Of a stretch of 64,000 bases of DNA, positions 1-64,000 are shown one piece after another (position 1 is the first letter of the stretch; every line of letters begins with the position of its first letter). The position numbers and the translations under genes were made by a program. The stretch covers positions 62,001-126,000 of the forward strand of contig NZ_JFHE01000002.1 in assembly GCF_000698555.1 (NCBI RefSeq), read 5' to 3'. Source of the DNA: Caballeronia grimmiae (GTDB lineage: Bacteria > Pseudomonadota > Gammaproteobacteria > Burkholderiales > Burkholderiaceae). The notes under the pieces are model-generated. The model searched no databases. It saw only the letters and a program-made list of their open reading frames with translations, and was not told the origin of the DNA.

Positions 1-144
1 CAGCCAGCGATGCGCCGCCCGCACCTGAAACGACGGATCGGGCCACGCGCCTTCGAGGTAATACGCGCCGAGAAAGCCGCATGTGAGCCAGCACAGGAGA
101 TGCACCCGATCGTCGGGGCCGAGCGGATAGCGGACTTGACTCAT
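1..144 (-). CDS. Hypothetical protein, N-terminal fragment cut by window edge
   Basis: The minus strand is open from an ATG at 144 to the window edge, giving 48 codons that begin MSQVRYPLGPDD and run through a short hydrophobic stretch (LLCWLTCGFLGAYYLEGAW). No family is recognised from this fragment. It starts 74 bp downstream of the oxidoreductase gene and reads in the same direction, so it could be the last gene of that transcription unit. The reading frame is consistent with the local codon bias, but the C-terminus is outside the window and no function is assigned. Confidence 0.5.
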   Translation of the reverse strand, partial: MSQVRYPLGPDDRVHLLCWLTCGFLGAYYLEGAWPDPSFQVRAAHRWL

Positions 145-218
145 GATGGCGACAGCTTCGAACTTCCACGCGCGACGCTTTGAAGATAGCACGCCGCAGC
201 GCCGGCGCGTGCCGCGTG

Positions 219-1328
219 TCAGTCCTCGTCGAACAAATCCCGATACTTGTGAGGCTGCGAGCGCAAATACTGCTTCGGCGCCCGCACGTGCGCGCCGAGC
301 TCCGCCGCCGCGTGCCACGGCCAACGCGGGTCGTAGAGCGCGGTGCGGGCCAGCGCAATCATGTCGGCGTCGCCCGTGCCGATGATTCCCTCCGCCTGCT
401 CGATGCCCGTTATCAGCCCGACCGCCACGACCGGCATTTTCACCGCCGCCTTGACCGCTCGCGCAAGCGGCACCTGATAGCTCGGACCGACAGGAATCTG
501 CTGCGCGGGATCGAGTCCGCCGCTCGACACGTGGATCGCATCGCAGCCGCGCGCGTCCAGCGCCCGCGCGAACGCAATTGTCTGCTCGATGTCCCATCCG
601 CCATCGACCCAGTCCGTGCCGGATACGCGAATCGTCACCGGGCGATCGTCGGGGAACGCGGCGCGCACGGCATCGAAAATTTCGAGCGGAAAACGCATAC
701 GGTTCTCGAGCGAGCCGCCGTATTCGTCGTCGCGCCGGTTGGAAAGCGGCGACAAGAACTGATGCAGCAGGTAGCCATGCGCCGCGTGAATCTGAATCAG
801 GTCGATGCCGAGCCGGGCGGCGCGCGCAGTGGACGCGGCGAACGCATCGCGGATGCGTGCAAGCCCCGCGCGATCGAGTTCGACGGGCGGCGTTTCGCTG
901 GCTTCGTACGGCACGGACGACGGCGCTTCGGTCTGCCAGCCGTGCGGATCATCTGGCGGAAGCTGCGCTCCGCCTTCCCACGGCACTTCCGTCGAGGCCT
1001 TGCGCCCCGCGTGACCCAGCTGGATCGCGATCGGCATGTCGGACCAGCGGCGAATGCCTTTCAGCGTCCGGTCGATGGCGGCTTCCGTTTCGTCGTTCCA
1101 TAAGCCGACGTCCGCCCAGGTGATGCGGCCTTCCGGCAGCACGGCCGTCGCTTCGATCGTGAGCAGCGCCGCGCCCGACATGGCCAGCTGCCCGAGATGA
1201 ATCAGATGCCACTCGGTCATGCAGCCGTCGTCGGCGGAGTACTGACACATCGGCGCAATGACGATGCGGTTCGCCAGTTCCAGGCTGCGAACGCGCGCCG
1301 GTGTAAAGAGTGCGGGTGGTTGTGCCAT
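219..1328 (-). CDS. NADH:flavin oxidoreductase, Old Yellow Enzyme family (YqjM-like)
   Basis: This 369-residue protein is an FMN-dependent TIM-barrel ene-reductase that would reduce activated C=C bonds with NAD(P)H. The N-terminus carries the YqjM-type motif PMCQYSA, with Cys28 at the position that tunes FMN in this subclass. Mid-protein is the signature IHAAHGYLLHQFLSP followed by NRRDDEYGG, which covers substrate-binding histidines and the conserved Arg/Tyr segment. The C-terminus has the FMN-phosphate region around ALARTALYDPRWPWHAA. I chose the ATG at 1328 because GGAG lies at the right distance and the family starts here. A longer frame to 1463 runs through the porin terminator and is rejected. 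Physiological substrate is unknown. Confidence 0.92.
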   Translation of the reverse strand: MAQPPALFTPARVRSLELANRIVIAPMCQYSADDGCMTEWHLIHLGQLAMSGAALLTIEATAVLPEGRITWADVGLWNDETEAAIDRTLKGIRRWSDMPIAIQLGHAGRKASTEVPWEGGAQLPPDDPHGWQTEAPSSVPYEASETPPVELDRAGLARIRDAFAASTARAARLGIDLIQIHAAHGYLLHQFLSPLSNRRDDEYGGSLENRMRFPLEIFDAVRAAFPDDRPVTIRVSGTDWVDGGWDIEQTIAFARALDARGCDAIHVSSGGLDPAQQIPVGPSYQVPLARAVKAAVKMPVVAVGLITGIEQAEGIIGTGDADMIALARTALYDPRWPWHAAAELGAHVRAPKQYLRSQPHKYRDLFDED

Positions 1329-1412
1329 GTGATTCTCCGGTTCGTTGCAGCGTCGCCAGCAAGACGACGCCGTTGCGTGAACGGCAGCAATCGCTATTCC
1401 GGCGCGTGAAGC

Positions 1413-1448
1413 AAAAAGGCCGCTTCGTACGAATACGGAGCGGCCTTT
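1413..1448 (-). terminator. Rho-independent terminator of the porin gene
   Basis: A 15-bp stem (one G/T mismatch) with a 4-nt loop spans 1415-1448. Read on the minus strand it begins AAAGGCCGC and its second arm is followed by a T run. It lies 20 bp past the porin stop codon and before the start of the oxidoreductase gene. Confidence 0.85.
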
Positions 1449-1467
1449 AGCGTCACGGCGCACTACG

Positions 1468-2613
1468 TCAGAACGCGTGCCTCAGCGCCACGCGCGCGAC
1501 GAACTGCTCCGAATTCGACGACACGCCTTGCGCGCCCGGAATGTACGCATGATCGAGTACCGAGTCCGTCGACGATCCCGCGATCTTCTGATACACGCCC
1601 TGCACATACACGTCCGTGCGCTTCGACAGCAGATAGTCGGCCATCACGCCCGCCGAGTGAATCTTCGGCTTCACCTTGCCGGCGGTGGAATCGTAGGTTT
1701 CCATCGAATAGACGTACTGTGCGCCGACAAACAGCGCGGGGCTGAACTGGTACTTGCCGTTCACTTCGAAGTTCTGATAGCGCAAATTTCGCAGCGTATT
1801 GCCTTCGGCGGCGAGCGATCCGCCGATATAGCCGTTCGTCACGGGGTCGCGATAACTCGCGTTCGTGTACGCGAATCCCGCCGTAGCCGCGCCGAACGTG
1901 TAGTTGATGCCCGCGCCGAACACCTGCATGCGCGTCGCGACGAAGCTCGCGTCGTTGGCCGCGATTGCGCCGTTATCGGTCAGGCCGGGATCGTTCGCAT
2001 GCAGATACGCCGCGCCCATTGCAAGGCCGCCATTTGCGTACAATGCGCCCACGCTGTATTGCCTGTTGTTCGCGAAGCTCGACGCGTTGCTGAAGCTGTA
2101 CGTCCCGCCGAACCTGAAGCCGCCGAAAGACGGGCTCGCGTACTTGACCGTATTGTTGACGCGGAACGAGTTGTCCGTGTTGTCGTTGTCGAACGGATGC
2201 GCGAACAGATAACCGGCGAAGTTGCCGTTGGCCGTCATCGGCGCGAGATAGTCGACGACGGAATCGTACTGGCGTCCGAGCGTGACCGCGCCGAGTTGCG
2301 CGCTCTGCACGCCGACATAGGCTTGCCGGCCGAACATGCGTCCGCCTTGTCCGGCCGCGCCATTGCTCAGATTCACGCCGCTTTCGAGCTGGAACACGGC
2401 CTGAGTGCCGCCGCCCAGATCTTCGACGCCGCGCATGCCCCAGCGGCTGCCCGACGCATAGCCGCTCGTCAGTTCGTACACGTCTTTCGACGCGACGTTG
2501 CTCGTGTAGTCGATGCCTTCGTCGAGCACGCCGTATAGCGTGACGCTACTTTGCGCGAAGACGGTGGAGGATACGCAGCCAAGCGCCGCGAGCAATAAGG
2601 TTTTGATTCTCAT
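1468..2613 (-). CDS. Gram-negative trimeric porin (OmpC-like, Burkholderia type)
   Basis: This 381-residue outer-membrane general porin would form a 16-strand beta barrel for small hydrophilic solutes. It has a clear Sec signal peptide (MRIKTLLLAALGCVSSTVFA, cleavage before QSSVTLYG). It also has the family opening SSVTLYGVLDEGIDY, the conserved GSRWGMRGVEDLGGG and FGRQAYVG segments, alternating aromatic strands, and the C-terminal phenylalanine (ALRHAF) needed for BAM assembly. It is transcribed away from the aldehyde-dehydrogenase operon, so the 264 bp between them may hold divergent promoters. A role in uptake of that operon's substrate is plausible but only inferred from position. Confidence 0.95.
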   Translation of the reverse strand: MRIKTLLLAALGCVSSTVFAQSSVTLYGVLDEGIDYTSNVASKDVYELTSGYASGSRWGMRGVEDLGGGTQAVFQLESGVNLSNGAAGQGGRMFGRQAYVGVQSAQLGAVTLGRQYDSVVDYLAPMTANGNFAGYLFAHPFDNDNTDNSFRVNNTVKYASPSFGGFRFGGTYSFSNASSFANNRQYSVGALYANGGLAMGAAYLHANDPGLTDNGAIAANDASFVATRMQVFGAGINYTFGAATAGFAYTNASYRDPVTNGYIGGSLAAEGNTLRNLRYQNFEVNGKYQFSPALFVGAQYVYSMETYDSTAGKVKPKIHSAGVMADYLLSKRTDVYVQGVYQKIAGSSTDSVLDHAYIPGAQGVSSNSEQFVARVALRHAF

Positions 2614-2877
2614 GAGTGTCTCGACTCTTTTACTTATTTAGGAAAGCTAGCTTCTAAAGAAAGTTGATCGACCGGCGCGCGCCGAGCGACGAATTGTGCT
2701 TCAGCCGTGCGTGTTCTTCAAAGGATTTAGTCGCAGGCCAAGCGTGAGTTTTTCGAATGCTTTGCCAGCGAAAACTTCGCTTGTCGTTGCAGCGCGAGGC
2801 GCGAAAGAATGGCCCGCCGCCTAGTGGACAAAACGCCGCAAGCCGGCCCGTCAATCGACAAGGAAGAACCGAGACGC

Positions 2878-4302
2878 ATGAAGCCAGAACGCAATTTCGT
2901 GAACGGACGTTTCATCGAGCCCGCCAGCGGCGATATCGCCGCTGTCCTCAATCCGGCCACCGGCGAAGTGGCGGGGCACGTGCATCACGCCTCGCGCGAC
3001 GAGGCGCTTGCCGCCGTCGCGCATGCTGCCGCCGCGCAAAAGGGCTGGCGCGCGACGACCGCCGTGGAACGCGCCGCGCACATGCGCCGCCTGGCGGATG
3101 CGATCGTCGAAGCGTCGGGCCGCATCGGCGCGGCGCTCGCGCTGGAATCCGGCAAGAGCGTGCCGGATGCCACCAACGAAGCGGTCTATGCCGCCGAGAT
3201 CACGCGCTATCACGCGGAATGGGCGCGCCGCATCGAAGGCGAAGTCATTCCGAGCGACACGCCCGATGAAAACCTCGTGCTGCATCGCGAGCCGATCGGT
3301 GTCGTCGCGTGTCTGATTCCGTTCAATTTCCCGATCTACACGCTGATGCGCAAGGTCGCGCCGGCGTTGATCGCGGGCAATACCGTCGTCGTGCGTCCGA
3401 GCAACAACACGCCGCTGTCGGCGTTCGAACTGGCGCGCGCCGTCGAACGCGCCGCGTTGCCGCCGGGCGTCGTCAATGTCCTGGCGATGGATCACGGGGC
3501 GGCCGAAGCCGTCTGCACGCATCCGTCGGTCGGCATGATCACGCTGACGGGCAGCGTGTCGGCGGGGCGCAAGGTGCTCGAGTACTGCAAGGCGAACATT
3601 GCGAAGCCGTCGCTGGAACTGGGCGGCAAGACGCCCGCGATCATCGAGCCGGATGCGGACTTGCAGAAGGCGGCGCGCGAGCTGGTCGCCTCGAAACTCA
3701 CGCATAGCGGGCAGCTTTGCACGGCCATCGAGCGCGTCTACGTGCACGAGCGCATCCACGATGAATTCGTCGGCTTGCTGAAGCAACAGATGCTCGCGAA
3801 GCAGATCGGCGACCGCGCCGACGACGCCGCCTTCATGGGTCCGCTCGTAAACGCGGCATCGCGCGACGGCATCCATGCGATGGTCCGCCGCGCCATCGAA
3901 GCGGGCGCAACGCTGGAAACGGGCGGTGAAGTGCCCGCGCGACGCGGCTTCTTCTATCCGCCGACGCTGCTTTCGAACTGCCGCCAGGACATGGAGATCG
4001 TGCAGGAGGAGACCTTCGGCCCGGTGCTCGCGGTGCTCTCGTACCGTACGCTGGACGAGGCGCTCGCGATGGCCAACGATCATCAATTCGGCCTGTCGTC
4101 CGTGCTTTACACGGAAAACTATCGCACCGCGATGAAGGTCGCCAACGGCATCGAAGCCGGCGAGCTGTATATCAACCGCACTCCGGCCGATCCGTATCAA
4201 GGCTTCCACGCGGGCTGGAAGCGCTCGGGCATCGGCGGCGATGACGGCAAGCACGGCATGCTCGAATTCACGCAAACCCGTCTCGTCGTCATGAAGTACT
4301 GA
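2878..4302 (+). CDS. NAD-dependent aldehyde dehydrogenase, AldA (lactaldehyde/glycolaldehyde dehydrogenase) type
   Basis: This 474-residue ALDH-superfamily enzyme oxidises an aldehyde to the acid with NAD. The catalytic Cys is in SGQLCTAIERVYV, the general-base Glu in LELGGKTPAII, and the cofactor-binding loop in TGSVSAGRKV. Segments such as AEWARRIEGEVI and QGFHAGWKRSGIGGDDGKHG match E. coli AldA much better than betaine or succinate-semialdehyde dehydrogenases. The ATG at 2878 is chosen because AGGAAG sits 11 nt upstream and the family begins at NFVNGRFIEP; 23 upstream codons are discarded. It heads an operon with an MFS carrier, an acid-sugar dehydratase and a GMC oxidase, which suggests degradation of a sugar acid or polyol. 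The exact aldehyde is unknown. Confidence 0.9.
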   Translation: MKPERNFVNGRFIEPASGDIAAVLNPATGEVAGHVHHASRDEALAAVAHAAAAQKGWRATTAVERAAHMRRLADAIVEASGRIGAALALESGKSVPDATNEAVYAAEITRYHAEWARRIEGEVIPSDTPDENLVLHREPIGVVACLIPFNFPIYTLMRKVAPALIAGNTVVVRPSNNTPLSAFELARAVERAALPPGVVNVLAMDHGAAEAVCTHPSVGMITLTGSVSAGRKVLEYCKANIAKPSLELGGKTPAIIEPDADLQKAARELVASKLTHSGQLCTAIERVYVHERIHDEFVGLLKQQMLAKQIGDRADDAAFMGPLVNAASRDGIHAMVRRAIEAGATLETGGEVPARRGFFYPPTLLSNCRQDMEIVQEETFGPVLAVLSYRTLDEALAMANDHQFGLSSVLYTENYRTAMKVANGIEAGELYINRTPADPYQGFHAGWKRSGIGGDDGKHGMLEFTQTRLVVMKY

Positions 4303-4389
4303 CGTTTCCTTCCATCATCAAAAGAACATGTGAAGGTCTGCACGGGCGGCGCTGCTGCCCGTGCCAACGGCCTGTCCAGGAGCACTGCC

Positions 4390-5694
4390 TTGTCTTCCAA
4401 CCCAGCACGAACCAGCCAAAGCGTGGCCGCCGCGCCGCGCGAATCTTCCAACGCGAGCCGCTATCTGCAGCTTGCGTTGCTCGTGATTGCCGCGGGCGCG
4501 ATCTATCCGATTCTGTATCTTCGGCAGGTCTATCAGCCGACGATGCTCGAAGTCTTCCATATCAGCGAAGCGCAACTCGGCTATCTCTATTCCGCGCTCG
4601 GCATCATCTTTCTTCTGTGCTATCTGCCGAGCGGATGGCTCGCTGACCGCATCGCGCCGCGCATGCTCATTTCGTTCTCGCTGATCGCAACCGGCGCGCT
4701 CGGCCTGTGGTATTCGACGGCGCCCTCGTTCGCATCGCTCGTCGTCATCTTCGGCGGATGGGGCCTCACTACCGGCCTCACGTTCTGGGCAGCGATCATC
4801 AAGCGCGTGTCGATGATCGCTTCCGCCGACGAGCAGGGCCGCTTCTTCGGCTTTCTCGATGGCGGCCGCGGTCTCATCGAAGCGATGCTCGCGACGATCG
4901 CAATCGGGCTGTTCGCGTGGGTCACGTCGACGCATGGCGAATCGAATGCGGCCGGCTTCAAGCTCGTCGTCTACCTGTACGCGTTCCTGTGCATCGCGCT
5001 CGGCGTGGTGCTCGGTCTGGTGCGCGATCCGCAAGCGGGCGCATCGGCACAAGCAGCGCGCAAGGACAGCAACGTGTTTCACGATCTCGCCGCGCTCTTC
5101 AAGAACCGCGAGTTGCTGCTGCTCGCGGCCATCGTGTTCTGCGGGTATCAAGTGTTCTGGGCGACGTATAGCTTCTCGGCTTATCTGCACGAGAAGGAGA
5201 TCGGCCTGTCGGTGGTGACGGCGGGCGCGATCACGACGCTCAAGCTCTGGATGCGCCCGATCGGCGGCGTCGGCGGCGGCTTTCTGGGCGATCGTTTTTC
5301 AAAGGTTTCGGTGCTCGTCACGGCGCTCTTCTGCGCGTCGGCGGCGCTGCTCGTGCTGATCGCGGCGCCCGCCATCGCCAGTCACGCGCTGGTCGCCGTG
5401 CTGGTCCTCTTCATCGGCGTGATGACGTACGCGATTCGCGGCCTCTACTGGTCGCTGCTCGATCAATGCAAGGTGCCCGCGCAGACGATGGGCCTCGCCA
5501 TCGGCCTCGTCTCCGTGCTCGGCTATATGCCCGATACGTTTCTGCCGCTCGTGAACGGCTATCTGACGCAGAACTATCCCGGCGTCCTCGGCTACCAGAT
5601 GTATTTCGGCTATGTCGCGTGCATGGCCGCGCTGGGCGGAGTCGCGGGGCTCGTCTTCAAACACAGGATCAATCGCCAGGGAGCGCAACAATGA
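4390..5694 (+). CDS. MFS transporter, probable organic-acid or sugar-acid permease
   Basis: This inner-membrane major facilitator protein of about 434 residues has roughly 12 hydrophobic segments. The MFS loop signature GWLADRIAPRM follows helix 2, with a related GGFLGDRFSKV in the second half. I prefer the TTG start at 4390 because AGGAG ends 7 nt before it. A GTG at 4330 in the same frame has no recognisable ribosome-binding site. The gene overlaps the next one by ATGA, so translation is probably coupled. Substrate is inferred only from the neighbouring AldA and dehydratase genes. Confidence 0.88.
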   Translation: MSSNPARTSQSVAAAPRESSNASRYLQLALLVIAAGAIYPILYLRQVYQPTMLEVFHISEAQLGYLYSALGIIFLLCYLPSGWLADRIAPRMLISFSLIATGALGLWYSTAPSFASLVVIFGGWGLTTGLTFWAAIIKRVSMIASADEQGRFFGFLDGGRGLIEAMLATIAIGLFAWVTSTHGESNAAGFKLVVYLYAFLCIALGVVLGLVRDPQAGASAQAARKDSNVFHDLAALFKNRELLLLAAIVFCGYQVFWATYSFSAYLHEKEIGLSVVTAGAITTLKLWMRPIGGVGGGFLGDRFSKVSVLVTALFCASAALLVLIAAPAIASHALVAVLVLFIGVMTYAIRGLYWSLLDQCKVPAQTMGLAIGLVSVLGYMPDTFLPLVNGYLTQNYPGVLGYQMYFGYVACMAALGGVAGLVFKHRINRQGAQQ

Positions 5695-6908
5695 AAATCG
5701 CCGCACTGGAGACGTTTATCGTCGCGGTTCCGCCGCCGCACATCGGCGGCATGTACTGGATCTTCGTGAAGCTGCGCACGGATTGCGGCATCGAAGGCGT
5801 CGGCGAGATTTACTCGGCGACATTCCATCCGAAGGCGATGACGCACATCATCGACGATGTCTTCGATCGCTATCTCCTCGGCCACGATCCGCATCACGTC
5901 GAGCGTTTCTATCGCGAGGCGTATTCGAGCGGCTTCACGCAGCGTCCCGACCTCACGATGATGGGCGTCGTCAGCGGCCTCGAAATGGCGTGCTGGGACA
6001 TCATCGGCAAGGCGGCGGGCAAGCCGGTCTACGAACTGCTCGGCGGCCGCGTGCATGAACGGCTGCGGTCCTATACGTATCTCTATCCGAAGAACAGCCG
6101 CGGCGAGTACGACTACGACGATCCCGATCTCGCCGCCGAATGCGCCGCGCAGAACGTCGCGCTCGGCTTCACGGCCGTGAAGTTCGATCCCGCTGGCCCG
6201 TACACCGCGTATTCCGGACACCAGATTTCGCTCGACGTGATGGATCGCTGCGAAACCTTCTGCCGCAAGGTGCGCGACGCCGTGGGCAGCAAGGCCGACC
6301 TGCTGTTCGGCACGCACGGGCAGATGGTGCCGTCAGCCGCGATCCGTCTTGCCGAGCGTCTCGCCAAGTTCGATCCGCTGTGGTTCGAAGAGCCGGTGCC
6401 GCCGGGACAGGAATCCGCGATGGCGCAAGTCGCGGCGAAGACGAGCATTCCGATTGCAGCGGGCGAACGCCTCACGACCAAGTACGAGTTCCACAAGCTG
6501 CTCGAAGCGCGCGCCGCGTCGATTCTGCAATTCAACGTTGGACGCGTGGGCGGCCTGCTCGAAGCGAAAAAGATCGCGAGCCTTGCCGAAGTCCATTACG
6601 CGCAGATCGCACCGCATCTCTACAACGGTCCGGTCGGCGCGGCGGCCAGCGTGCAGATCGCCGCGTGCTCGCCGAACTTCCTGATTCAGGAAAGCATCGG
6701 CACATGGGATAGCTTCCACGCCGAAGTGCTGAAGACGCCGATTCGCTGGGAAGACGGCTACATCATTCCGTCGCGCGAGCCGGGCTTGGGCGTCGAACTG
6801 AACATGGACGTGGTGCGCGCGCATACGCCTTATACGGGCGATCGGCTGCATCTGCAGATGGCGTCGAAACCCTTCGACGTGAAAGACCTCGCGCCCGCCA
6901 AGGGCTGA
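5691..6908 (+). CDS. Mandelate racemase / muconate lactonizing enzyme (enolase) superfamily, likely acid-sugar dehydratase
   Basis: This 405-residue protein has the enolase-superfamily layout: an N-terminal capping domain (MKIAALETFIVAVPPP, GIEGVGEIYSATFHPKA) and a TIM barrel. GLEMACWDIIGKAAGKPVYELLGG is a family hallmark. Barrel residues seen include the Lys in GFTAVKFDP, the Glu in LWFEEPVPPG, the Glu in IAAGERL, and the His in IAPHLYNGP. The segment that often reads D-x-H-G in galactonate and mannonate dehydratases reads FGTHGQM here. The start ATG overlaps the stop of the MFS gene. A dehydratase acting on a sugar acid imported by the MFS carrier is the likely role; the substrate is not assignable by eye. 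Confidence 0.88.
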   Translation: MKIAALETFIVAVPPPHIGGMYWIFVKLRTDCGIEGVGEIYSATFHPKAMTHIIDDVFDRYLLGHDPHHVERFYREAYSSGFTQRPDLTMMGVVSGLEMACWDIIGKAAGKPVYELLGGRVHERLRSYTYLYPKNSRGEYDYDDPDLAAECAAQNVALGFTAVKFDPAGPYTAYSGHQISLDVMDRCETFCRKVRDAVGSKADLLFGTHGQMVPSAAIRLAERLAKFDPLWFEEPVPPGQESAMAQVAAKTSIPIAAGERLTTKYEFHKLLEARAASILQFNVGRVGGLLEAKKIASLAEVHYAQIAPHLYNGPVGAAASVQIAACSPNFLIQESIGTWDSFHAEVLKTPIRWEDGYIIPSREPGLGVELNMDVVRAHTPYTGDRLHLQMASKPFDVKDLAPAKG

Positions 6909-6940
6909 CGGCTAAAGACTAAACGCTCACGCAATCCAAC

Positions 6941-8608
6941 ATGAATCGTCAACAAGACATGGAATTCGACTACATCATCGTGGGCGCGGGCTCGGCGGGC
7001 TGCATTCTCGCGGACAGGCTGTCGGAGTCGGGACAGCATTCGGTGCTGCTGCTCGAAGCGGGCGGCGAGGATGCATCGTTCTGGTTCAAGGTTCCGGTGG
7101 GCTTCACGAAGACCTACTACAACCCCGAGTACAACTGGATGTACTACAGCGAGCCCGAAGCGCAGCTCAACGGCCGTTCGCTGTATTGTCCGCGCGGCAA
7201 GGTGCAGGGCGGTTCCGGCTCGATCAACGCGATGATCTACGTGCGCGGCCAGCCGCACGACTTCGACGACTGGGCGCGTGCGGGCAATCGCGGCTGGGGC
7301 TTTCGTGACGTGCTGCCGTATTTCCGCAAGCTCGAATCGCATCCGCTCGGCGACACGGAGTATCACGGCGCGCAGGGCAAGATCAGCATCTCGCCGATGA
7401 AGGGCTCGGCGCATCCCATTTGCGAGCGTTTCCTGGAAGGCGCGCAGCAGGCAGGCTACCCGCGCACCGACGATTTCAACGGCCCGCACTTCGAAGGCGC
7501 GGGCGTCTACGATGTCAACGCGCGCAACGGACAGCGATCGTCGAGCAGCTTCGAGTATCTGCATCCGGCGCTCGGGCGCAAGAATCTGCGCATCGAGCGC
7601 AACGTCACCGTGCATCGCGTGCTGTTCGACGAGAACAAGCGTGCGGTCGGCGTGCTCGCCTCACGTGGCGGCGAGTCGCTCGGTTTCGGAGCGTCGCGCG
7701 AAGTGATTCTGTCGGCGGGTGCGGTCGATTCGCCGAAGCTCATGCAACTCTCCGGCCTCGGCGATGCCGCGCTCCTCGCGCAACACGACATTCCGCTCGT
7801 GCATGAACTGCCCGCTGTCGGCAAGAACCTGCAGGATCATCTGTGCGTGAGCTTCTACTATCGCGCGACGGTGAAGACGCTCAACGATGAATTGCGCTCG
7901 CTCATCGGCAAAGTGAAGGTGGGCCTGCAATATCTGTTGAAGCGCACTGGGCCGCTGTCGATGAGCGTGAATCAGGCCGGCGGCTTCTTCAAGGGCGATG
8001 CCCGCGAGACCGAGCCGAATCTGCAGCTGTATTTCAACCCGCTGTCGTATCGCATTCCGAAGAGCAGCAAGGCGCAACTCGAGCCGGAGCCGTACTCGGG
8101 CTTCCTGCTCTGCTTCAACCCGTGCCGGCCGACGAGCCGCGGGTCGATCGAGATCGCGTCGAACCGCGCGGAAGATGCGGCGAAGATTCGCATCAACGCG
8201 CTCACGACCGAGAAGGATCTGCGCGAAGCGGTGCAGGGCAGCAAGCTGATTCGCCGCATCATGCATACGGAGGCGCTGCGCCGGATCACGGCCGAGGAAA
8301 TATCGCCGGGACCGGATGTGACGAGCGACGAAGCGCTGCTCGCGTACTTCCGCGACCAGTCCGGCTCGATCTACCACCTGTGCGGATCGTGCGCGATGGG
8401 ACCGGACGCGCGCACTGCCGTGGTCGACGAGCGGTTGCGCGTGCATGGCGTGGCGGGCTTGCGGATCGTCGATGCATCGATCTTTCCGAACATCACGTCG
8501 GGCAACCTCAACGCGCCGACGATGATGGTCGCGGAGAAGGGCGCGGATATGATTCTCGAGGATGCGCAGGCGACGCCGACGCAAGCCGCCGAACTGGCGG
8601 CCGCGTGA
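6941..8608 (+). CDS. GMC-family FAD oxidoreductase (choline/alcohol dehydrogenase-like)
   Basis: This 555-residue glucose-methanol-choline oxidoreductase has an FAD-binding dinucleotide fold at the N-terminus (DYIIVGAGSAGCILADRLSE). GMC signature 1 is around YCPRGKVQGGSGSINAMIYVRG, and signature 2 is in SAGAVDSPKLMQLSGLG. The C-terminal catalytic region holds YHLCGSCAMGPD and SGNLNAPTMMVAEKGA. No signal peptide is visible, so it is probably cytoplasmic or membrane-associated. It is the last structural gene of the operon 32 bp after the dehydratase and would oxidise an alcohol to an aldehyde or ketone, possibly feeding the AldA homologue. A second start at 6959 (MEFDYII) is possible; neither has a strong ribosome-binding site. 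Confidence 0.9.
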   Translation: MNRQQDMEFDYIIVGAGSAGCILADRLSESGQHSVLLLEAGGEDASFWFKVPVGFTKTYYNPEYNWMYYSEPEAQLNGRSLYCPRGKVQGGSGSINAMIYVRGQPHDFDDWARAGNRGWGFRDVLPYFRKLESHPLGDTEYHGAQGKISISPMKGSAHPICERFLEGAQQAGYPRTDDFNGPHFEGAGVYDVNARNGQRSSSSFEYLHPALGRKNLRIERNVTVHRVLFDENKRAVGVLASRGGESLGFGASREVILSAGAVDSPKLMQLSGLGDAALLAQHDIPLVHELPAVGKNLQDHLCVSFYYRATVKTLNDELRSLIGKVKVGLQYLLKRTGPLSMSVNQAGGFFKGDARETEPNLQLYFNPLSYRIPKSSKAQLEPEPYSGFLLCFNPCRPTSRGSIEIASNRAEDAAKIRINALTTEKDLREAVQGSKLIRRIMHTEALRRITAEEISPGPDVTSDEALLAYFRDQSGSIYHLCGSCAMGPDARTAVVDERLRVHGVAGLRIVDASIFPNITSGNLNAPTMMVAEKGADMILEDAQATPTQAAELAAA

Positions 8609-8775
8609 TGCCGGTGTGCATGGTCCGGAGGACGCGACCGGCATAATTTGCCTCGATCCGTAAAATGCTGCGCGATACGGCCGCAAGAGCCGCGACGAGC
8701 GTGTTAAACCGCTCGCACAGCAGATTGACCAGAGCGGCGCTGTGAGGCGCCCGCTTCGGCCGACAGGAGACACGA

Positions 8776-9699
8776 TTGAAGCGAAAAATGCCCGCCCTGA
8801 ATGCGCTCAGGGCGTTCGAAGTCGCCGGCCATACCGGAAGCTTCACGCGCGCGGCCGCCGTGCTGCACGTGACGCAAAGCGCGGTGAGCCGGCAGGTTCG
8901 TCAACTGGAAACGCAACTCGGCGAAACGCTGCTGTTGCGCCGGCATCATCATCTCGAACTGACTCCTACTGGGCGGCTGCTTTTGCAGGCGCTCAAGATG
9001 TCCTTCGACGGTATCGAGCTGACCGCGCGCAGCATCCAGGAAAAGAGCCATCTCCGGCGGCTGCGCATCAATGCGCCGCCGACCTTCACCAGCCGCTGGC
9101 TCATGCCGCGCCTGCAATCGCTGCGCGAAGCCGCGCCTGAACTGCAGATCACACTGACGACGAGCCTGCGCGACAACCTCGTCGAATCGGGCGCGCTCGA
9201 TTGCGCGATCCGCTTCGGCAACGGCGAGTGGGACGGCCTCGACATTCAGTTGCTGATGCACGAGCGGCATATCGCCGTCTGTTCGCCCAGACTGCTGGGC
9301 GACCGCCCGCAGTCGAGCGGCGACATCGATCTCAACGCCTTCACGCTGTTGCACGTGCTCGCCAGCAGCGACCAGCGCTATCTCACCTGGCAGCACTGGC
9401 TCAAGGCCGCACAAATCGACGATGTCGATCTCAACGGCGGCCATGAATTCGATCTGCTGGATCACGCAATCCGCGCCGCAGTCGATGGTCTTGGCGTGAC
9501 CATCGCGGACCGGCACATGATCGGGCCGGAATTGCAGCGCCGCGCGCTCGTGCCTTTGCTCGATGTCGAAGTGGACGGACATCAGTCGTACTGGTTCGTT
9601 ACGCGCACCGGGCAGCAGGACGCGCCGCAAGTCGCGCTGTTTCGCGACTGGCTGCAAGGCGAGATCAAGGCTCAGGCGCGCAAGCGTCAGCGGGGCTAA
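8776..9699 (+). CDS. LysR-family transcriptional regulator (GcvA-like)
   Basis: This 307-residue protein has an N-terminal winged helix-turn-helix (ALRAFEVAGHTGSFTRAAAVLHVTQSAVSRQVRQLE, residues about 10-45, shown as overlapping family pattern) and a C-terminal periplasmic-binding-like effector domain. The TTG at 8776 is chosen because AGGAGA lies 5 nt upstream, while the ATG at 8788 would be 17 nt away. It lies 167 bp after the GMC gene and only 3 bp before a second LysR gene. Regulation of the preceding catabolic operon is likely by position. The effector is unknown. Confidence 0.9.
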   Translation: MKRKMPALNALRAFEVAGHTGSFTRAAAVLHVTQSAVSRQVRQLETQLGETLLLRRHHHLELTPTGRLLLQALKMSFDGIELTARSIQEKSHLRRLRINAPPTFTSRWLMPRLQSLREAAPELQITLTTSLRDNLVESGALDCAIRFGNGEWDGLDIQLLMHERHIAVCSPRLLGDRPQSSGDIDLNAFTLLHVLASSDQRYLTWQHWLKAAQIDDVDLNGGHEFDLLDHAIRAAVDGLGVTIADRHMIGPELQRRALVPLLDVEVDGHQSYWFVTRTGQQDAPQVALFRDWLQGEIKAQARKRQRG

Positions 9700-9702
9700 G
9701 CC

Positions 9703-10584
9703 GTGCGCCGCCTGCCATCGCTGACGGCGCTGCGGTTCTTCGAGGAAAGCGCGCGCCACATGAGTTTCAATCAGTCGGCGGCGGCGTTATGCGTGACACC
9801 CGGCGCGGTGAGCCGTCAGATCAGGCTGCTCGAAGATGCGCTCGGCACGAAGCTGTTCGACCGCGATCACAAGGGCATTCGTCTGACCGCACAAGGCGTG
9901 GAATTGCTCGAGTGCGTTTCCGAAGCGTTCGATTCGATCGAGCGCGTCACGCGCGCACTGTCGAGCGCGCAACGCAGCGAGCGCAAGCGCCTCACCATTT
10001 GCGCACCGCCTACCTTCGCCACGCGCTGGCTCTCGCCCCGTCTCGGCTCGCTGATGGACGCCGTGCCCAATATCGAGCTTTCGGTTCGAACCGACTCGAC
10101 CGATGAACGGCACTGCTGCATCCGTTTCGGGCATGAGGCGCGTGCGGATCATCGTTCCGAATTGCTTTTCATCGAACGGCATGTGCTCGTCGGCGCGATG
10201 AAGTTCGCGGGACAGGCCGTCGAAGCGTTGCTGGCACGCCTGCCCGCGCTGCATGTCCTGCACAACGATGCACGCCTCACGCTGTGGCCGAACTGGCTCG
10301 ACGCGGCGAGCCTCCCTCGCTCGTGCGCGGACAACGGCATCGAATTCTCGACGCTCGACCAGGCCATCCACGCGGCGCGCGCGGCAACCGGCCTCGCCGT
10401 CGTGGACCGCAACATGATCGCGGACGAATTGCACGATGGTTCGCTCGTGCAACTGTCGGCGGTGGAATCGAACGGCCCGTATGGATACTGGCTCGATATC
10501 GCATGGGCTGACGCGGCATCCGACGAGGTGCAGGCGTTCACCGATTGGCTGCGAGGTGAAGGCGCGAAAGCAGTGCAGCAGTGA
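9703..10584 (+). CDS. LysR-family transcriptional regulator, second of a tandem pair
   Basis: This 293-residue GcvA-like LysR protein has an N-terminal HTH (SFNQSAAALCVTPGAVSRQI). The short interdomain motif ICAPPTFATRWLSPRL closely resembles INAPPTFTSRWLMPRL of the preceding regulator. The two are evidently paralogues from duplication and are co-transcribed (GTG start 3 bp after the previous stop). The effector domains have diverged, so they may sense different ligands or work as a mixed pair. Confidence 0.88.
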   Translation: MRRLPSLTALRFFEESARHMSFNQSAAALCVTPGAVSRQIRLLEDALGTKLFDRDHKGIRLTAQGVELLECVSEAFDSIERVTRALSSAQRSERKRLTICAPPTFATRWLSPRLGSLMDAVPNIELSVRTDSTDERHCCIRFGHEARADHRSELLFIERHVLVGAMKFAGQAVEALLARLPALHVLHNDARLTLWPNWLDAASLPRSCADNGIEFSTLDQAIHAARAATGLAVVDRNMIADELHDGSLVQLSAVESNGPYGYWLDIAWADAASDEVQAFTDWLRGEGAKAVQQ

Positions 10585-10826
10585 TGCATGGCAGTGCTAC
10601 GCGTAATCTTTACGCTTCGGGATGCGAACCAGCGCAGCCCCAACGCCCGCTATAAACCGCGCTTCGAACCGGAAGAAATTGCTCGATGCAAGCCTTCTGA
10701 AAACGCCCGCCATCGATCATGTGCGACACCGCACACAGCCAAATCGATTAGGGATACGTGACGGTTTCTAATCTCCTAATGTCCTCTTGCAGCGGGCTAA
10801 CGCCAGCCTTCATGCAAGGAGAGAAG

Positions 10827-13097
10827 ATGAAAGCGCACATAGGCATGGTCGTCAGAGCCGGACTGGCCATGTTGTTGACATTGGTGTTAGTTCCGACGCC
10901 CGGCGTTGCACAAAGCACCACGTCGCTGACCGCGCGTTCCTTCAGCGATCTCAGCGACGATACGGACGCATCCACCGATAATTCCGCCGTCTCCACACCC
11001 GGCAGCCTGTCGTCGATGCTTCAGCGCCTGAAATGTCTGCAGGGATTGAATCCATCAGGCAATTCGGGATCGGTGACGTTGAAGGTTCAGAAGGCGAACT
11101 ATCGCCTCTACAATCCGTCGACCGATTCCTTCGATACCGTCTCGATGCGTTCGTACAACGGATGCCCGTCCGGCCCGACGATCAGCATCAAGCCGGGCGC
11201 AACGCTCAAGGTGTCGCTCAGGAACACGCTCGGCGCTAACGATCCGCCGTCGAATTGCCCCGACAATCCCGATCATTCGACGCCGCACTGCTACAACAAC
11301 ACGAACCTGCACACGCATGGCTTTCACGTATCGCCATCGGGCAACGCGGACAACGTGCTGCTGACCGTGCTGCCGGGGAAGTCGCAGGATTACAGCTTCA
11401 AGCTCCCCGCCGATCATCCGTCCGGCACGTTCTGGTATCACGCGCATCTGCATGGATCGACCGCGATCGATGTCGCGAGCGGCATGGCGGGCGTGCTGAT
11501 CGTGCGCGGCTCGCGGCAGGCGAAGCCGGGCATGACGAACGGCGGCGCGGATATCGATACCATTCTGCGTCGCCGCGTGCTTTTCCTGTCGCTGCCGCTG
11601 CGCGAGCACGTGATGCTGTTTCAGCAGATCGAATACGGCTGCTTCAGCAACGCGACGTCGGACGTGCCGCTCGCCGACCCGACGACGGCGGAATGGGTCT
11701 GCCCGCAAGGCAGCGTGGGAGAGATTCGCGGCTATAACAATCAGCTTGGTTTCATTCCCGACCCGAGGCCGGGTCATACGGGCCAGCTCAATTCGACGTG
11801 GATCATCTCGGGCCGCTATACGCAGATCAACGGCGTCGTGCAGCCGGTGTTTCCGAGCGCGATCGGGTATGTGCCGGCTGGCGATGTCCGCCGTCTTCGC
11901 ATGGTTCACGGCGGCAACCGCGACACCATCAACGTGAAGATCGTGCGCGCGAATCTTTCGGCGCTTGGCCTCGCGGATTCGGGATCGTTGTCGGCGGCGC
12001 AGGTCAACACCGCGACGAACGCGGCGGCGTCCGCGCTCGCGAGGGCGCACACGAAGCCGTCGCAAACCACGACGCTCGACTCACTGTGCAGCGGTGAAGT
12101 GGTCAAGCAACTCGAGTTCGCGGAAGACGGCATCACGATGTCCTCGATGATCGAGAAGGATGTCAACTCGATGAACCCGGGATATCGCAGCGACGTGCTC
12201 GTGGCGTTCCCGAGGCCGGGGCTGTACTGCATCCTCGACGAAGCCGCCGATGCATCCGCGACCATCAACTTCCGCACCAACTCGACGAAAGTGAAGGACC
12301 GCCGGCTGCTGTCGCTGGCGCGCGTGGGCCCCGGCGTCAACATGCCGAATACGACGGTCGGCAATCACTCGAAGTACTGGCAGTACATTCGCGATCAACT
12401 CGTCGCGGCCAATCCGACGCTCGCGCAACCGGCGAAGTCCGATCTGCAATCGCTGTCGCTGCGCGCGTTCGCACCGACGACTCCCGTCGATGGGACGGTG
12501 GCGAACGTCGTCGAGAAGCAGTTTCAGATCGTGCCGCAGCCCTTCCCCGCGCCGGTGCTTTTCCTGATCAGCGGCAAGGCGTACAAACCGGATGAGATCG
12601 GCTATACGGGCGTGCTGGGCAACATCGATCAGTGGAATGTTTCCGCTTCGGCGCTTGCCACGCATGTGTTCCACATCCATACGAATCCATTCAGGATCAT
12701 GGACATCAAGAACGGAGCCGGCAAGTCAATCTTCAACGGCAATGGCGGTTGCATCCCCGACGAGGGCGCGGACACGCAGTACTGCAACCTGCAGGGCGTC
12801 ACGCGCGACACGCTGTTCCTCAAGGCCGGCTATACGCTTCAGATGCGAACGGTGTATCAGGACTTCACCGGCGACTTCGTGATGCACTGCCATATTCTCG
12901 ATCACGAGGATCGCGGGATGATGGAGAACGTGCGCATCGTTTCTCCGGCGACGGCGTATCTGCGCGGCGTCACCGCGCCGATCACCGCGATGACGAAGGA
13001 TGCGGGCCGCTGGTTTGCGAAGCTCGCCGGCCGCGATGAGACGAAGGTGGCGCTTGCCGCTTCGCTGTGCACGTCGAAGGATTATGCAAAACGGTGA
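10827..13097 (+). CDS. Secreted multicopper oxidase (laccase/bilirubin-oxidase class)
   Basis: This 756-residue exported oxidase couples one-electron oxidation of a substrate to reduction of O2 to water. A Sec signal peptide (residues 1-29, ending VPTPGVAQ) is followed by cupredoxin domains. All copper motifs are present: HTHG at about 162, HAHLHG at about 205, HVFHIH at about 613, and HCHILDHEDRGM at about 687, with the cysteine ligand of type 1 copper and an axial Met. The ATG at 10827 is preceded by AAGGAG with 5-nt spacing; a longer frame from 10758 is not used. At 756 residues it is longer than the usual 450-600, mostly between the two motif pairs. It has its own terminator and no obvious partner genes, so it is probably monocistronic. 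Confidence 0.93.
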   Translation: MKAHIGMVVRAGLAMLLTLVLVPTPGVAQSTTSLTARSFSDLSDDTDASTDNSAVSTPGSLSSMLQRLKCLQGLNPSGNSGSVTLKVQKANYRLYNPSTDSFDTVSMRSYNGCPSGPTISIKPGATLKVSLRNTLGANDPPSNCPDNPDHSTPHCYNNTNLHTHGFHVSPSGNADNVLLTVLPGKSQDYSFKLPADHPSGTFWYHAHLHGSTAIDVASGMAGVLIVRGSRQAKPGMTNGGADIDTILRRRVLFLSLPLREHVMLFQQIEYGCFSNATSDVPLADPTTAEWVCPQGSVGEIRGYNNQLGFIPDPRPGHTGQLNSTWIISGRYTQINGVVQPVFPSAIGYVPAGDVRRLRMVHGGNRDTINVKIVRANLSALGLADSGSLSAAQVNTATNAAASALARAHTKPSQTTTLDSLCSGEVVKQLEFAEDGITMSSMIEKDVNSMNPGYRSDVLVAFPRPGLYCILDEAADASATINFRTNSTKVKDRRLLSLARVGPGVNMPNTTVGNHSKYWQYIRDQLVAANPTLAQPAKSDLQSLSLRAFAPTTPVDGTVANVVEKQFQIVPQPFPAPVLFLISGKAYKPDEIGYTGVLGNIDQWNVSASALATHVFHIHTNPFRIMDIKNGAGKSIFNGNGGCIPDEGADTQYCNLQGVTRDTLFLKAGYTLQMRTVYQDFTGDFVMHCHILDHEDRGMMENVRIVSPATAYLRGVTAPITAMTKDAGRWFAKLAGRDETKVALAASLCTSKDYAKR

Positions 13098-13116
13098 GGG
13101 GTAGGGTCGATGCCGG

Positions 13117-13143
13117 CCCCTTGCCTTGATGGTGAGGGGTTTT
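13117..13143 (+). terminator. Rho-independent terminator after the multicopper oxidase
   Basis: A 9-bp stem containing two G/U wobbles (CCCCTTGCC with GGTGAGGGG) encloses a 5-nt loop and is followed by TTTT, starting 20 bp after the stop codon. Confidence 0.7.
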
Positions 13144-13480
13144 GATTGCGATAAGGGTGGGGCGCGTGAGTTTGTTTTGGCCGAGCGAACAGCGCGAAGA
13201 ATGAGTTCGGCGTCACCGGACTCCAGCGATGTTCGGCTCGAGCGAACGCACTGCGATCTTGTGCGATTGCATTTTTTCTAAATTCGAGCGGCCGCGTTTA
13301 GTCGTCTAACGGCGGCAGCCTCGATGCCAAAGGGGCACGTTCGCATCGCCCACATCCACTTTCGGCGGAACAATTTGCCATTCGTCTCATTGCGGGCGTT
13401 CGGCCGGCACGCTTCCACTTCATATGCTGAACCGCGGACTCCTTGCGAAGCCCGCGTGCCTCACAGATGAAGAAAGACGC
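13144..13480. other. Intergenic region with no recognisable gene
   Basis: This stretch of about 340 bp lies between the oxidase terminator and the convergent dehydroquinase-like gene. It has a short AT-rich patch near 13270-13280 (attttttctaaa) but no frame with a ribosome-binding site, no strong hairpin and no repeat that I can see. Confidence 0.4.
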
Positions 13481-13927
13481 TCAACTCTGATCGCCCCAGA
13501 GATCCTCCACCGCGCGGATCCCCAGCAAGTAGCCGTTTGCGCCAGCTCCACAGATCACCGCGGTAGCCGCGACCGAGATCGTCGAATGACGGTATTCCTC
13601 CGAACGCCGATGAATGTTCGAGATATGCACTTCCACCACCGGCCGACGAATCAGCTTGACCGCATCCAGCACCGGAATGCGCCCGAACGAAAAGCCCGCC
13701 GGATTGATGATCAGCGCGGCGTCCTGCAAAAACGCTTCCTGAATCCAGTCGATCAACTGGCTCTCGCTGTTGGTCTGGCGGAACACGCAGTCGAACTTGA
13801 GGTCTTCAGCCAGCGCGAGACAGTTCTGTTCGATGTCCTTGAGCGTCGTATGGCCGTAGATGTTCGGCTCACGCACGCCCAGCATGTTCAGATTGGAGCC
13901 GTTGAGAATGTAGAGTTTGCGCGTCAT
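13481..13927 (-). CDS. Type II 3-dehydroquinate dehydratase-like protein (divergent AroQ)
   Basis: This 148-residue flavodoxin-fold protein of the AroQ/QuiB family would interconvert 3-dehydroquinate and 3-dehydroshikimate. Family motifs are clear: LNGSNLNMLGVREPNIYG, with the catalytic Arg19 and Tyr24 positions kept, plus TNSESQLIDWIQ and EVHISNIHRRSEEYRHS. However, the strongly conserved N-x-G-x-x-T-H-T-S loop reads INPAGFSFGRI, so the His of that loop is replaced by Phe. The gene starts 4 bp after the stop of an MHS transporter, in the same direction, with an IclR regulator divergent. This suggests a catabolic or altered-substrate enzyme rather than the housekeeping shikimate enzyme. Confidence 0.85.
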   Translation of the reverse strand: MTRKLYILNGSNLNMLGVREPNIYGHTTLKDIEQNCLALAEDLKFDCVFRQTNSESQLIDWIQEAFLQDAALIINPAGFSFGRIPVLDAVKLIRRPVVEVHISNIHRRSEEYRHSTISVAATAVICGAGANGYLLGIRAVEDLWGDQS

Positions 13928-13931
13928 GGTT

Positions 13932-15275
13932 TCAGTGGGTAGTGCTGCGTTCGAGGGCGGTGTCTTTCGTTTCCCGCGACGTTGCGATCATGAGGAAGGA
14001 GAGCAGGTTCAGCGAGCCGCAGACAGCGACGATCGCCCACGGCGAACCGTGAAAGGCATTGAGCAGCGCCACCGCGACGATCGGCATCGGCCCGCCGGTG
14101 AGCAGGTTCGCGCCCGAGTACGACAGCGCGGACCCCGTATAGCGCGCTTCGGTCGGAAAGGACTCCGCGAACCACACGGGTTGAATGCCGCTCTGAAACT
14201 GCGTGAAGCCGAGGAACGCGCCCATCACGGCCATCGTCATGGCGACCGAGTGCTGATTCAGGATGGGAAAGTAGATCAGGCAGCAGACCAGCGTGCAGAA
14301 CGAGCCGATCAGCAGCGCGCGTTTGCGCCCGATCCGGTCGCTCAGATAGCCGCCCGCCAGCGCGCCCACGATGGCGCAGACATTGGCGACCATCAGCAGC
14401 ATGAAGCCGGTCTGTTTCGGCACGCCGAGGTTCTTCGTCAGATAGCTGAGCGAGAAGACCACGATCAGATAGAACAACGCAGCCGGGCCGCAGAAGAACA
14501 GCGTCAGGCGCAGCGCCGTGCGCCAGTGGAACTTGAAGACGACGCCGAGCGGATTGGCGGCGCGCGCGCCTTCGCCTTTCTTCTTGAGCGCCTCGAAGGC
14601 GGGCGTCTCGCTGACCTTCATGCGGATGTAGATGCCGAGCAGCACGAGCACGAAGCTCGCGAGGAACGGGATTCTCCATCCGAACGATTCGAAGTCGTCG
14701 GCGGATAACAGACTGGACAGCGCGAAGAGGGCGAAGTTGGCGAGGATCTGGCTGAGCGGCGAGCAGATGCCGAGCAAGCCCGAGTACAGCCCGCGTTTTG
14801 CCGGGGATGCGTGTTCGACCGCCATGAGTTGCGCGCCCGTCGATTCGCCGCCCAGCGCAAAACCCTGAACGATACGCAGCGAGACCAGCAGGATCGGCGC
14901 AAGAATGCCGACTTGCTGGTACGTGGGCAGCAGGCCCATCAGGAACGATGAAACGCCCATCACCGAAACCGTGAGGAGCATGAGATTGCGCCGTCCCCAG
15001 CGGTCGCCGAGCATCCCGCAGATCACGGCGCCGAGCGGACGTGCAGCGAGTCCCGCCCAGAAGCTCGCGAGCGACGCGAGCAGCGACGCGGTCGGATCGA
15101 GCGAGGGGAAGAAGAGCTTCGGGAAGATGGTGGCGGCGACGACGCCGTACAGCGCGAAATCGAACCATTCGAGCGCCGTGCCGACGGTAGCGCCCGCCAC
15201 CGCGCGACGCGCCATCAAGTGATCCTGCGCGGAGCGTTCGCCCGCGGCCAAGTTCGGGTCAGCGGTAACTGACAT
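13932..15275 (-). CDS. MFS transporter of the metabolite:H+ symporter (MHS) family
   Basis: This 447-residue inner-membrane proton symporter has 12 predicted helices. The MHS opening TVGTALEWFDFALYGVVAA is followed by MLGDRWGRRNLML between helices 2 and 3, and GYLSDRIGRKRALLIGS follows in the second half. The start at 15275 has a well-placed AGGAG; the longer frame to 15500 crosses the divergent promoter region. With the dehydroquinase-like gene downstream, uptake of shikimate, quinate or a related hydroxy-acid is a reasonable guess (ShiA and citrate carriers are in this family) but not proved. Confidence 0.9.
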   Translation of the reverse strand: MSVTADPNLAAGERSAQDHLMARRAVAGATVGTALEWFDFALYGVVAATIFPKLFFPSLDPTASLLASLASFWAGLAARPLGAVICGMLGDRWGRRNLMLLTVSVMGVSSFLMGLLPTYQQVGILAPILLVSLRIVQGFALGGESTGAQLMAVEHASPAKRGLYSGLLGICSPLSQILANFALFALSSLLSADDFESFGWRIPFLASFVLVLLGIYIRMKVSETPAFEALKKKGEGARAANPLGVVFKFHWRTALRLTLFFCGPAALFYLIVVFSLSYLTKNLGVPKQTGFMLLMVANVCAIVGALAGGYLSDRIGRKRALLIGSFCTLVCCLIYFPILNQHSVAMTMAVMGAFLGFTQFQSGIQPVWFAESFPTEARYTGSALSYSGANLLTGGPMPIVAVALLNAFHGSPWAIVAVCGSLNLLSFLMIATSRETKDTALERSTTH

Positions 15276-15403
15276 GGGTGTCTCCTGGATTTTCGGTGTA
15301 TGTAACGTTCGCTTCTTGCGGCGAACAGATGCTATTGTTTGCGCTCTGAAAGCGGGGCGTTCCGCACCGGAACTCCATTTCATATCACGAAAATCGACCA
15401 ACG

Positions 15404-16189
15404 ATGTCGCTGAAAAACGGCCTGAGAATGCTCGATTTCCTCGCGTCGCAGGGCGAGGGCGCGGGGCTTGTCGAGATCGCGGATGCGCTGGCCATGCCAC
15501 GCAGCTCGTGTCATCGCGTGCTCACCGAGCTTGTCGAGAGCGGCTATGTGCGGCAGTTGACCGATCACAGCCGCTACATCCTGACCATGCGCATGACGTC
15601 GAATGGCCTCGAATTCCTGAGCCTGACGGGGATCGCGGATATTGCCCAGCCGATCATCGAACGCGTCGCGGCGCGGACGGGCGAACTCGCGCGGCTGTCG
15701 CTGGTGGATGGCGAAGCGATCATCTGGGTGGGAAAGGCGGACGGACACCGCACCGGTTTTCGCTACGATCCCGATATGGGGCAGGCGGCGCGGCTTTCCT
15801 GCACTTCGACGGGACACGCATGGCTCATGACGATGACCGATGAGCAGGCGGCTGCGCTGGTCCTTAAGCAGGGCTTTGGACAGCCGAACGAGTTCGGCCC
15901 CAATGCGCCGACGACGCTGAAAGCATTGCTCGGTTTCCTGCACGCAGCGCGCGTGCGCGGTTACGCGATGATCGACGAAGTGTTTGCGCCGCGCATGTCG
16001 GCGGTGGCGACTCCGGTGATCAGCGGATCGCGTTGCGTCGGTGTCATCAGTCTGGCGGGTCCGCGCAAACGGCTGACGGCCGAGAAGATTCACGAGTATT
16101 CGGTGCTGCTGCGCGAGGCGGCCAATGAACTGGCGCAGTTGAGCAATCTCGCGGGGTTTCCGAGCCAGCCGCCGCTCGGCAAGGGATGA
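15404..16189 (+). CDS. IclR-family transcriptional regulator
   Basis: This 261-residue regulator has an N-terminal winged helix (GLRMLDFLASQGEGAGLVEI, MPRSSCHRVLTELVESGYV) and a C-terminal effector domain. That domain contains the typical RLSLVDGEAIIWVGKADG and TSTGHAWLMTM segments and ends with SLAGPRKRLT. It is transcribed divergently from the MHS transporter with 128 bp between start codons, so it very probably controls that transporter and the dehydroquinase-like gene. IclR proteins commonly sense aromatic or hydroaromatic acids, which fits. Confidence 0.92.
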   Translation: MSLKNGLRMLDFLASQGEGAGLVEIADALAMPRSSCHRVLTELVESGYVRQLTDHSRYILTMRMTSNGLEFLSLTGIADIAQPIIERVAARTGELARLSLVDGEAIIWVGKADGHRTGFRYDPDMGQAARLSCTSTGHAWLMTMTDEQAAALVLKQGFGQPNEFGPNAPTTLKALLGFLHAARVRGYAMIDEVFAPRMSAVATPVISGSRCVGVISLAGPRKRLTAEKIHEYSVLLREAANELAQLSNLAGFPSQPPLGKG

Positions 16190-16276
16190 GTGGACTGTGC
16201 GGATGAGTCGTTAGCAGTGTTTGAACGCTGGACTACATGAGCCACGGCAATGGATCAAAAGGGGCCTCTACTGGAC

Positions 16277-17278
16277 TCACATCGACAACAGCGTCGCCCC
16301 AACCTCGCTTCTCGGGCTGACTGAATTTGCCGCCGCTGTCTGGTCGCGAGCATTTCTGCGCAGGACATCGGCGGGCACACCGAAGGTGCGGATAAACGCC
16401 CGACGCATGCGCTCCCTGTCGGCAAAGCCCGTCTCTTGCGCGATCACGTTGATGGTGTGCTGGCCTTGCTCGATCATGAACCGCGCCGCCTCCAGCCGAA
16501 GACGTTCGACGGCCTTCGCGGGGGATTGTCCCGTTTCAGTCACGAAAGTGCGGCTGAACTGACGCGGGCTGAGATTCGCGACGTCCGCAAGTTCTTCGAT
16601 GGTCAACGGATTCCGCAAATTGCACCGTATGTGTGCGAGGACGGATGCGATCCGGTCCGACTTCGGTGTCATGTCGAGCAAGGCGGAATGCTGCAACTGC
16701 CCGCCGAGCCGCCGCTGATTCATCACCAGAAGCCTGGCGACCAGCTTGGCGGCATCGGACCCCAGGTCGTTATCGAGCAGGGCTAACGCGAGGTCGATGC
16801 CCGCCGTCATGCCGGCGGACGTCCATATCGGGCCGTCGTTGATGAAGATACGGTCCTCTTCCGCGATCACCTGCGGATATCGGGTCTTGAACTCCGACGC
16901 ATGCGCCCAATGCATCGTGGCGCGCCGGCCATCGAGCAGTCCCGCCTCCGCAAGCACGAATGCCCCGCTACAGATGGACGCCACGCGCCGCGATGCGCTT
17001 GCGGCCGCCTTCACGAACGAAGCCAGTTCTGGCTCGAACGGGGCGCTCCAGACGTCCGTGACGGAGCCGACGATGATCGTATCGAATTCCGGTTCCCCGA
17101 ACGCTTCGGTTTGCAGCGTCATGCCGCCCGACGATTCGAGCGGCCCGCCATGTGGCGACAGCAGGTGAACCTCATAGCAAGGGCCTCGCTGCGGCATGTT
17201 CGCAAGCTCGAAGGCTGTCAGCGCGGCCAGACTCATCATCTGAAACCGCTGCGGCACGATGAAGCCGATTCGATGCAT
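16277..17278 (-). CDS. GlxA-family AraC-type regulator with DJ-1/PfpI domain
   Basis: This 333-residue protein has an N-terminal class-I amidotransferase-like (DJ-1/PfpI) domain, with the nucleophile-elbow segment VASICSGAFVLAEAGLL. A C-terminal AraC DNA-binding domain has two HTH units (TIEELADVANLSPRQFSRTF and INVIAQETGFADRERMRRAF). The start at 17278 is supported by AAGGAG. Family members act as transcriptional activators of small-molecule catabolism. It faces the carbonic-anhydrase gene divergently across 300 bp and could regulate it. The ligand is unknown. Confidence 0.92.
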   Translation of the reverse strand: MHRIGFIVPQRFQMMSLAALTAFELANMPQRGPCYEVHLLSPHGGPLESSGGMTLQTEAFGEPEFDTIIVGSVTDVWSAPFEPELASFVKAAASASRRVASICSGAFVLAEAGLLDGRRATMHWAHASEFKTRYPQVIAEEDRIFINDGPIWTSAGMTAGIDLALALLDNDLGSDAAKLVARLLVMNQRRLGGQLQHSALLDMTPKSDRIASVLAHIRCNLRNPLTIEELADVANLSPRQFSRTFVTETGQSPAKAVERLRLEAARFMIEQGQHTINVIAQETGFADRERMRRAFIRTFGVPADVLRRNARDQTAAANSVSPRSEVGATLLSM

Positions 17279-17578
17279 ACCTGCTCCTTCGCGAAGTAGG
17301 ACGCTTGACAAGCGCTCACGTCCACGACGTTCGTCGCTTCTCTAAAGCGCAAAGCGGATGCGGCCAGTTTCGTTCGATGGCACGAAAGGTGGCAACAACG
17401 ACATACATGCTAAAGGCATGCGGCGCTAAGGTACAAGCACTTCCTCGCTGCCGGAAACGAAGGTCGATGGGCGTCGTGCGGTCCGCTCCGCTCGAACGCC
17501 TTCGGTGCTTCACATCCGGGCCTAAGTCACCGAAGCATCGTCCGCGAATGTGCGGCATTCAACCTGGAGATGATCGAA
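17279..17578. other. Divergent intergenic region, 300 bp
   Basis: The region lies between the GlxA-type regulator and carbonic anhydrase and must contain their promoters. I see no clear -35/-10 pair, operator palindrome or small gene with a ribosome-binding site. Confidence 0.4.
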
Positions 17579-18121
17579 ATGACCTTCAACGATGTGATGC
17601 TCGACCGCAATGCCGCGTTTGCCAACGACATGTTTTCTCCCGAACTCAAGATGATGCCGTCGACGGGCACGGTGGTCGTCGGCTGCGTGGACCCGCGTGT
17701 CGATCCGGCGAACGTGTTGGGCCTGAAGCAGGGCGAAGCAGCGGTCATCCGCAATGTCGGCGGGCGGGTCAACAAGCCGTTGCTTGAAACGCTGGCGATC
17801 CTGTCTGTTGTCGCGAAAGCGGCGGGACGGCCTGACGGGGCGCGCAATCTCGTACTGCTTCAGCATACGGACTGCGGAATCATCGGCTGCTATCGGCATG
17901 CACCGGCCATGTTGGCGAAGCATCTTGGCGTTGAGACAGAAGCACTTGAAAGTCTCGCCATTTCCAATCCGTACGAGGCGGTGACGATGGATGTCGCAGC
18001 GCTCAGGGCCAATCGGCAGCTCGCAGACGAACTGGTCATCTCGGGACTTGTGTATGACGTCAAGACGGGCCTCATCGAGACCGTCGTTCCAGCGGCGCGC
18101 CTGCGCGAGCCGGCGCATTGA
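17579..18121 (+). CDS. Beta-class carbonic anhydrase
   Basis: This 180-residue zinc enzyme interconverts CO2 and bicarbonate. The zinc ligands and catalytic dyad are visible: C-x-D-x-R at residues 36-40 (GCVDPRVDP) and H-x-x-C at 96-99 (LLQHTDCGIIGC), with the intervening VIRNVGGRV typical of the family. The ATG at 17579 is preferred over 17570 because the GGAG is directly adjacent to the first but 9 nt from the second. The protein is short compared with the 200-220 residues of common bacterial beta enzymes, as in the Rv1284-like group. It is followed by an NmrA-type reductase in the same direction. Confidence 0.88.
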   Translation: MTFNDVMLDRNAAFANDMFSPELKMMPSTGTVVVGCVDPRVDPANVLGLKQGEAAVIRNVGGRVNKPLLETLAILSVVAKAAGRPDGARNLVLLQHTDCGIIGCYRHAPAMLAKHLGVETEALESLAISNPYEAVTMDVAALRANRQLADELVISGLVYDVKTGLIETVVPAARLREPAH

Positions 18122-18186
18122 GCGTCGGAACAGGCTAGCCGCCACATCATGGTCCATCCGCTTCTTTTCATAATACGGAGTACGAA

Positions 18187-19080
18187 ATGAGGAACGAACG
18201 CTATCTGATCGCGGGCGCCACCGGAGCCACGGGCGGCGCTGCCATAGACGAGCTTCTTTCCAAAGGTGCTCGGGTGAGGGCGCTGGTCCATAGAGACGAC
18301 GAGCGCGCGGCTGCATTGCGCGCCCGTGATGTCGAGGTCTTCATCGGCGACCTGCTGGACAGCCATGCGGTTCAGGCAGCGCTGAAGGATGTTACGGGCG
18401 CGTACTTCGTCTATCCGATCATGCAACCTCATCTGATCGACGCAACGGCATACTTTGCGCATGCCGCGAGGCATGGCGGAAGTGTCCGGTCGATCGTGAA
18501 TATGTCGCAGATTTCGGCGAAGGCCGATGCGCGGAGTCACGCATCGCTTTCGCACTGGTACGGAGAGCGAATCTTCGATTGGAGCGGCGTTCCTGTCACG
18601 CATCTGCGGCCAACGTTCTTCATGGAGTGGCTGACTTACGGTTTTCAGTTGCCTTTGATTGCCGGACACGACTTGCTCATGGTGCCAGCGGGAAAAGGCC
18701 GGCACGCGCCGATTGCGGCTGATGATCAAGGGCGCGTGATCGCGCAAATTCTCTTGAACCCCGGAGCGCACGCGGGGAAGACGTATCCATTGTTCGGGGC
18801 CGAAGAAATGGATCACCATCGGCTAGCCGAGATACTGTCGGATGCGCTTGGCCGCAACATTCGTTACGAGGCTGAAAGTATGGAGTCTTTCTCGGACCGA
18901 CTTAGAAAAGCCGGCCTCTCTGATCATTACATTCAGCATATTACGTCTGTTTATTCGGGCTATCAGGACGGGGAATTCGCCGGACACGACGATACAGTTG
19001 AGCGTATTACCGGCCGCATGCCGATGTCGGTTCGGGAGTATGTCGTCGCGAATCGGGAGCGTTTTGGGGCGGGCGGTTGA
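18187..19080 (+). CDS. NmrA-family NAD(P)-binding protein (atypical SDR)
   Basis: This 297-residue protein has a Rossmann fold. The glycine-rich nucleotide motif is at the N-terminus (LIAGATGATGGAAIDELL), followed by VRALVHRDDERAAALRARDVEVFIGDLLD, a pattern in which dinucleotide specificity is set by the Arg/His after beta 2. NmrA/HSCARG proteins are redox sensors or quinone/NADPH-dependent reductases. CGGAG precedes the ATG at a good distance. It follows the carbonic anhydrase by 65 bp and may share its transcript. No catalytic tyrosine assignment is attempted. Confidence 0.85.
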   Translation: MRNERYLIAGATGATGGAAIDELLSKGARVRALVHRDDERAAALRARDVEVFIGDLLDSHAVQAALKDVTGAYFVYPIMQPHLIDATAYFAHAARHGGSVRSIVNMSQISAKADARSHASLSHWYGERIFDWSGVPVTHLRPTFFMEWLTYGFQLPLIAGHDLLMVPAGKGRHAPIAADDQGRVIAQILLNPGAHAGKTYPLFGAEEMDHHRLAEILSDALGRNIRYEAESMESFSDRLRKAGLSDHYIQHITSVYSGYQDGEFAGHDDTVERITGRMPMSVREYVVANRERFGAGG

Positions 19081-19242
19081 ACGGGCGGTTGCCGCAAGAC
19101 ATTCTCGACGCTTTCAGCGGAACGTATCCGGCTCTAGACGGCAGCCGGGCATCCTTGCGTCGAGTGCTACTTCGCGGCAGTTGTATCTGCATCACTCGAA
19201 TGACGGATCAAGCTGCGTAGGAGCCGCTGAGCTTGTCGACTT

Positions 19243-19259
19243 CGGCGTCAATGACGCCG
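19243..19259. promoter_or_regulatory. 17-bp palindrome upstream of the sensor kinase gene
   Basis: A perfect inverted repeat of 8 bp arms around a single central base (CGGCGTCA-A-TGACGCCG) lies about 100 bp before the kinase start codon. It is a candidate operator; the binding protein is unknown. No T-run follows, so it is not a terminator. Confidence 0.45.
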
Positions 19260-19357
19260 GATCAGAAAGAAACTCGTTGAGCCCGGCTTGGACGCGCGGG
19301 TGCGTGGCAAAGGATTTGCTTCACAGTCCGCCACCTCCGTTCGCTCACGATTCTTTC

Positions 19358-20842
19358 ATGCCGAGACCGTCGTTTTCCACTCAGCTTCTCACGCTCTGGA
19401 TGCTCATTGCTGTGCTCTGCGGCCTGCTGAGTGTCGCGGTATGGCTCATGTTGTCGTCGGCGCTGAGTGAACGTGTCGTCGCCGCCAAGCAGCAAGCGGC
19501 AGCCGCCTGCACGGCCGTTGCCTCGCGCTACGACTTGTCGATGCAGCGCTCCGCAGAAACCAATGTCGACCTGATGCACGCCGTGCTCGATCTCGTGCTG
19601 ATCCAGACCGAAGGCATCGAAGGCGGCTTCTGGACCAGCGAGCCAACGTCAAAGGCGCTGAACGGTTTTATCGCGTACGCATTTCCTACCTATGGCGGCA
19701 GCGGCGTCAAACGCGACATCCCCGAAGCCGAGACACCGCTCATTCTGCGTGCGCTAAGAAGCGCATCGGGCAGCGGGCAGTTGCAGGCCGATATCGTGTC
19801 GAGCGGAACGGACGCCGTGCTCGCGGTAGCCTGTCCCGTCCCGCGTCACGCGGGCCTGCTCGCATGGACGCTCACGCGCGCGCGCCCTCCGCTCGGACCG
19901 TACGGCGAGCGCGCCACGGCCATTCTTGCGAGCGTGCTCGCCGTCATCGTCGTGCTCGCGCTGTTTCTGGCGCTGACGCTCAAGCGATGGAAACACAACC
20001 TCACGCAGCTTGAACATGCGCTCGCGCCCGACGGTGAATTCGAGCAGGGCAAGCGGCTGCACCGCATCGGCGAGCGCGATCTGGACCAGATCGTCGATGC
20101 GCTCAATCGCTATGGCGAGCGGGCCGAGCGGCTCAAGCGCGATGCCGACGCACTGAACCGGCAACTCGCGCAGGCAGAACGGTTCAGCACGTTGGGAAAG
20201 ATGGCGGCACAAATCGCGCATGAGATCCGCAATCCGGCCGGCGCGATGCGACTAAAGGCCGAAAACGCGCTGGCAGGCGACGGCGCGCGCCGCGAAGCCG
20301 CCTTGAGGACGATCATCCAGCAAGTGGGACGCATCGAATTGCAGGTGTCGAGCCTGCTTGCACTGACGCAATCGGTGACGGTCCACGCACGCGAGGTCGA
20401 CCTGCCCGCGTGGCTCGACGATATCGTTCACACGCATGAATCGCGGGCCGAAAGCAGGCATGTCGCACTCGGCGTGGAAGTCGCGCCGCATTCGACGCAG
20501 CCAGTATTCGATCCCGCCCAGCTTGCGCGCGCGCTCGACAACCTTCTCGTGAACGCGCTCAGGCACACGCCGTCGGGCGGAAGCGTGACGGTGCGGGCGT
20601 ACGCTGCGGTCGCGGAAGAAGGCGAACGGCTCAGGCTCGAAGTCATCGATAATGGTCCCGGCGTGAGCCCGGCCGAGCGAGAGCGGATTTTCGAGCCGTT
20701 CGTGACGGGCCGCTCCGACGGATCGGGCCTCGGTCTCGCCGTCGTGCGTGAGATTGCGTCGGCGCATGGCGGCCGCGCTTATCTCGCGGAAGATTCGAAC
20801 ATGACGCGCTTTGTAATCGACTTGCCATGGCGACCATCCTGA
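19358..20842 (+). CDS. Membrane sensor histidine kinase partnered with a sigma-54 activator
   Basis: This 494-residue protein has a first membrane helix at about 8-35, a periplasmic sensor region, and a second helix at about 186-208. A linker leads to HisKA with the phosphorylated His288 (AAQIAHEIRNPAGAM). The ATPase domain has an N box (LLVNALRHTPSGG), DNGPGV, and GRSDGSGLGLAVV. The start is the ATG at 19358, just before the first membrane helix. The longer frame to 18842 overlaps the NmrA gene on the same strand and is rejected. Its last 16 nt overlap the response-regulator gene, so the two proteins are made together. Confidence 0.9.
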   Translation: MPRPSFSTQLLTLWMLIAVLCGLLSVAVWLMLSSALSERVVAAKQQAAAACTAVASRYDLSMQRSAETNVDLMHAVLDLVLIQTEGIEGGFWTSEPTSKALNGFIAYAFPTYGGSGVKRDIPEAETPLILRALRSASGSGQLQADIVSSGTDAVLAVACPVPRHAGLLAWTLTRARPPLGPYGERATAILASVLAVIVVLALFLALTLKRWKHNLTQLEHALAPDGEFEQGKRLHRIGERDLDQIVDALNRYGERAERLKRDADALNRQLAQAERFSTLGKMAAQIAHEIRNPAGAMRLKAENALAGDGARREAALRTIIQQVGRIELQVSSLLALTQSVTVHAREVDLPAWLDDIVHTHESRAESRHVALGVEVAPHSTQPVFDPAQLARALDNLLVNALRHTPSGGSVTVRAYAAVAEEGERLRLEVIDNGPGVSPAERERIFEPFVTGRSDGSGLGLAVVREIASAHGGRAYLAEDSNMTRFVIDLPWRPS

Positions 20843-22197
20843 TCATCGACGACGACGACGCTTTTCGCGAAGGTCTCGCGGAAACGGTGCAAGACCTCGG
20901 TTATTCATCGTCCGAAGCACGTTCGGGGGATGAAGCGTTCGAGCAATTGCGCGGGCGTTCTGCGCCCGACTGTATCTTTCTCGACTTCCGCTTGCCGGGC
21001 GCGGACGGGCTCGCGGTGCTGGAAACCCTGCGCAAGACGCCAGGCCTGCAGACCGTACCGGTCGTGATGCTTACCGCACACGCGACGAGCGACAACACCA
21101 TTGGCGCGATGCGGCTCGGCGCGTTCGAGCATCTCACCAAGCCGGTCGGACGCGAGGAGATCGCCGCGTTGCTCGAGCGCATTCTGTCGGCGCAGCGCGA
21201 GACGCCCGCCGCGCGCGGGTTCGCCGACGAGGCCACGTCGCGTGAGCCGCAACTACTCGGCGCGAGCGAGGCCATGCGCGAGGTGCAGAAGCGCCTTGGC
21301 CGTGCGGCGGGCGGGAATTCGACCGTGCTCATCACGGGCGAAACGGGAACCGGAAAGGAAATCGCGGCGAGCGTGCTGCATCGCGCGTCGGCGCGTGCAA
21401 GCGGCCCGTTCGTCGCGGTGAACTGCGCGGCCATTCCCGACGATCTATTGGAAAGCGAGCTCTTCGGGCACGGCAAGGGTGCGTTCACCGGCGCGCAGGC
21501 CGACAGGCGAGGGCGAGTCGAAGAAGCGCATGGCGGCACGCTCTTTCTCGATGAAGTCGGCGACATGCCGCTCTCCATGCAAGCGAAGCTGCTGCGTGTG
21601 CTTCAGGAGCGGCAAGTCACGCCCCTCGGCACGAACCGGATCGTGACCGTTGATGTGCGGGTGGTCGCCGCCACGCATCGCGATCTCGCCTCGATGGTCG
21701 AAGCGGGCACGTTTCGGCAGGACCTGCTGTTTCGTCTCAACGTGATTCCGCTGCATATGCCGCCGTTGCGCGAGCGCGTGGCGGACATCCTGCCGCTTGC
21801 CGAGCACTTCCTCGCGAGCGCATCGTCCGACGTTGCACGCAAACATCTTTCGGCCGATGCGCAGCGCCTGCTCGCCACCTTCGCCTGGCCGGGCAATGTC
21901 CGCGAGCTTGCCAATGCAATAGAACGGGCCAGCGCGCTTGCGCCGGGACAGGTGCTGACGCGCGACGACTTCGCGTTCCTGACCGCAACGCCAGACAGTG
22001 CGAATGACGCGATTCCCCCGGCACTGCTCGAACTTCCCCTGCCGCAAGCGGTGGCGCAACTGGAGCGCGCGCTGATCGTTCACGCGCTTTCGGCAGCGGG
22101 CGGCAATCGCACCGAGGCGGCGCGGCGGCTCGGCATCAGCCGGCAGTCGCTCTACACGCGCATGGCGGCGCAGGGCATGTCCGAGGCTTCCGCGTGA
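20827..22197 (+). CDS. Sigma-54-dependent response regulator (NtrC family)
   Basis: This 456-residue activator has three domains. The receiver has its phosphoacceptor Asp53 (IFLDFRLPGADG). The AAA+ domain has Walker A GETGTGKE at 171-178, the sigma-54-contacting GAFTGA loop at 219-224, and Walker B GGTLFLDEVGD at about 236. A C-terminal Fis-type HTH is seen in NRTEAARRLGISRQSLYTRM. The intact GAFTGA loop means it can activate sigma-54 polymerase. The only sigma-54 promoter nearby is right after its own stop codon, preceded by three phased palindromes, so the next two genes are its probable target. Confidence 0.95.
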   Translation: MATILIIDDDDAFREGLAETVQDLGYSSSEARSGDEAFEQLRGRSAPDCIFLDFRLPGADGLAVLETLRKTPGLQTVPVVMLTAHATSDNTIGAMRLGAFEHLTKPVGREEIAALLERILSAQRETPAARGFADEATSREPQLLGASEAMREVQKRLGRAAGGNSTVLITGETGTGKEIAASVLHRASARASGPFVAVNCAAIPDDLLESELFGHGKGAFTGAQADRRGRVEEAHGGTLFLDEVGDMPLSMQAKLLRVLQERQVTPLGTNRIVTVDVRVVAATHRDLASMVEAGTFRQDLLFRLNVIPLHMPPLRERVADILPLAEHFLASASSDVARKHLSADAQRLLATFAWPGNVRELANAIERASALAPGQVLTRDDFAFLTATPDSANDAIPPALLELPLPQAVAQLERALIVHALSAAGGNRTEAARRLGISRQSLYTRMAAQGMSEASA

Positions 22198-22200
22198 GCC

Positions 22201-22251
22201 TGACACCGTCAAGGAACCGGACAGGCGCTGTCGGCTGTGTTGACACCGTCA
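22201..22251 (+). promoter_or_regulatory. Three phased palindromes, probable enhancer (UAS) for the sigma-54 activator
   Basis: Two identical copies of TGACACCGTCA (arms TGAC/GTCA) sit at 22201-22211 and 22241-22251. Between them is a different perfect palindrome, GACAGGCGCTGTC, at 22220-22232. The three centres are at 22206, 22226 and 22246, exactly 20 bp apart, so all face the same side of the helix. The last centre lies about 50 bp upstream of the -24 element. The array begins 3 nt after the stop codon of the activator gene. Confidence 0.75.
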
Positions 22252-22296
22252 CGCCTGTTCATCACGTAACCCATTGAGGCGCGGGCGTTTCCCGAA

Positions 22297-22312
22297 TGGC
22301 ATAGCCCTTGCA
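22297..22312 (+). promoter_or_regulatory. Sigma-54 (-24/-12) promoter
   Basis: TGGCATAGCCCTTGCA matches the consensus TGGCAC-N5-TTGCW with one change, and the GG and GC pairs are separated by exactly 10 bp. It lies about 33 bp upstream of the lipoprotein start codon and downstream of three phased palindromes. Confidence 0.85.
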
Positions 22313-22344
22313 GATGACTCCTCGCTACGCGAAAGGAGTGAATC

Positions 22345-23088
22345 ATGCAATCGACTCGATGCCCCAGCTTGCGAACCGCCGTGCTCGCGGCCTTGCTCAC
22401 GGTGAGCGCTGGCTGCGCGGCACAACCCGCTGTAACGCCGACCCCGCCTCCCGTCGCGGCAGACGCTCCGCCGCCGCCCGCTCCACCGCCTCCGGGCGTC
22501 GATCCGCGTCCGCTTGCCGACGCGGCTTCGATGACAACCACGCAGGGCACCGTCGCGCGCTTCCTGACCAATCCGGATGGCGATGTCGACGGTTTCATGA
22601 CCGACGACGGAACCTTCGTGCGCTTTCCGCCGCATATGGGCGCGCAGCTGACTTCGGCGCTTCGCCGTGGTGATCTCGTGCAGGTGAGTGGCGTTCGCGA
22701 GGAAGGAGGCAGCTTCGCTGCGCAACGCATCACCGATACACGAACGGGCCGGCAAGTGATTGACGAGCCGCCGATGCGCGGCCGGCCACCGTTGCCACGC
22801 ACCGCGCGCGGAGCGGGTCTTTCGAGCCTCAGCGCGCAAGGACAGGTGGCCCATGTCACCACGGCGCCGCGCGGCGAACCCGACGGCGTGATCCTGTCTG
22901 ACGGCACCGTCATCAAACTTACGCCACCCGTGGCTCAACAGTTCGCGACGTTGGTACGGACGGGCGCGACGGTATCGGCGCAAGGCTACGGCACGCGTAA
23001 TCAATATGGCACCGCGCTTCAGGCGACCGCGTTCGGCTCTCCGGGCAATCTGACTCCGCTCTACGACCGCAACGCGCCGATGCGTTGA
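22345..23088 (+). CDS. Lipoprotein with two copies of a small repeated beta-rich domain
   Basis: This 247-residue protein of unknown function has a signal peptide ending in a lipobox-like VSAGC (lipid-modified Cys24). A proline-rich linker (residues about 29-55) and two copies of one domain follow. Copy 1 (about 66-132) reads GTVARFLTNPDGDVDGFMTD, then RFPPH and GDLVQVSG. Copy 2 (about 164-230) reads GQVAHVTTAPRGEPDGVIL, then the matching LTPP and GATVSAQG. The alternating pattern suggests a small OB-like barrel, which is an inference. AAGGAG precedes the ATG. A sigma-54 promoter lies just upstream, and a cytosolic paralogue with two more copies lies 49 bp downstream. Confidence 0.8.
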   Translation: MQSTRCPSLRTAVLAALLTVSAGCAAQPAVTPTPPPVAADAPPPPAPPPPGVDPRPLADAASMTTTQGTVARFLTNPDGDVDGFMTDDGTFVRFPPHMGAQLTSALRRGDLVQVSGVREEGGSFAAQRITDTRTGRQVIDEPPMRGRPPLPRTARGAGLSSLSAQGQVAHVTTAPRGEPDGVILSDGTVIKLTPPVAQQFATLVRTGATVSAQGYGTRNQYGTALQATAFGSPGNLTPLYDRNAPMR

Positions 23089-23137
23089 GGCAAGGCCATC
23101 GAGATGTTCAAGCTCACACTCATTAAGGACAATTGAA

Positions 23138-23689
23138 ATGCATTGGATCGATCCCACCAGCCTTCCGGAAACGCGCGGCAAAGTCACGCGTTTTCTATTG
23201 AACCCGCACGGTGAAATCGACGGCCTCGTCATCGGCGCGCGTCAGGTTCACTTTCCGCCGCATCTGTCGACACAACTCGCGCGTCATGTCGCACCTGGCG
23301 ATGCCGTGCGCGTGCGCGGCGTCAAGCCTCGCGATGCAGACATGATCGCCGCCGTTTCGCTGACGACCGCACGCGGCGTTCTGATTCTCGACGAAGGTCC
23401 GCATCACAACGGCGAGAAGCACCACAAGCCGCACGTCGAACGCAAAGCCATGGACGCATCCGGCGAAGTGGTGCTTTCGCTCTTCGGCCCGAGAGGCGAA
23501 TTGCGCGGGGCGCTGCTGGACGACGGAACTTCGCTGCGTATGCCGCCTCATGCCGCAGCGGAGCTGGCCGCTTATCTGAGTCCGGGCGCGCACGTGCACG
23601 CGTGGGGCCACGGCGTGAAGAACCGGCACGGGCGCACGATCGAGGTCGATGAAATAGCCGAACTCATCGACGCACCGCAGGCGGCCTGA
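23138..23689 (+). CDS. Cytosolic paralogue with two copies of the same repeated domain
   Basis: This 183-residue protein of unknown function has no signal peptide. Copy 1 (about 12-76) reads GKVTRFLLNPHGEIDGLVI, then FPPHLSTQLARHV and GDAVRVRG. Copy 2 (about 107-175) reads GEVVLSLFGPRGELRGALL, then MPPHAAAELAAYL and GAHVHAWG. The shared pattern with the upstream lipoprotein is obvious by eye: G-x-V, NP/PRGE-x-DG, PPH, then GD-x-V-x-V-x-G. A His/Lys-rich linker (HHNGEKHHKPHVERK) separates the copies and might bind metal, which is speculative. It is probably co-transcribed from the sigma-54 promoter. Confidence 0.75.
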   Translation: MHWIDPTSLPETRGKVTRFLLNPHGEIDGLVIGARQVHFPPHLSTQLARHVAPGDAVRVRGVKPRDADMIAAVSLTTARGVLILDEGPHHNGEKHHKPHVERKAMDASGEVVLSLFGPRGELRGALLDDGTSLRMPPHAAAELAAYLSPGAHVHAWGHGVKNRHGRTIEVDEIAELIDAPQAA

Positions 23690-23721
23690 CGAGGCTGCAT
23701 CTCACCTATGGAGCGGGTGTC

Positions 23722-24030
23722 ATGTTGAGCTGGGCGCGCTTCGGAGATCGTCATGCGTCGTACAACGACCGCAACGGGAGTCTCGGCCATCCGACGTCGA
23801 TGATCCAGCTAGTCAATCGCCACCTGTCCGACCGCTTGACGATGACGGCCCTCACGGTGGACGGACGAAGTGCCGAAGGTTCGATCTTGCTTCACCCAGC
23901 GGGTCACCCGGACAAACACCTCGAACGCCACCCGGCACCGATGCGCACGCGGTCGAACCCTGGCCGGAGCACGGCATCGTCGGCGCGCAGCCTGGGCCCA
24001 ACAAGAACCGACGCCATTGGTGAACCATGA
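23722..24030 (+). CDS. Doubtful small ORF between the repeat-protein gene and an MFS gene
   Basis: A 102-codon frame begins with an ATG preceded by GGAG at a reasonable distance and ends in an ATGA overlap with the next gene. These two features argue for it. Against it, the product is Arg/His/Ser-rich, has no recognisable fold or motif, and looks like translated non-coding DNA. It occupies nearly all of the 337-bp gap between 23689 and 24027, in which I see nothing else. Confidence 0.2.
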   Translation: MLSWARFGDRHASYNDRNGSLGHPTSMIQLVNRHLSDRLTMTALTVDGRSAEGSILLHPAGHPDKHLERHPAPMRTRSNPGRSTASSARSLGPTRTDAIGEP

Positions 24031-25271
24031 ATCCTCGATACGCACTCGAAGGACTGAATTTCTTCATGGCCGATGTGCAGGCAGGCATCGGGCCGTTCCT
24101 CGGCGTCTTTCTGCAGGCGCATGGCTGGCATCCGGGGGCGATCGGCACGGTCATGACGTTGGGCGGTATCGCGGGCATGATCGCAACGTCTCCGGCGGGG
24201 GCTCTGGTCGATGCCACTCATCACAAGCGCGGCATCATCGTCATCGCGGGGGTGATGACGACGCTGGCGCCGCTCGTGTTGTGGGTGTCGCACAGTTACT
24301 GGATGGTGGCTGCGTCGCAGATATTCACTGCCGTGACGGGGGCCGCGCTGGGTCCGGCCGTGGCCGGCGTGACGCTGGGCATCGTTCGCGAACAGGGCTT
24401 CGATCGGCAATTCGGCCGTAATCAGGTGGCCAATCATGCGGGCAACGTGGTCGGGGCCGCGCTCTCGGGCTGGCTCGGATGGCGCTATGGATTCGGCGCG
24501 GTCTTCGTGCTCGTCGGCGTATTCGGCTGCTTGACCGTCATCTCGACGCTGCTCATCCGGCGCGACGCGATCGATCACGACAGCGCACGCGGTCTCGGCG
24601 GACCGGCGTCGGGTAAGCCGGAACGGGAGCATGAGCAGGCGAGCGGGTTTCGTGTCTTGCTGACCTGCCAGCCATTGATGCTTCTTGCCGCGTCGCTCGC
24701 GCTGTTTCATTTGGGCAATGCGGCGATGCTGCCGCTTTACGGCCTCGCGGTCGTCGCGGCGCATCAGGGCGATCCGAGCGCCTTTACCGCCCAGACCATC
24801 GTGGTCGCGCAGCTCGTGATGGTCGTCGCGGCGTGTGTTGCTAACCGGCTGATTGGGCGCATCGGTTACTGGGGCGTCATCCTGATCACTTTCCTCGCGC
24901 TCCCGCTACGCGGATTGCTCGCCGCAATGTTCATCACCGCGTGGGGCGTATGGCCGGTTCAGGCGCTGGACGGCATCGGCGCGGGCTTGCAGAGCGTCGC
25001 GGTGCCCGCGCTGGTGGTGCGGCTGCTGCAAGGCACGGGACGGGTGAACGTCGGGCAAGGCGTCGTCATGACCGTGCAAGGCGCGGGCGCTGCGCTGAGT
25101 CCTGCGCTGGGTGGCGTGCTCGCCCAGCATTTCGGATACGCAAGCGCTTTTCTCGTGCTGGGCGCCGTGTCTACCGGATCGCTCGCGCTGTGGCTGCTGT
25201 TCGGCACCGCCCTCAAAAAAGCGTGCGGCCTTCGCCGCGACGTCACTAACGATGCGCCTCTGGCAACATGA
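24027..25271 (+). CDS. MFS transporter
   Basis: This 414-residue protein has about 12 hydrophobic helices. It begins MNPRYALEGLNFFMADVQAG and has the loop after helix 2 as SPAGALVDATHHKRG, a variant of the MFS signature. Helix-rich repeats such as GAALGPAVAGVTLGIV follow. It resembles the large uncharacterised MFS group often annotated as drug or sugar exporters. Its stop codon overlaps the start of the ArsB-like gene by ATGA, so the two membrane proteins are translationally coupled. Confidence 0.85.
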   Translation: MNPRYALEGLNFFMADVQAGIGPFLGVFLQAHGWHPGAIGTVMTLGGIAGMIATSPAGALVDATHHKRGIIVIAGVMTTLAPLVLWVSHSYWMVAASQIFTAVTGAALGPAVAGVTLGIVREQGFDRQFGRNQVANHAGNVVGAALSGWLGWRYGFGAVFVLVGVFGCLTVISTLLIRRDAIDHDSARGLGGPASGKPEREHEQASGFRVLLTCQPLMLLAASLALFHLGNAAMLPLYGLAVVAAHQGDPSAFTAQTIVVAQLVMVVAACVANRLIGRIGYWGVILITFLALPLRGLLAAMFITAWGVWPVQALDGIGAGLQSVAVPALVVRLLQGTGRVNVGQGVVMTVQGAGAALSPALGGVLAQHFGYASAFLVLGAVSTGSLALWLLFGTALKKACGLRRDVTNDAPLAT

Positions 25272-26521
25272 ATCCAATTTTTCTTTCGTGGGGCATTGCG
25301 CTCGCCGCCACTGCCGGCGTCATCCTGCGGCCTTTCCGATGGCCCGAAGCGATCTGGGCCGTCGCCGGCGCACTCGTGCTCGTCGCGTTCGGCCTGCTTC
25401 CCGCGCAGCTTGCCTGGCAAGCGGTCGGCAAGGGCACGGACGTCTATCTCTTTCTCATCGGCATGATGTTGCTCTCGGAGCTGGGACGTCGCGAAGGCCT
25501 GTTCGACTGGGTCGCGGTGCATGCCGTCAATTACGCAAAGGGATCGCCTCGCAAGCTCTTTACGCTGGTGTATCTCGTGGGCGTCGTGGTGACGACTTTC
25601 CTGTCGAACGACGCAGCCGCCGTCGTCCTCACGCCCGCGGTGTTCGCCGCCGCCAGAAAAGCGAAGACGAAGCCGCTTCCGTTGCTCTACGTATGTGCGT
25701 TCATCGCCAATGCAGCGAGCTTCGTCCTGCCGATCTCGAACCCCGCGAACCTCGTGCTCTATGCGAACCACACGCCGGCGCTCGGTCTCTGGGTCGCGCG
25801 TTTTGCCTTGCCGTCGGTGCTGTCGATTGCCGCCACGTTCGTCATGTTGCGCTGGACCCAGCGTGCGGATCTGGGCGGTGCGTGCGCCTGCGACCTGCCT
25901 GTGGAAAGACTGAGCACGAACGGCAAAGTCACGCTAGCCAGCATGGGCGTGACGGCGGTCGCGCTGCTCGTGGTCTCGGCCTTCGATCTGCAGCTCGGTC
26001 TGCCCACGGCGATTCTCGGCATCCTTACGGCGCTGATCGTGTTGGTCAAGGAGCGTCAGTCACCCGTGAAGCTCGTCAGCGAAATATCGTGGAGCGTGTT
26101 ACCGCTCGTCGCGGGACTCTTCGTACTGGTCGAGGTGCTCGATCATACGGGCGTCATACACGAACTCTCGGCGCTTCTGACGCTGGCAACTCGACAGAAT
26201 CAGCCGATGGCGGCAGCGGCGTCCGGTCTCGTCATCGCCTTCGGAAGCAACGCGATCAACAATCTGCCTGCCGGACTCATCGCGAGTGCCACGGCCTTGC
26301 AGGCGCACAGCCCGGAGCGCGTCATCGACGCTCTGCTAATCGGCGTGGACCTCGGCCCGAATCTCTCCATCACCGGCTCGCTCGCGACCATTCTCTGGCT
26401 CTCGTCGATTCGACGCGAAGGCGAGGAAGTCGGCTTCGTGCAGTTTCTGAAAGTCGGCATTGTCGTCATGCTTCCGGCGCTGGTTCTCGCGCTCGGCAGC
26501 CGGCTCCTTGCCGGACACTGA
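25268..26521 (+). CDS. ArsB/NhaD (ion transporter superfamily) membrane transporter
   Basis: This 417-residue polytopic inner-membrane protein of the IT superfamily resembles ArsB, the arsenite efflux pump. Family features are FLIGMMLLSELGRREGLFDW, TTFLSNDAAAVVLTPAV (a hairpin-loop motif with the conserved Asn-Asp) and ANAASFVLPISNPANLVLY. The repeated second-half loop is FGSNAINNLPAGL. The gene follows the MFS gene with an ATGA overlap and precedes a small DMT transporter. No arsR, arsC or arsenic-linked gene is near, so arsenite specificity is unproved. Confidence 0.85.
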   Translation: MNPIFLSWGIALAATAGVILRPFRWPEAIWAVAGALVLVAFGLLPAQLAWQAVGKGTDVYLFLIGMMLLSELGRREGLFDWVAVHAVNYAKGSPRKLFTLVYLVGVVVTTFLSNDAAAVVLTPAVFAAARKAKTKPLPLLYVCAFIANAASFVLPISNPANLVLYANHTPALGLWVARFALPSVLSIAATFVMLRWTQRADLGGACACDLPVERLSTNGKVTLASMGVTAVALLVVSAFDLQLGLPTAILGILTALIVLVKERQSPVKLVSEISWSVLPLVAGLFVLVEVLDHTGVIHELSALLTLATRQNQPMAAAASGLVIAFGSNAINNLPAGLIASATALQAHSPERVIDALLIGVDLGPNLSITGSLATILWLSSIRREGEEVGFVQFLKVGIVVMLPALVLALGSRLLAGH

Positions 26522-26542
26522 CACGCACGCACGGAGACAAGC

Positions 26543-26989
26543 ATGAGCAGCGCATGGATTTATCCCTTCATCATCTTGGGCGGCGTCCTCCAGGCTGCGG
26601 GCGCTCCGATCAATGGCGAACTCAAGGGCGCGCTCGTCAATCCGTGGCTCGCGTCGAGCGTGTCGTTTCTTCTCGTGACGTTTCTCGCCATCACCTTGTT
26701 CTGGATTCAGCCAACCCCGTTGCCGACACTCGATGACCTGCGCAGCATGAAATGGTGGGCGCCGCTTGGCGGCATCGTGGGCGCGGTCGCGGTGTTCGCG
26801 GGACTGACGCTCGTGCAGAAAGTGGGCGTTGGCACGCTCAATGGGCTGACCATCTGCGCCAACCTGGTTGCATCGGTTGCGATCGACCATTTCGGTTTGA
26901 TCGGCGTGGCCGGGCATCCGCTGAGCTGGCTGCGCGCGCTCGGCACGGTGTTGATGGTGGCGGGCGTCGCGCTCGTCATGCGATTCTGA
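26543..26989 (+). CDS. Small DMT transporter of the YdcZ (DUF606) family
   Basis: This 148-residue protein has five hydrophobic helices and is a half-size member of the drug/metabolite transporter superfamily. It shows GAPINGELKGALVNPWLAS near the N-terminus and LTICANLVASVAIDHFGLIG in the second half, both characteristic of YdcZ proteins. Such proteins usually dimerise. It is 21 bp after the ArsB-like gene with GGAGAC before the start, so it is likely the third gene of this transporter operon. Substrate is unknown. Confidence 0.88.
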   Translation: MSSAWIYPFIILGGVLQAAGAPINGELKGALVNPWLASSVSFLLVTFLAITLFWIQPTPLPTLDDLRSMKWWAPLGGIVGAVAVFAGLTLVQKVGVGTLNGLTICANLVASVAIDHFGLIGVAGHPLSWLRALGTVLMVAGVALVMRF

Positions 26990-27193
26990 GTGTCGAGCCG
27001 TGAACAGCCACTGCGGATGGCGTCAACGCGCTCGCTTACTCGGCTGGCGAATCGTAGTGCTCGTGGCGTTGGCACTCTCGCATCGGCGACGTCCGTTCGC
27101 CTAGAACCGCCTGCTGCCGATGCGATCCGGCGGCTGCGCCGACTCCTGTCGATAACGAAAACCTCGCCGCGCCCGCCAACGCAGCGCGCTACA

Positions 27194-28573
27194 TCATCCC
27201 CCACTAGCCTCCCTCAACGTAAGATCCTTGGTCTCCGGCGCCCACGCAATGGACACCACCATCCCCACCAGAAGCACCCCCGCGAGCGCAAGCATCGTCA
27301 TTTGAATGCCCGCCTGCGCGATGCCGATCGGCAGCAGAAAAGTCCCAATCGCCGATCCTAGCCGGCTCGACGCAATCGCCAGTCCGACGCCGCACGCGCG
27401 CGCCTCGGTCGGAAAGCACTCGGGCGGAAACACGCCGACGAGATTGGAGAACGCCGACATCGTGAGCGTGAAGACGCCGAACGCGACTATCATCGCCATA
27501 GTCGCCGATGACGGCAGCACTGCCAGCGCGAGCAGCGAGACGCACGTGATCGCGAACGATCCGATCAAGAAGCCGCGGCGCGAAAGCCTGATCGTCAGCC
27601 AGATGCCGATCACTGCGCCCAGCACGAGAAAGCCGTTGAGCAGCAAGTCGGCGCGCGAGCCTCCGTCGAGATGGATCGCAGACAGAATGCTCGGCAGAAA
27701 CGTGTAGATCGCGAAGTACGGAATCACGAGACACACGAAGAACGCGCAATTGAAAATCGTGCGGCGGATCAGGTCCGGCTTGAACAGGCGCGCGAAGCCG
27801 CCTGCAGGCGCGAAGTGCTCGCCGTTGTCCGCTTCGAGCGCGACGTTCTCGCCGAAGTGCTTGCGCACGATGCGATGCGCTTCCTCCGCACGTCCCTGTC
27901 CGAGCAGCCAGCGCGGCGACTCCGGCGTGCCGATGCGCAGCACCAGCACGAGCAGCGCGGGAACGCCCGCCGACGCGAGCAGCCATCGCCACGCATCCGG
28001 CGATGCGTCCGCGTAATGCATGCCGACGACGTTCGCGATCACATAGCCGATCGTCCAGATGACGCTGAACGATCCGAGCAGCGTGCCGCGATGCCTGCGC
28101 GGCGAGAACTCCGCGAGAATAGCGTGGCCCACCGCGAAGTCGCCGCCCATGCCGAAGCCGATCAGCACGCGCAGCGCGACCAGCATCGCGGGCGTCGTCG
28201 CATAGAACTGCGCGAATGCCGCCGCCGTGATGATGACGAAGCTGAGCAAGAAAATCTTCTGCCGCCCGAGCTTGTCGGACAGCCAGCCGAACACGAGGCT
28301 GCCGAGAAAGATGCCGATCAGCGCCGATGAACCGAGCAGGCCGATCCAGAAGGCATCGAGCGGAATCTGGCGGTTCAGCGACGCGAGCGCATAGCTGATG
28401 GTGCCGAGCGCATAGCCTTCGGTGAAGTGCGCGCCGAAGGTCAGGCCCGCGATCTTCACGTGAAAACGGTTGAGCGGAACGTCGTCGAGCATCACGCGCT
28501 GCATCGGCGTGCTGGCTGGCGTCGCTCCGTGCGGCGCGAACGCCCTCGGGTCGCTCAGGCTTTGGGTATCCAT
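27194..28573 (-). CDS. MFS transporter (sugar/aromatic acid porter type)
   Basis: This 459-residue carrier has 12 helices. Signature loops are FGWLSDKLGRQKIFLLS after helix 2 and FSPRRHRGTLLGSF between helices 4 and 5, with a large central loop. These are typical of the sugar-porter and aromatic-acid:H+ symporter branches. GGAGGAGAT lies just before the chosen ATG at 28573, so the 26 upstream codons are rejected. It is transcribed in the same direction as the gabD-like gene, 84 bp downstream of it, and probably imports the substrate for that set. Confidence 0.88.
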   Translation of the reverse strand: MDTQSLSDPRAFAPHGATPASTPMQRVMLDDVPLNRFHVKIAGLTFGAHFTEGYALGTISYALASLNRQIPLDAFWIGLLGSSALIGIFLGSLVFGWLSDKLGRQKIFLLSFVIITAAAFAQFYATTPAMLVALRVLIGFGMGGDFAVGHAILAEFSPRRHRGTLLGSFSVIWTIGYVIANVVGMHYADASPDAWRWLLASAGVPALLVLVLRIGTPESPRWLLGQGRAEEAHRIVRKHFGENVALEADNGEHFAPAGGFARLFKPDLIRRTIFNCAFFVCLVIPYFAIYTFLPSILSAIHLDGGSRADLLLNGFLVLGAVIGIWLTIRLSRRGFLIGSFAITCVSLLALAVLPSSATMAMIVAFGVFTLTMSAFSNLVGVFPPECFPTEARACGVGLAIASSRLGSAIGTFLLPIGIAQAGIQMTMLALAGVLLVGMVVSIAWAPETKDLTLREASGG

Positions 28574-28657
28574 AGGTATCTCCTCCACTTTGTTCTCGAA
28601 GCGGCGCATCGCGCAACAAGGCGACCGATGCGCCGCGCGTGGACCGCGCAAGCCTGT

Positions 28658-30097
28658 TCAGCGGCCGAGGCCCGCCATCATCATGTACTTGAGCTCGGTG
28701 TATTCATCGAGTCCGTACTTCGATCCTTCGCGGCCCAATCCCGAATGCTTCACGCCGCCGAAGGGCGCAACTTCCGTCGAGATGATTCCTTCATTGATGC
28801 CGACCATGCCGGTTTCCAGCGCATCCGCGACGCGCCAGGCGCGGCCCAGATCGCGCGTGTAAAAGTACGCGGCCAGGCCGTAGGGCGTGTCGTTGGCGAC
28901 GCGGATCACGTCCTCCTCGGTATCGAAGCGGAAGCACGCCGCGACCGGCCCGAAGGTCTCTTCATCGGCGATCAGCATGGAAGGCGTGGCGTCGGCCAGC
29001 ACGGTCGGCTCGTAGAACGTGCCGCCGAGCGCATGCGGCTTGCCGCCCGTCAGCACCTTCGCGCCTTTGTGCAGGGCATCGTCGACATGCGCGCGCACCT
29101 TCATCAACGCGGCCTCGTTGATGAGCGGTCCCTGCTCGAACGCGCCCAGCAGCCCGTTTCCAACGCGCAGCTTCTGCACGGCCCGCGTAAGCGCCTGCGT
29201 GAACGCGTCGTAGACGCCGTCCTGCACGTAGAAGCGATTGACGCACACGCACGTCTGCCCGGTGTTGCGAAACTTCGATGCGATTGCGCCTTCCACCGCC
29301 GCATCGATATCCGCGTCATCGAAGACGATGAACGGCGCATTGCCGCCCAGTTCGAGCGAGAGCTTCTTGAGCGTATCCGCCGACTGCCGGGCAAGCAGCT
29401 TGCCGACGCGCGTCGAGCCGGTGAACGAGAGCTTGCGCACGTCGTCGGATTGCGTGAGCGTCGCGCCGATGGCCGGGGCATCGCCGGAAACGATGTTGAA
29501 CACGCCCGGCGGGATGCCCGCTTCCTCCGCCAGCACGGCGAGCGCGAAGGCGGAAAGCGGCGTCTCTTCGGATGGCTTCAGCACCATCGTGCAGCCTGCC
29601 GCGAGCGCGGGGCCGGCTTTGCGCGTGATCATCGCGAGCGGAAAATTCCACGGCGTGATGGCCGCGACGACGCCAACCGGCTCCCGCGTCACGATGATCT
29701 TCGAGTTGGGCTTCGGGCTCGGGATCACGTCGCCATACGCGCGCTTCGCTTCCTCCGCGAACCACTCGAAGAAGCTCGCGGCGTAGGCGACTTCGCCGAA
29801 CGCCTCGACGAGCGGCTTGCCCTGCTCGCGCGTGAGCAGCGTGCCGAGCGCCTCGCGATGCGCGACCATCAGTTCGCCCCAGCGCTTCACGCGCGCACCG
29901 CGTTCCTTCGCGGTCAACGCGCGCCAGGCGGGAAGGGCTTTTCTTGCGGCGTCGATGGCAAGCTGCGTTTCCTTCGCGCCGCCGCAAGCGACGTTCGCGA
30001 TCACTTCGCCCGTCGCCGGATTGCAGACGGCGTAGGTCTCGGCGCTCGCGCGCCATTGGCCGTCGATGTAATGACTTGTTCGCAACAGATCGATCAT
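28658..30097 (-). CDS. gabD: NAD(P)-dependent succinate-semialdehyde dehydrogenase (GabD-like)
   Basis: This 479-residue aldehyde dehydrogenase of the class V/GabD group has TPWNFPLAMITRKAGPALAAG, the catalytic Glu in SLELGGNAPFIV, and the catalytic Cys in NTGQTCVCVNRFYV. GabD-specific segments include FTGSTRVGKLL, EETFGPVAACFRF and APFGGVKHSGLGREGSKYG. The reaction is succinate semialdehyde to succinate; related members take glutarate semialdehyde or other omega-oxo acids. Its start overlaps the stop of the upstream aldo/keto reductase gene (ATGA), so the two enzymes are made together. The symbol follows family resemblance and is not a substrate proof. Confidence 0.88.
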   Translation of the reverse strand: MIDLLRTSHYIDGQWRASAETYAVCNPATGEVIANVACGGAKETQLAIDAARKALPAWRALTAKERGARVKRWGELMVAHREALGTLLTREQGKPLVEAFGEVAYAASFFEWFAEEAKRAYGDVIPSPKPNSKIIVTREPVGVVAAITPWNFPLAMITRKAGPALAAGCTMVLKPSEETPLSAFALAVLAEEAGIPPGVFNIVSGDAPAIGATLTQSDDVRKLSFTGSTRVGKLLARQSADTLKKLSLELGGNAPFIVFDDADIDAAVEGAIASKFRNTGQTCVCVNRFYVQDGVYDAFTQALTRAVQKLRVGNGLLGAFEQGPLINEAALMKVRAHVDDALHKGAKVLTGGKPHALGGTFYEPTVLADATPSMLIADEETFGPVAACFRFDTEEDVIRVANDTPYGLAAYFYTRDLGRAWRVADALETGMVGINEGIISTEVAPFGGVKHSGLGREGSKYGLDEYTELKYMMMAGLGR

Positions 30098-31131
30098 GCC
30101 GCACGCTCCAGCTTGTCCGCGAACACGCCTTGCGCCGCACGCGGCTCGCGCGCGATGCGCTTGCCCGCCGTGTAGTCGTTGATGAGATCGCAGGGCGTGT
30201 AGTTACGGTCGAGTTCGTGAAGCTCGTCGGCGTCGAGTTTGGTGTCGAGCGCGGCGAGCGCGCTGTCGAATTGCGCGGCGGTATCCGCGCCGACCAGCAT
30301 GCTCGAAATGCCGGGGCGGGAAAGCACCCACGCCTGTGCGATCTGCGCGGGCGGCAGGCCACGCCGGGCCGCGACACGCGAGACCGATGCGGCAATCGCG
30401 AGCGACGCCGGATCGGCATACATTTGCGCCGTGAAGAAGTCGGTCTGATTGCGCGTGGACTTCGCATCGCAGGTGAGCAGGCCGCGGGCGAGCGGACTGA
30501 ACACCGACACGCCCACGCCCTGATCGATGCAATACGGAATCATCTCGCGCTCTTCCTCGCGGTACGCGGCGTTCAACTGCAATTGCATGTTGATGGGCTT
30601 GTGCCAGCCGTGGCGCTCGCAAGCCTGCATGATCTTCGCGAACTGCCAGGTACACATCGTCGATACGCCGATATACCGCGCCTTGCCCGCGCGCACGATA
30701 TCGTCGAGCGCGTGCATCGTTTCTTCGACGGGCGTGTTCACATCGAAGAAATGCAGCATGTAGATATCGACGTAATCCATGCCGAGACGCTTCAACGACG
30801 CGTCGATGCCGTCCATGATGTGCTTGCGCGAATGGCCGCCCGCGTTGGGCGTGCTCGCCATGTCATAGCCGACTTTCGTCGTCACGACGATATCCTCGCG
30901 GCGCACGAGCCGCTTCAGAATGCGGCCGACGACTTCTTCGCCGATACCCGTCGAATAGAAATCGGCGAGGTCGATGAAGTTGACGCCCGCATCGAGCGCG
31001 TGCCTGACGATCGGCTCGCTCTGCGCTTCATCGAAGATCCACGGCTTCCATTGCGGCGTGCCCATGTTCATCGTGCCGAGACACAGGCGCGAAACCTTGA
31101 GGCCAGACTGGCCGAGACGCACGTATTCCAT
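30094..31131 (-). CDS. Aldo/keto reductase
   Basis: This 345-residue NADPH-dependent TIM-barrel reductase has the catalytic tetrad of the AKR family: the Asp/Tyr in FIDLADFYSTGIGEEVVG, the Lys in IVVTTKVGYD, and the His in YVDIYMLHFFD. The tetrad region is followed by RYIGVSTMCTWQF and the phosphate-binding C-terminus. It matches the YajO/YdhF-like group. It lies 10 bp downstream of the fae gene and overlaps gabD, so Fae, the reductase and the semialdehyde dehydrogenase form one transcription unit for aldehyde handling. Confidence 0.9.
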   Translation of the reverse strand: MEYVRLGQSGLKVSRLCLGTMNMGTPQWKPWIFDEAQSEPIVRHALDAGVNFIDLADFYSTGIGEEVVGRILKRLVRREDIVVTTKVGYDMASTPNAGGHSRKHIMDGIDASLKRLGMDYVDIYMLHFFDVNTPVEETMHALDDIVRAGKARYIGVSTMCTWQFAKIMQACERHGWHKPINMQLQLNAAYREEEREMIPYCIDQGVGVSVFSPLARGLLTCDAKSTRNQTDFFTAQMYADPASLAIAASVSRVAARRGLPPAQIAQAWVLSRPGISSMLVGADTAAQFDSALAALDTKLDADELHELDRNYTPCDLINDYTAGKRIAREPRAAQGVFADKLERAA

Positions 31132-31141
31132 GTCGGTCTCC

Positions 31142-31654
31142 TTACTTTTTCTTGGGCGTGTAGAACGGGTTCGACACCTCGCGTGCGGCGGCGAACACGG
31201 CTTCCTTGCGCGGCAGGCCTTCCATCGCCGCGACGATCGCGTTCTTGCACGCGCGGTAGTTGTTCGCGAACACGGCGTCGAGATCGTCGGTCTTCGGATT
31301 GACCCAGTTCGCCGTCACGACGACCCAGTCGTTCTCCGCTTCGGGCGGCAGCGTGCCGTTTTCGAGCGATTCGGCCACCGCCTTCGCGATGCCCGCCTGC
31401 GATGCGCCCCACGTGGCGTTGCCGTGGAAGTCGCCCTCGATCTGCGCCTTGTTCACATAGAGCGTGAGCGGCTTGGTCGGCACGCCCGGTTGCGTGATGA
31501 CGACGAACGGCGCATGTCCCGCCGAGGGTGTCGCGAGCGCGGTGGCGAAGGCCTGACCGGCGGGACCGCTGCGCGGCCCGACCAGCACGTTGATATGGGC
31601 GAGATTGACGCCCGGCCCTTCGAAGCCTTCACCGATAAAAAGATTCTTCTGCAT
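31142..31654 (-). CDS. fae: Formaldehyde-activating enzyme (Fae)
   Basis: This 170-residue protein catalyses condensation of formaldehyde with tetrahydromethanopterin to methylene-H4MPT, the first step of the H4MPT formaldehyde-oxidation route. The diagnostic N-terminal motif is intact (NLAHINVLVGPRSGPAGQAF), with His20 at the position proposed as catalytic. TKPLTLYVNKAQI also follows the family. AGAGGAA precedes the ATG at 31654. No other H4MPT genes (mch, mtdB, fhc) lie in the window, so they must be elsewhere if the pathway is complete. Genes downstream encode an aldo/keto reductase and a semialdehyde dehydrogenase. Confidence 0.9.
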   Translation of the reverse strand: MQKNLFIGEGFEGPGVNLAHINVLVGPRSGPAGQAFATALATPSAGHAPFVVITQPGVPTKPLTLYVNKAQIEGDFHGNATWGASQAGIAKAVAESLENGTLPPEAENDWVVVTANWVNPKTDDLDAVFANNYRACKNAIVAAMEGLPRKEAVFAAAREVSNPFYTPKKK

Positions 31655-31912
31655 GAACTCATTCCTCTGTCGATTCCGCCTGATAGGTGGATGCGGCCAT
31701 TCTGCGCGGCGTTCGACAGCCAAGGAATCGACGATTTGTCAGCGCGGGTGTGAGATGCGATCAACTCCGGTGCGACCCGTAAGGGCTTCTCCCCGGTCTG
31801 ATTCGGAGATCTCCGATGCGCCTAAGCATTTCTTAAGAATTCATTGCTGAGAATCGATAGCTGCCCGCACGAGGCGCACATCGTCTAAAGAACAACCGAA
31901 AGGAGCGCCGCC

Positions 31913-31954
31913 ATGCCGCATGAAATCGCCGTGTCACCGGGACTGAATGCGTGA
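31913..31954 (+). CDS. Possible 13-residue leader peptide coupled to the next gene
   Basis: A short frame encodes MPHEIAVSPGLNA. It has the best ribosome-binding site of the region (AAAGGAG, 7-8 nt before the ATG), and its TGA stop overlaps the ATG of the next gene as TGATG. The next gene has no ribosome-binding site of its own, so this frame may deliver ribosomes to it. A frameshift at this point, with the peptide being the real N-terminus, is the main alternative. Confidence 0.4.
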   Translation: MPHEIAVSPGLNA

Positions 31955-32616
31955 TGCACGGCTCGGTCCCCCTGCCGCTGGAACTCGCGGACAACGTGGC
32001 CTGGCATTTCCACGATCTCGCCAAGTCGCGCACTGTCGACCGGCCGCCCGCCGAGGGCGAAGTCGGCCTGTGGCTCATCACGAGCGAGTTTCGCTTTGCG
32101 TCGGCATCGAATATCGGAAGCTGGCTGAGCGTCGCGGAGCGCAAGCGGGCGCGGCTCTATCCGAACTCGGCGATTGGCCGCCGCTTCGGCGTCGCGCGGG
32201 CGACACTGCGGCTCGTCGTATCGCAGATGTTTGGCTGCCGCCCTCAGGAAGTGCGCGTGGAGGATGCGCCCGATGAGCGCATCGTCGTGAAGGACGCGGC
32301 GGGGGAGCGCAGCGTGGGCGTCGATGTGTCGTACTCGGGCATCTGGATCGTGATGGCGGTGGCGTCGGCCGATGTCGGAATCGGCCTCAGTGTCGACGCG
32401 CCGGGCGCTCAGGGCGCGCAGATCGCGCTCGTCGAAGCGGCGCATATCGCCAGCCAAAGAGCGGGGCGCGGGGAGGGCGCTGCATCGTCGACGTGGCATG
32501 GTCTCGTGCTGCCGATGCCCGGCGAGCTGCGCGGCGTCGTCGCGGTGGATCGGCCGGTGTCGGAAGTCCACGCGTTCGGCTGGGAAAAGCAGATCAAGGC
32601 GAATACGGACGTCTGA
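31954..32616 (+). CDS. 4'-phosphopantetheinyl transferase-like protein lacking the catalytic residues
   Basis: This 220-residue protein follows the Sfp-type layout. LSVAERKRARLYP precedes RRFGVARATLRLVVSQMFG and PQEVRVED, then VSYSGIWIVMAVASADVGIGLSVD. In active enzymes the corresponding segments read S-H-S and V-G-(I/V)-D-x-E. Here they read SYS and VGIGLS, so the His and both Mg-binding acidic residues are missing. It is therefore probably not a normal phosphopantetheinyl transferase. Assignment rests on pattern alignment by eye. It is divergent from fae, and a terminator follows directly. Confidence 0.6.
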   Translation: MHGSVPLPLELADNVAWHFHDLAKSRTVDRPPAEGEVGLWLITSEFRFASASNIGSWLSVAERKRARLYPNSAIGRRFGVARATLRLVVSQMFGCRPQEVRVEDAPDERIVVKDAAGERSVGVDVSYSGIWIVMAVASADVGIGLSVDAPGAQGAQIALVEAAHIASQRAGRGEGAASSTWHGLVLPMPGELRGVVAVDRPVSEVHAFGWEKQIKANTDV

Positions 32617-32632
32617 TCCGCCGCGCCAAAGC

Positions 32633-32662
32633 AAAAACCCCATGCGCCGCGCATGGGGTTTT
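32633..32662. terminator. Bidirectional Rho-independent terminator
   Basis: A perfect 13-bp stem (AAAACCCCATGCG with its complement) closes a 3-nt loop. The A run on the left and T run on the right let it serve both the plus-strand gene ending at 32616 and the minus-strand ABC operon ending at 32695. Confidence 0.9.
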
Positions 32663-32694
32663 GCGTTTCAATCAGGACCGAGTTGGGCCGCGAA

Positions 32695-33555
32695 TCAGGC
32701 CGCAGCAGGCCGCCACTTCAACAATCTTTGCTCCACCGCCGTCAACAGATAGTCCGCCGCCAGCGCGACGACGGCCAGCACGATCATCGCCGCGAAGACC
32801 CCGCTTGCGTTAAACGCACCTTGCGCCGTGGAAATCAGCAGCCCGATGCCCTGCTTCGATCCGAGGAATTCGCCGACCACCGCGCCGACGAGCGCGAAGC
32901 CGAAGCTCACGTGCAGGCTGGCGAGAATCCACGACAGCGCCGACGGAATGACTACCGAAGTCGTCACTTGCCGCCGCGACGCGCCGAGAATCTGCGCATT
33001 CGCGATCATGTAGCGGTCGGCCTCCCGCACGCCCTGAAACGCATTGGCGAACACGACGAAGAACACCATCACGACCGCGAGCGCGACCTTCGACGCCATG
33101 CCGAGCCCGAGCGCGATGACGAACACCGAGCCGAGCACCACGCGCGGAATCGAATTCGCAATCTTGATGTAGATGCTGAACACATCCGACAGCAGCTTGT
33201 TGCGCCCGAGCACGATGCCGCAAAACACGCCCGCCACCGAGCCGATGATGAAGCCTAGCCCGGTCTCTTCGAGCGTGACCCAGACTTGCGTGAGCAACGG
33301 CCCTTGCGACGTGCCCTCGACGAACCATTCGACGATCTGCTCGTAGATCGCGGAAGGCATCGAGAAGAAGAACGGGTCGATCCAGTGCAGGCGAGCGGAC
33401 AGTTCCCAGCCGCCGAGCACGATGACCAGCACCGCGATGCGCAGCCCGATCACGAGCGCATGACGTTGCCGGATGCGCCGTTGCGCCTCGCGTTCGACTT
33501 GCGCGAGCGCGCCGGCGTCGATGCCTGCGGGCATCGTCTGTTGAGGTGTTGACAT
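32695..33555 (-). CDS. ABC transporter permease, NitT/TauT type
   Basis: This 286-residue inner-membrane subunit of an importer has about six helices. The binding-protein-dependent transport signature for ATPase contact is in the segment ANAQILGASRRQVTTSVVIPSALSWILASL (EAA-like loop, residues about 188-217). It lies last in an operon of binding protein, ATPase and permease. NitT/TauT systems import taurine, nitrate, aliphatic sulfonates or pyrimidine precursors. Nothing here fixes the substrate. Confidence 0.9.
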   Translation of the reverse strand: MSTPQQTMPAGIDAGALAQVEREAQRRIRQRHALVIGLRIAVLVIVLGGWELSARLHWIDPFFFSMPSAIYEQIVEWFVEGTSQGPLLTQVWVTLEETGLGFIIGSVAGVFCGIVLGRNKLLSDVFSIYIKIANSIPRVVLGSVFVIALGLGMASKVALAVVMVFFVVFANAFQGVREADRYMIANAQILGASRRQVTTSVVIPSALSWILASLHVSFGFALVGAVVGEFLGSKQGIGLLISTAQGAFNASGVFAAMIVLAVVALAADYLLTAVEQRLLKWRPAAA

Positions 33556-33579
33556 GTTCGATGTTCCTTTCGGACAGGT

Positions 33580-34368
33580 TCAGCCGATTTGCACTTCTTC
33601 GCGCAAGTCGTGCCAGATATCGCGTGAGATTTCGATGAAGCGCGGGTGATACCGAATCTCCGACGTAATGCGCGGACGCGGCAAGTCGATCTCGTAGACC
33701 TTCTTGAGCGTCGCGGGCCGCGCGGTCAGCACGAAGACGCGGTCAGCAAGCGCGATGGCTTCTTCGAGATCGTGCGTGACGAACACCACCGATCCCGCGT
33801 TCGCCGACCAGAGCTCCAGCAGTTCGTCCTGCATCAGCGTGCGCGTCTGCATGTCGAGCGCGGAGAACGGCTCGTCCATCAGCAGGATTTCGGGCTTGTT
33901 GATGAACGTCTGCGCGAGCGCCACGCGCTTTCTCATACCGCCCGACAACTGATGCGGATAGTGCTTGCCGAATTTGTCGAGGCCGACGCGGCGCAGCCAT
34001 TCGTTGGCTTCGTAGTAGGCGGCGGACTTCGAGCGGCCGCGGTACAGCGGGCCGGCGGCGACGTTGTCGAGCACCGAGCGCCACGGAAACACGGCATCCG
34101 CCTGAAACACGAAGCCGATGCGCGGATCGATGCCGTCGACCGGCGCGCCCATCACGCGCACTTCGCCGGTCGTCGGCTTGAGCAGGCCCGTGATCATGCC
34201 GAGCGTCGTGGACTTGCCGCATCCCGTCGGGCCGACGATCGCGACGAACTCGCCCTTCGCCACCGACATGCTGAAGTCGCGCAGCGCGACGGTCGCGCGG
34301 CCATCGGGCGAGATGAAGCGGCAAGAGACATTGCGAAGTTCGATCGCGGGTTGTCGTGTCGTATTCAT
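33580..34368 (-). CDS. ABC transporter ATP-binding protein, NitT/TauT type
   Basis: This 262-residue ATPase has Walker A GPTGCGKST, Q-loop GFVFQADAVFPW, signature LSGGMRKRVALAQ, Walker B ILLMDEPFSALD, and the H-loop VFVTHD. It would energise import through the adjacent permease. The ATG at 34368 is chosen because it lies 8 bp after the binding-protein stop codon and the family begins at IELRNVSCRF. The longer frame to 34707 is antisense noise over the binding-protein gene. Confidence 0.93.
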   Translation of the reverse strand: MNTTRQPAIELRNVSCRFISPDGRATVALRDFSMSVAKGEFVAIVGPTGCGKSTTLGMITGLLKPTTGEVRVMGAPVDGIDPRIGFVFQADAVFPWRSVLDNVAAGPLYRGRSKSAAYYEANEWLRRVGLDKFGKHYPHQLSGGMRKRVALAQTFINKPEILLMDEPFSALDMQTRTLMQDELLELWSANAGSVVFVTHDLEEAIALADRVFVLTARPATLKKVYEIDLPRPRITSEIRYHPRFIEISRDIWHDLREEVQIG

Positions 34369-34376
34369 CGCCGGCC

Positions 34377-35399
34377 TCACTTCGATGCCGACGCCATCGC
34401 CGCGCCCGCCACATATTCGTTGGAATACGTGCGCGCCAGATCGATATGCTTGCCCTTCACTGAAGGATTGAACGCCGACAGCACTTTCAGCACGGTATCC
34501 GGGCCATCGGCGGGCATCTTGCCGTCCTTCGTGAACATCGGCAGCGAGGCCTTCAGCGCGCCCACGTAGAGTTCCTTGTTCTTCGCGTAGTAATCCTTCG
34601 GCATCTTCTCGGCGATCTGCTCGGCGCTGTGCGTCGCGATGAAGTTCAGCGTCTTGACGAAGGCGCGCGACAGCTTGGCGGCCTCCGCCTTGTGCGATTC
34701 GGCCCACGCGCGCTGCACGTAGAAGCTCGACGCCGGGTAAGTGCCGCCGAGCGCGGCGCGCGTGCCTTCGATGGTCCGCATGTCGACCAGCACCTTCGCG
34801 TCGCCGGTCTTGAGCAGTTGCGACACCGTCGGCTCCGTCGTCATGCCCGCGTCGATGCGCTCCTGCTTGATCGCCGCGATGAAGCTGTTGTCCGCGCCGA
34901 CCGGCAGCAGCGTGTATTCCTTCGACGTCACGCCTGCGCGCTGCGCGAGGTACTGCGTGAGAAAGCTCGTCGACGAACCGAGGCCCGTCACGCCGAGCGT
35001 CTTGCCTTTGACATCGGCCATGCTCTTGATCGTCGATGATGCCTTGGTCGACACCACTTCCACTTCGCCCGGCACCTGACCGAACACGACGAGCGCCTGC
35101 ACTTCCTTGCCCTTGCTCTGCAGGTCGATGGTGTGATCGTAAAAGCCGACCACACCTTGCACCGCGCCGGCGAGCAACTCGTTCTCGGCATCGACGCCCG
35201 CGGGCTGCGAGAGGATTTCGACATCGAGCCCTTCGTCCTTGAAGTAGCCGAGCTGCTCGGTCAGCTTCGCGGGCAGATAGATGATCTTGGTCGCGCCGCC
35301 GACCATGATCGATAACTTTTCCGCGTGGGCGGATACGGAAGCGGCGGCGAGCGCGAAAGCGACACCGGATAAAGCAGCGATCTGGCGCAGAGTACGCAT
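34377..35399 (-). CDS. ABC transporter periplasmic substrate-binding protein (NMT1/SsuA-like)
   Basis: This 340-residue secreted protein has a Sec signal peptide (residues 1-26, ending SVSAHA) and the type 2 binding-protein fold. Family features are YLPAKLTEQLGYFKDEGLDVEI, GKTLGVTGLGSSTSFLTQYL, and IDAGMTTEPTVSQLL. AAGGAG precedes the start at 35399. It leads the importer operon, and the divergent two-component system starts 163 bp away, which suggests that system may regulate the importer. Confidence 0.92.
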   Translation of the reverse strand: MRTLRQIAALSGVAFALAAASVSAHAEKLSIMVGGATKIIYLPAKLTEQLGYFKDEGLDVEILSQPAGVDAENELLAGAVQGVVGFYDHTIDLQSKGKEVQALVVFGQVPGEVEVVSTKASSTIKSMADVKGKTLGVTGLGSSTSFLTQYLAQRAGVTSKEYTLLPVGADNSFIAAIKQERIDAGMTTEPTVSQLLKTGDAKVLVDMRTIEGTRAALGGTYPASSFYVQRAWAESHKAEAAKLSRAFVKTLNFIATHSAEQIAEKMPKDYYAKNKELYVGALKASLPMFTKDGKMPADGPDTVLKVLSAFNPSVKGKHIDLARTYSNEYVAGAAMASASK

Positions 35400-35562
35400 C
35401 AGGAGTCTCCTTGAGATGGGCCGTCGTGCGCGGCCCGCTTTTCGAATGTGTGCGGCGATTATAGGAATGCCAAACCTTCTGCCAGCTTTCTGAGCCGATG
35501 CCGGAACATGGGTGTTAACCCGATGCATCGCGCATTCGCGAGACGCCCTACAATCGCGCGGC

Positions 35563-36240
35563 ATGAAGCTGCTCCTGATCGAAGACAACCCGACGCTTTC
35601 GCTCTGGCTCGCCAAGATGCTGGAACAGGAGGCGTTCGCGCTCGACGCGGTGCAAGACGGCGAAGCGGCCGATCAACTGCTGCGCGCGAATCACTATGAC
35701 GTCGTCCTGCTCGATCTCAACCTGCCGCGGCTGTCGGGCAAGAACGTCCTGCGCCGCATGCGGCAGCGCGGCGACGCGACACCGGTGATGATCCTCACGG
35801 CGAGCGGTTCCATCGACGAAAAAGTCGAACTGCTCGGCGCGGGCGCGGACGATTACCTCGTCAAGCCGTTCGAGGTCCGCGAACTGATCGCACGCGTGAA
35901 GGTGATGATCCGCCGGCGCAGCGCCGCGACGGCGAACGAAGTGTCGTGCGGCGATCTGGTCTTCGATATCGACACGCGCCAGTTCGCGCTCAAGGGCGCG
36001 CCCCTCAACGTGACGCCGCGTGAGCGCAGCGTGCTCGAAGCGCTGATGCTGCGGCTCGGCAAGACGGTGTCGAAGGCGTCGCTGCTGGACGCGATCTTCA
36101 CGCACGAGGATCAGCCGAGCGAGGACGCGCTCGAAATCTACGTGTCGCGGCTGCGCAAGAAACTCGATGGCAGTTCCGCCGCGATCGTGACCTTGCGCGG
36201 GCTTGGCTATCTGCTTCGAAAGAAGGACGATGACCAATAG
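35563..36240 (+). CDS. OmpR-family response regulator (TctD-like)
   Basis: This 225-residue protein has an N-terminal receiver with phosphoacceptor Asp51 (DVVLLDLNLPRLSG), the switch Thr in ILTASG and the Lys in YLVKPFEVREL. A C-terminal winged helix is seen in LNVTPRERSVLEALM and EIYVSRLRKKLDG. It is divergent from the NitT/TauT importer and overlaps the kinase gene by 11 nt. The arrangement next to an importer resembles TctDE, which controls tricarboxylate uptake. Confidence 0.93.
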   Translation: MKLLLIEDNPTLSLWLAKMLEQEAFALDAVQDGEAADQLLRANHYDVVLLDLNLPRLSGKNVLRRMRQRGDATPVMILTASGSIDEKVELLGAGADDYLVKPFEVRELIARVKVMIRRRSAATANEVSCGDLVFDIDTRQFALKGAPLNVTPRERSVLEALMLRLGKTVSKASLLDAIFTHEDQPSEDALEIYVSRLRKKLDGSSAAIVTLRGLGYLLRKKDDDQ

Positions 36241-37615
36241 CCTGCGCGTTCGCCTTTTGTGGTGGCTGCTCGTGCCGCTCGCGTTGTATGTGTTCGTGTC
36301 GGGCAAGGCCGCATACGACAACGCGCGCCACACGGCCGACCTCTTGCAGGAGAACACGCTGCTCGCGTCGGCGCGGATGATCGCGGGCGAAGTGGAGTGG
36401 TCGGACGGCATGTTGCGCGTCGACATACCGCCAGCGGCGCTCGAAGTGTTCGCGTCGCCTCATGGCGATCAGGTCTACTACAACGTGAGCGTCGACGATG
36501 GCCGCCTGCTCGCGGGCCTGCCGGACTTCCCGTCGAACCGTGCCGCAGCCGAAGCCGCGACGCACGATACCCCCATTTACTACGACGCGGCTTTGCACGG
36601 CGCGTCGATCCGCGTGATCGGCTACGTGCGCCGCATGTACGACAACGGATCGATACGTCACGTGCTCGTGTCGGTCGGCAAGACGCAGGCATCGCGCGAT
36701 GCGATGGTGCGCCAGCTTTGGCGCGGGCAGCTCGTGCGGCAGATCGAGATCGTCTTGCTCGCGGTGGCGCTGGCGTGCATCGGCCTGACCTTCGAACTGC
36801 GTCCGCTCCTGAAGATCAAGGACGAGGTGATGGACCGTGATCCGATGCAGCTGGAGCCGCTGCGCGTCGAGCGCCTGCATGCGGAGTTGCGGCCTATCGT
36901 CGATGCGATCAACCAGTGCATCGCGCGGCTCGGCGTGCAGGTGGCGGCGCAGCGGCGCTTCATCGCGGATGCGGCGCATCAGTTGCGTACGCCGCTGACC
37001 GTGCTTGAGACGCAGGTGCAATATGCGCGGCAGCATCGTGCGCTCGAGCCGTCGCTGACCGAAGCGCTGGCGGCGATGCAGCGCAGCACGCGCTCGATGG
37101 TCGGCCTGACCAACAAGCTGCTGCTGCTCGCGCAAGCCGAAGCGGCGGATTACACGCAACTGGCGACGCAGAAGGCGGACCTGTCGGGCATCGCGAAAGA
37201 GGTGGTCGAGGATCTCGCGCTGGTTGCCGAGAAGCGCGGCATCGATCTCGGCGCGGAACTGGGCGATGCGGCGTGGATCATCGGTCACGAGGGATTGCTT
37301 GCGGCGCTCGTGTTCAACGTGACGGAGAACGCCGTGCGCTATACGCAATCGGGCGGGCACGTGACCGTCGCGGTGGCGCAAGACGGCGAGCGCGTGACGC
37401 TCGCCGTCACCGACGACGGGCCGGGCATACCGGCGGAAGCGCGCAGCCGCGTGTTCGAGCCGTTCTATCGCGCATCGGCGGATACCGAGGGCACGGGGCT
37501 CGGGCTTGCGATTGCGCGTGAGATCGTGCAGGCGCATCGCGGGGAAATCGCGATTTCGGCAAGCGACCCTTCGGGGAGGGGCTTGGTGGTGGCGGTGCGG
37601 TTTGCGGCGGCGTGA
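36230..37615 (+). CDS. Sensor histidine kinase (TctE-like)
   Basis: This 461-residue membrane kinase has a first helix at about 9-26, a periplasmic domain of about 145 residues, and a second helix at about 172-188. HisKA carries His250 (FIADAAHQLRTPLTVLE). The ATPase domain has an N box (NVTENAVRYTQSGG), DDGPGIP, and GTGLGLAIAREIV. The periplasmic domain matches the two-component sensor N-terminal type found in TctE. AAGGA precedes the ATG at 36230, which overlaps the regulator gene. Confidence 0.92.
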   Translation: MTNSLRVRLLWWLLVPLALYVFVSGKAAYDNARHTADLLQENTLLASARMIAGEVEWSDGMLRVDIPPAALEVFASPHGDQVYYNVSVDDGRLLAGLPDFPSNRAAAEAATHDTPIYYDAALHGASIRVIGYVRRMYDNGSIRHVLVSVGKTQASRDAMVRQLWRGQLVRQIEIVLLAVALACIGLTFELRPLLKIKDEVMDRDPMQLEPLRVERLHAELRPIVDAINQCIARLGVQVAAQRRFIADAAHQLRTPLTVLETQVQYARQHRALEPSLTEALAAMQRSTRSMVGLTNKLLLLAQAEAADYTQLATQKADLSGIAKEVVEDLALVAEKRGIDLGAELGDAAWIIGHEGLLAALVFNVTENAVRYTQSGGHVTVAVAQDGERVTLAVTDDGPGIPAEARSRVFEPFYRASADTEGTGLGLAIAREIVQAHRGEIAISASDPSGRGLVVAVRFAAA

Positions 37616-37636
37616 CCGCCAGCCCGGGCTGTGATC

Positions 37637-37655
37637 CTTGTTGCTTTACGACAAG
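37637..37655. promoter_or_regulatory. Inverted repeat upstream of the second fae promoter
   Basis: CTTGT and ACAAG arms are separated by 9 bp and centred near 37646. The centre is about 78 bp upstream of the -24 element of the fae2-type gene. That is a normal distance for an enhancer of a sigma-54 activator, but the repeat is short and could be chance. Confidence 0.4.
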
Positions 37656-37722
37656 CGCAGACTGTCACGCCTGCGGTTCGCTCTGTGGCGCGAAGCGCCC
37701 GGCACCGGTTGATGTAGACCCA

Positions 37723-37738
37723 TGGCACCCTCCTTGCA
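37723..37738 (+). promoter_or_regulatory. Consensus sigma-54 (-24/-12) promoter for the second fae homologue
   Basis: TGGCACCCTCCTTGCA matches TGGCAC-N5-TTGCW perfectly, with the required 10 bp between GG and GC. It is 45 bp upstream of the start codon of the fae-like gene and reads toward it. Confidence 0.9.
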
Positions 37739-37782
37739 TCCCCTCTCCACTTCGCATGACCGACGACCCAAGGAGCCGCCTC

Positions 37783-38316
37783 ATGCCTCAAGACCTCACC
37801 TTCCGCGCCGGCGAAGCCACCGTTTTCGCCGCGCCCGGCCAGGCCACCGACGCCATGCCGGAAATCCTGATCGGACGTGTCGACGGCCCCGTCGGTCACG
37901 CGTTCGCGAACATGATGGCGCAGTCGAAAGGGCATACCGCGATGTTCGCGATCCGCGCATGCAATCAAATGGTCCGGCCCGCGACGATGATCGTCCCGAA
38001 GGTCACGCTGAAGGACATGCCGACCATCGAGCTATTCGGCGGCGTGGTTCAGTCGGCCACCGCCGATGCCGTCGTCGATTGCCTGATCGAAGGCATCCTG
38101 CCGAAGGAGCACGCCAACGAGCTGTGCATCATCAGCCTCGTGTGGATCGATCCGCGCTGCGTGACCGACGCCAATCTCGACAAGAAGGACATGTATCGCA
38201 CCAACTACGAAGCGACGAAGCTCGCCATCCAGCGCGCGATGAACAACGAGCCGAGCGTGGAGACGCTGATCGCGAACCGCCACAGCATCAAGCACGATAT
38301 GGACGACTGGAGCTGA
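37783..38316 (+). CDS. Fae homologue (Fae2-type) lacking the conserved histidine
   Basis: This 177-residue protein of the formaldehyde-activating enzyme family is recognised by MPEILIGRVDGPVGHAFANMM, VDCLIEGILPKEHANELCI and YRTNYEATKLAIQRAMNNEPS. The Fae motif A-H-(I/V)-(D/N)-L-I-(I/V)-G-P-R-G is changed to AMPEILIGRVDG, so the His proposed as catalytic is Met. AAGGAG lies 7 nt before the ATG at 37783. Its perfect sigma-54 promoter implies control by an enhancer-binding activator, possibly as a formaldehyde or methanol response. Fae2 and Fae3 paralogues of uncertain function are known in methylotrophs. Confidence 0.88.
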   Translation: MPQDLTFRAGEATVFAAPGQATDAMPEILIGRVDGPVGHAFANMMAQSKGHTAMFAIRACNQMVRPATMIVPKVTLKDMPTIELFGGVVQSATADAVVDCLIEGILPKEHANELCIISLVWIDPRCVTDANLDKKDMYRTNYEATKLAIQRAMNNEPSVETLIANRHSIKHDMDDWS

Positions 38317-38438
38317 TTGAAACGGCATCCTCACTAAAAGCGCGCTGCGGCGCTTCAACGGGCGCAAGGCACGTTCACATCCGACGAAACACCTAGGCAT
38401 AATAGGCAACACCCGAGAACACCGGAACGCGCCTGCCT

Positions 38439-39134
38439 ATGACCCGCCCAGCACTGGAATGCCGCCGCCTTCATAAAACTTTCGGTTCTGGCAGAACCAT
38501 TCTCGCGGGACTGGACTTCACGCTCGGATCGAGCGAATTCATCGCGATCATGGGCGACTCGGGCGTCGGCAAGTCCACGCTGCTGAATCTCATCGCGGGA
38601 CTCGACGCGCCGGACAGCGGCGAAATCCTCATCGACGGCGTATCCATCTCCGCGCTGAGCGACGAAGCCGCCACCCGCACACGCCGCGAAAAGCTCGGCT
38701 TCGTGTTCCAGGCGTTCCACGTGCTGCCGCATCTGACGCTCGTGCAGAACGTCGCGGTGCCGCTCCTGCTCAATGGCATGCCTATCGCGCCGGCGCACGG
38801 CATGCTCGCAGCAGTCGGCCTCTTCAATCGTCAGGACGATCTCCCGCGCCAGCTTTCGGGCGGCGAACTGCAGCGCGTGGCTATCGCGCGGGCGCTGGTG
38901 CATCGGCCGCGCCTGATCCTCGCCGATGAACCCACCGGCAATCTCGATCCGCAAACCGCGCACGAAATTCTCGGCTTGCTGCGAACGGAAACGCGCGCGA
39001 CTGGCGCCGCCGCGATCATGGTCACGCACTCGGAAGCGGCGGCGGCCTTCGCCGACCGCGTGCTGGTTCTCGCCGACGGCGCCCTGCACGAAGCGGCATC
39101 GCTTTCGGCGTTCAACGAAGCGCGTGCACGATGA
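38439..39134 (+). CDS. ABC transporter ATPase, LolD/MacB-like (AttE type)
   Basis: This 231-residue ATPase has Walker [10 protein letters not shown], signature [15 protein letters not shown], Walker [14 protein letters not shown] and a switch His in MVTHSE. It belongs to the branch that pairs with FtsX-fold permeases for lipoprotein or peptide extrusion instead of import. Its stop overlaps the start of the permease gene (ATGA). With the permease and the lipocalin-like protein it reproduces the AttEFG-H arrangement known from Agrobacterium. Confidence 0.9.
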
Positions 39135-41692
39135 CGGCGCGCCCGGCCGCTCATCGCCTGCTGTCCCGCTGGCTGCTCGGCGCGCAATGGCGCAGTCATC
39201 GCGGACGCGCGCTCGTCGCCATTCTCACGATCGCCCTGGGCGTCGGGCTCGGCTATGCGGTGCAGCTCATCAACAGCGCCGCGTTCAATGAATTCTCCGC
39301 CGCCGCCCGCAGTCTTTCCGGTCAGGCGGACTTGCAGGTGCGCGGCGTGCAGCCGTACATCGACGAACGTCTTTACCCGATACTCGCGATGCGTCCCGGC
39401 GTCGCGATGGCGAGTCCCGTGCTCGAAGTCGATGTCGCCGTGCCGAAGCAGAGCGCGCCGCTGAAAGTTCTCGGCATCGACGTGTTCCGCGCGAAACGCA
39501 TCGCCCCCGATCTGACCGGCGTGCCGTCGCCGCAAGCGCCGCTCGACGTCTTATCGGACGATGCGATCTTTCTTTCGACCGCCGCGCAGCAATGGCTGCA
39601 TACCGGCGTGGGCTTGCAGGTCGATCTGCAAAGCGGCACGTCGCCGGTGCCGCTGCGCGTGGCGGGCGGCGTCGTGCGGGCGTTGCCGGGGCAGCGCATC
39701 GGCGTGATGGACATCGCCGCCGTGCAGTCGCGCTTCGGCATGCAGGGCCGGCTGACGCGCATCGATCTGCAACTGGCGCGCGGCGTCGATCGCGAAGCGT
39801 TTCAGCGCGCGTTGCAGGACGAACTCGGCGCGCGCATCGTCGTCGGGCAGACGCGGGATATCGAAAGCCGCACCGACAGACTGTCGCGGGCGTATCGCAT
39901 CAACATGAACGTGCTGGCGCTCGTCGCGTTGTTCACGGGCGCGTTCCTCGTCTTTTCGACGCAGGCCGCGGGCGTGGTGCGACGCCGCGCTCAATTCGCG
40001 ATGCTGCGCGTGCTCGGCATGACGCGCGGCCATCTGGTGCGGCAGATCATGACGGAAGGCGCGTTGCTGGGCGTCGCCGGCGCTGTGCTCGGCATCGCGC
40101 TGGGGTTCACGGTCGCGGGCATCGCGCTGCGTTTTTTCGGCAGCGATCTGGGCGGTGGATACTTCCCCGGCGTCCAGCCGCGCGTTCACTTCGAGCCGGT
40201 CTCGACAGCGGTTTTCCTCGCGCTCGGCATCGGCGTGGCGCTCGCCGGCACGCTCGTTCCGGCGCTCGAAGCGGCTCGCGCACGGCCCGCGCCGGCGTTG
40301 AAGGCGGGCAGCGAGGAAGCCGCGCTCTCGCCGCTGTCGACGCCATGGCCCGCGCTGTTCTGCCTCGCGCTCGGCGCGGCGCTGACGCAGGCGCCACCCA
40401 TCGACGATGCGCCCTTCGCCGGCTATGCGGCTGTCGCGCTGTTGCTGATCGGCGGAATCGCGCTGATGCCGCGCCTGACCGCCATCGTCTTCGGCGCGGC
40501 GAGCATCACGCATGGATGGCTGCGCGCGAAGCGCAAGCGCAGCGCGGTCGCGACGCTCGCGCTCGCGCGGCTCGCGAACGCGCCGGGGCAGGCGTCGATT
40601 GCAATGGGCGGCGTGCTGTCGAGCTTCACGCTGATCGTCGCGATGGCGATCATGGTGGCGAGCTTTCGCGTGTCGGTCGTGGACTGGCTGGAGCATCTCC
40701 TTTCCGCCGATGTCTACGCGCGCGTGGTGTCGAGCGGCGACACGGGCGGCCTCACGCCGGACCAGCAGGCGCAGATCGCGGCGACCAACGGCGTCGCGCA
40801 TGCAGCGTTCTCGCGCGCATCGCAGGTCACGCTCGATGCATCGAAGCCGCCGGTCGCGCTGATCGCCCGCGAGATCAACGAGTCCGATCCCGGCGCGATG
40901 CTTCAGATGACCGGCGCGACGCTGCCGCCCGAATCGTGGCGCACCGATGAAACGCCGGTCTGGGCGTCCGAGGCGATGGCGGACCTGTACGGCTACCGCA
41001 CCGGGCAACGGCTGACGCTGCCGGTCGGCGGCGCGAGCGAGCGCTTCGTCGTCGCGGGCATCTGGCGCGACTATGTGCGGCAGACCGGGGCGCTGCAGAT
41101 TCGCCTCGCGGACTATCGGCGGCTGACCGGCGACATGGGCGCGACCGATGCGGGCATCACCTTGCGCAAGGGCGCGTCGGCGGGGCAGGTCATCGCGGCG
41201 CTGCAGAAGCTCCCGTTCGGCGATGCGCTCGAGTTCTCGCAGCCCGGCGACATCCGCGCGCGCACGCTGACCATTTTCGATCGCAGCTTTGCGGTCACAT
41301 ATCTGCTGGAGGCGGTGGCGATCGTCATCGGCCTGTTCGGCGTGGCCGCGACGTTCTCGGTGCAGACGCTCGCGCGCTCGCGGGAGTTCGGCATGCTGCG
41401 GCATGTCGGCGTCACGAAAAAGCAGATTCTCGCGCTGCTCGCCTCGGAAGGCGGCCTGCTCACGGTGCTCGGCATCGCGGTGGGCTGCGTGCTCGGCTTC
41501 GCGATCAGCCTGATTCTCGTGTTCGTCGTGAATCCGCAATCCTTTCATTGGACGATGTCGCTGCACGTGCCATGGACGATGCTGCTCATCATCGGCTGCG
41601 TGATGCTGGTGTCCTCGTGTACGACGGCGGTGCTGGCCGGGCGGCGCGCGGTATCAGTCGATGCGGTTCGCGCCGTGCGGGAGGACTGGTGA
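39131..41692 (+). CDS. FtsX-like permease with duplicated core (AttF/AttG type)
   Basis: This 853-residue inner-membrane protein has two FtsX units. Each has an N-terminal membrane anchor, a periplasmic domain and helices near [22 protein letters not shown] and [22 protein letters not shown], the typical coupling helices. About eight to ten membrane segments are visible. It would form the transport channel energised by the upstream ATPase. The next start codon overlaps its stop (TGATG), so translation is coupled. The exported substrate is unknown. Confidence 0.9.
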
Positions 41693-42795
41693 TGCGCGCT
41701 TTATCGACGATGCTGATCGCGCTCCTTTCGACTGCCGCGCTCGCCGCCGAGCCGCAGTTCGCGGCGGTCGTGCCGGGGCGGGCGATCGACTGGCCGCAGG
41801 ACAGCGGCGCGCATCCGCCGTATCGCACGGAATGGTGGTACGCGACCGGCTGGCTGGAGACGCCGGACCACAAGCCGCTCGGTTTTCAGATTACGTTCTT
41901 TCGGTCCAGCACCGGAAAGGGCGGCGGCGAGGGCGCGTTCGATCCGTCGCAGCTGATCGTCGCGCACGCGGCGCTGTCCGATCCGGCGTATGGACGGCTC
42001 GTGCACGACCAGCACATCGCGCGGCAGGGCTTCGGGCTGGCCTATTCTAACGCGGGCAATACCGATGTGAAGCTCGATGCGTGGCGCATGGTTCGCGATC
42101 CGGATGGCCGCTATGCCGTCGACGCCGATGCCGATGCCGCCGGTTTCGCGCTGCATCTCGTCTTTACGCCGACGCAGCCGCCGATGATCCAGGGTGAGGG
42201 CGGCTATTCACGCAAGGGTCCGCAGCCGCAGCAGGCGAGCTATTACTACAGCGAGCCGCAATTGCAGGTGAGCGGCCGGGTGACGCGGCCGTCGTCGTCG
42301 GGAAAGGGCGAGACCGTCGACGTGAAGGGCAGTGCGTGGCTCGATCACGAGTGGTCGAGCACGCTGCTTTCGGCGGACGCATCGGGCTGGGACTGGCTCG
42401 GCGCGAATCTGGACGATGGCGCCGCGCTAATGGCCTTCAAGGTCCGCTCCCGCGACGGCCGGGCGGTCTGGTCGCACGCTGCGCTGCGTGGCAGCGATGG
42501 CCGCACGACGCAATACGGCCCCGGCGATGTCGAGTTCACGCCGGAGCGCCAGTGGCGATCGCCGCGCACGAACACGGAGTATCCGGTGGCGATGACGGTG
42601 CGCGTCGGCGGAATGCGCTGGCGTCTGGCTCCGCTGATCGACGATCAGGAGCTGGATTCGCGCGAATCGACGGGCGCGGTGTATTGGGAGGGCGCGGTGA
42701 CGGTGACGGGCGAAGCGCAGAGCGCCGGGCGGCGGGGGAGAGGGTATCTCGAGCTGACGGGGTATGCGAAGGCGGTGGAAGGGGGGAAGCGGTAA
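41692..42795 (+). CDS. Lipocalin-like AttH/CrtC-family exported protein
   Basis: This 367-residue protein has a Sec signal peptide (residues 1-19, [19 protein letters not shown]). The AttH/carotenoid 1,2-hydratase family pattern follows: EWWYATGWLET near the start, then FQITFFRSS, SAWLDHEWSS, GWDWLGANLDDGAALMAFKVR and YWEGAVTVTG at the end. The fold is two lipocalin-like barrels. It is translated together with the FtsX permease and probably receives or chaperones a hydrophobic compound in the periplasm. Hydratase activity on carotenoids is not implied. Confidence 0.88.
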   Translation: MRALSTMLIALLSTAALAAEPQFAAVVPGRAIDWPQDSGAHPPYRTEWWYATGWLETPDHKPLGFQITFFRSSTGKGGGEGAFDPSQLIVAHAALSDPAYGRLVHDQHIARQGFGLAYSNAGNTDVKLDAWRMVRDPDGRYAVDADADAAGFALHLVFTPTQPPMIQGEGGYSRKGPQPQQASYYYSEPQLQVSGRVTRPSSSGKGETVDVKGSAWLDHEWSSTLLSADASGWDWLGANLDDGAALMAFKVRSRDGRAVWSHAALRGSDGRTTQYGPGDVEFTPERQWRSPRTNTEYPVAMTVRVGGMRWRLAPLIDDQELDSRESTGAVYWEGAVTVTGEAQSAGRRGRGYLELTGYAKAVEGGKR

Positions 42796-43061
42796 GTCAA
42801 CGCCGGCTGCCCGGCTTCGGACAGGCAATGATCCCTTTCTGATTCAATCCCGCTTTGTTCTCCCTTGCCCGGCGTGAGCGCAAAAGCGCAAGTTGCGATG
42901 GGCGGCATGAGCGAAGGTCTCATTGACGGTGCCGCAACCGGCTAAATGCTCGCCCGCGGAACACGCAATGCTTCGAGAAAGGCACTTCACCCCGTGCGCC
43001 AGTGCGCCTCGCCCAAAACCCGCACAATACCGGGTTAACCCTCTACAAAACCCAGAAAGTC

Positions 43062-44276
43062 ATGTCCGACCTAACCAGTCCTCTTCCTCGCCGCAGCGAC
43101 ATCAATCCGACGCCGCTCGGCATTGCGGCAATGCTGATCGTCGCGGGCGCGTGGTACCTCGCGCAAACCGCCAGCGCACGCCAGGCCGCGCTTTACGTCG
43201 TCGGCGCACTGCTCGGCATCGTGCTTTACCACGCGGCGTTCGGCTTCACTTCCGCGTGGCGCGTCTTCATCGCCGATGGCCGCGGCGCCGGTCTTCGCGC
43301 GCAAATGGTGATGCTCGCTGTCGGCGTCGCGCTGTTCTTCCCCGCGCTCGCCGCAGGCGCGCTGTTCGGCATGCCGGTGACCGGGCTCGTGTCGCCCGCG
43401 GGCACGTCGGTGATCGTCGGCGCGTTCATCTTCGGCATCGGGATGCAACTGGGCGGCGGCTGCGCCTCTGGCACGCTCTACACCGTCGGCGGCGGCAGCA
43501 CGCGCATGATCGTGACGCTCCTCGCGTTCATCGCCGGATCGGTGATCGCGACCGCGCACATGCCGTTCTGGACCGCACTCCCTTCGCTTCCACCGATATC
43601 GCTCGTCAAGTCGATGGGTCTCGCGCCCGCGCTCGCCTTCAACTGGATTCTGTTCGCATTGATCGCGGCATTGACCGTGTTCATCGAGAAGCGCCGGCAC
43701 GGAAAGCTCGTCGCGGCGCACGTTCAGCCCGCGCATACGTCGCCGTGGCTGCATGGGCCGTGGCCGTTGCTGGCAGGCGCGCTCGCGCTCGCTGTGCTCA
43801 ACTTCGCGACGCTCGCGTTGTCCGGACGGCCGTGGGGCGTCACGTCGGCGTTCGCGTTGTGGGGCGCAAAGGCGGCTTCCGCGATGGGCGTCGACGTCGC
43901 AAGCTGGCCCTACTGGATGAGCAAGGCCAACGCCGCGACGCTCGCCGCGCCCATCTCGCATGACGTGACCTCGGTGATGGACATCGGCATCGTGCTCGGC
44001 GCGATGCTCGCCGCCGCGCTCGCCGGACGCTATGCGCCGATCTGGCGCGTGCCGATGCGCTCGCTGATCGCCGCCGTCGTCGGCGGCCTGCTGCTCGGTT
44101 ATGGCGCGCGGCTCGCCTATGGCTGCAACATCGGCGCGTATTTCAGCGGCATCGTGTCGGGCAGCCTGCACGGCTGGCTGTGGCTCGTGGCCGCGTTCTT
44201 CGGCAACGTGCTCGGCACGCGGCTGCGTCCGATGTTCGGACTGGAAGTCGAGCGGCTCAAACCCACGTCCTGCTGA
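43062..44276 (+). CDS. YeeE/YedE-family sulfur transporter (TsuA-like)
   Basis: This 404-residue protein has about nine to ten helices and two symmetrical halves. Each half has a conserved cysteine in a pore segment, GCASGTLYTVGGGSTRM and YGCNIGAYFSGIVSGSLHGW, the arrangement seen in the thiosulfate transporter TsuA. It would take up thiosulfate or another reduced sulfur species across the inner membrane. No adjacent TsuB-type (TusA-fold) gene is seen. It ends 3 bp before the convergent bluB stop codon. Confidence 0.88.
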   Translation: MSDLTSPLPRRSDINPTPLGIAAMLIVAGAWYLAQTASARQAALYVVGALLGIVLYHAAFGFTSAWRVFIADGRGAGLRAQMVMLAVGVALFFPALAAGALFGMPVTGLVSPAGTSVIVGAFIFGIGMQLGGGCASGTLYTVGGGSTRMIVTLLAFIAGSVIATAHMPFWTALPSLPPISLVKSMGLAPALAFNWILFALIAALTVFIEKRRHGKLVAAHVQPAHTSPWLHGPWPLLAGALALAVLNFATLALSGRPWGVTSAFALWGAKAASAMGVDVASWPYWMSKANAATLAAPISHDVTSVMDIGIVLGAMLAAALAGRYAPIWRVPMRSLIAAVVGGLLLGYGARLAYGCNIGAYFSGIVSGSLHGWLWLVAAFFGNVLGTRLRPMFGLEVERLKPTSC

Positions 44277-44279
44277 TTT

Positions 44280-44924
44280 TCACTTGCGCGGCCACCGGTT
44301 CTCGAAGACGCATTCCTCCGGCGGCCGCCGCTTCGCCCAGCCCTCCGTTTCGAGCATCGGCGCGTCGTAAAAGCGGTCGACGTGGCCAATGCACAGGATC
44401 GCCACAGGCCGCGCCCCTGCCGGCATCCCGAGCAATTCGGCGATCTCTCGCGGATCGAACAGCGACACCCATCCCATGCCGATACCCTCGGCGCGCGCCG
44501 CGAGCCACATGTTCTGAATCGCGCAGGCCACCGACGCAAGGTCCATCTCCGGCAACGTGCGGCGGCCGAACACGTGGTGTTCGCGGCCATCCATCAGCGC
44601 CATCACGAGCAATTCCGCGCATTCGCGCATGCCTTCCACCTTCAGTTGCATGAACGCATCGCGGCGCTCGCCGAGCGCGTCGGCGGTGAGAAGCCGCTCG
44701 CGTTCCACCGCTGCATGCAGCTGCGCGCGAACCTGCGCGCACGTGATGCGCACGATCCGCCACGGCTGCATGAAGCCGACGCTCGGCGCGTGCAATGCGG
44801 CATCGATGAGCCGCTGCATGATCTGCGGCGCGACGGGATCGCTCACGAAGTGGCGCATGTCGCGTCGTTGCGCGATCGCGCGGTAGACGGCGTTTCGTTC
44901 TGATTCGCTGAAAGTCTGGTTCAT
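44280..44924 (-). CDS. bluB: 5,6-dimethylbenzimidazole synthase BluB
   Basis: This 214-residue nitroreductase-fold flavoenzyme fragments FMNH2 with O2 to give the lower ligand of vitamin B12. Matches include RRDMRHFVSDPVAPQIMQRLI, HAPSVGFMQPWRIVRI, and the C-terminal PEMDLASVACAIQNMWLAARAEGIG, where BluB differs from ordinary nitroreductases. ILCIGHVDRFYDAPMLE also fits BluB. The ATG at 44924 gives the usual length. An alternative at 44942 adds six residues. No cobalamin riboswitch was recognised upstream, and no other B12 gene is nearby. Confidence 0.9.
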   Translation of the reverse strand: MNQTFSESERNAVYRAIAQRRDMRHFVSDPVAPQIMQRLIDAALHAPSVGFMQPWRIVRITCAQVRAQLHAAVERERLLTADALGERRDAFMQLKVEGMRECAELLVMALMDGREHHVFGRRTLPEMDLASVACAIQNMWLAARAEGIGMGWVSLFDPREIAELLGMPAGARPVAILCIGHVDRFYDAPMLETEGWAKRRPPEECVFENRWPRK

Positions 44925-45109
44925 TCGTCGATTGGCATGCATGCGCGGTAGCGAAACTGTATCTGCATCGAGCAATCGTGCACAGCCGTGACACGCGCAA
45001 AGTTGCGCGACGGTGCGGTACGCCACCATCGGCGCCGGGAAAATAGGCGAGCATGTCCGATGCCGTTCGGCACGCTCGCCGTCCGCATCCTCATCGACCA
45101 GGCAGGCAC

Positions 45110-46129
45110 ATGACATTCGATCACGGCGTATTCACCGTCTCGCTCGACTTCGAACTGCTGTGGGGCGTGCGCGAGACGCGGACCATCGAAAGCTACGGCG
45201 AAAATCTGCGCGGCGGTCGGCGCGCGATTCCGCAGATGTTGAGCGTCTTCGGCAACAGCGGCATCCATGCGACGTGGGCGACCGTCGGCTTCATGTTTCA
45301 CCGCGATACCGCCGAACTCAAAGCGAGCCTGCCGGCAGCGCGTCCGCACTACAAGCGGCCTGGAATATCGCCGTATGAATATATCGATGCCGCGCATGAA
45401 CTCGATCCGCTCTATCACTTCGCGCCCGAACTGATTGCACGTATCGCCGCGCAGCCGGGGCAGGCCATCGGCACGCACACGTACTCACACTATTACTGTC
45501 TGGAAGAAGGGCAGGGCGTACGCGAGTTCGAAGAGGACATCGCCTGTGCGGTGGACGTGGCGCGGCGCTCGGGCGTGGACATCACGAGCATCGTGTTTCC
45601 GCGCAATCAATGCAACGATGCGTATCTCGCCGTGCTGATGAAGCATGGCATTCTTTGCTATCGCGGCACGCAAGGCGGACACGCCTATGCAGCCTCCGAC
45701 AAGGCAGGACAGAGCCGCGCCAGGCGCGCGAGCCGCCTGCTCGATGCCTATGTCAACGTGTCAGGCCACAATACGCACGCGCTCGAAGACTGCTTTCGCT
45801 CGATGCCGTTCAACTTTCCGGCGAGCAGCTTTCTGAGGCCCTTCAAGCGCAAGGCCGCGATGCTGGACACGCTGCGCCTGAACCGGATAAAAGATGCGAT
45901 GACGCACGCTGCGATCCACAAGCGGCTCTATCACCTGTGGTGGCATCCGCATAACTTCGGGCGCGACATGGCGGCGAATATCGCGTTCCTGCAGCGTATC
46001 GCGGATCACTACGTCGTCCTTCGCGAGCGATACGGCTTCGTTTCGCTGAACATGGAAGAACTGTGCGCGCTCGGCGAGCGTCTTCACGCGGATGGACGTG
46101 CGTCCAGCGCGCTCGAAACCGCCGTGTGA
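45110..46129 (+). CDS. Polysaccharide deacetylase (CE4/NodB-homology)
   Basis: This 339-residue protein has NodB motif 1 as SLDFELLWG (catalytic Asp and metal Asp/Glu pattern), motif 2 as GTHTYSHYYC with the metal His residues, and a later WWHPHNFG. It would remove acetyl groups from N-acetylated sugars during surface polysaccharide synthesis. I prefer the ATG at 45110 because the domain begins immediately (FTVSLDFE); an in-frame ATG at 45053 would add a basic, His-rich N-terminus. It stands at the left edge of the polysaccharide locus, convergent with the WecA-like gene. Confidence 0.85.
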   Translation: MTFDHGVFTVSLDFELLWGVRETRTIESYGENLRGGRRAIPQMLSVFGNSGIHATWATVGFMFHRDTAELKASLPAARPHYKRPGISPYEYIDAAHELDPLYHFAPELIARIAAQPGQAIGTHTYSHYYCLEEGQGVREFEEDIACAVDVARRSGVDITSIVFPRNQCNDAYLAVLMKHGILCYRGTQGGHAYAASDKAGQSRARRASRLLDAYVNVSGHNTHALEDCFRSMPFNFPASSFLRPFKRKAAMLDTLRLNRIKDAMTHAAIHKRLYHLWWHPHNFGRDMAANIAFLQRIADHYVVLRERYGFVSLNMEELCALGERLHADGRASSALETAV

Positions 46130-46153
46130 TGCGGGCGGTGCCGAGTCTGGATA

Positions 46154-47281
46154 TCAGCGGCGCGTCTCGTGCGACGTGGCCGGCGTGATCGAAGAATGGC
46201 CGAGCAGGAAGCGCGGCGTCTTGAAGCGCACGATGCACGCATAGAACCACACGTACGCGCCGACGAACACGATGTCCGTTGCGAACAGCACGACCGGCTG
46301 ATTCCAGAAGAGCGACGCAGGCACGACGCCCACGGAGCACAGCGCCCACAGATACGGCGATGTGCGCGCGTTGCGCCGGCCCCGTTGACGGGCATCGCGA
46401 TAATCGGCCCCGCGCAGCGCGATGCGCCGATAGATCAGCGTATGAAGATGCACGCCATCCGGTTCGCTGACGGGCCGCCCGCGAACGAACTTGCGCCGGT
46501 AGATCGAAAAGATCGTCTCGAACAGCGGGTAGATGGCCACCACGGCCGCGTACCACGCCGATACATTTGGATGCCGTGCGATCAGCAGCACGAGCAGCTC
46601 CGCCATGAGAAAGCCGATGAAGTACGCGCCGCCGTCGCCGAGAAAGATCGCCGCGCCGGGGTAGTTCCATACCGCGAAGCCGAGGATGGTGCCGATCATC
46701 GTCAAGGCGACGCTCATGATGAGCCAGTCGCCGACCTGATGCGCGACGAAGCCGATCGATCCGAAGATGAGAATCGCCGACACCGACGCGAGCCCGTTCA
46801 TGCCGTCGATGAGATTGATCGCATTGGTCAGGCCCGACACCGTGAGCACGGTCAGGCCGATGGCGACCGGCATGAGCGCGAGCCCGCGATCGACGATAGG
46901 CAGATCGACGCGGCCGAGCACCGCGTTGAGTGCATAGACCGCGCAGATCGCGCCGGCCATCGCGGCGAGCAGCCGGATGCGCGGACTCACGCGCTTCGTC
47001 ACGTCTTCGACGCTTCCGGCAAGAAACGGTATCGCCGCACAGCCGAGCAGCAGCAGCGACTCCCCCGGCGGGTTCGCGTCGAACATGCCGCCTACGATGA
47101 ACGTGATTCCAGTTCCGCCCACGATGGCCACGCCTCCGACGCGCGGAACAGGGACGGTGTGCATCTTCTGTACGCCCTTCAAGTCGGAATCGAGCCAGCG
47201 AGAACCGGCGCGAGTCGTGTATTTCACGATCCAAAGAGTCAGACAAAACGATGTCAGGCAACCGAGGGCGAGATTCAGCAT
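46154..47281 (-). CDS. Undecaprenyl-phosphate sugar-1-phosphate transferase (WecA/MraY family, GT4-type)
   Basis: This 375-residue polytopic enzyme would load the first sugar-phosphate on undecaprenyl phosphate to start repeat-unit assembly. Family motifs are VPVPRVGGVAIV near the N-terminus, the Asp-rich VSGLTNAINLIDGMNGLASV, the active-site loop FLGDGGAYFIGFLMAELL, and a cytosolic His motif GVHLHTLIYRR. The start at 47281 is the first that keeps the first membrane helix intact; 34 upstream codons are rejected. A long AT-rich region precedes it. Confidence 0.9.
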   Translation of the reverse strand: MLNLALGCLTSFCLTLWIVKYTTRAGSRWLDSDLKGVQKMHTVPVPRVGGVAIVGGTGITFIVGGMFDANPPGESLLLLGCAAIPFLAGSVEDVTKRVSPRIRLLAAMAGAICAVYALNAVLGRVDLPIVDRGLALMPVAIGLTVLTVSGLTNAINLIDGMNGLASVSAILIFGSIGFVAHQVGDWLIMSVALTMIGTILGFAVWNYPGAAIFLGDGGAYFIGFLMAELLVLLIARHPNVSAWYAAVVAIYPLFETIFSIYRRKFVRGRPVSEPDGVHLHTLIYRRIALRGADYRDARQRGRRNARTSPYLWALCSVGVVPASLFWNQPVVLFATDIVFVGAYVWFYACIVRFKTPRFLLGHSSITPATSHETRR

Positions 47282-47679
47282 TGTCGTGTGCTCATGGTCA
47301 ACAGCGCGGACGGTTGATCGGATCGCGAAGTAAGAGCCTACTCCGATGTGGCAGGCCGGTGCGCCGGCCCACGAGTCTTGCAATGAAGCTACTGCATCAG
47401 GCGATATTCCGGATATGCAATCGGCGAAACGAGTGATAACCCTTTTTATTCCCGCGTTTTTTATGATTAATCAGGGATATCCCGCTAAGCGAATCATGTT
47501 GGGAGTCCGAATATCATCTCTCGACACGCCTTTTTAATGGCACGTTTTTTTGTTGGTGAAATGTTGGCTAGGCCGCGTATCAGTCAACAATTGGCCGCTC
47601 TCAAAAGCCTTCTTTTGTGCTTTGGAGGCATGGCAGACGCAGCGTATGTCGATATGATGACGGCGACTTTACGCGGCGC
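47282..47679. other. AT-rich intergenic region, 398 bp
   Basis: This gap between two minus-strand genes is clearly richer in A and T than the surroundings, especially 47435-47620, with T runs near 47450 and 47544. It probably contains the promoter of the WecA-like gene. I see no gene with a ribosome-binding site. Confidence 0.45.
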
Positions 47680-48234
47680 TCACGCAATCCATCGGCGAAG
47701 CACGTACCTACCCGCGCGATTGCGCGCGAGGTCATCGCTCAGCACGCGCGCAGGCACGCCCGCAACGGTGACGTTGGCCGGTACATTCGTGGTCACGACA
47801 CTCCCGGCGCCGATGGTCACTGAATCGCCAATCACGACGTCTTCGACGATGCATACATGCGGCCCGATATACACGTTATCCCCAATGGTCGCGGCCTGAC
47901 CATGATTCGAGCCGATGGTCACGCATTGCGAGAGATTGCAGTTCGCGCCAATTACGGCTGTTTCGTTCACCACGATATTTCCGAAGTGCCCGATAAAGAG
48001 CCCCGGCCCCACGATTGTGCCGGCCGGAATGACGATTCCGAACTGACGCTGCTTGCGGCGCAGGATAATTCTCAGGAGTACGCCAAGTATCCCGCGCGGT
48101 CTCGACGACGCCAGACGGAACCACACCGAATAGTTGAATCCTTCGGAGGATATGAACTTCCGAACGAGCGTGCCCGTATCGGCTGCCCCGGCATAGCGGT
48201 AAAGATCGCTTCTGATCAGATCGATCGCTTTCAT
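47680..48234 (-). CDS. Left-handed beta-helix acyltransferase (serine acetyltransferase-like)
   Basis: This 184-residue transferase has hexapeptide repeats ([LIV]-G-x4) from about residue 80 to 160: GLFIGHFGNIVVNETAVIGANCNLSQCVTIG and so on, with VYIGPHVCIVED and VTIGAGSVV. The C-terminus resembles CysE-type trimers (ANVTVAGVPARVL). In a polysaccharide locus such proteins usually O-acetylate sugars with acetyl-CoA. The N-terminal helix-rich part (DLIRSDLYRYAG) is as in polysaccharide SAT-like enzymes, so cysteine synthesis is less likely. Confidence 0.88.
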   Translation of the reverse strand: MKAIDLIRSDLYRYAGAADTGTLVRKFISSEGFNYSVWFRLASSRPRGILGVLLRIILRRKQRQFGIVIPAGTIVGPGLFIGHFGNIVVNETAVIGANCNLSQCVTIGSNHGQAATIGDNVYIGPHVCIVEDVVIGDSVTIGAGSVVTTNVPANVTVAGVPARVLSDDLARNRAGRYVLRRWIA

Positions 48235-48353
48235 CGGTAACCTAACGAAGGTGCGGTGCGCGGTAGCGTAACGGGCTGTTCATCGCGTATAAGTTTGAGA
48301 ACTCACATTTCATTCGATGTCTTCCAACGACGCAAAGAGGAGTTCGCCGCGTC

Positions 48354-49358
48354 ATGCGAAAAAGAAGGCTTGCGCTAAAACTCATTGCATCCGGCGCGCT
48401 GGTGAAAACCCTTGCCGAAACGCCCGTTCTTGCAGCGGATATCGTGAGGTCGAGCGCGTTCGGCGTAAAGGGAGACGGAACCACCAACGACCGCATGCGC
48501 CTTCAGGCCGCTATCGACGCATCCGTCGACAAGACGCTCGTCATCGATGGCCGTTGCCGCATCGACGCCAAGGGCCTCGATTTGCGCAGCGGATCGCGCG
48601 TGCGCTTCGAGCCGGGCGCGTCGATCAAGTTGCTCGCGCACAATACGCCCTTTTACCAGATCATTCGCATCTGGGACGTGACCAACGTGGTCCTGGAGAA
48701 CGCTGCGCTGGATGGCAGCAAGGAACTGAACGCCGCAACGCCGAAGCGTCGCGACGAAGGCTACGGAATGGGCATCTCCATCGCGGGCAGCACGAACGTA
48801 ACGGTTCGGTCGGCGGTCACCACCGCCTGCTGGGGCGACGGCGTCTACATCGCGAACAGTTATCGCTCGCCGCACGTGCCGCCCGAAGACATTCGCCTGA
48901 TCGAGCATCGCGCGAGCGATTGCAGGCGGCAGGGCGTGTCGATCATCAGCGGCAGGAACATCACGCTCGAGCGGTGCACGTGGCAGAACATCGCGGGGAC
49001 GGCGCCTTCGGCGGGGCTCGACATCGAACCGAATTCCAATCGTGACGTGCTCGAGAATATTCGCGTCGTCGATCCGGTCACGCGCAATTGCAAGATCGGC
49101 ATTCTGGTCTTTCTTGCGGAGATCCCGGGGCCGCTCGCGAAGCACGTCGATATAACGATCAGCGGTCATCGCGACGAAGGATCGAGTGACAATGCTTTCA
49201 GCGTATCCGGCCTCGATACGAAAGGCTTCGTCGTGAAAGGGCGCGTGGAAAGCCGTTCGCCGACGTGGATCGATTCGCGGCTCGCGTCCGTGGAAAACGT
49301 CGACTACGACAAGCGCGGGCCAACTATCGTCGTGACGGGATTGCGGCTGATTCGTTAG
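48354..49358 (+). CDS. Pectate-lyase-fold (right-handed beta-helix) exported protein, copy 1
   Basis: This 334-residue protein has an N-terminal export signal with an arginine cluster (MRKRRLALKLIASGALVKTL, cleavage near VLAA). It then has the pectate-lyase superfamily opening SAFGVKGDGTTNDRMRLQAAID and repeated beta-helix turns such as GISIAGSTNVTVRSA and GVSIISGRNITLERC. It is strikingly similar to the lipoprotein at 53699-54874 over its whole length. The fold suggests binding or beta-elimination cleavage of a uronic-acid polymer, possibly the polysaccharide made by this locus. Catalytic residues are not assigned. Confidence 0.85.
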   Translation: MRKRRLALKLIASGALVKTLAETPVLAADIVRSSAFGVKGDGTTNDRMRLQAAIDASVDKTLVIDGRCRIDAKGLDLRSGSRVRFEPGASIKLLAHNTPFYQIIRIWDVTNVVLENAALDGSKELNAATPKRRDEGYGMGISIAGSTNVTVRSAVTTACWGDGVYIANSYRSPHVPPEDIRLIEHRASDCRRQGVSIISGRNITLERCTWQNIAGTAPSAGLDIEPNSNRDVLENIRVVDPVTRNCKIGILVFLAEIPGPLAKHVDITISGHRDEGSSDNAFSVSGLDTKGFVVKGRVESRSPTWIDSRLASVENVDYDKRGPTIVVTGLRLIR

Positions 49359-49446
49359 AGCTTTAGAGATGCTGTGGGACAGCGCACAGACTGCGCGCGC
49401 GCATGACAGCACGCTGTTCGACGCCACTAGACGCGAGGATTCTCCG

Positions 49447-50529
49447 ATGAGAGCAAGAGCGATGCAGGGCCGAAGCGCGTCAAACTGGCGTGCCGTGCAT
49501 CGTGCGCAGCATTTTCTCGCGACGCCGGGCGGCTGGCTGTTCGTCACCCTCGCGGTCGTCATTCTGGTCATCATGGCGACGACGCCGCGCCATGTATCGA
49601 GCGTGCTCGACCAGGACAATTACCTCGAGTACTTTCGAAGAACGACCTGGGACTGGTTCGTCAGCACCTACAAGGCGCGCACGTCGACGCTTTCATTCGT
49701 CATCAGCACGGTCACCGAGGAATTCGGCTGGCGCGCGTGGGTGGTCGGGCTCAATGCGCTGGGATTCACGCCTGAAACGGGCGTTCGTATCACGGTCGTC
49801 ATGCTCAATGCGCTCGTGTTTATCGCGCTGCTCGAAGTAAGGCGGCCGCTGCTCGGCCTCGTCCTTTGGGCCGTGGTGCCGATGGCGCTCGCGACGGTCG
49901 GCACCTTCCAGATTCGTCAGGGCATGGCGTTCGGCATCGCGATGCTCTTTACGCTGCGTTATCACCGCCCGGTCACCGGATGGGTGCTCGCGTGCTTCAT
50001 TCACACGACCTTCGCGATACCGGCGCTGCTTCTGCTGACCATACGGCTATGCGGCGATCGCAGGCGGCTCGCCTTCGGCAGCGCGAGCGCGATGGCTTTC
50101 ATGCTGGTGTCGTCGGCGGGTTTCCTGTTCAAGAACTTCGGCGGAAGGCGAATCGAGGAATACTCGGGATATCAGAACGATTTCACGATCAAGCTCGTCG
50201 TGCTGCTCGTCATCTACATGACGGCTTCGATCGTGTTTCTATATTCGGAATGGAAGAACCGCCCGGATGCGAAATCGACCGTCTGGACCGAGCTATGCAC
50301 CATGCATATCGTTCTGGTGCTTTATTTGTTGCTCGCGTTTTTGCTCTTTCCGTTCGGCAAGGGGCGCGTATGGTATTGCATCCCGTTGATGATGACTTTC
50401 ATCGTGCCGCAGATTCGTTTCAGGAACGCATTCTCGATATGGTGGGTAGTAGGGATAATGCTGGTGCTGTCCGCTGAAGTGATCAAGAGCTATTACGAAG
50501 GCGTGTACGCGTACTTCATCGGCAGTTAG
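49447..50529 (+). CDS. EpsG-family polysaccharide polymerase/membrane protein
   Basis: This 360-residue polytopic protein has about ten helices, for example GGWLFVTLAVVILVIMATTP at the start and LLLAFLLFPFGKGRVWYCIP near the end. A short loop VLDQDNYLEYFRRTTWDW is like EpsG. EpsG/Wzy proteins polymerise undecaprenyl-linked repeat units at the outer face of the inner membrane. The ATG at 49447 has AGGA 7 nt upstream; the earlier ATG at 49369 lacks a spaced ribosome-binding site and would add 26 polar residues. It follows the beta-helix gene, likely in one transcript. Confidence 0.8.
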   Translation: MRARAMQGRSASNWRAVHRAQHFLATPGGWLFVTLAVVILVIMATTPRHVSSVLDQDNYLEYFRRTTWDWFVSTYKARTSTLSFVISTVTEEFGWRAWVVGLNALGFTPETGVRITVVMLNALVFIALLEVRRPLLGLVLWAVVPMALATVGTFQIRQGMAFGIAMLFTLRYHRPVTGWVLACFIHTTFAIPALLLLTIRLCGDRRRLAFGSASAMAFMLVSSAGFLFKNFGGRRIEEYSGYQNDFTIKLVVLLVIYMTASIVFLYSEWKNRPDAKSTVWTELCTMHIVLVLYLLLAFLLFPFGKGRVWYCIPLMMTFIVPQIRFRNAFSIWWVVGIMLVLSAEVIKSYYEGVYAYFIGS

Positions 50530-50585
50530 AACGAATCGCGCGATTTGTCATCGACGGCATCGAGCCGCCGATGACGAACGCGATA

Positions 50586-51680
50586 TCAGGTCTTTTCGAG
50601 CGGCGCTTTGCGCAGGCGTTTCGCGCCGGTCTTGCTTGCCATCTTCTCGCCGCGAAGCACGGTGCGCAGCGCGCCGTAATCCGCGCGCATGCGTTCGATC
50701 TCGTAGCGCGTCACGAGCCGTCCGCCGAAACCCGACAGAAAGTCGAGTATCGTCGCAGTCGAGATGCCGTCCAGGTCGAAGATCAGATTCTTCTCGCGCG
50801 CAATGCGCGCCGCTTCCCAGATCAGCAGACTGATTGCGCCGCCGTGTGCGTCCGCGCGGCGCGACGACAGCATGTAATACACCGCACGGTCGTCCCAGAC
50901 CAGCGCGGTTTCCGCGACGAGCAGGCCGTTGTCGTCGAATGCGCCGAGCATCACACCGGCATTGCGCGTTCGCACTTCGCCGAGCACGCGCCGCATGATC
51001 GTCGAGCCGTAGACGTTGTTGCGTTTGCGAATGGCGAGGTTGCTGTCGTAGAAGTCGACGAAACTATCGGGGCTCGCAATCTCCCGTATCGTGAGGCGTT
51101 CGGTGGCACGCCGCACCCAGTTGCGCGTATTGCGGCGAAGCGCGGACCACGCTTCGCTTTCGGTGCGTTCGGGGGGAATCTCCATCGTGTAGCCGATGGA
51201 GACATCGTAGCCATGCAACGAAAATGCAATGGCCTCCGCTTCCGACATGCGCGTGTCCATCAATTGATGAAAGTGCGCGCACGGCGGCAACTTCGAGACG
51301 AGTTGATCCGCGATCTCCATGCGATAACACCACTCGCGATCACTGCCGCCTGCACGTTGCGGTTTGATGACGGGGCCGAGCGTGCGCGTCAGCGGCGGCA
51401 ATTCGGAAATGCGCCACAAGCCTTTGCGTTCGAGCATATAGGGCATTTCACCAATGACGTCATCGCCCTGTTTGACTTCGACAACGCCCCATTTTCCGTC
51501 TGTCGCTGCTTCGAGCCACCACGGTTCATGGAAGATGGATCGCGCGGTCAGACCTTGCGGCTTGATATTACCCGCCGGGACGGTCTTCACGCTCTCCTTC
51601 GCTTTATTCGGTTTCGCTTTCGTCGGCTTTGGCTTCGTTGCAACAGTGGAAGTGCTGACTGAATAGCATTCGTTGTCCAT
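50586..51680 (-). CDS. GNAT/FemAB-like acyltransferase (BioF2-like), copy A
   Basis: This 364-residue protein has a Lys/Pro/Thr-rich N-terminal tail (residues about 15-40), then the FemAB-type double GNAT domain. The best landmarks are ARSIFHEPWWLEAAT, ALRRNTRNWVRRATERL, and YYMLSSRRADAHGGAISLLIWEAARIAREKNL. Related proteins transfer acyl or amino-acid groups in cell-envelope and exopolysaccharide loci. GAGGG just before the ATG at 51680 supports that start. It is divergent from a second protein of the same type across 385 bp. The donor and acceptor are unknown. Confidence 0.75.
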   Translation of the reverse strand: MDNECYSVSTSTVATKPKPTKAKPNKAKESVKTVPAGNIKPQGLTARSIFHEPWWLEAATDGKWGVVEVKQGDDVIGEMPYMLERKGLWRISELPPLTRTLGPVIKPQRAGGSDREWCYRMEIADQLVSKLPPCAHFHQLMDTRMSEAEAIAFSLHGYDVSIGYTMEIPPERTESEAWSALRRNTRNWVRRATERLTIREIASPDSFVDFYDSNLAIRKRNNVYGSTIMRRVLGEVRTRNAGVMLGAFDDNGLLVAETALVWDDRAVYYMLSSRRADAHGGAISLLIWEAARIAREKNLIFDLDGISTATILDFLSGFGGRLVTRYEIERMRADYGALRTVLRGEKMASKTGAKRLRKAPLEKT

Positions 51681-52065
51681 TGTCCCTCGCAACTCGGTTC
51701 ATGATGCAGTTCGCCACGCGTTTAAATCTGCGAAAGGCTTTGAGACGCAAGCGTTCCTACGCAGTCGACAGCGCTCGGATGCTGGTGAATCGGGTGACGA
51801 AGCGTTGTCGACGTTGTATGTCAGAAGAGGCAATGCATAAGTTCGACGATGTCAAGCACGGTCGTCGCGCGACTTATTACAAGCGATTACCGCAGGGTAA
51901 TGGACCACTCGCGCGCACCACTGTACGGCATCGCACGTTGCGCCGGTTGCTTTGCGATGCAAGATGCGCAAGCACAGGACAGCCAATAGATTGCTTGCCA
52001 TGCGCGTTTCGGGACACTGTTCGAGGCGCAGACATCGTAACCCATGCATTGCTGCAGAGACATTC
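51681..52065. other. Divergent intergenic region between two acyltransferase genes
   Basis: About 385 bp separate the two divergently read GNAT-like genes. Both promoters must lie here. I see neither a convincing operator palindrome nor a small gene with a ribosome-binding site. Confidence 0.4.
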
Positions 52066-53208
52066 ATGATTGCACCAGCCTACCGTATCGACATCATCAA
52101 AACGACAGAGGAATTCCATGCGCTCGCCGAGGAATGGCAGGCGCTATGGCGTCGCGCCGGCGGACGGCATCACGAATCGTTCGTGACGTGCTGGCTAAGC
52201 TGGGAGCGCGTGGCGAAGCCGATCGGACGTTCGCTGCGCATCGTCGCGGTTCGTCGCGATGATCGGCTCATTGCAGTGTGGCCGCTCGTTCGTTCGCGCA
52301 ACCGGCTGTGGACCGTGCTTCGGCCGTTGAGCCCGGAATCGGCGGACTATACGACCGTGCTGATCGACCCCGAACATGTATCAGTTGAACTGATTGAATC
52401 GATATGGCGTGCGGCGCTGGAGCGGTGTCCGTCCGATATCTTCCTGCTTCCGTATCTCGATCACGACGACACCCTGTTCCGCCTCGCCACCAGCCATCCG
52501 GGATTGATGACGTCGAAGGCGCATCCCTATGCGATCGCCCGCTTGTCGCGTGAGAAGGACTGGGAGAGTTTCGCGGCGTCGCTCGGCACGCTGTCGGGAA
52601 AGAAGCCGGGCGCATTACTCAGGCGTCTGGAACGGCAGGGCAAGGTCGAGATGCGGATACTCGGCCCCGACGACGAAGAAGAGAACGCACGCATGATCGA
52701 CTGGATGCTCGCGTGCAAGCGCAGCTGGGCCGAGCGCGTGGACAAGAAGGGCGCATGGCTCTACTCGCAGGCGTTCCGCGATTATCTCGTCGCGCTGGCC
52801 AACCATCCCGCCGATAGCGACGGCAGGCCGTACGCCCGCGTCATGGTGCTGATGCTCGACGGCGCACCGGTCGCGGCGAACATGGTTGGCCTCGGCAGAA
52901 GCATCATGCTCGGCGTGATGGCGGGATTCGACCGGGATCACAGCAAGCTCGCGCCGGGAGCGATCACGATCGAAGCGTGGGTGCGCTGGGCGGTGGAAAA
53001 CGGCATGGACTTCGATCTCGGCGTCGGGTCGGAGACATTCAAACCTTACTGGAGCAAGGGGAATATGTCGGCGGCGTCCAGCATTCAGATTGCGCAGTCG
53101 TCATGGGGACGCGTGGCATTCGCCGTCAACGACGGGATTAGCAAGCTCGCGGCGCTTCGCGCTGAAATGCGACGCGGTAAAGCGAAAGTCGCGTCGGAAA
53201 AACTCTGA
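52066..53208 (+). CDS. GNAT/FemAB-like acyltransferase (CelD/BcsL-like), copy B
   Basis: This 380-residue soluble protein of the GNAT_6 type opens with IIKTTEEFHALAEEWQALWRRAG and continues with FVTCWLSWERV. Its central helix GKKPGALLRRLERQGKVEM and its C-terminal MDFDLGVGSETFKPYWSKG resemble acyltransferases found in cellulose and exopolysaccharide operons. The ATG at 52066 is chosen because the family begins there; 38 upstream codons lack homology. A terminator-like hairpin follows at 53304. It probably modifies the polymer or its precursor with an acyl group. Confidence 0.78.
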   Translation: MIAPAYRIDIIKTTEEFHALAEEWQALWRRAGGRHHESFVTCWLSWERVAKPIGRSLRIVAVRRDDRLIAVWPLVRSRNRLWTVLRPLSPESADYTTVLIDPEHVSVELIESIWRAALERCPSDIFLLPYLDHDDTLFRLATSHPGLMTSKAHPYAIARLSREKDWESFAASLGTLSGKKPGALLRRLERQGKVEMRILGPDDEEENARMIDWMLACKRSWAERVDKKGAWLYSQAFRDYLVALANHPADSDGRPYARVMVLMLDGAPVAANMVGLGRSIMLGVMAGFDRDHSKLAPGAITIEAWVRWAVENGMDFDLGVGSETFKPYWSKGNMSAASSIQIAQSSWGRVAFAVNDGISKLAALRAEMRRGKAKVASEKL

Positions 53209-53698
53209 AGAGCGATTTTCGGGGAATAGAGCAATCAAAACAGATTTGAGTCAATAAATCATAAGAATATAAACGGCAAGATATTCACTTTTCTTCATAC
53301 TAGAAACCCGTGGTTCGGTAGCAACGACAGGTTTTTTTATCTCTAACCGCGATTTATTTTTAATCGTCGGATCAATAGGGCAGCGTTTTCCCCAATCCCA
53401 CGTCTGGCGGGGGATTGCGCGAACGTACGTACCCGCCATTTCGACCTGTCCCCAATCGATTGTTACATCGCGTTACGAAACGTTCGGAATTGTCATACCA
53501 CGTTCTGTATCATACGGACCCGGTATCGGTATTAGATACTTTGCGCGTAAGCGTTATGAAGTAAGTTTGACCGGCATTCGTGGCCTTGCATGCTTTGGGC
53601 AACTTTTTTCGCCCCGGTTGAACGGCTTTGCATTCGTCCGATTTCGGTCTCGACGGACATTCCTTTTCCTCAGTCGCCTATTAATAACGTCAAGCACA
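53209..53698. other. AT-rich intergenic region, 490 bp
   Basis: This region upstream of the beta-helix lipoprotein is AT-rich (53230-53360 most strongly) compared with the flanking genes. It contains a probable terminator at 53304-53338 and presumably the lipoprotein promoter. It could be an untranslated leader or an acquired segment; I see no supported gene. Confidence 0.5.
53304..53338 (+). terminator. Imperfect terminator hairpin after the acyltransferase gene
   Basis: Arms AAACC-x-GT-x-GTT and AAC-x-AC-x-GGTTT pair with two mismatches around a 7-nt loop and are followed by a run of T. It lies 95 bp past the stop codon, so it is plausible but not strong. Confidence 0.5.
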
Positions 53699-54874
53699 AT
53701 GCTATTTTCCAAAGATAATCCCGTTTCTTCCGATCAAACTCACAACCCGCTTTTCACCCGCCGCAAATTGCTGAACGCAGTTGCCGCCTGCACCGGTGTG
53801 ATGGTGCTCGCCGCTTGCGGCGGCGGCAGCGCCGATGATCTCGCGGCCACCGACAAGCGGTGGCGTCGCAACCCGGCCGCGGCGACCACGGCGGCGGCAT
53901 CGAGCACCAGCGTTGCATCGTCGACGCAAGCAGCGGCCAGCACCGCGACGTCCGGCACGGTCGTCAACGCAAGCTCGTTCGGCGTGAAGGCCGACGGCGT
54001 CACCAATGACCGCGTCGCGCTGCAGAAAGCCATCGACGGGTCCGTCGGCAAGATCCTGCTGATTTCGGGCAAGGTCCGCATCGACTCCGCAGGCGTCGAC
54101 CTGCGCACGAATTCGCATATCCGCTTCGCAACCGGCGCGTCGATCAAGCTGCTCGCGCACAGCACGCCCAGCTACCAGATCATGCGTATGTGGGACGTGA
54201 ACAACGTGCAGATCGAGAACGCCTACCTCGACGGCAGCAAGGAACTCAATTCCGCGACCAACGATCCGAACGAGGGCGGTCAGGGCATGGGCCTTTCCAT
54301 CGCCGGCGCGACGAACGTCACGATCACGTCGCCGACCACGATCAACTGCTGGGGCGATGGCGTGTACATCGGCAATTCGTATCGCACGCGCACGACGCCG
54401 AGCAACGGCGTGACGATCACGAAGCACGTTTCGGACGGCAACCGCCGCCAGGGCGCGACGATCACGAGCGGCAGCAACATCACGTTCGATACGCCGACGT
54501 GGTCGAACACGAAGGGCACGATGCCTTCGGCCGGCCTCGACATCGAGCCGAACGACAACAACGCGGTGCTGCAGAACATCAAGGTCATCAGCCCGACGAC
54601 CAACAACACGCGCTACGGCATCCTCGTGTATCTCGGCGCGTTGCCGGGCCCGGTCGCGAAGAACGTGTCGATCGACATCACCAATCACCGCGACAACGCC
54701 GCTTATCACGTGGCGTATGCGGTGGGCGGCCTGCAACTGAACGGCCGTACGGTGACGGGTCACATCACCAGCGACAAGCCGGTCTACATGCACTCGGCGC
54801 TCGGCTTCAGCAAGACGGACTGGGACAACGCCGGTCCTTCGGTCGAAGTGACCAACATGACGTACACGCGTTAA
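53699..54874 (+). CDS. Pectate-lyase-fold lipoprotein, copy 2, probable Tat substrate
   Basis: This 391-residue protein starts with a polar n-region, a twin-arginine-like TRRKLLNAVAA and a lipobox LAAC, so it is probably exported folded and lipidated. An Ala/Ser/Thr-rich linker (about 45-90) leads to the beta-helix domain: SFGVKADGVTNDRVALQKAI, LSIAGATNVTITSP, CWGDGVYIGNSYR, ATITSGSNITFDTP. The domain is a full-length paralogue of the protein at 48354-49358. The uronic-acid genes of this locus make a lyase or binding role plausible. A strong terminator follows directly. Confidence 0.87.
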   Translation: MLFSKDNPVSSDQTHNPLFTRRKLLNAVAACTGVMVLAACGGGSADDLAATDKRWRRNPAAATTAAASSTSVASSTQAAASTATSGTVVNASSFGVKADGVTNDRVALQKAIDGSVGKILLISGKVRIDSAGVDLRTNSHIRFATGASIKLLAHSTPSYQIMRMWDVNNVQIENAYLDGSKELNSATNDPNEGGQGMGLSIAGATNVTITSPTTINCWGDGVYIGNSYRTRTTPSNGVTITKHVSDGNRRQGATITSGSNITFDTPTWSNTKGTMPSAGLDIEPNDNNAVLQNIKVISPTTNNTRYGILVYLGALPGPVAKNVSIDITNHRDNAAYHVAYAVGGLQLNGRTVTGHITSDKPVYMHSALGFSKTDWDNAGPSVEVTNMTYTR

Positions 54875-54896
54875 GCGAAAGCGTTTAGCCGTCGAT

Positions 54897-54929
54897 GAGA
54901 GGCCGGCGCGTCAGGCCGGCCTCTCTTTC
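54897..54929 (+). terminator. Strong Rho-independent terminator
   Basis: A perfect 11-bp GC-rich stem (GAGAGGCCGGC) with a 7-nt loop is followed by TTTC, 23 bp past the stop codon of the beta-helix lipoprotein. Confidence 0.85.
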
Positions 54930-55019
54930 ACGCAACTGTCTTTTTCTGACAATCACCTGCACCCACCCTCAACTTTCGGCGGAAAATGCCGAAAACTAAT
55001 GGCATGGATGCTGCTCTAA

Positions 55020-55041
55020 GTAATCCCGGCTGCGGGATTAC
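55020..55041 (+). promoter_or_regulatory. Perfect 9-bp inverted repeat before a small membrane-protein gene
   Basis: GTAATCCCG and CGGGATTAC flank GCTG. The repeat ends 20 bp before the ribosome-binding site of the 80-residue gene. It could be an operator or an RNA hairpin acting on that gene. No T-run follows. Confidence 0.5.
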
Positions 55042-55068
55042 CCAGCGTCGATCCGTCTTGGAGAGGGA

Positions 55069-55311
55069 ATGGACTTCGCCACTACTGTCGGCACGATAGT
55101 GTTCTTTGCTGTCGTCGCGCTCGCCTTGCTGGCGGCGGCCGACGTGCTGCTGCCTTCGCGCCGGCGGCATCGGCGCGCCAAGGGCAGCGACGAAGGCGGC
55201 GGCGATCGATCGCCCGGTCTGCGGGGCGGCCTGCGCGGCCCCATGCACGAGCCGGACGAACTCGAGCCCAAGGAAGCGGGGCATTCATCGCGCTCCAGTC
55301 ATCAGAAATGA
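55069..55311 (+). CDS. Small single-pass membrane protein of unknown function
   Basis: This 80-residue product has one N-terminal hydrophobic helix (IVFFAVVALALLAAADVLL) followed by a basic segment (PSRRRHRRAKG) and an acidic, Gly-rich tail. GGAGAGGG lies immediately before the ATG, and a 9-bp inverted repeat precedes it, which argues for a real gene. The layout of helix then basic then disordered region resembles small inner-membrane regulators or anchor peptides. No family is recognised. It sits between the beta-helix lipoprotein and the convergent glycosyltransferase operon. Confidence 0.5.
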   Translation: MDFATTVGTIVFFAVVALALLAAADVLLPSRRRHRRAKGSDEGGGDRSPGLRGGLRGPMHEPDELEPKEAGHSSRSSHQK

Positions 55312-55424
55312 CTCTGCCTGTGCAAATTCTGCGTTCTTGACAGCATGCCGCGCCGCAATCGGTGGCGCATGCGCAATCATCAGTCTGTCAGTCGACGCCC
55401 GACGCAATCTCCACATCCAGCCGT

Positions 55425-56621
55425 TCACGCATTGAGCCGTTCAGCGCGCGATTCGCGCAACGCGTTCGTCGTACGGATATAGGTCTCCTCATAGCGTCGC
55501 CAGCTCGTTTCGATCGAAAACACCCGCTCGATCCGCTCACGAGCCGCCAAGCCCAGCCTCGAGCGTTCTTCCGCAGGCATCGTCAGCATGTCGATGAGTG
55601 CGCGCCCCAATGCGTCCGCGTTTTCAGGCGGCGTCACCAGACCCGTATCGCCGATGAGCCATGCCGTATCGCCCACATCCGTGGCCACGCAAGGCACGCG
55701 GCAGGCCATCGCTTCGCCGACGACAGTCGGCAGTCCTTCACTGCGCGACGACAGGCAGAACACGTCGAGTCCGGCGAGCAGCGTCTCGGGATGACGCAAC
55801 GCGCCGAGCAGACGCCCCGCATGCGCGACGCCTGCCTTATCGAGCAACGACACGAGTTCGCGATTGTCGCCATCGAGCCCGCGTCCCGCCATCACGAAGC
55901 GGCAGTCCGGCAACACGTCGAGCACGCGACGCATCGCGGCGATGAAGTTCGGATAGTCCTTCACGGCGTGATATCGCCCGACGATGCCGACCACCGGCGC
56001 ATCCACGTCGAAGCCGAGATCGCGGCGCAACGCATCGCGCGCTTGCGGCATCGGCCTGAAGACATCCAGCTCGAAGCCATTGGGAATCACCGTCATCTTT
56101 GCCGCGCAATAGCCGCCCCGAACGTGCGATCGCATCGCCGCTTCGCCGCAGCATACGATCGAATCGGGCACGCGCGAGGACAGCACGGCGCACGCCTTCG
56201 TGACCCAGCGCGTCATGCGGCTGCTGCCAGTCGAACGCAGGTCCGTATGATGGATGCCCCATACGAGCGCCGGACGCGGCGCGCGTGATCCGCGCAGGCG
56301 TCGCCAGGCGTTGGCGGCATGCAGCGCGAGGCCGCCCATCAGATCACCGTGATAAAGCCAGCTTTGCACGACATCGGGATCGAGTTCGTCGAGCCAGCGC
56401 ACGAGCGTCGCGAACTTAGCAGGCCCGGGCGCACCGGGCCGCATGCCGAGAATGCGAACTTCCGCGCCGGCTTCGCGGATGCGCGCAGCGAGCGTGTCTT
56501 CCGGCGACAGCGATATAACCGTGTGCCGTACCCCGCTTTCACGCGAAGTGCGTATGAGCCGATACAGCAGCATCTCGGCGCCATCTGCCGGCAGCGCGGT
56601 GATGACGTGAACGATCTTCAC
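55425..56621 (-). CDS. GT4-family glycosyltransferase, last gene of the operon
   Basis: This 398-residue GT-B-fold enzyme starts at a GTG that overlaps the previous stop codon (GTGA). N-terminal MKIVHVITALPADGAEM and C-terminal SRSEGLPTVVGEAMACRVPCVATDVG (donor-binding EX7E-like pattern) are typical of GT4. It would add a sugar from a nucleotide donor to the lipid-linked repeat unit in the cytoplasm. Specific linkage is unknown. Confidence 0.9.
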   Translation of the reverse strand: MKIVHVITALPADGAEMLLYRLIRTSRESGVRHTVISLSPEDTLAARIREAGAEVRILGMRPGAPGPAKFATLVRWLDELDPDVVQSWLYHGDLMGGLALHAANAWRRLRGSRAPRPALVWGIHHTDLRSTGSSRMTRWVTKACAVLSSRVPDSIVCCGEAAMRSHVRGGYCAAKMTVIPNGFELDVFRPMPQARDALRRDLGFDVDAPVVGIVGRYHAVKDYPNFIAAMRRVLDVLPDCRFVMAGRGLDGDNRELVSLLDKAGVAHAGRLLGALRHPETLLAGLDVFCLSSRSEGLPTVVGEAMACRVPCVATDVGDTAWLIGDTGLVTPPENADALGRALIDMLTMPAEERSRLGLAARERIERVFSIETSWRRYEETYIRTTNALRESRAERLNA

Positions 56622-57793
56622 GGCGCAATGCCGACCGACGACGGCGCGGCCTGACGCACCGGCGCAAGCGTCTGATAGACGCCGAGCGTCTTGTCGATGA
56701 CGATGGCTTCGTCGAACTCGCGCAGCGCCTTGTCGCGCGCGGCGAGGCCGAGCTTGCGTGCGAGCGCGCGGTCGTCGTCGATGAGGCGCATCGCATTGGC
56801 GAGCGCGACGGCATCGCGCACCGGCACGATCAGCCCATCCTCGCCGTTCACGCTGACGACTTCGCGACAGCCCGGCGCATCGGTGGTGATGAGCGGCAGT
56901 GCGCAAGCAGCGGCTTCAATCAGCGATTTCGGCAAGCCTTCGCGATAGCTCGGCAGCACCATGACGTCGGTGTCGGCGAGCAGCGCGGGCATGTCGCTGA
57001 CGTGGCCTCGCCATTCGACGAGCCCTTCGGCGACCCAGCCTTCTATCGTCGCGCGATCGATGGACGCCGGATTGCCCGCATCCGGCATCCCCGCGAGAAT
57101 GAAGCGGATCGTGCGGCCTTCGCGCTTCAAGACGCGCGCTGCATCGATGAACTCGGCAATGCCCTTGTCCCACAGCATGCGCGCGGCAAGCAGCGCACGC
57201 AGCGGCTCGCGGGCGGGCGGCGCGTCGCCGGAACGCGCCTGAAAGCGCGCGCAATTCACGCCTGAGCCCTTGATGAGATGCACGGCGGTGTCGTCGACGA
57301 GGCGCGCCTTCTTGAACATCTGCACGTCGTCCGGATTCTGAAGGATGAGCGCGCAACCCTCGCCGTCGAGCGCGAGCCGCAACACGCGGCGCACGACCGG
57401 ACGCAACAGACGCGCCTTAATATCGCGGCTCGTGAACACATAGCCGAGTCCCGCAACCGAGTTCACGCGCGCCGGCACGCCCGCGAGCTTTGCACCGAGC
57501 GAGCCATACACGGCGCTCTTGATGGTGAAGCCATGCACCAGCGTGGCGTGTTCCTCGCGAAACAGCCGCGCGAGCCACAGCACGAGATTCAGTTCGCGCA
57601 GCGGATTGAGGCTGCGGCGGATCATCGGCACCGCATGCCAGCGAAAGCCCAGTTCGCGCAGACGCGGGCCGTATTCGCCGGGCGGCGATATCAGCACGAC
57701 TTCGTGGCCCATGTCACGCAAGCGATACGCGAGCGACAGGCGAAAGTTGTAGAGATACCAGTCGGTGTTGGCAAAGAGAATGACTTTGTTCAT
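56618..57793 (-). CDS. GT4-family glycosyltransferase
   Basis: This 391-residue glycosyltransferase has an N-terminal acceptor domain (MNKVILFANTDWYLYNFRLSL) and a donor domain with LPSYREGLPKSLIEAAACALPLITTDAPG, containing the GT4 Glu-x7-Glu pattern. It belongs with the polysaccharide-assembly genes. It starts 15 bp after the preceding glycosyltransferase gene and overlaps the next by 4 bp. Confidence 0.9.
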   Translation of the reverse strand: MNKVILFANTDWYLYNFRLSLAYRLRDMGHEVVLISPPGEYGPRLRELGFRWHAVPMIRRSLNPLRELNLVLWLARLFREEHATLVHGFTIKSAVYGSLGAKLAGVPARVNSVAGLGYVFTSRDIKARLLRPVVRRVLRLALDGEGCALILQNPDDVQMFKKARLVDDTAVHLIKGSGVNCARFQARSGDAPPAREPLRALLAARMLWDKGIAEFIDAARVLKREGRTIRFILAGMPDAGNPASIDRATIEGWVAEGLVEWRGHVSDMPALLADTDVMVLPSYREGLPKSLIEAAACALPLITTDAPGCREVVSVNGEDGLIVPVRDAVALANAMRLIDDDRALARKLGLAARDKALREFDEAIVIDKTLGVYQTLAPVRQAAPSSVGIAP

Positions 57794-57808
57794 GGCCCGG
57801 ATCTCCGT

Positions 57809-58975
57809 TCAAAGCACTTGCCGCTGATGGTTCTGCATGCCAATTGCCGCAGGCTGTTGCGCGTTCCCTGTGCATGCGCCGACGCGTGCGAAGAGGTCGT
57901 CCCATATGCGGAGAATCGCGTTGACCGCGTATCGCTCGCGAATCGATTGCGCGCCTTTGCGTGCAAGGTCCGCGCGCAGGGCTTCATCGCCGAGCAGACG
58001 AGCCAGAGCGTCCGCGAGCGCATCGCGGTCGTGCGGCGGCACGAGCAGCGCATCTTCGCCACCGCGCGTGATATCGCGCGGGCCACTCGGACAATCGACA
58101 GCGACCGCCGGCACGCCGAGCGCCATGCTTTCGGCAAGCGCAAGCCCGAAGCCTTCGAAGCGCGACGACATCGCGAACGCCTGCGCGCGCCGCATTTCCA
58201 GCCACGGCTCGTTCGTTACACCGGGCATGAACACGCGCTCCTCGAGGCCGAGCTGATCGATTTTTGCCTGCAACGCAGCGCGTTCGGCGCCTTCGCCCCA
58301 GATGGTCAAGTCCCACTGCGGGAAGCGTTGCGCGATCGACGCGAACGCATCGATCAGTAATCCGTAGTTCTTCTGAGGATGCAGCCGCCCGAACGATACG
58401 AGGCGCATGCGGCCATCGGCGCTCGCGGCAGGCGCGGGCTGCGAGAACAGTTCCGGCGGCAGCGGATTCGGCATGACGGTCATATGCCGCACGCCCGGCA
58501 CCATCGCGCGGAACGGTTCGACGACGTTCTCCGTCAGCACCGTCACGGCGTCCGCGTGCGGATACGCGATGCGCGTCGCGAAATTCCAGAACGCGGGGCG
58601 GCCATCGGCGGAAGGATCATTGTGCTCGCAGAGGATGAGCGGCACGCGCTGGCCCATCGTCGCAAGCACGCTCGCCACGTTGACGTTATATAAAAAGGAG
58701 ATGACGACATCCGCGCGGCTTTCGCGTATCAGCGTTCGCAAGGCAAACTGACGTTCGATATATCCGGCCACGCCGCCACGGCTCTTTCGCACGCGGTCAG
58801 CGAGATGAATGAAGCGGACCTTTTCCGACAGTGCATAAAAGCACGGGCGCTTGCGGCTATAAGTAGCGATCAGCGTGACGGTGTCGCCGCGCTCGCTCCA
58901 TGCGTTCACGAGCGTGGCCGCGACGCGCTCCGCGCCGCCGCTTCCCATCGAGCTGACCAGCAGCGTGATGTTCAT
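57809..58975 (-). CDS. GT4-family glycosyltransferase (PglA/WbpY-like)
   Basis: This 388-residue enzyme has a glycine-rich SSMGSGGAERVAATLVNAW at the start and FGRLHPQKNYGLLIDAF before the donor site. SSRFEGFGLALAESMALGVPAVAVDCPSGP is the donor motif. Its start overlaps the flippase stop by ATGA. A computed frame to 60025 fuses it to antisense-like flippase sequence and is not a real extension. Confidence 0.9.
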   Translation of the reverse strand: MNITLLVSSMGSGGAERVAATLVNAWSERGDTVTLIATYSRKRPCFYALSEKVRFIHLADRVRKSRGGVAGYIERQFALRTLIRESRADVVISFLYNVNVASVLATMGQRVPLILCEHNDPSADGRPAFWNFATRIAYPHADAVTVLTENVVEPFRAMVPGVRHMTVMPNPLPPELFSQPAPAASADGRMRLVSFGRLHPQKNYGLLIDAFASIAQRFPQWDLTIWGEGAERAALQAKIDQLGLEERVFMPGVTNEPWLEMRRAQAFAMSSRFEGFGLALAESMALGVPAVAVDCPSGPRDITRGGEDALLVPPHDRDALADALARLLGDEALRADLARKGAQSIRERYAVNAILRIWDDLFARVGACTGNAQQPAAIGMQNHQRQVL

Positions 58976-60342
58976 CGAACGGCGCCTCCCGTGAGATTGG
59001 CTGGCGGCACGCGCCGCGTGATCATCATCGTGACGAAGAACACGGTCGCGTGCATGAAGCCGGTGGCGACCAGCACGCCCGGCATGCCGATCCACCGCGT
59101 CAGCAGCGCATTCGCGACGACCTTCACCGCGAAACCGAGCGCGGTCACGATGGCCATGTCCTTGTAGCGGCCTTCGACCGACAGCAGGTTCATCATCACG
59201 AGCGACGCGAAGTAGAACGGCAACTGCACCAGCGCGTAGCGCATCAGGTCGGCGACGAGCACCGTGTTCTGCGCCGTGAACGCGCCGCGCTGAAACAGCA
59301 CCTCGACGACCCACGGCGCGAGTGGATACGCGATGACCGCGGCGCCCGCGCCTGCGCCGAGCGCGAGCAGCGACCACTGGAACGCGGTATGACGTGCGCG
59401 ATTGACGTCGTCCTTGCCGAGAATGTCGGACAGAACCGGCAGCGTGCCTTGCGCGATCGCGAGCGCACCCATGCTCAGCAGCAGGCCGAAGACACGATTC
59501 GCATAACCGAGCGTGGCGACGGCGCCATCGCCCAGATGCGCGACGAAATACTGGTCGATGGCCGGCGAGCAGCACACGACGAGCTGTCCCAGCATGTAGA
59601 CGCGCACCGCGTGATAGATCGGCTGCCAGCGGCGCGACTTGAACGTCAGGCTCAGGCGGCTGTACCTGCCCTCCACCTTGCCGGCGAGCGGCCACAGCAC
59701 GAGCACGAGCGCCATATAACCGAGCAGCGTGCCGTACATGAGCGGCGTCATCGCGTTGTTGCCGGTGACGAAGAGCACCAGCAGCAGCGTCATGACGGCG
59801 GGCAGGCCGTCGAGCAGCGTCGCGATATGGCGTTCGCGCGATTGCAGCCGCGTCGAATAGGCGGTGACGACCATGATGAGCACACCGATAGGCGCCATCG
59901 CGATCATCATGTGATGCGCCATCTCGCGCGTCTGCGCGGATAGATTGCCGGCCATGAAGTTGATGACATACGGCCAGACGATGTAAATGATCGCGGTGAA
60001 CACGACACCGACGACTATCGCCCACGTGAGCAGTTCGCCGAGAAAGCGCGTCTCTTCATCGGCGGATTCGCGGCGCAGATCGACGAACACCGGCACGAGC
60101 ACGATCGCGAAGACGGCCGAGCAAGCGGCGGGCAACCACGAGACGAGCGTCAACGTGATCTGATAGGCGTCGACCACGTTGCTGATGCCGTAGCGATACG
60201 CAATGACCATCTCCTTCGCCGCACCCGCGCAACGTCCGAGCAAAACGAAGATGGCCACCCGCGCCATGCCCCGCGCCGCGCGCAGGTGGTCCGGGTGAAG
60301 CTGCAAGAGGCGGTTCTTCAGTGCAGCAAATTGTGAGATCAA
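58972..60342 (-). CDS. MurJ/MVF-family polysaccharide flippase
   Basis: This membrane protein of about 456 residues has 12-14 helices. The MurJ/MviN family pattern is seen in ARVAIFVLLGRCAGAAKEMVIAYRYG, LPVLSDILGKDD, and VEVLFQRGAFTAQNT, the last being a hallmark of MurJ rather than of Wzx. It would flip lipid-linked repeat units. I prefer the TTG start at 60342 because GAGG lies 8 nt before it. The ATG at 60384 would overlap the epimerase gene by 32 bp and has no ribosome-binding site. Confidence 0.85.
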   Translation of the reverse strand: MISQFAALKNRLLQLHPDHLRAARGMARVAIFVLLGRCAGAAKEMVIAYRYGISNVVDAYQITLTLVSWLPAACSAVFAIVLVPVFVDLRRESADEETRFLGELLTWAIVVGVVFTAIIYIVWPYVINFMAGNLSAQTREMAHHMMIAMAPIGVLIMVVTAYSTRLQSRERHIATLLDGLPAVMTLLLVLFVTGNNAMTPLMYGTLLGYMALVLVLWPLAGKVEGRYSRLSLTFKSRRWQPIYHAVRVYMLGQLVVCCSPAIDQYFVAHLGDGAVATLGYANRVFGLLLSMGALAIAQGTLPVLSDILGKDDVNRARHTAFQWSLLALGAGAGAAVIAYPLAPWVVEVLFQRGAFTAQNTVLVADLMRYALVQLPFYFASLVMMNLLSVEGRYKDMAIVTALGFAVKVVANALLTRWIGMPGVLVATGFMHATVFFVTMMITRRVPPANLTGGAVR

Positions 60343-60352
60343 CGCATCTGCC

Positions 60353-61438
60353 TCATGTCCCGCTGCGTGCGGCCGAAGGCGCATGTGCGCCGATTGGCCC
60401 GCGATCAGCTTGTTCTGAAAGGAAGCGGATGTACCACGGCATGGCGCGTTCGATGCCTTCCGCGAAAGCCACCTTGCGCCCGTAACCGAGCAGGCGCTCG
60501 GCTTTGGAGACATCGGCTTGCGAATGACGCACGTCTCCCGCGCGGAATGGCCCGTACTCGGCTTCCCGGCGGCTTTCGATGCCATGCTTGGCGAGTGCCC
60601 GCTTGAGTTCCTGATACAACTGCCTGAGCGTCGTGCGATCCCCGACCGCGACGTTGTACACCTGTCCCCGCGCCGCTTTATCCGCCACTGCCGCGAGAAT
60701 GTTGACCTGCACCACGTTATCGATGAAACAGAAGTCGCGGCTCGTTTCGCCATCGCCGTTGATGGTGATGCCCTCGTCCTCGATGAGCGCGGCGGTCCAT
60801 TTCGGTATCACTGCCGCATACGCGCCTTCGGGGTCTTGCCGCTTGCCGAACACGTTGAAATAGCGCAGCCCGGTCGCATGGAAGTCGTAAGTGCGCGCGA
60901 AGACGGATGCGTATAACTCGTTCGCATACTTCGTCACCGCATACGGCGAGAGCGGCTGCCCGATGCGGTCCTCCACCTTCGGCAGGCCCGGATGGTCGCC
61001 ATAGGTGGAACTCGAAGCGGCATACGTGAAGCTCTGAACTTGCGCATCGCGGGCGGCGCACAAAATGTTCAGAAAGCCGCTCAGGTTGACGTCGTGCGTC
61101 GCGATGGGATCGCGCACCGAACGCGGCACCGAGCCGAGCGCTGCTTCGTGCAGCACGTGATCGACGCCTTGCATCGCGCGCCTGCAGTCGTCCATGTTGC
61201 GGATGTCGCCTTCGATGAAACGAAAGCGCCGCCACTGGCGCTCATCGACGGCGCTGCGCACTTCATCCAGATTGCGTTGATGCCCGGTCGCGAAGTTGTC
61301 GAGCCCGACGACATGCTGATCGAGCGAGAGCAACGCCTCCAGCAGATTCGAGCCGATAAAGCCGGCCACGCCGGTGATCAGCCAGGTTTGCGGACGCGTG
61401 CGCAACGCTTCGCACACGGATTCGTATCGGTCGGGCAT
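60353..61438 (-). CDS. UDP-N-acetylglucosamine(uronate) 4-epimerase, WbpP/TviC type
   Basis: This 361-residue extended SDR has the Rossmann glycine motif [17 protein letters not shown], then the unusually exact WbpP segments [17 protein letters not shown] and [15 protein letters not shown]. The catalytic Tyr/Lys pair lies in [13 protein letters not shown]. PAIRed segments [15 protein letters not shown] and [22 protein letters not shown] also match Pseudomonas WbpP and Salmonella TviC. It would convert UDP-GlcNAc or UDP-GlcNAcA to the galacto form. CGGAG precedes the ATG at 61438. Confidence 0.95.
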
Positions 61439-61473
61439 CGGGGTCTCCGAATGTGCGCTCGCCTGGACGCGGG

Positions 61474-62751
61474 TCACAGGCGCAGATCGCTTGCATCGGC
61501 GGGAAGCACGTATTTGAGGTCGTAGACCACGTGCTGATCCTTGCCGAACGCATGCAGCGCCGCCGCGCCCATCTCCGCGAACTCGCGATGCGATACCGCG
61601 AGCACGATCGCGTCATAAACGCCTTTAACCGGCTCTTCGATCGGCTGGATGCCGTACTCGTGGAACGCATCCTCGCGCGAGATCCAGGGATCGTAGACAT
61701 CGACGTTAGTGCCGTATTGCTTCAGTTCGGTGACGATATCGACCACGCGCGAATTGCGCATGTCGGGGCAGTTTTCCTTGAACGCGAGGCCCATCACCAG
61801 CACGCGCGCACCGGGAATGTAGATGCGCGCCTTCGTCATCGCCTTCACGAGTTGCGAGACGGCGTAGGTGCCCATGCTGTCGTTCAGGCGCCGTCCCGCG
61901 AGGATGATCTCGGGGTTGTAGCCGATGGATTGCGCCATGTGCGTCAGATAATACGGATCGACGCCGATGCAATGCCCGCCGACGAGACCCGGCCTGAAGT
62001 TGAGGAAGTTCCACTTCGTGCCGGCTGCTAGCAGCACGGCTTCCGTGTCGATGTTCATCTTGTTGAAGATGATCGACAGCTCGTTGACGAGTGCGATGTT
62101 CACGTCGCGCTGCGTGTTCTCGATGGCCTTGGCCGCTTCCGCCACGCGAATGCTGCTGGCCTTGTGCGTGCCCGCCGTGATGATCTGACGATAGAGCGCA
62201 TCCACCGCTTCGGCCACTTCGGGCGTCGAACCGGACGTGACCTTCTTGATGTCCGGCAGGCGATGCAGCTTGTCGCCCGGATTGATGCGCTCGGGACTGT
62301 AGCCCGCGAAGAAGTCCACGTTGAAGCGCAGCCCCGACACGCGTTCGAGCACCGGCACGCATTCCTCTTCGGTCACGCCGGGATACACGGTCGATTCGTA
62401 GATGACGACGTCGCCGGGCTTCAGCGCCGAGCCGATGGTTTCGCTCGCGCGCAACAGCATGCCGAGGTCCGGGCGCTTGTGTCGATCGATCGGCGTCGGC
62501 ACGGTCGCGATGAACACGGTGCAGTCCTTGAGCGCGGCGGGATCATCGGTGAAGGCAAGTGTCTCGGCGGCGCGGAGCTCGTCGTCGGCGACTTCCAGCG
62601 TCGCGTCGTGTCCTTCCCGCAGCGCATCGATGCGGTGCCGGTTCACATCGAACCCGACCACCTGATGATGCTTGCTGAACTCGACGGCGAGCGGCAGGCC
62701 CACATAGCCCAGGCCGATCACAGCGATTTTCTGGTCAGTAAGCGAACGCAT
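61474..62751 (-). CDS. UDP-N-acetyl-hexosamine dehydrogenase, WbpO/TviB type
   Basis: This 425-residue NAD-dependent enzyme oxidises C6 of UDP-GlcNAc or UDP-GalNAc to the uronic acid. The N-terminal Rossmann motif is [54 protein letters not shown] with the catalytic Lys, and [15 protein letters not shown] with the catalytic Cys follow. GGAGAGA precedes the start at 62751. With the WbpP/TviC epimerase next to it, the pair makes UDP-GalNAcA, as in Vi antigen and Pseudomonas O6 synthesis. Confidence 0.95.
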
Positions 62752-62821
62752 GAAGTCTCTCCAGTCTCGTAGCAACGCGTAGATAGGATGCTGCGGGTGT
62801 CCTGCTTCGCGCGGGGTGCGC

Positions 62822-64000
62822 TTATTCGGGCGCGGATTCGTAGTTGTGCGCGACGTAGGCGCTGCTGCCATAACGTCCCGCGAGCGCCTTGTCCGCCGTA
62901 TGCAGCGAGACGCCGTTGAGCAGGACGCCGGTCACGCGTGCGCCGGTCTGATTGAGCCGCTTCATCGACTCCTTGATCTCTCCGACGCGCGTCCGTCCAT
63001 ACAGGCCCACGAGGAAGATCGATGCGGCGGCGGGAGCGATCGCGCCCGCATCGGAAACGGCCAGCACGGCCGGTGCATCGACGAGCACGATGTCATAGAG
63101 CGACGACGCTTCCTGAATGGTCTCGCGATACTTCGCGCTCAACAGCAGCTCGGCCGGACTCGCCGGATACGGGCCGCCTTGCAGCACATCGAGATTGGGC
63201 AACACCTCGCGATGGATCGTGCCTTCGAGCGTATGCGTGCCGAGCAGAATGTTCGCGAGCCCCGGCCCCTGCTGAATGCCGAATTGCCGATGCAGATAGC
63301 CCTTGCGCAAGTCCGCATCGACCAGAAGCACGCGCGTGCCGCCCGATGCGAGCACCGTAGCGAGGTTCGCGGACAGAAACGACTTGCCGACGCCCGGCAG
63401 CGGGCCCGCGATCATCACCACGTTGTTGCGCGCGCCGACCAGCGTGAACTGCAACGCCGAGCGCAGGATGCGCAACGCCTCCACGGTCGGGTCTTTCGGA
63501 AACTGCGACGCGAGCACCGCCTGACGCGGCGCCGTGCCGTTGGCGACGCTCGACAGCGCCGGCTGACGCGCACTTTGCGGGATCGTCGCGAACACGCTCA
63601 GGCCGGTCTCGATCTCGATCTCCTGGGTATCGGTGACGCCCCGGAAGATGCGATCGAGCAGCATCGCAAGGCCGACGGCGAAGAACATGCCCAGCGCGAG
63701 CCCGATTGCGATAGCCAGCCACTTGATCGGCTTGACCGGCAGCTCGGGCACGTCGGCGGTGTCGATCAGTTGCACCGATGCCGCCTTGCCCGCCTTGATC
63801 AGCATCATCTCTTCGATGTTGTTGCGCAGCGCCGTATAAAGGTCCGTGCTCACGCGGACGTTGCGCAGGAGACGCAGCGCGCCTTGTTCTTCCATCGGCA
63901 TCGAACGGGTACGGTCGTTCAGCTTCGCGAGGAACTGTTCCGTTGCGGCGATCTGCTTGTCGATGGAGGTGATGCGCGGGTGCGCCGTCGAAAACGTGGT
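62822..64000 (-). CDS. Wzc-like polysaccharide co-polymerase and tyrosine kinase, C-terminal part
   Basis: This fragment of 392 codons has no start in the window; it continues past the right edge. It has the end of the periplasmic coiled coil, [22 protein letters not shown] as the second membrane helix, and the BY-kinase domain. Kinase motifs are Walker [17 protein letters not shown], Walker A' [11 protein letters not shown] and Walker [10 protein letters not shown]. The C-terminus contains scattered tyrosines ([18 protein letters not shown]), fewer than the usual Tyr cluster. It controls polymer length and export in Wzx/Wzy systems and is the first visible gene of the operon. Confidence 0.92.

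Follow-up and report, generated by a model that had tools for sequence, protein, structure and literature searches.

In the ZraSR system, an envelope protein is driven by sigma-54. The DctBD and CitAB systems combine a Cache-like periplasmic sensor with the control of a transporter, and DctD is a sigma-54 activator. The locus described here resembles ZraSR-ZraP and AtoSC in pairing a membrane kinase with a sigma-54 AAA+ response regulator. It lies within a 64,000-nucleotide stretch of DNA from Caballeronia grimmiae (contig NZ_JFHE01000002.1, positions 62,001 to 126,000), which we refer to as the window. An earlier note had proposed a sigma-54 relay controlling an envelope lipoprotein and its cytosolic paralogue, and the comparison of related loci supports this proposal. 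The comparison shows a predicted operator pair, a predicted promoter, their spacing and the membership of the putative regulon. The features of the window are as follows.

19305..19320, + strand, second sigma-54-like element TGGCAAAGGATTTGCT, one mismatch, ending 37 nt 5' of the kinase ATG
19358..20842, + strand, sensor histidine kinase with HisKA and HATPase_c (Pfam), H-box His288 and a periplasmic Cache/PAS-like sensor domain
20827..22197, + strand, NtrC-type response regulator with a receiver (Asp53), a sigma-54 AAA+ domain (GAFTGA at 218) and a Fis HTH
22207..22223, + strand, operator A, CGTCAAGGAACCGGACA, TGTC-N9-GACA with one mismatch, predicted by comparison
22229..22245, + strand, operator B, TGTCGGCTGTGTTGACA, TGTC-N9-GACA without mismatch, predicted by comparison
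22297..22312, + strand, predicted sigma-54 promoter TGGCATAGCCCTTGCA, matching the -24/-12 element
22345..23088, + strand, lipoprotein, paralogue of the tandem OB-fold protein, signal peptide ending at Cys24
23138..23689, + strand, cytosolic tandem OB-fold paralogue, two domains of one fold in its model
23722..24030, + strand, metallophosphoesterase gene remnant that has lost about 800 bp internally, both ends aligning to the L036, L037 and L065 copies
24027..25271, + strand, MFS transporter of the same operon (Pfam and loci comparison)
25268..26521, + strand, ArsB/CitMHS-type anion transporter, overlapping the MFS gene by 4 nt
26543..26989, + strand, YdcZ-type (DMT) putative inner-membrane exporter, gene order annotated in L124 and L156

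The extension of the operon to about 26989 and the element at 19305-19320 had been overlooked in the earlier reading.

Proteins encoded by the locus

The kinase and activator genes overlap, as had been noted, by 16 nt in the window, and an overlap is retained across 55 loci (16 nt in 37, 19 nt in 15 and 4 nt in three). The structural neighbours of the AlphaFold model of the kinase sensor domain are WalK, CitA and dCache, and this match to solved domains places the modelled domain in the Cache/PAS extracytoplasmic class; its profile found zero matches among PDB sequences. Judged by its receiver aspartate, GAFTGA, Walker motifs and Fis HTH, the regulator is a predicted NtrC-type sigma-54 response regulator. 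The Asp motif is present in 52 of 54 relatives and GAFTGA in 50 of 54, with GAYTGA in L078, L079 and L085 and an alignment cut short at L032. The genome itself carries two sigma-54 genes. AtoS and ZraS are the top two NCBIfam models for the kinase (136.9 against a cut-off of 646, and 130.1 against 479), and the regulator scores 420.6 of 714 for AtoC and 355.3 of 760 for ZraR; an AtoSC or ZraSR identity was dropped because all four scores fall far under the equivalog cut-offs. A role in anti-phage defence was likewise dropped, since PADLOC matches the regulator alone, in its AAA+/HTH region.

The lipoprotein and the cytosolic protein, correctly recognised in the earlier note as consecutive paralogues, share 34% identity. 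Cys24 of the lipoprotein is invariant in 15 of 15 aligned sequences, and no such cysteine was seen in the L111 and L113 counterparts, so that lipidation is not general. The cytosolic paralogue is assigned to the OB fold by the match of its model to solved OB folds. For DUF5666 (Pfam), the lipoprotein scores 21.6, below the gathering score of 27, and the cytosolic paralogue gives no match. A search with the OB profile turned up no SSB, and against PDB sequences it found just designed trefoils and one HU-like chain with weak E-values.

The genes from the lipoprotein through YdcZ probably form one transcript. The ArsB-like protein scores 172.4 for NCBIfam ArsB, under the cut-off of 457, and identity as an ArsB arsenite transporter was rejected on this score. 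Near the 55 loci with kinase, regulator and lipoprotein, an MFS gene was found in 49 and not in the other six, and an ArsB-like gene in 29.

Operators and promoters

The near-consensus sigma-54 promoter previously placed at 22297-22312 is present there, and operator B is centred about 60 bp upstream of its -24 element. The predicted -24/-12 promoter with upstream inverted repeats in register is the arrangement of NtrC-type regulators. Upstream, the earlier note had drawn three palindromes with 20-bp phasing. Their letters are present, and the comparison of 55 loci rules them out as operators, favouring a pair of 17-bp TGTC-N9-GACA sites spaced by 22 bp, not 20 bp, in the window. Among the 55 in-register loci, a count that leaves out seven of the 62 upstream regions, operators A and B each occur with at most one mismatch in 52, and the outer palindromes in six and three; the middle palindrome reaches 26 because it is built from the inner halves of the two neighbouring sites.

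Across the 62 upstream regions, which leave out the loci L053, L093, L095 and L096, the spacing of the pair is 22 bp in 52 and 32 bp in five Burkholderia loci. The remaining five (L033, L077, L080, L082 and L089) carry a pair with two mismatches or fewer at a spacing other than 22 or 32 bp, which is 23 bp in L077 and L082. Five of the regions with a 22-bp pair (L079, L047, L036, L037 and L039) match at 25, 27 or 29 bp too. The comparison supports kept spacings of 21-23 or 32 bp, corresponding to two or three helical turns, for the predicted operators. Hence the earlier idea that the sites face the same side of the helix is supported, without the 20-bp phasing, and the expected conservation is seen for the underlying operators and the -24/-12 element, not for the palindromes as drawn. 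None of 6,200 dinucleotide shuffles reached an operator pair with at most two mismatches, and in the whole genome such a pair occurs at one place, the site in the window. The far relatives L111, L113, L117, L118, L140 and L146 gave no pair with at most one mismatch.

Upstream of the kinase, TGGC-N7-TTGCT occurs in 19 of 52 loci, and AGGC, CGGC or GGGC-N7-TTGC at a similar place in 13 further loci. In an alignment of these 19, which were selected out of the 52 for bearing the element, the invariant upstream columns are confined to it. Operator pairs stand 5' of the kinase in six genomes. No operator pair was found at the kinase promoter in the lineage of the window, where a single TGTC-N9-GACA-like site with one mismatch, not common to other loci, lies 124 bp 5' of the window kinase. 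We infer that the module may be autoregulated in this lineage as well.

The predicted regulon across genomes

The predicted regulon comprises the two tandem OB-fold proteins, the metallophosphoesterase, the MFS, ArsB-like and YdcZ transporters and, in some lineages, the kinase, whose genes adjoin the module or sit in unlinked operons behind the same operators. The module is thus not self-contained, as it had been called, and the unlinked operons rule out a single-target regulator. Operons of phosphoesterase and transporter genes still carry the operators where they are split from the lipoprotein, and in G019 the module is divided between two contigs, both halves having their own operators and sigma-54 site.

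A scan of 58 genomes of the genus found the operator pair with at most one mismatch 35 times, 34 of them ahead of regulon genes; the first gene is an OB gene in the lipoprotein's place at 29 sites, a phosphoesterase operon at three, the cytosolic OB gene at one and the kinase at one. One perfect pair (G007:C30) has no adjoining regulon gene. The reversed-pattern control gave matches in none of the 58 genomes. The kinase is found in 28 of these genomes, the lipoprotein (E<=1e-60) in 29 and both in 28 (Fisher 2e-15); the lipoprotein is missing from the other 29.

Beyond the genus, the OB family is rare (68 of 299 genomes in the family, five of 300 in the order sample and nine of 398 in the phylum sample). 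The putative operator pattern is less specific there: among 42 sites, the 30 examined comprise 23 at regulon genes, two at an RND-linked pair and five elsewhere, and the reversed pattern matched in six of 299 genomes. The cassette or its core is also found on alphaproteobacterial plasmids, where the annotation of its genes is generic ("hypothetical protein", "MFS transporter", "arsenic transporter"), and in one Verrucomicrobiota MAG.

Within the regulator family there is one branch in which double operators of this kind, with a sigma-54 site at 61 and 71 bp, face an RND efflux adaptor gene. The adaptor scores above the RND_mfp cut-off and slightly under that of MdtA/MuxA (about 367 of 391). 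In the regulator tree, within which the predicted RND-linked regulators are nested, L202/L203 join L139 at support 96/93 and L117/L119 at 100/98; L093 and L118 form long rows whose position is uncertain.

Possible function and known systems

A dedicated sigma-54 regulon for the export of, or tolerance to, a compound is probably the best explanation of the locus. A periplasmic signal would reach the kinase at its Cache-like sensor domain, and the kinase would phosphorylate the NtrC-type regulator. Regulator dimers would occupy both TGTC-N9-GACA operators, which are separated by two or three turns of the helix, and form an active AAA+ oligomer contacting sigma-54 polymerase at the -24/-12 promoter by looping. 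Phosphorelay and sigma-54 activation follow from the known families. The transcriptional output would comprise the lipoprotein, the cytosolic OB protein, in some cases the phosphoesterase, and the MFS, ArsB-like and YdcZ proteins, and the kinase and regulator genes would enter the loop through their own sigma-54-like promoter and, in some lineages, their own operator pair. The most likely role of the products would be the export or detoxification of a small compound that may be anionic; the OB-fold proteins could act as binding or buffering factors on either side of the inner membrane. More tentatively, and with less than an even chance, the cassette may be a widespread, horizontally moving, so far unnamed export system, in which a self-amplifying switch drives a phosphoesterase, exporters of the MFS, ArsB-like and YdcZ types and paired envelope and cytosolic OB carriers holding the same cargo on the two faces of the inner membrane.

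Import is conceivable because the ArsB/CitMHS relatives include importers and CitA-type Cache sensors detect nutrients. An extracellular organic acid or phosphate ester could then be sensed, imported and cleaved by the phosphoesterase, on the model of DctBD or CitAB. We regard such nutrient acquisition as unlikely: the annotation describes YdcZ as a putative exporter, the ArsB-like protein is far closer to solved ArsB (E 5e-29) than to the NadC/VcINDY carriers, a branch of the regulator family is paired with an RND efflux gene, and among the 30 most shared flank ORF clusters the sole recognised ones are cassette genes, others appearing antisense or out of frame. An envelope-stress response, in which the lipoprotein would serve as a chaperone in the periplasm or as a feedback factor and the transporters would be secondary, would suit the gross layout shared with ZraSR-ZraP, the two best kinase models and the OB gene in the lipoprotein's place as commonest first gene behind the operators (29 of 35), yet it is improbable: the scores fall well short of the AtoS/ZraS and AtoC/ZraR cut-offs, the operators stay with the transporters in the split operons, and the L146-L149 loci have a single, cytosolic-type OB gene, though three of these four genomes have further OB genes elsewhere.

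Under the favoured explanation of export or tolerance, a group of "hypothetical proteins" comes together as a single regulon whose operator code can be read. This points to an unrecognised function among soil and symbiotic bacteria related to Burkholderia; relatives occur on plasmids and in other phyla. The natural spacings of 22 and 32 bp, which differ by one turn of the helix, and the split operons offer material for studying the assembly of NtrC-type activators. A search of the open-access literature (DUF5666, RpoN regulon/Burkholderia/lipoprotein and further topics) found no description of the system; the passages covered of PMC5979394 do not mention the module, nor do those of PMC11722255 describe the system.

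Unlike DUF5666 and the SSB/PriB OB folds, the window proteins have tandem domains and lie below the DUF5666 cut-off. An ArsB-superfamily membrane transporter is shared with ars operons, from which the window differs in its sigma-54-type operators and its ArsB score below the cut-off; the two full records, L124 and L156, carry no annotated ars regulator or reductase. RND efflux of the MdtA/MuxA type under two-component control shares the same kind of double operator in one regulator branch, whereas the window operators precede OB-fold, MFS, ArsB-like and YdcZ genes and no RND pump. In the window, unlike in ZraSR-ZraP and AtoSC, the pair is predicted to act on tandem OB-fold proteins and members of three transporter families. 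In contrast to the single carrier of DctBD and CitAB, the window set consists of two OB-fold proteins, an MFS, an ArsB-like and a YdcZ transporter and a phosphoesterase.

Predicted operator pair and promoter of the module

The module in the window pairs a sensor kinase with an NtrC-type activator, both retaining their catalytic features:

19305-19320, sigma-54-like element upstream of the kinase gene
19358-20842, sensor kinase (H-box His288)
20827-22197, NtrC-type activator (receiver Asp53, GAFTGA at 218)
22207-22223 and 22229-22245, predicted operators A and B
22297-22312, predicted sigma-54 promoter TGGCATAGCCCTTGCA
22345-23088, lipoprotein gene
23138-23689, gene of the cytosolic tandem OB-fold paralogue (cytosolic OB gene)
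23722-24030, phosphoesterase remnant

As the earlier note had proposed, the kinase and activator genes overlap (by 16 nt), TGGCATAGCCCTTGCA is found at 22297-22312, and the lipoprotein gene and its paralogue (34% identical to the lipoprotein) lie downstream of it. The genome, a member of the genus Caballeronia, carries two sigma-54 (rpoN) genes (G000:C4:264303 and G000:C3:203085). A further strong sigma-54-like match, TGGCACCCTCCTTGCA, lies at 37723-37738, away from the module.

We compared upstream regions of the window and 65 named loci, collected in a single scan using an alignment of 15 lipoprotein sequences (62 readable, four left out). The predicted operator pair consists of two 17-bp TGTC-N9-GACA sites, with mismatches counted over 16 positions. 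At the exact 22-bp spacing, the pair was present with at most 2/16 mismatches in 52 of the 62 regions and absent among 6,200 dinucleotide shuffles. Five more regions, all from Burkholderia sensu stricto (L086, L087, L088, L090, L091), show a 32-bp spacing, which adds one helical turn; one B. cenocepacia replicon carries a mismatch-free 32-bp pair. Upstream of the -24 box, the centre of the second site is 59–62 bp away in 50/52 loci of the 22-bp type and 60 bp away in 5/5 of the 32-bp type. More distant relatives have pairs at 21–23 bp (L093, L119, L139, L144, L145, L147, L148, L149); no pair at ≤1 mismatch was found in L111, L113, L117, L118, L140, and L146. The three 20-bp-phased palindromes previously suggested as activator sites fared differently: the outer two are accidents of the window's own sequence, recurring with at most one mismatch in only 6 and 3 of 55 loci, whereas each TGTC-N9-GACA site does so in 52. 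The regulatory architecture, comprising predicted operators, sigma-54 promoter, and two-component control, is very probably as read here.

Extent of the proposed regulon and possible autoregulation

Within its own genome, the pair at ≤2 mismatches occurs at the module locus only; nine other places have 3 mismatches, near the control level of 6. Across 58 genus genomes, the pair at ≤1 mismatch was found 35 times, distributed among 27 of them, against zero matches for the reversed control. In 29 cases, the pair is followed by an OB gene that occupies the lipoprotein position, including a diverged copy (G022:C87) and a damaged one (G052:C8). Three pairs lie upstream of unlinked metallophosphoesterase-MFS-ArsB-like-YdcZ operons (G022, G030, G036), one upstream of a cytosolic OB gene (G019), and one upstream of a kinase gene (G029); one has no adjoining regulon gene (G007). 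The G019 module is split across two contigs, and both halves carry an operator pair as well as a sigma-54 site of their own. Co-occurrence of kinase and lipoprotein is almost complete: the kinase is present in 28/58 genomes, the lipoprotein in 29, and both in 28.

Outside the genus, 299 family genomes yielded 42 operator sites, with control matches in six genomes. Of the 30 sites assigned, 17 adjoin OB genes by coordinates; five lie upstream of a kinase, one upstream of phosphoesterase-ArsB-like-YdcZ, two upstream of an RND-linked paralogous kinase-regulator pair, three near an unrelated sigma-54 activator, and two without a regulon gene. At L195, L196, and L197 (genus g3), a sigma-54 activator 38% identical to part of the window's regulator stands near a TGTC-N9-GACA pair that differs in its inner sequence and is accompanied by a sigma-54-like site; this may be a related operator code.

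At the place of the sigma-54-like element before the kinase, 19/52 loci have TGGC-N7-TTGCT and another 13 have a weaker version of it; in the 19, no operator pair was seen upstream of the kinase, only single sites not common to the loci. Six genomes of other lineages have the pair upstream of the kinase. In three (L190, L191, L193), it lies between divergent transporter and kinase genes; on the transporter side a sigma-54 site is 60 bp away, and the kinase side has a weaker site at a distance of 85, 56 or 95 bp. These arrangements make self-activation likely in such lineages and a hypothesis for the window's own.

Operon make-up and spread

Among 55 loci having kinase, regulator, and lipoprotein genes, the cytosolic OB gene is present in 51, MFS in 49, ArsB-like in 29, phosphoesterase in 7, and YdcZ in 5, counts lowered by locus ends. 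Intergenic gaps are short: the OB-to-MFS gap is 18–45 nt in 18/33 loci without an intervening phosphoesterase, and by match coordinates MFS and ArsB-like genes overlap by at least 1 nt in 9/26. The eight-gene order is annotated, under generic names, in Caballeronia sp. M1242 and Paraburkholderia sp. D15. The window's phosphoesterase gene retains only its two ends after an internal deletion of ~800 bp; relatives have intact copies. In Noviherbaspirillum pedocola (L095, 6731-7729), short kinase, regulator, and lipoprotein gene pieces follow in order before an intact cytosolic OB gene, evidently the remains of a decayed module.

The distribution is sparse (9/398 phylum, 5/300 order, and 68/299 family genomes). 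The cassette or its core resides on plasmids of Bradyrhizobium, Methylocystis (with the 22-bp pair), and Acidiphilium. A Verrucomicrobiota MAG has a 21-bp pair upstream of an OB gene that is followed by kinase and regulator genes; the MFS and ArsB-like genes there are divergent. A Spirosoma plasmid carries YdcZ-phosphoesterase-ArsB-like-OB in a stretch annotated without kinase or regulator. The kinase and regulator of L063, recorded as the gammaproteobacterium Frateuria sp. Soil773, are 76–78% identical to the window's, reflecting either transfer or a wrong record name. The cytosolic OB protein also stands alone (69–73% identity) at L152 and L153 (Caballeronia sp. SL2Y3 and M1242), between FadR-type regulator and amidohydrolase genes, and at L114-L116, which have no operator pair at ≤2 mismatches.

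Presumable function and comparison with known systems

In the regulator tree, an RND-linked branch (L202, L203) is nested among regulators adjoining OB genes (support 96/93 with L139; 100/98 with L117 and L119). Here too a double operator of this kind is present, with a sigma-54 site at 61 or 71 bp that faces an RND adaptor gene whose best model is MdtA/MuxA, scoring slightly below its cut-off. The paralogous kinase-regulator pair (36–37% and 53% identity) was seen at L202/L203 (G864:C3, G885:C151), L200, and L201. Because of this branch, YdcZ, and the ArsB-like protein, export or tolerance would be a better guess than import, export itself being about an even call. Taken as a whole, a sigma-54 regulon for export or tolerance is a moderately probable reading.

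Sigma-54 two-component control of transport is an already known kind of system. We found no description of this make-up in the open-access literature searched, within the terms used: an envelope and cytosolic tandem OB-fold pair, three transporter families, a phosphoesterase, and an operator code with one-turn variants.
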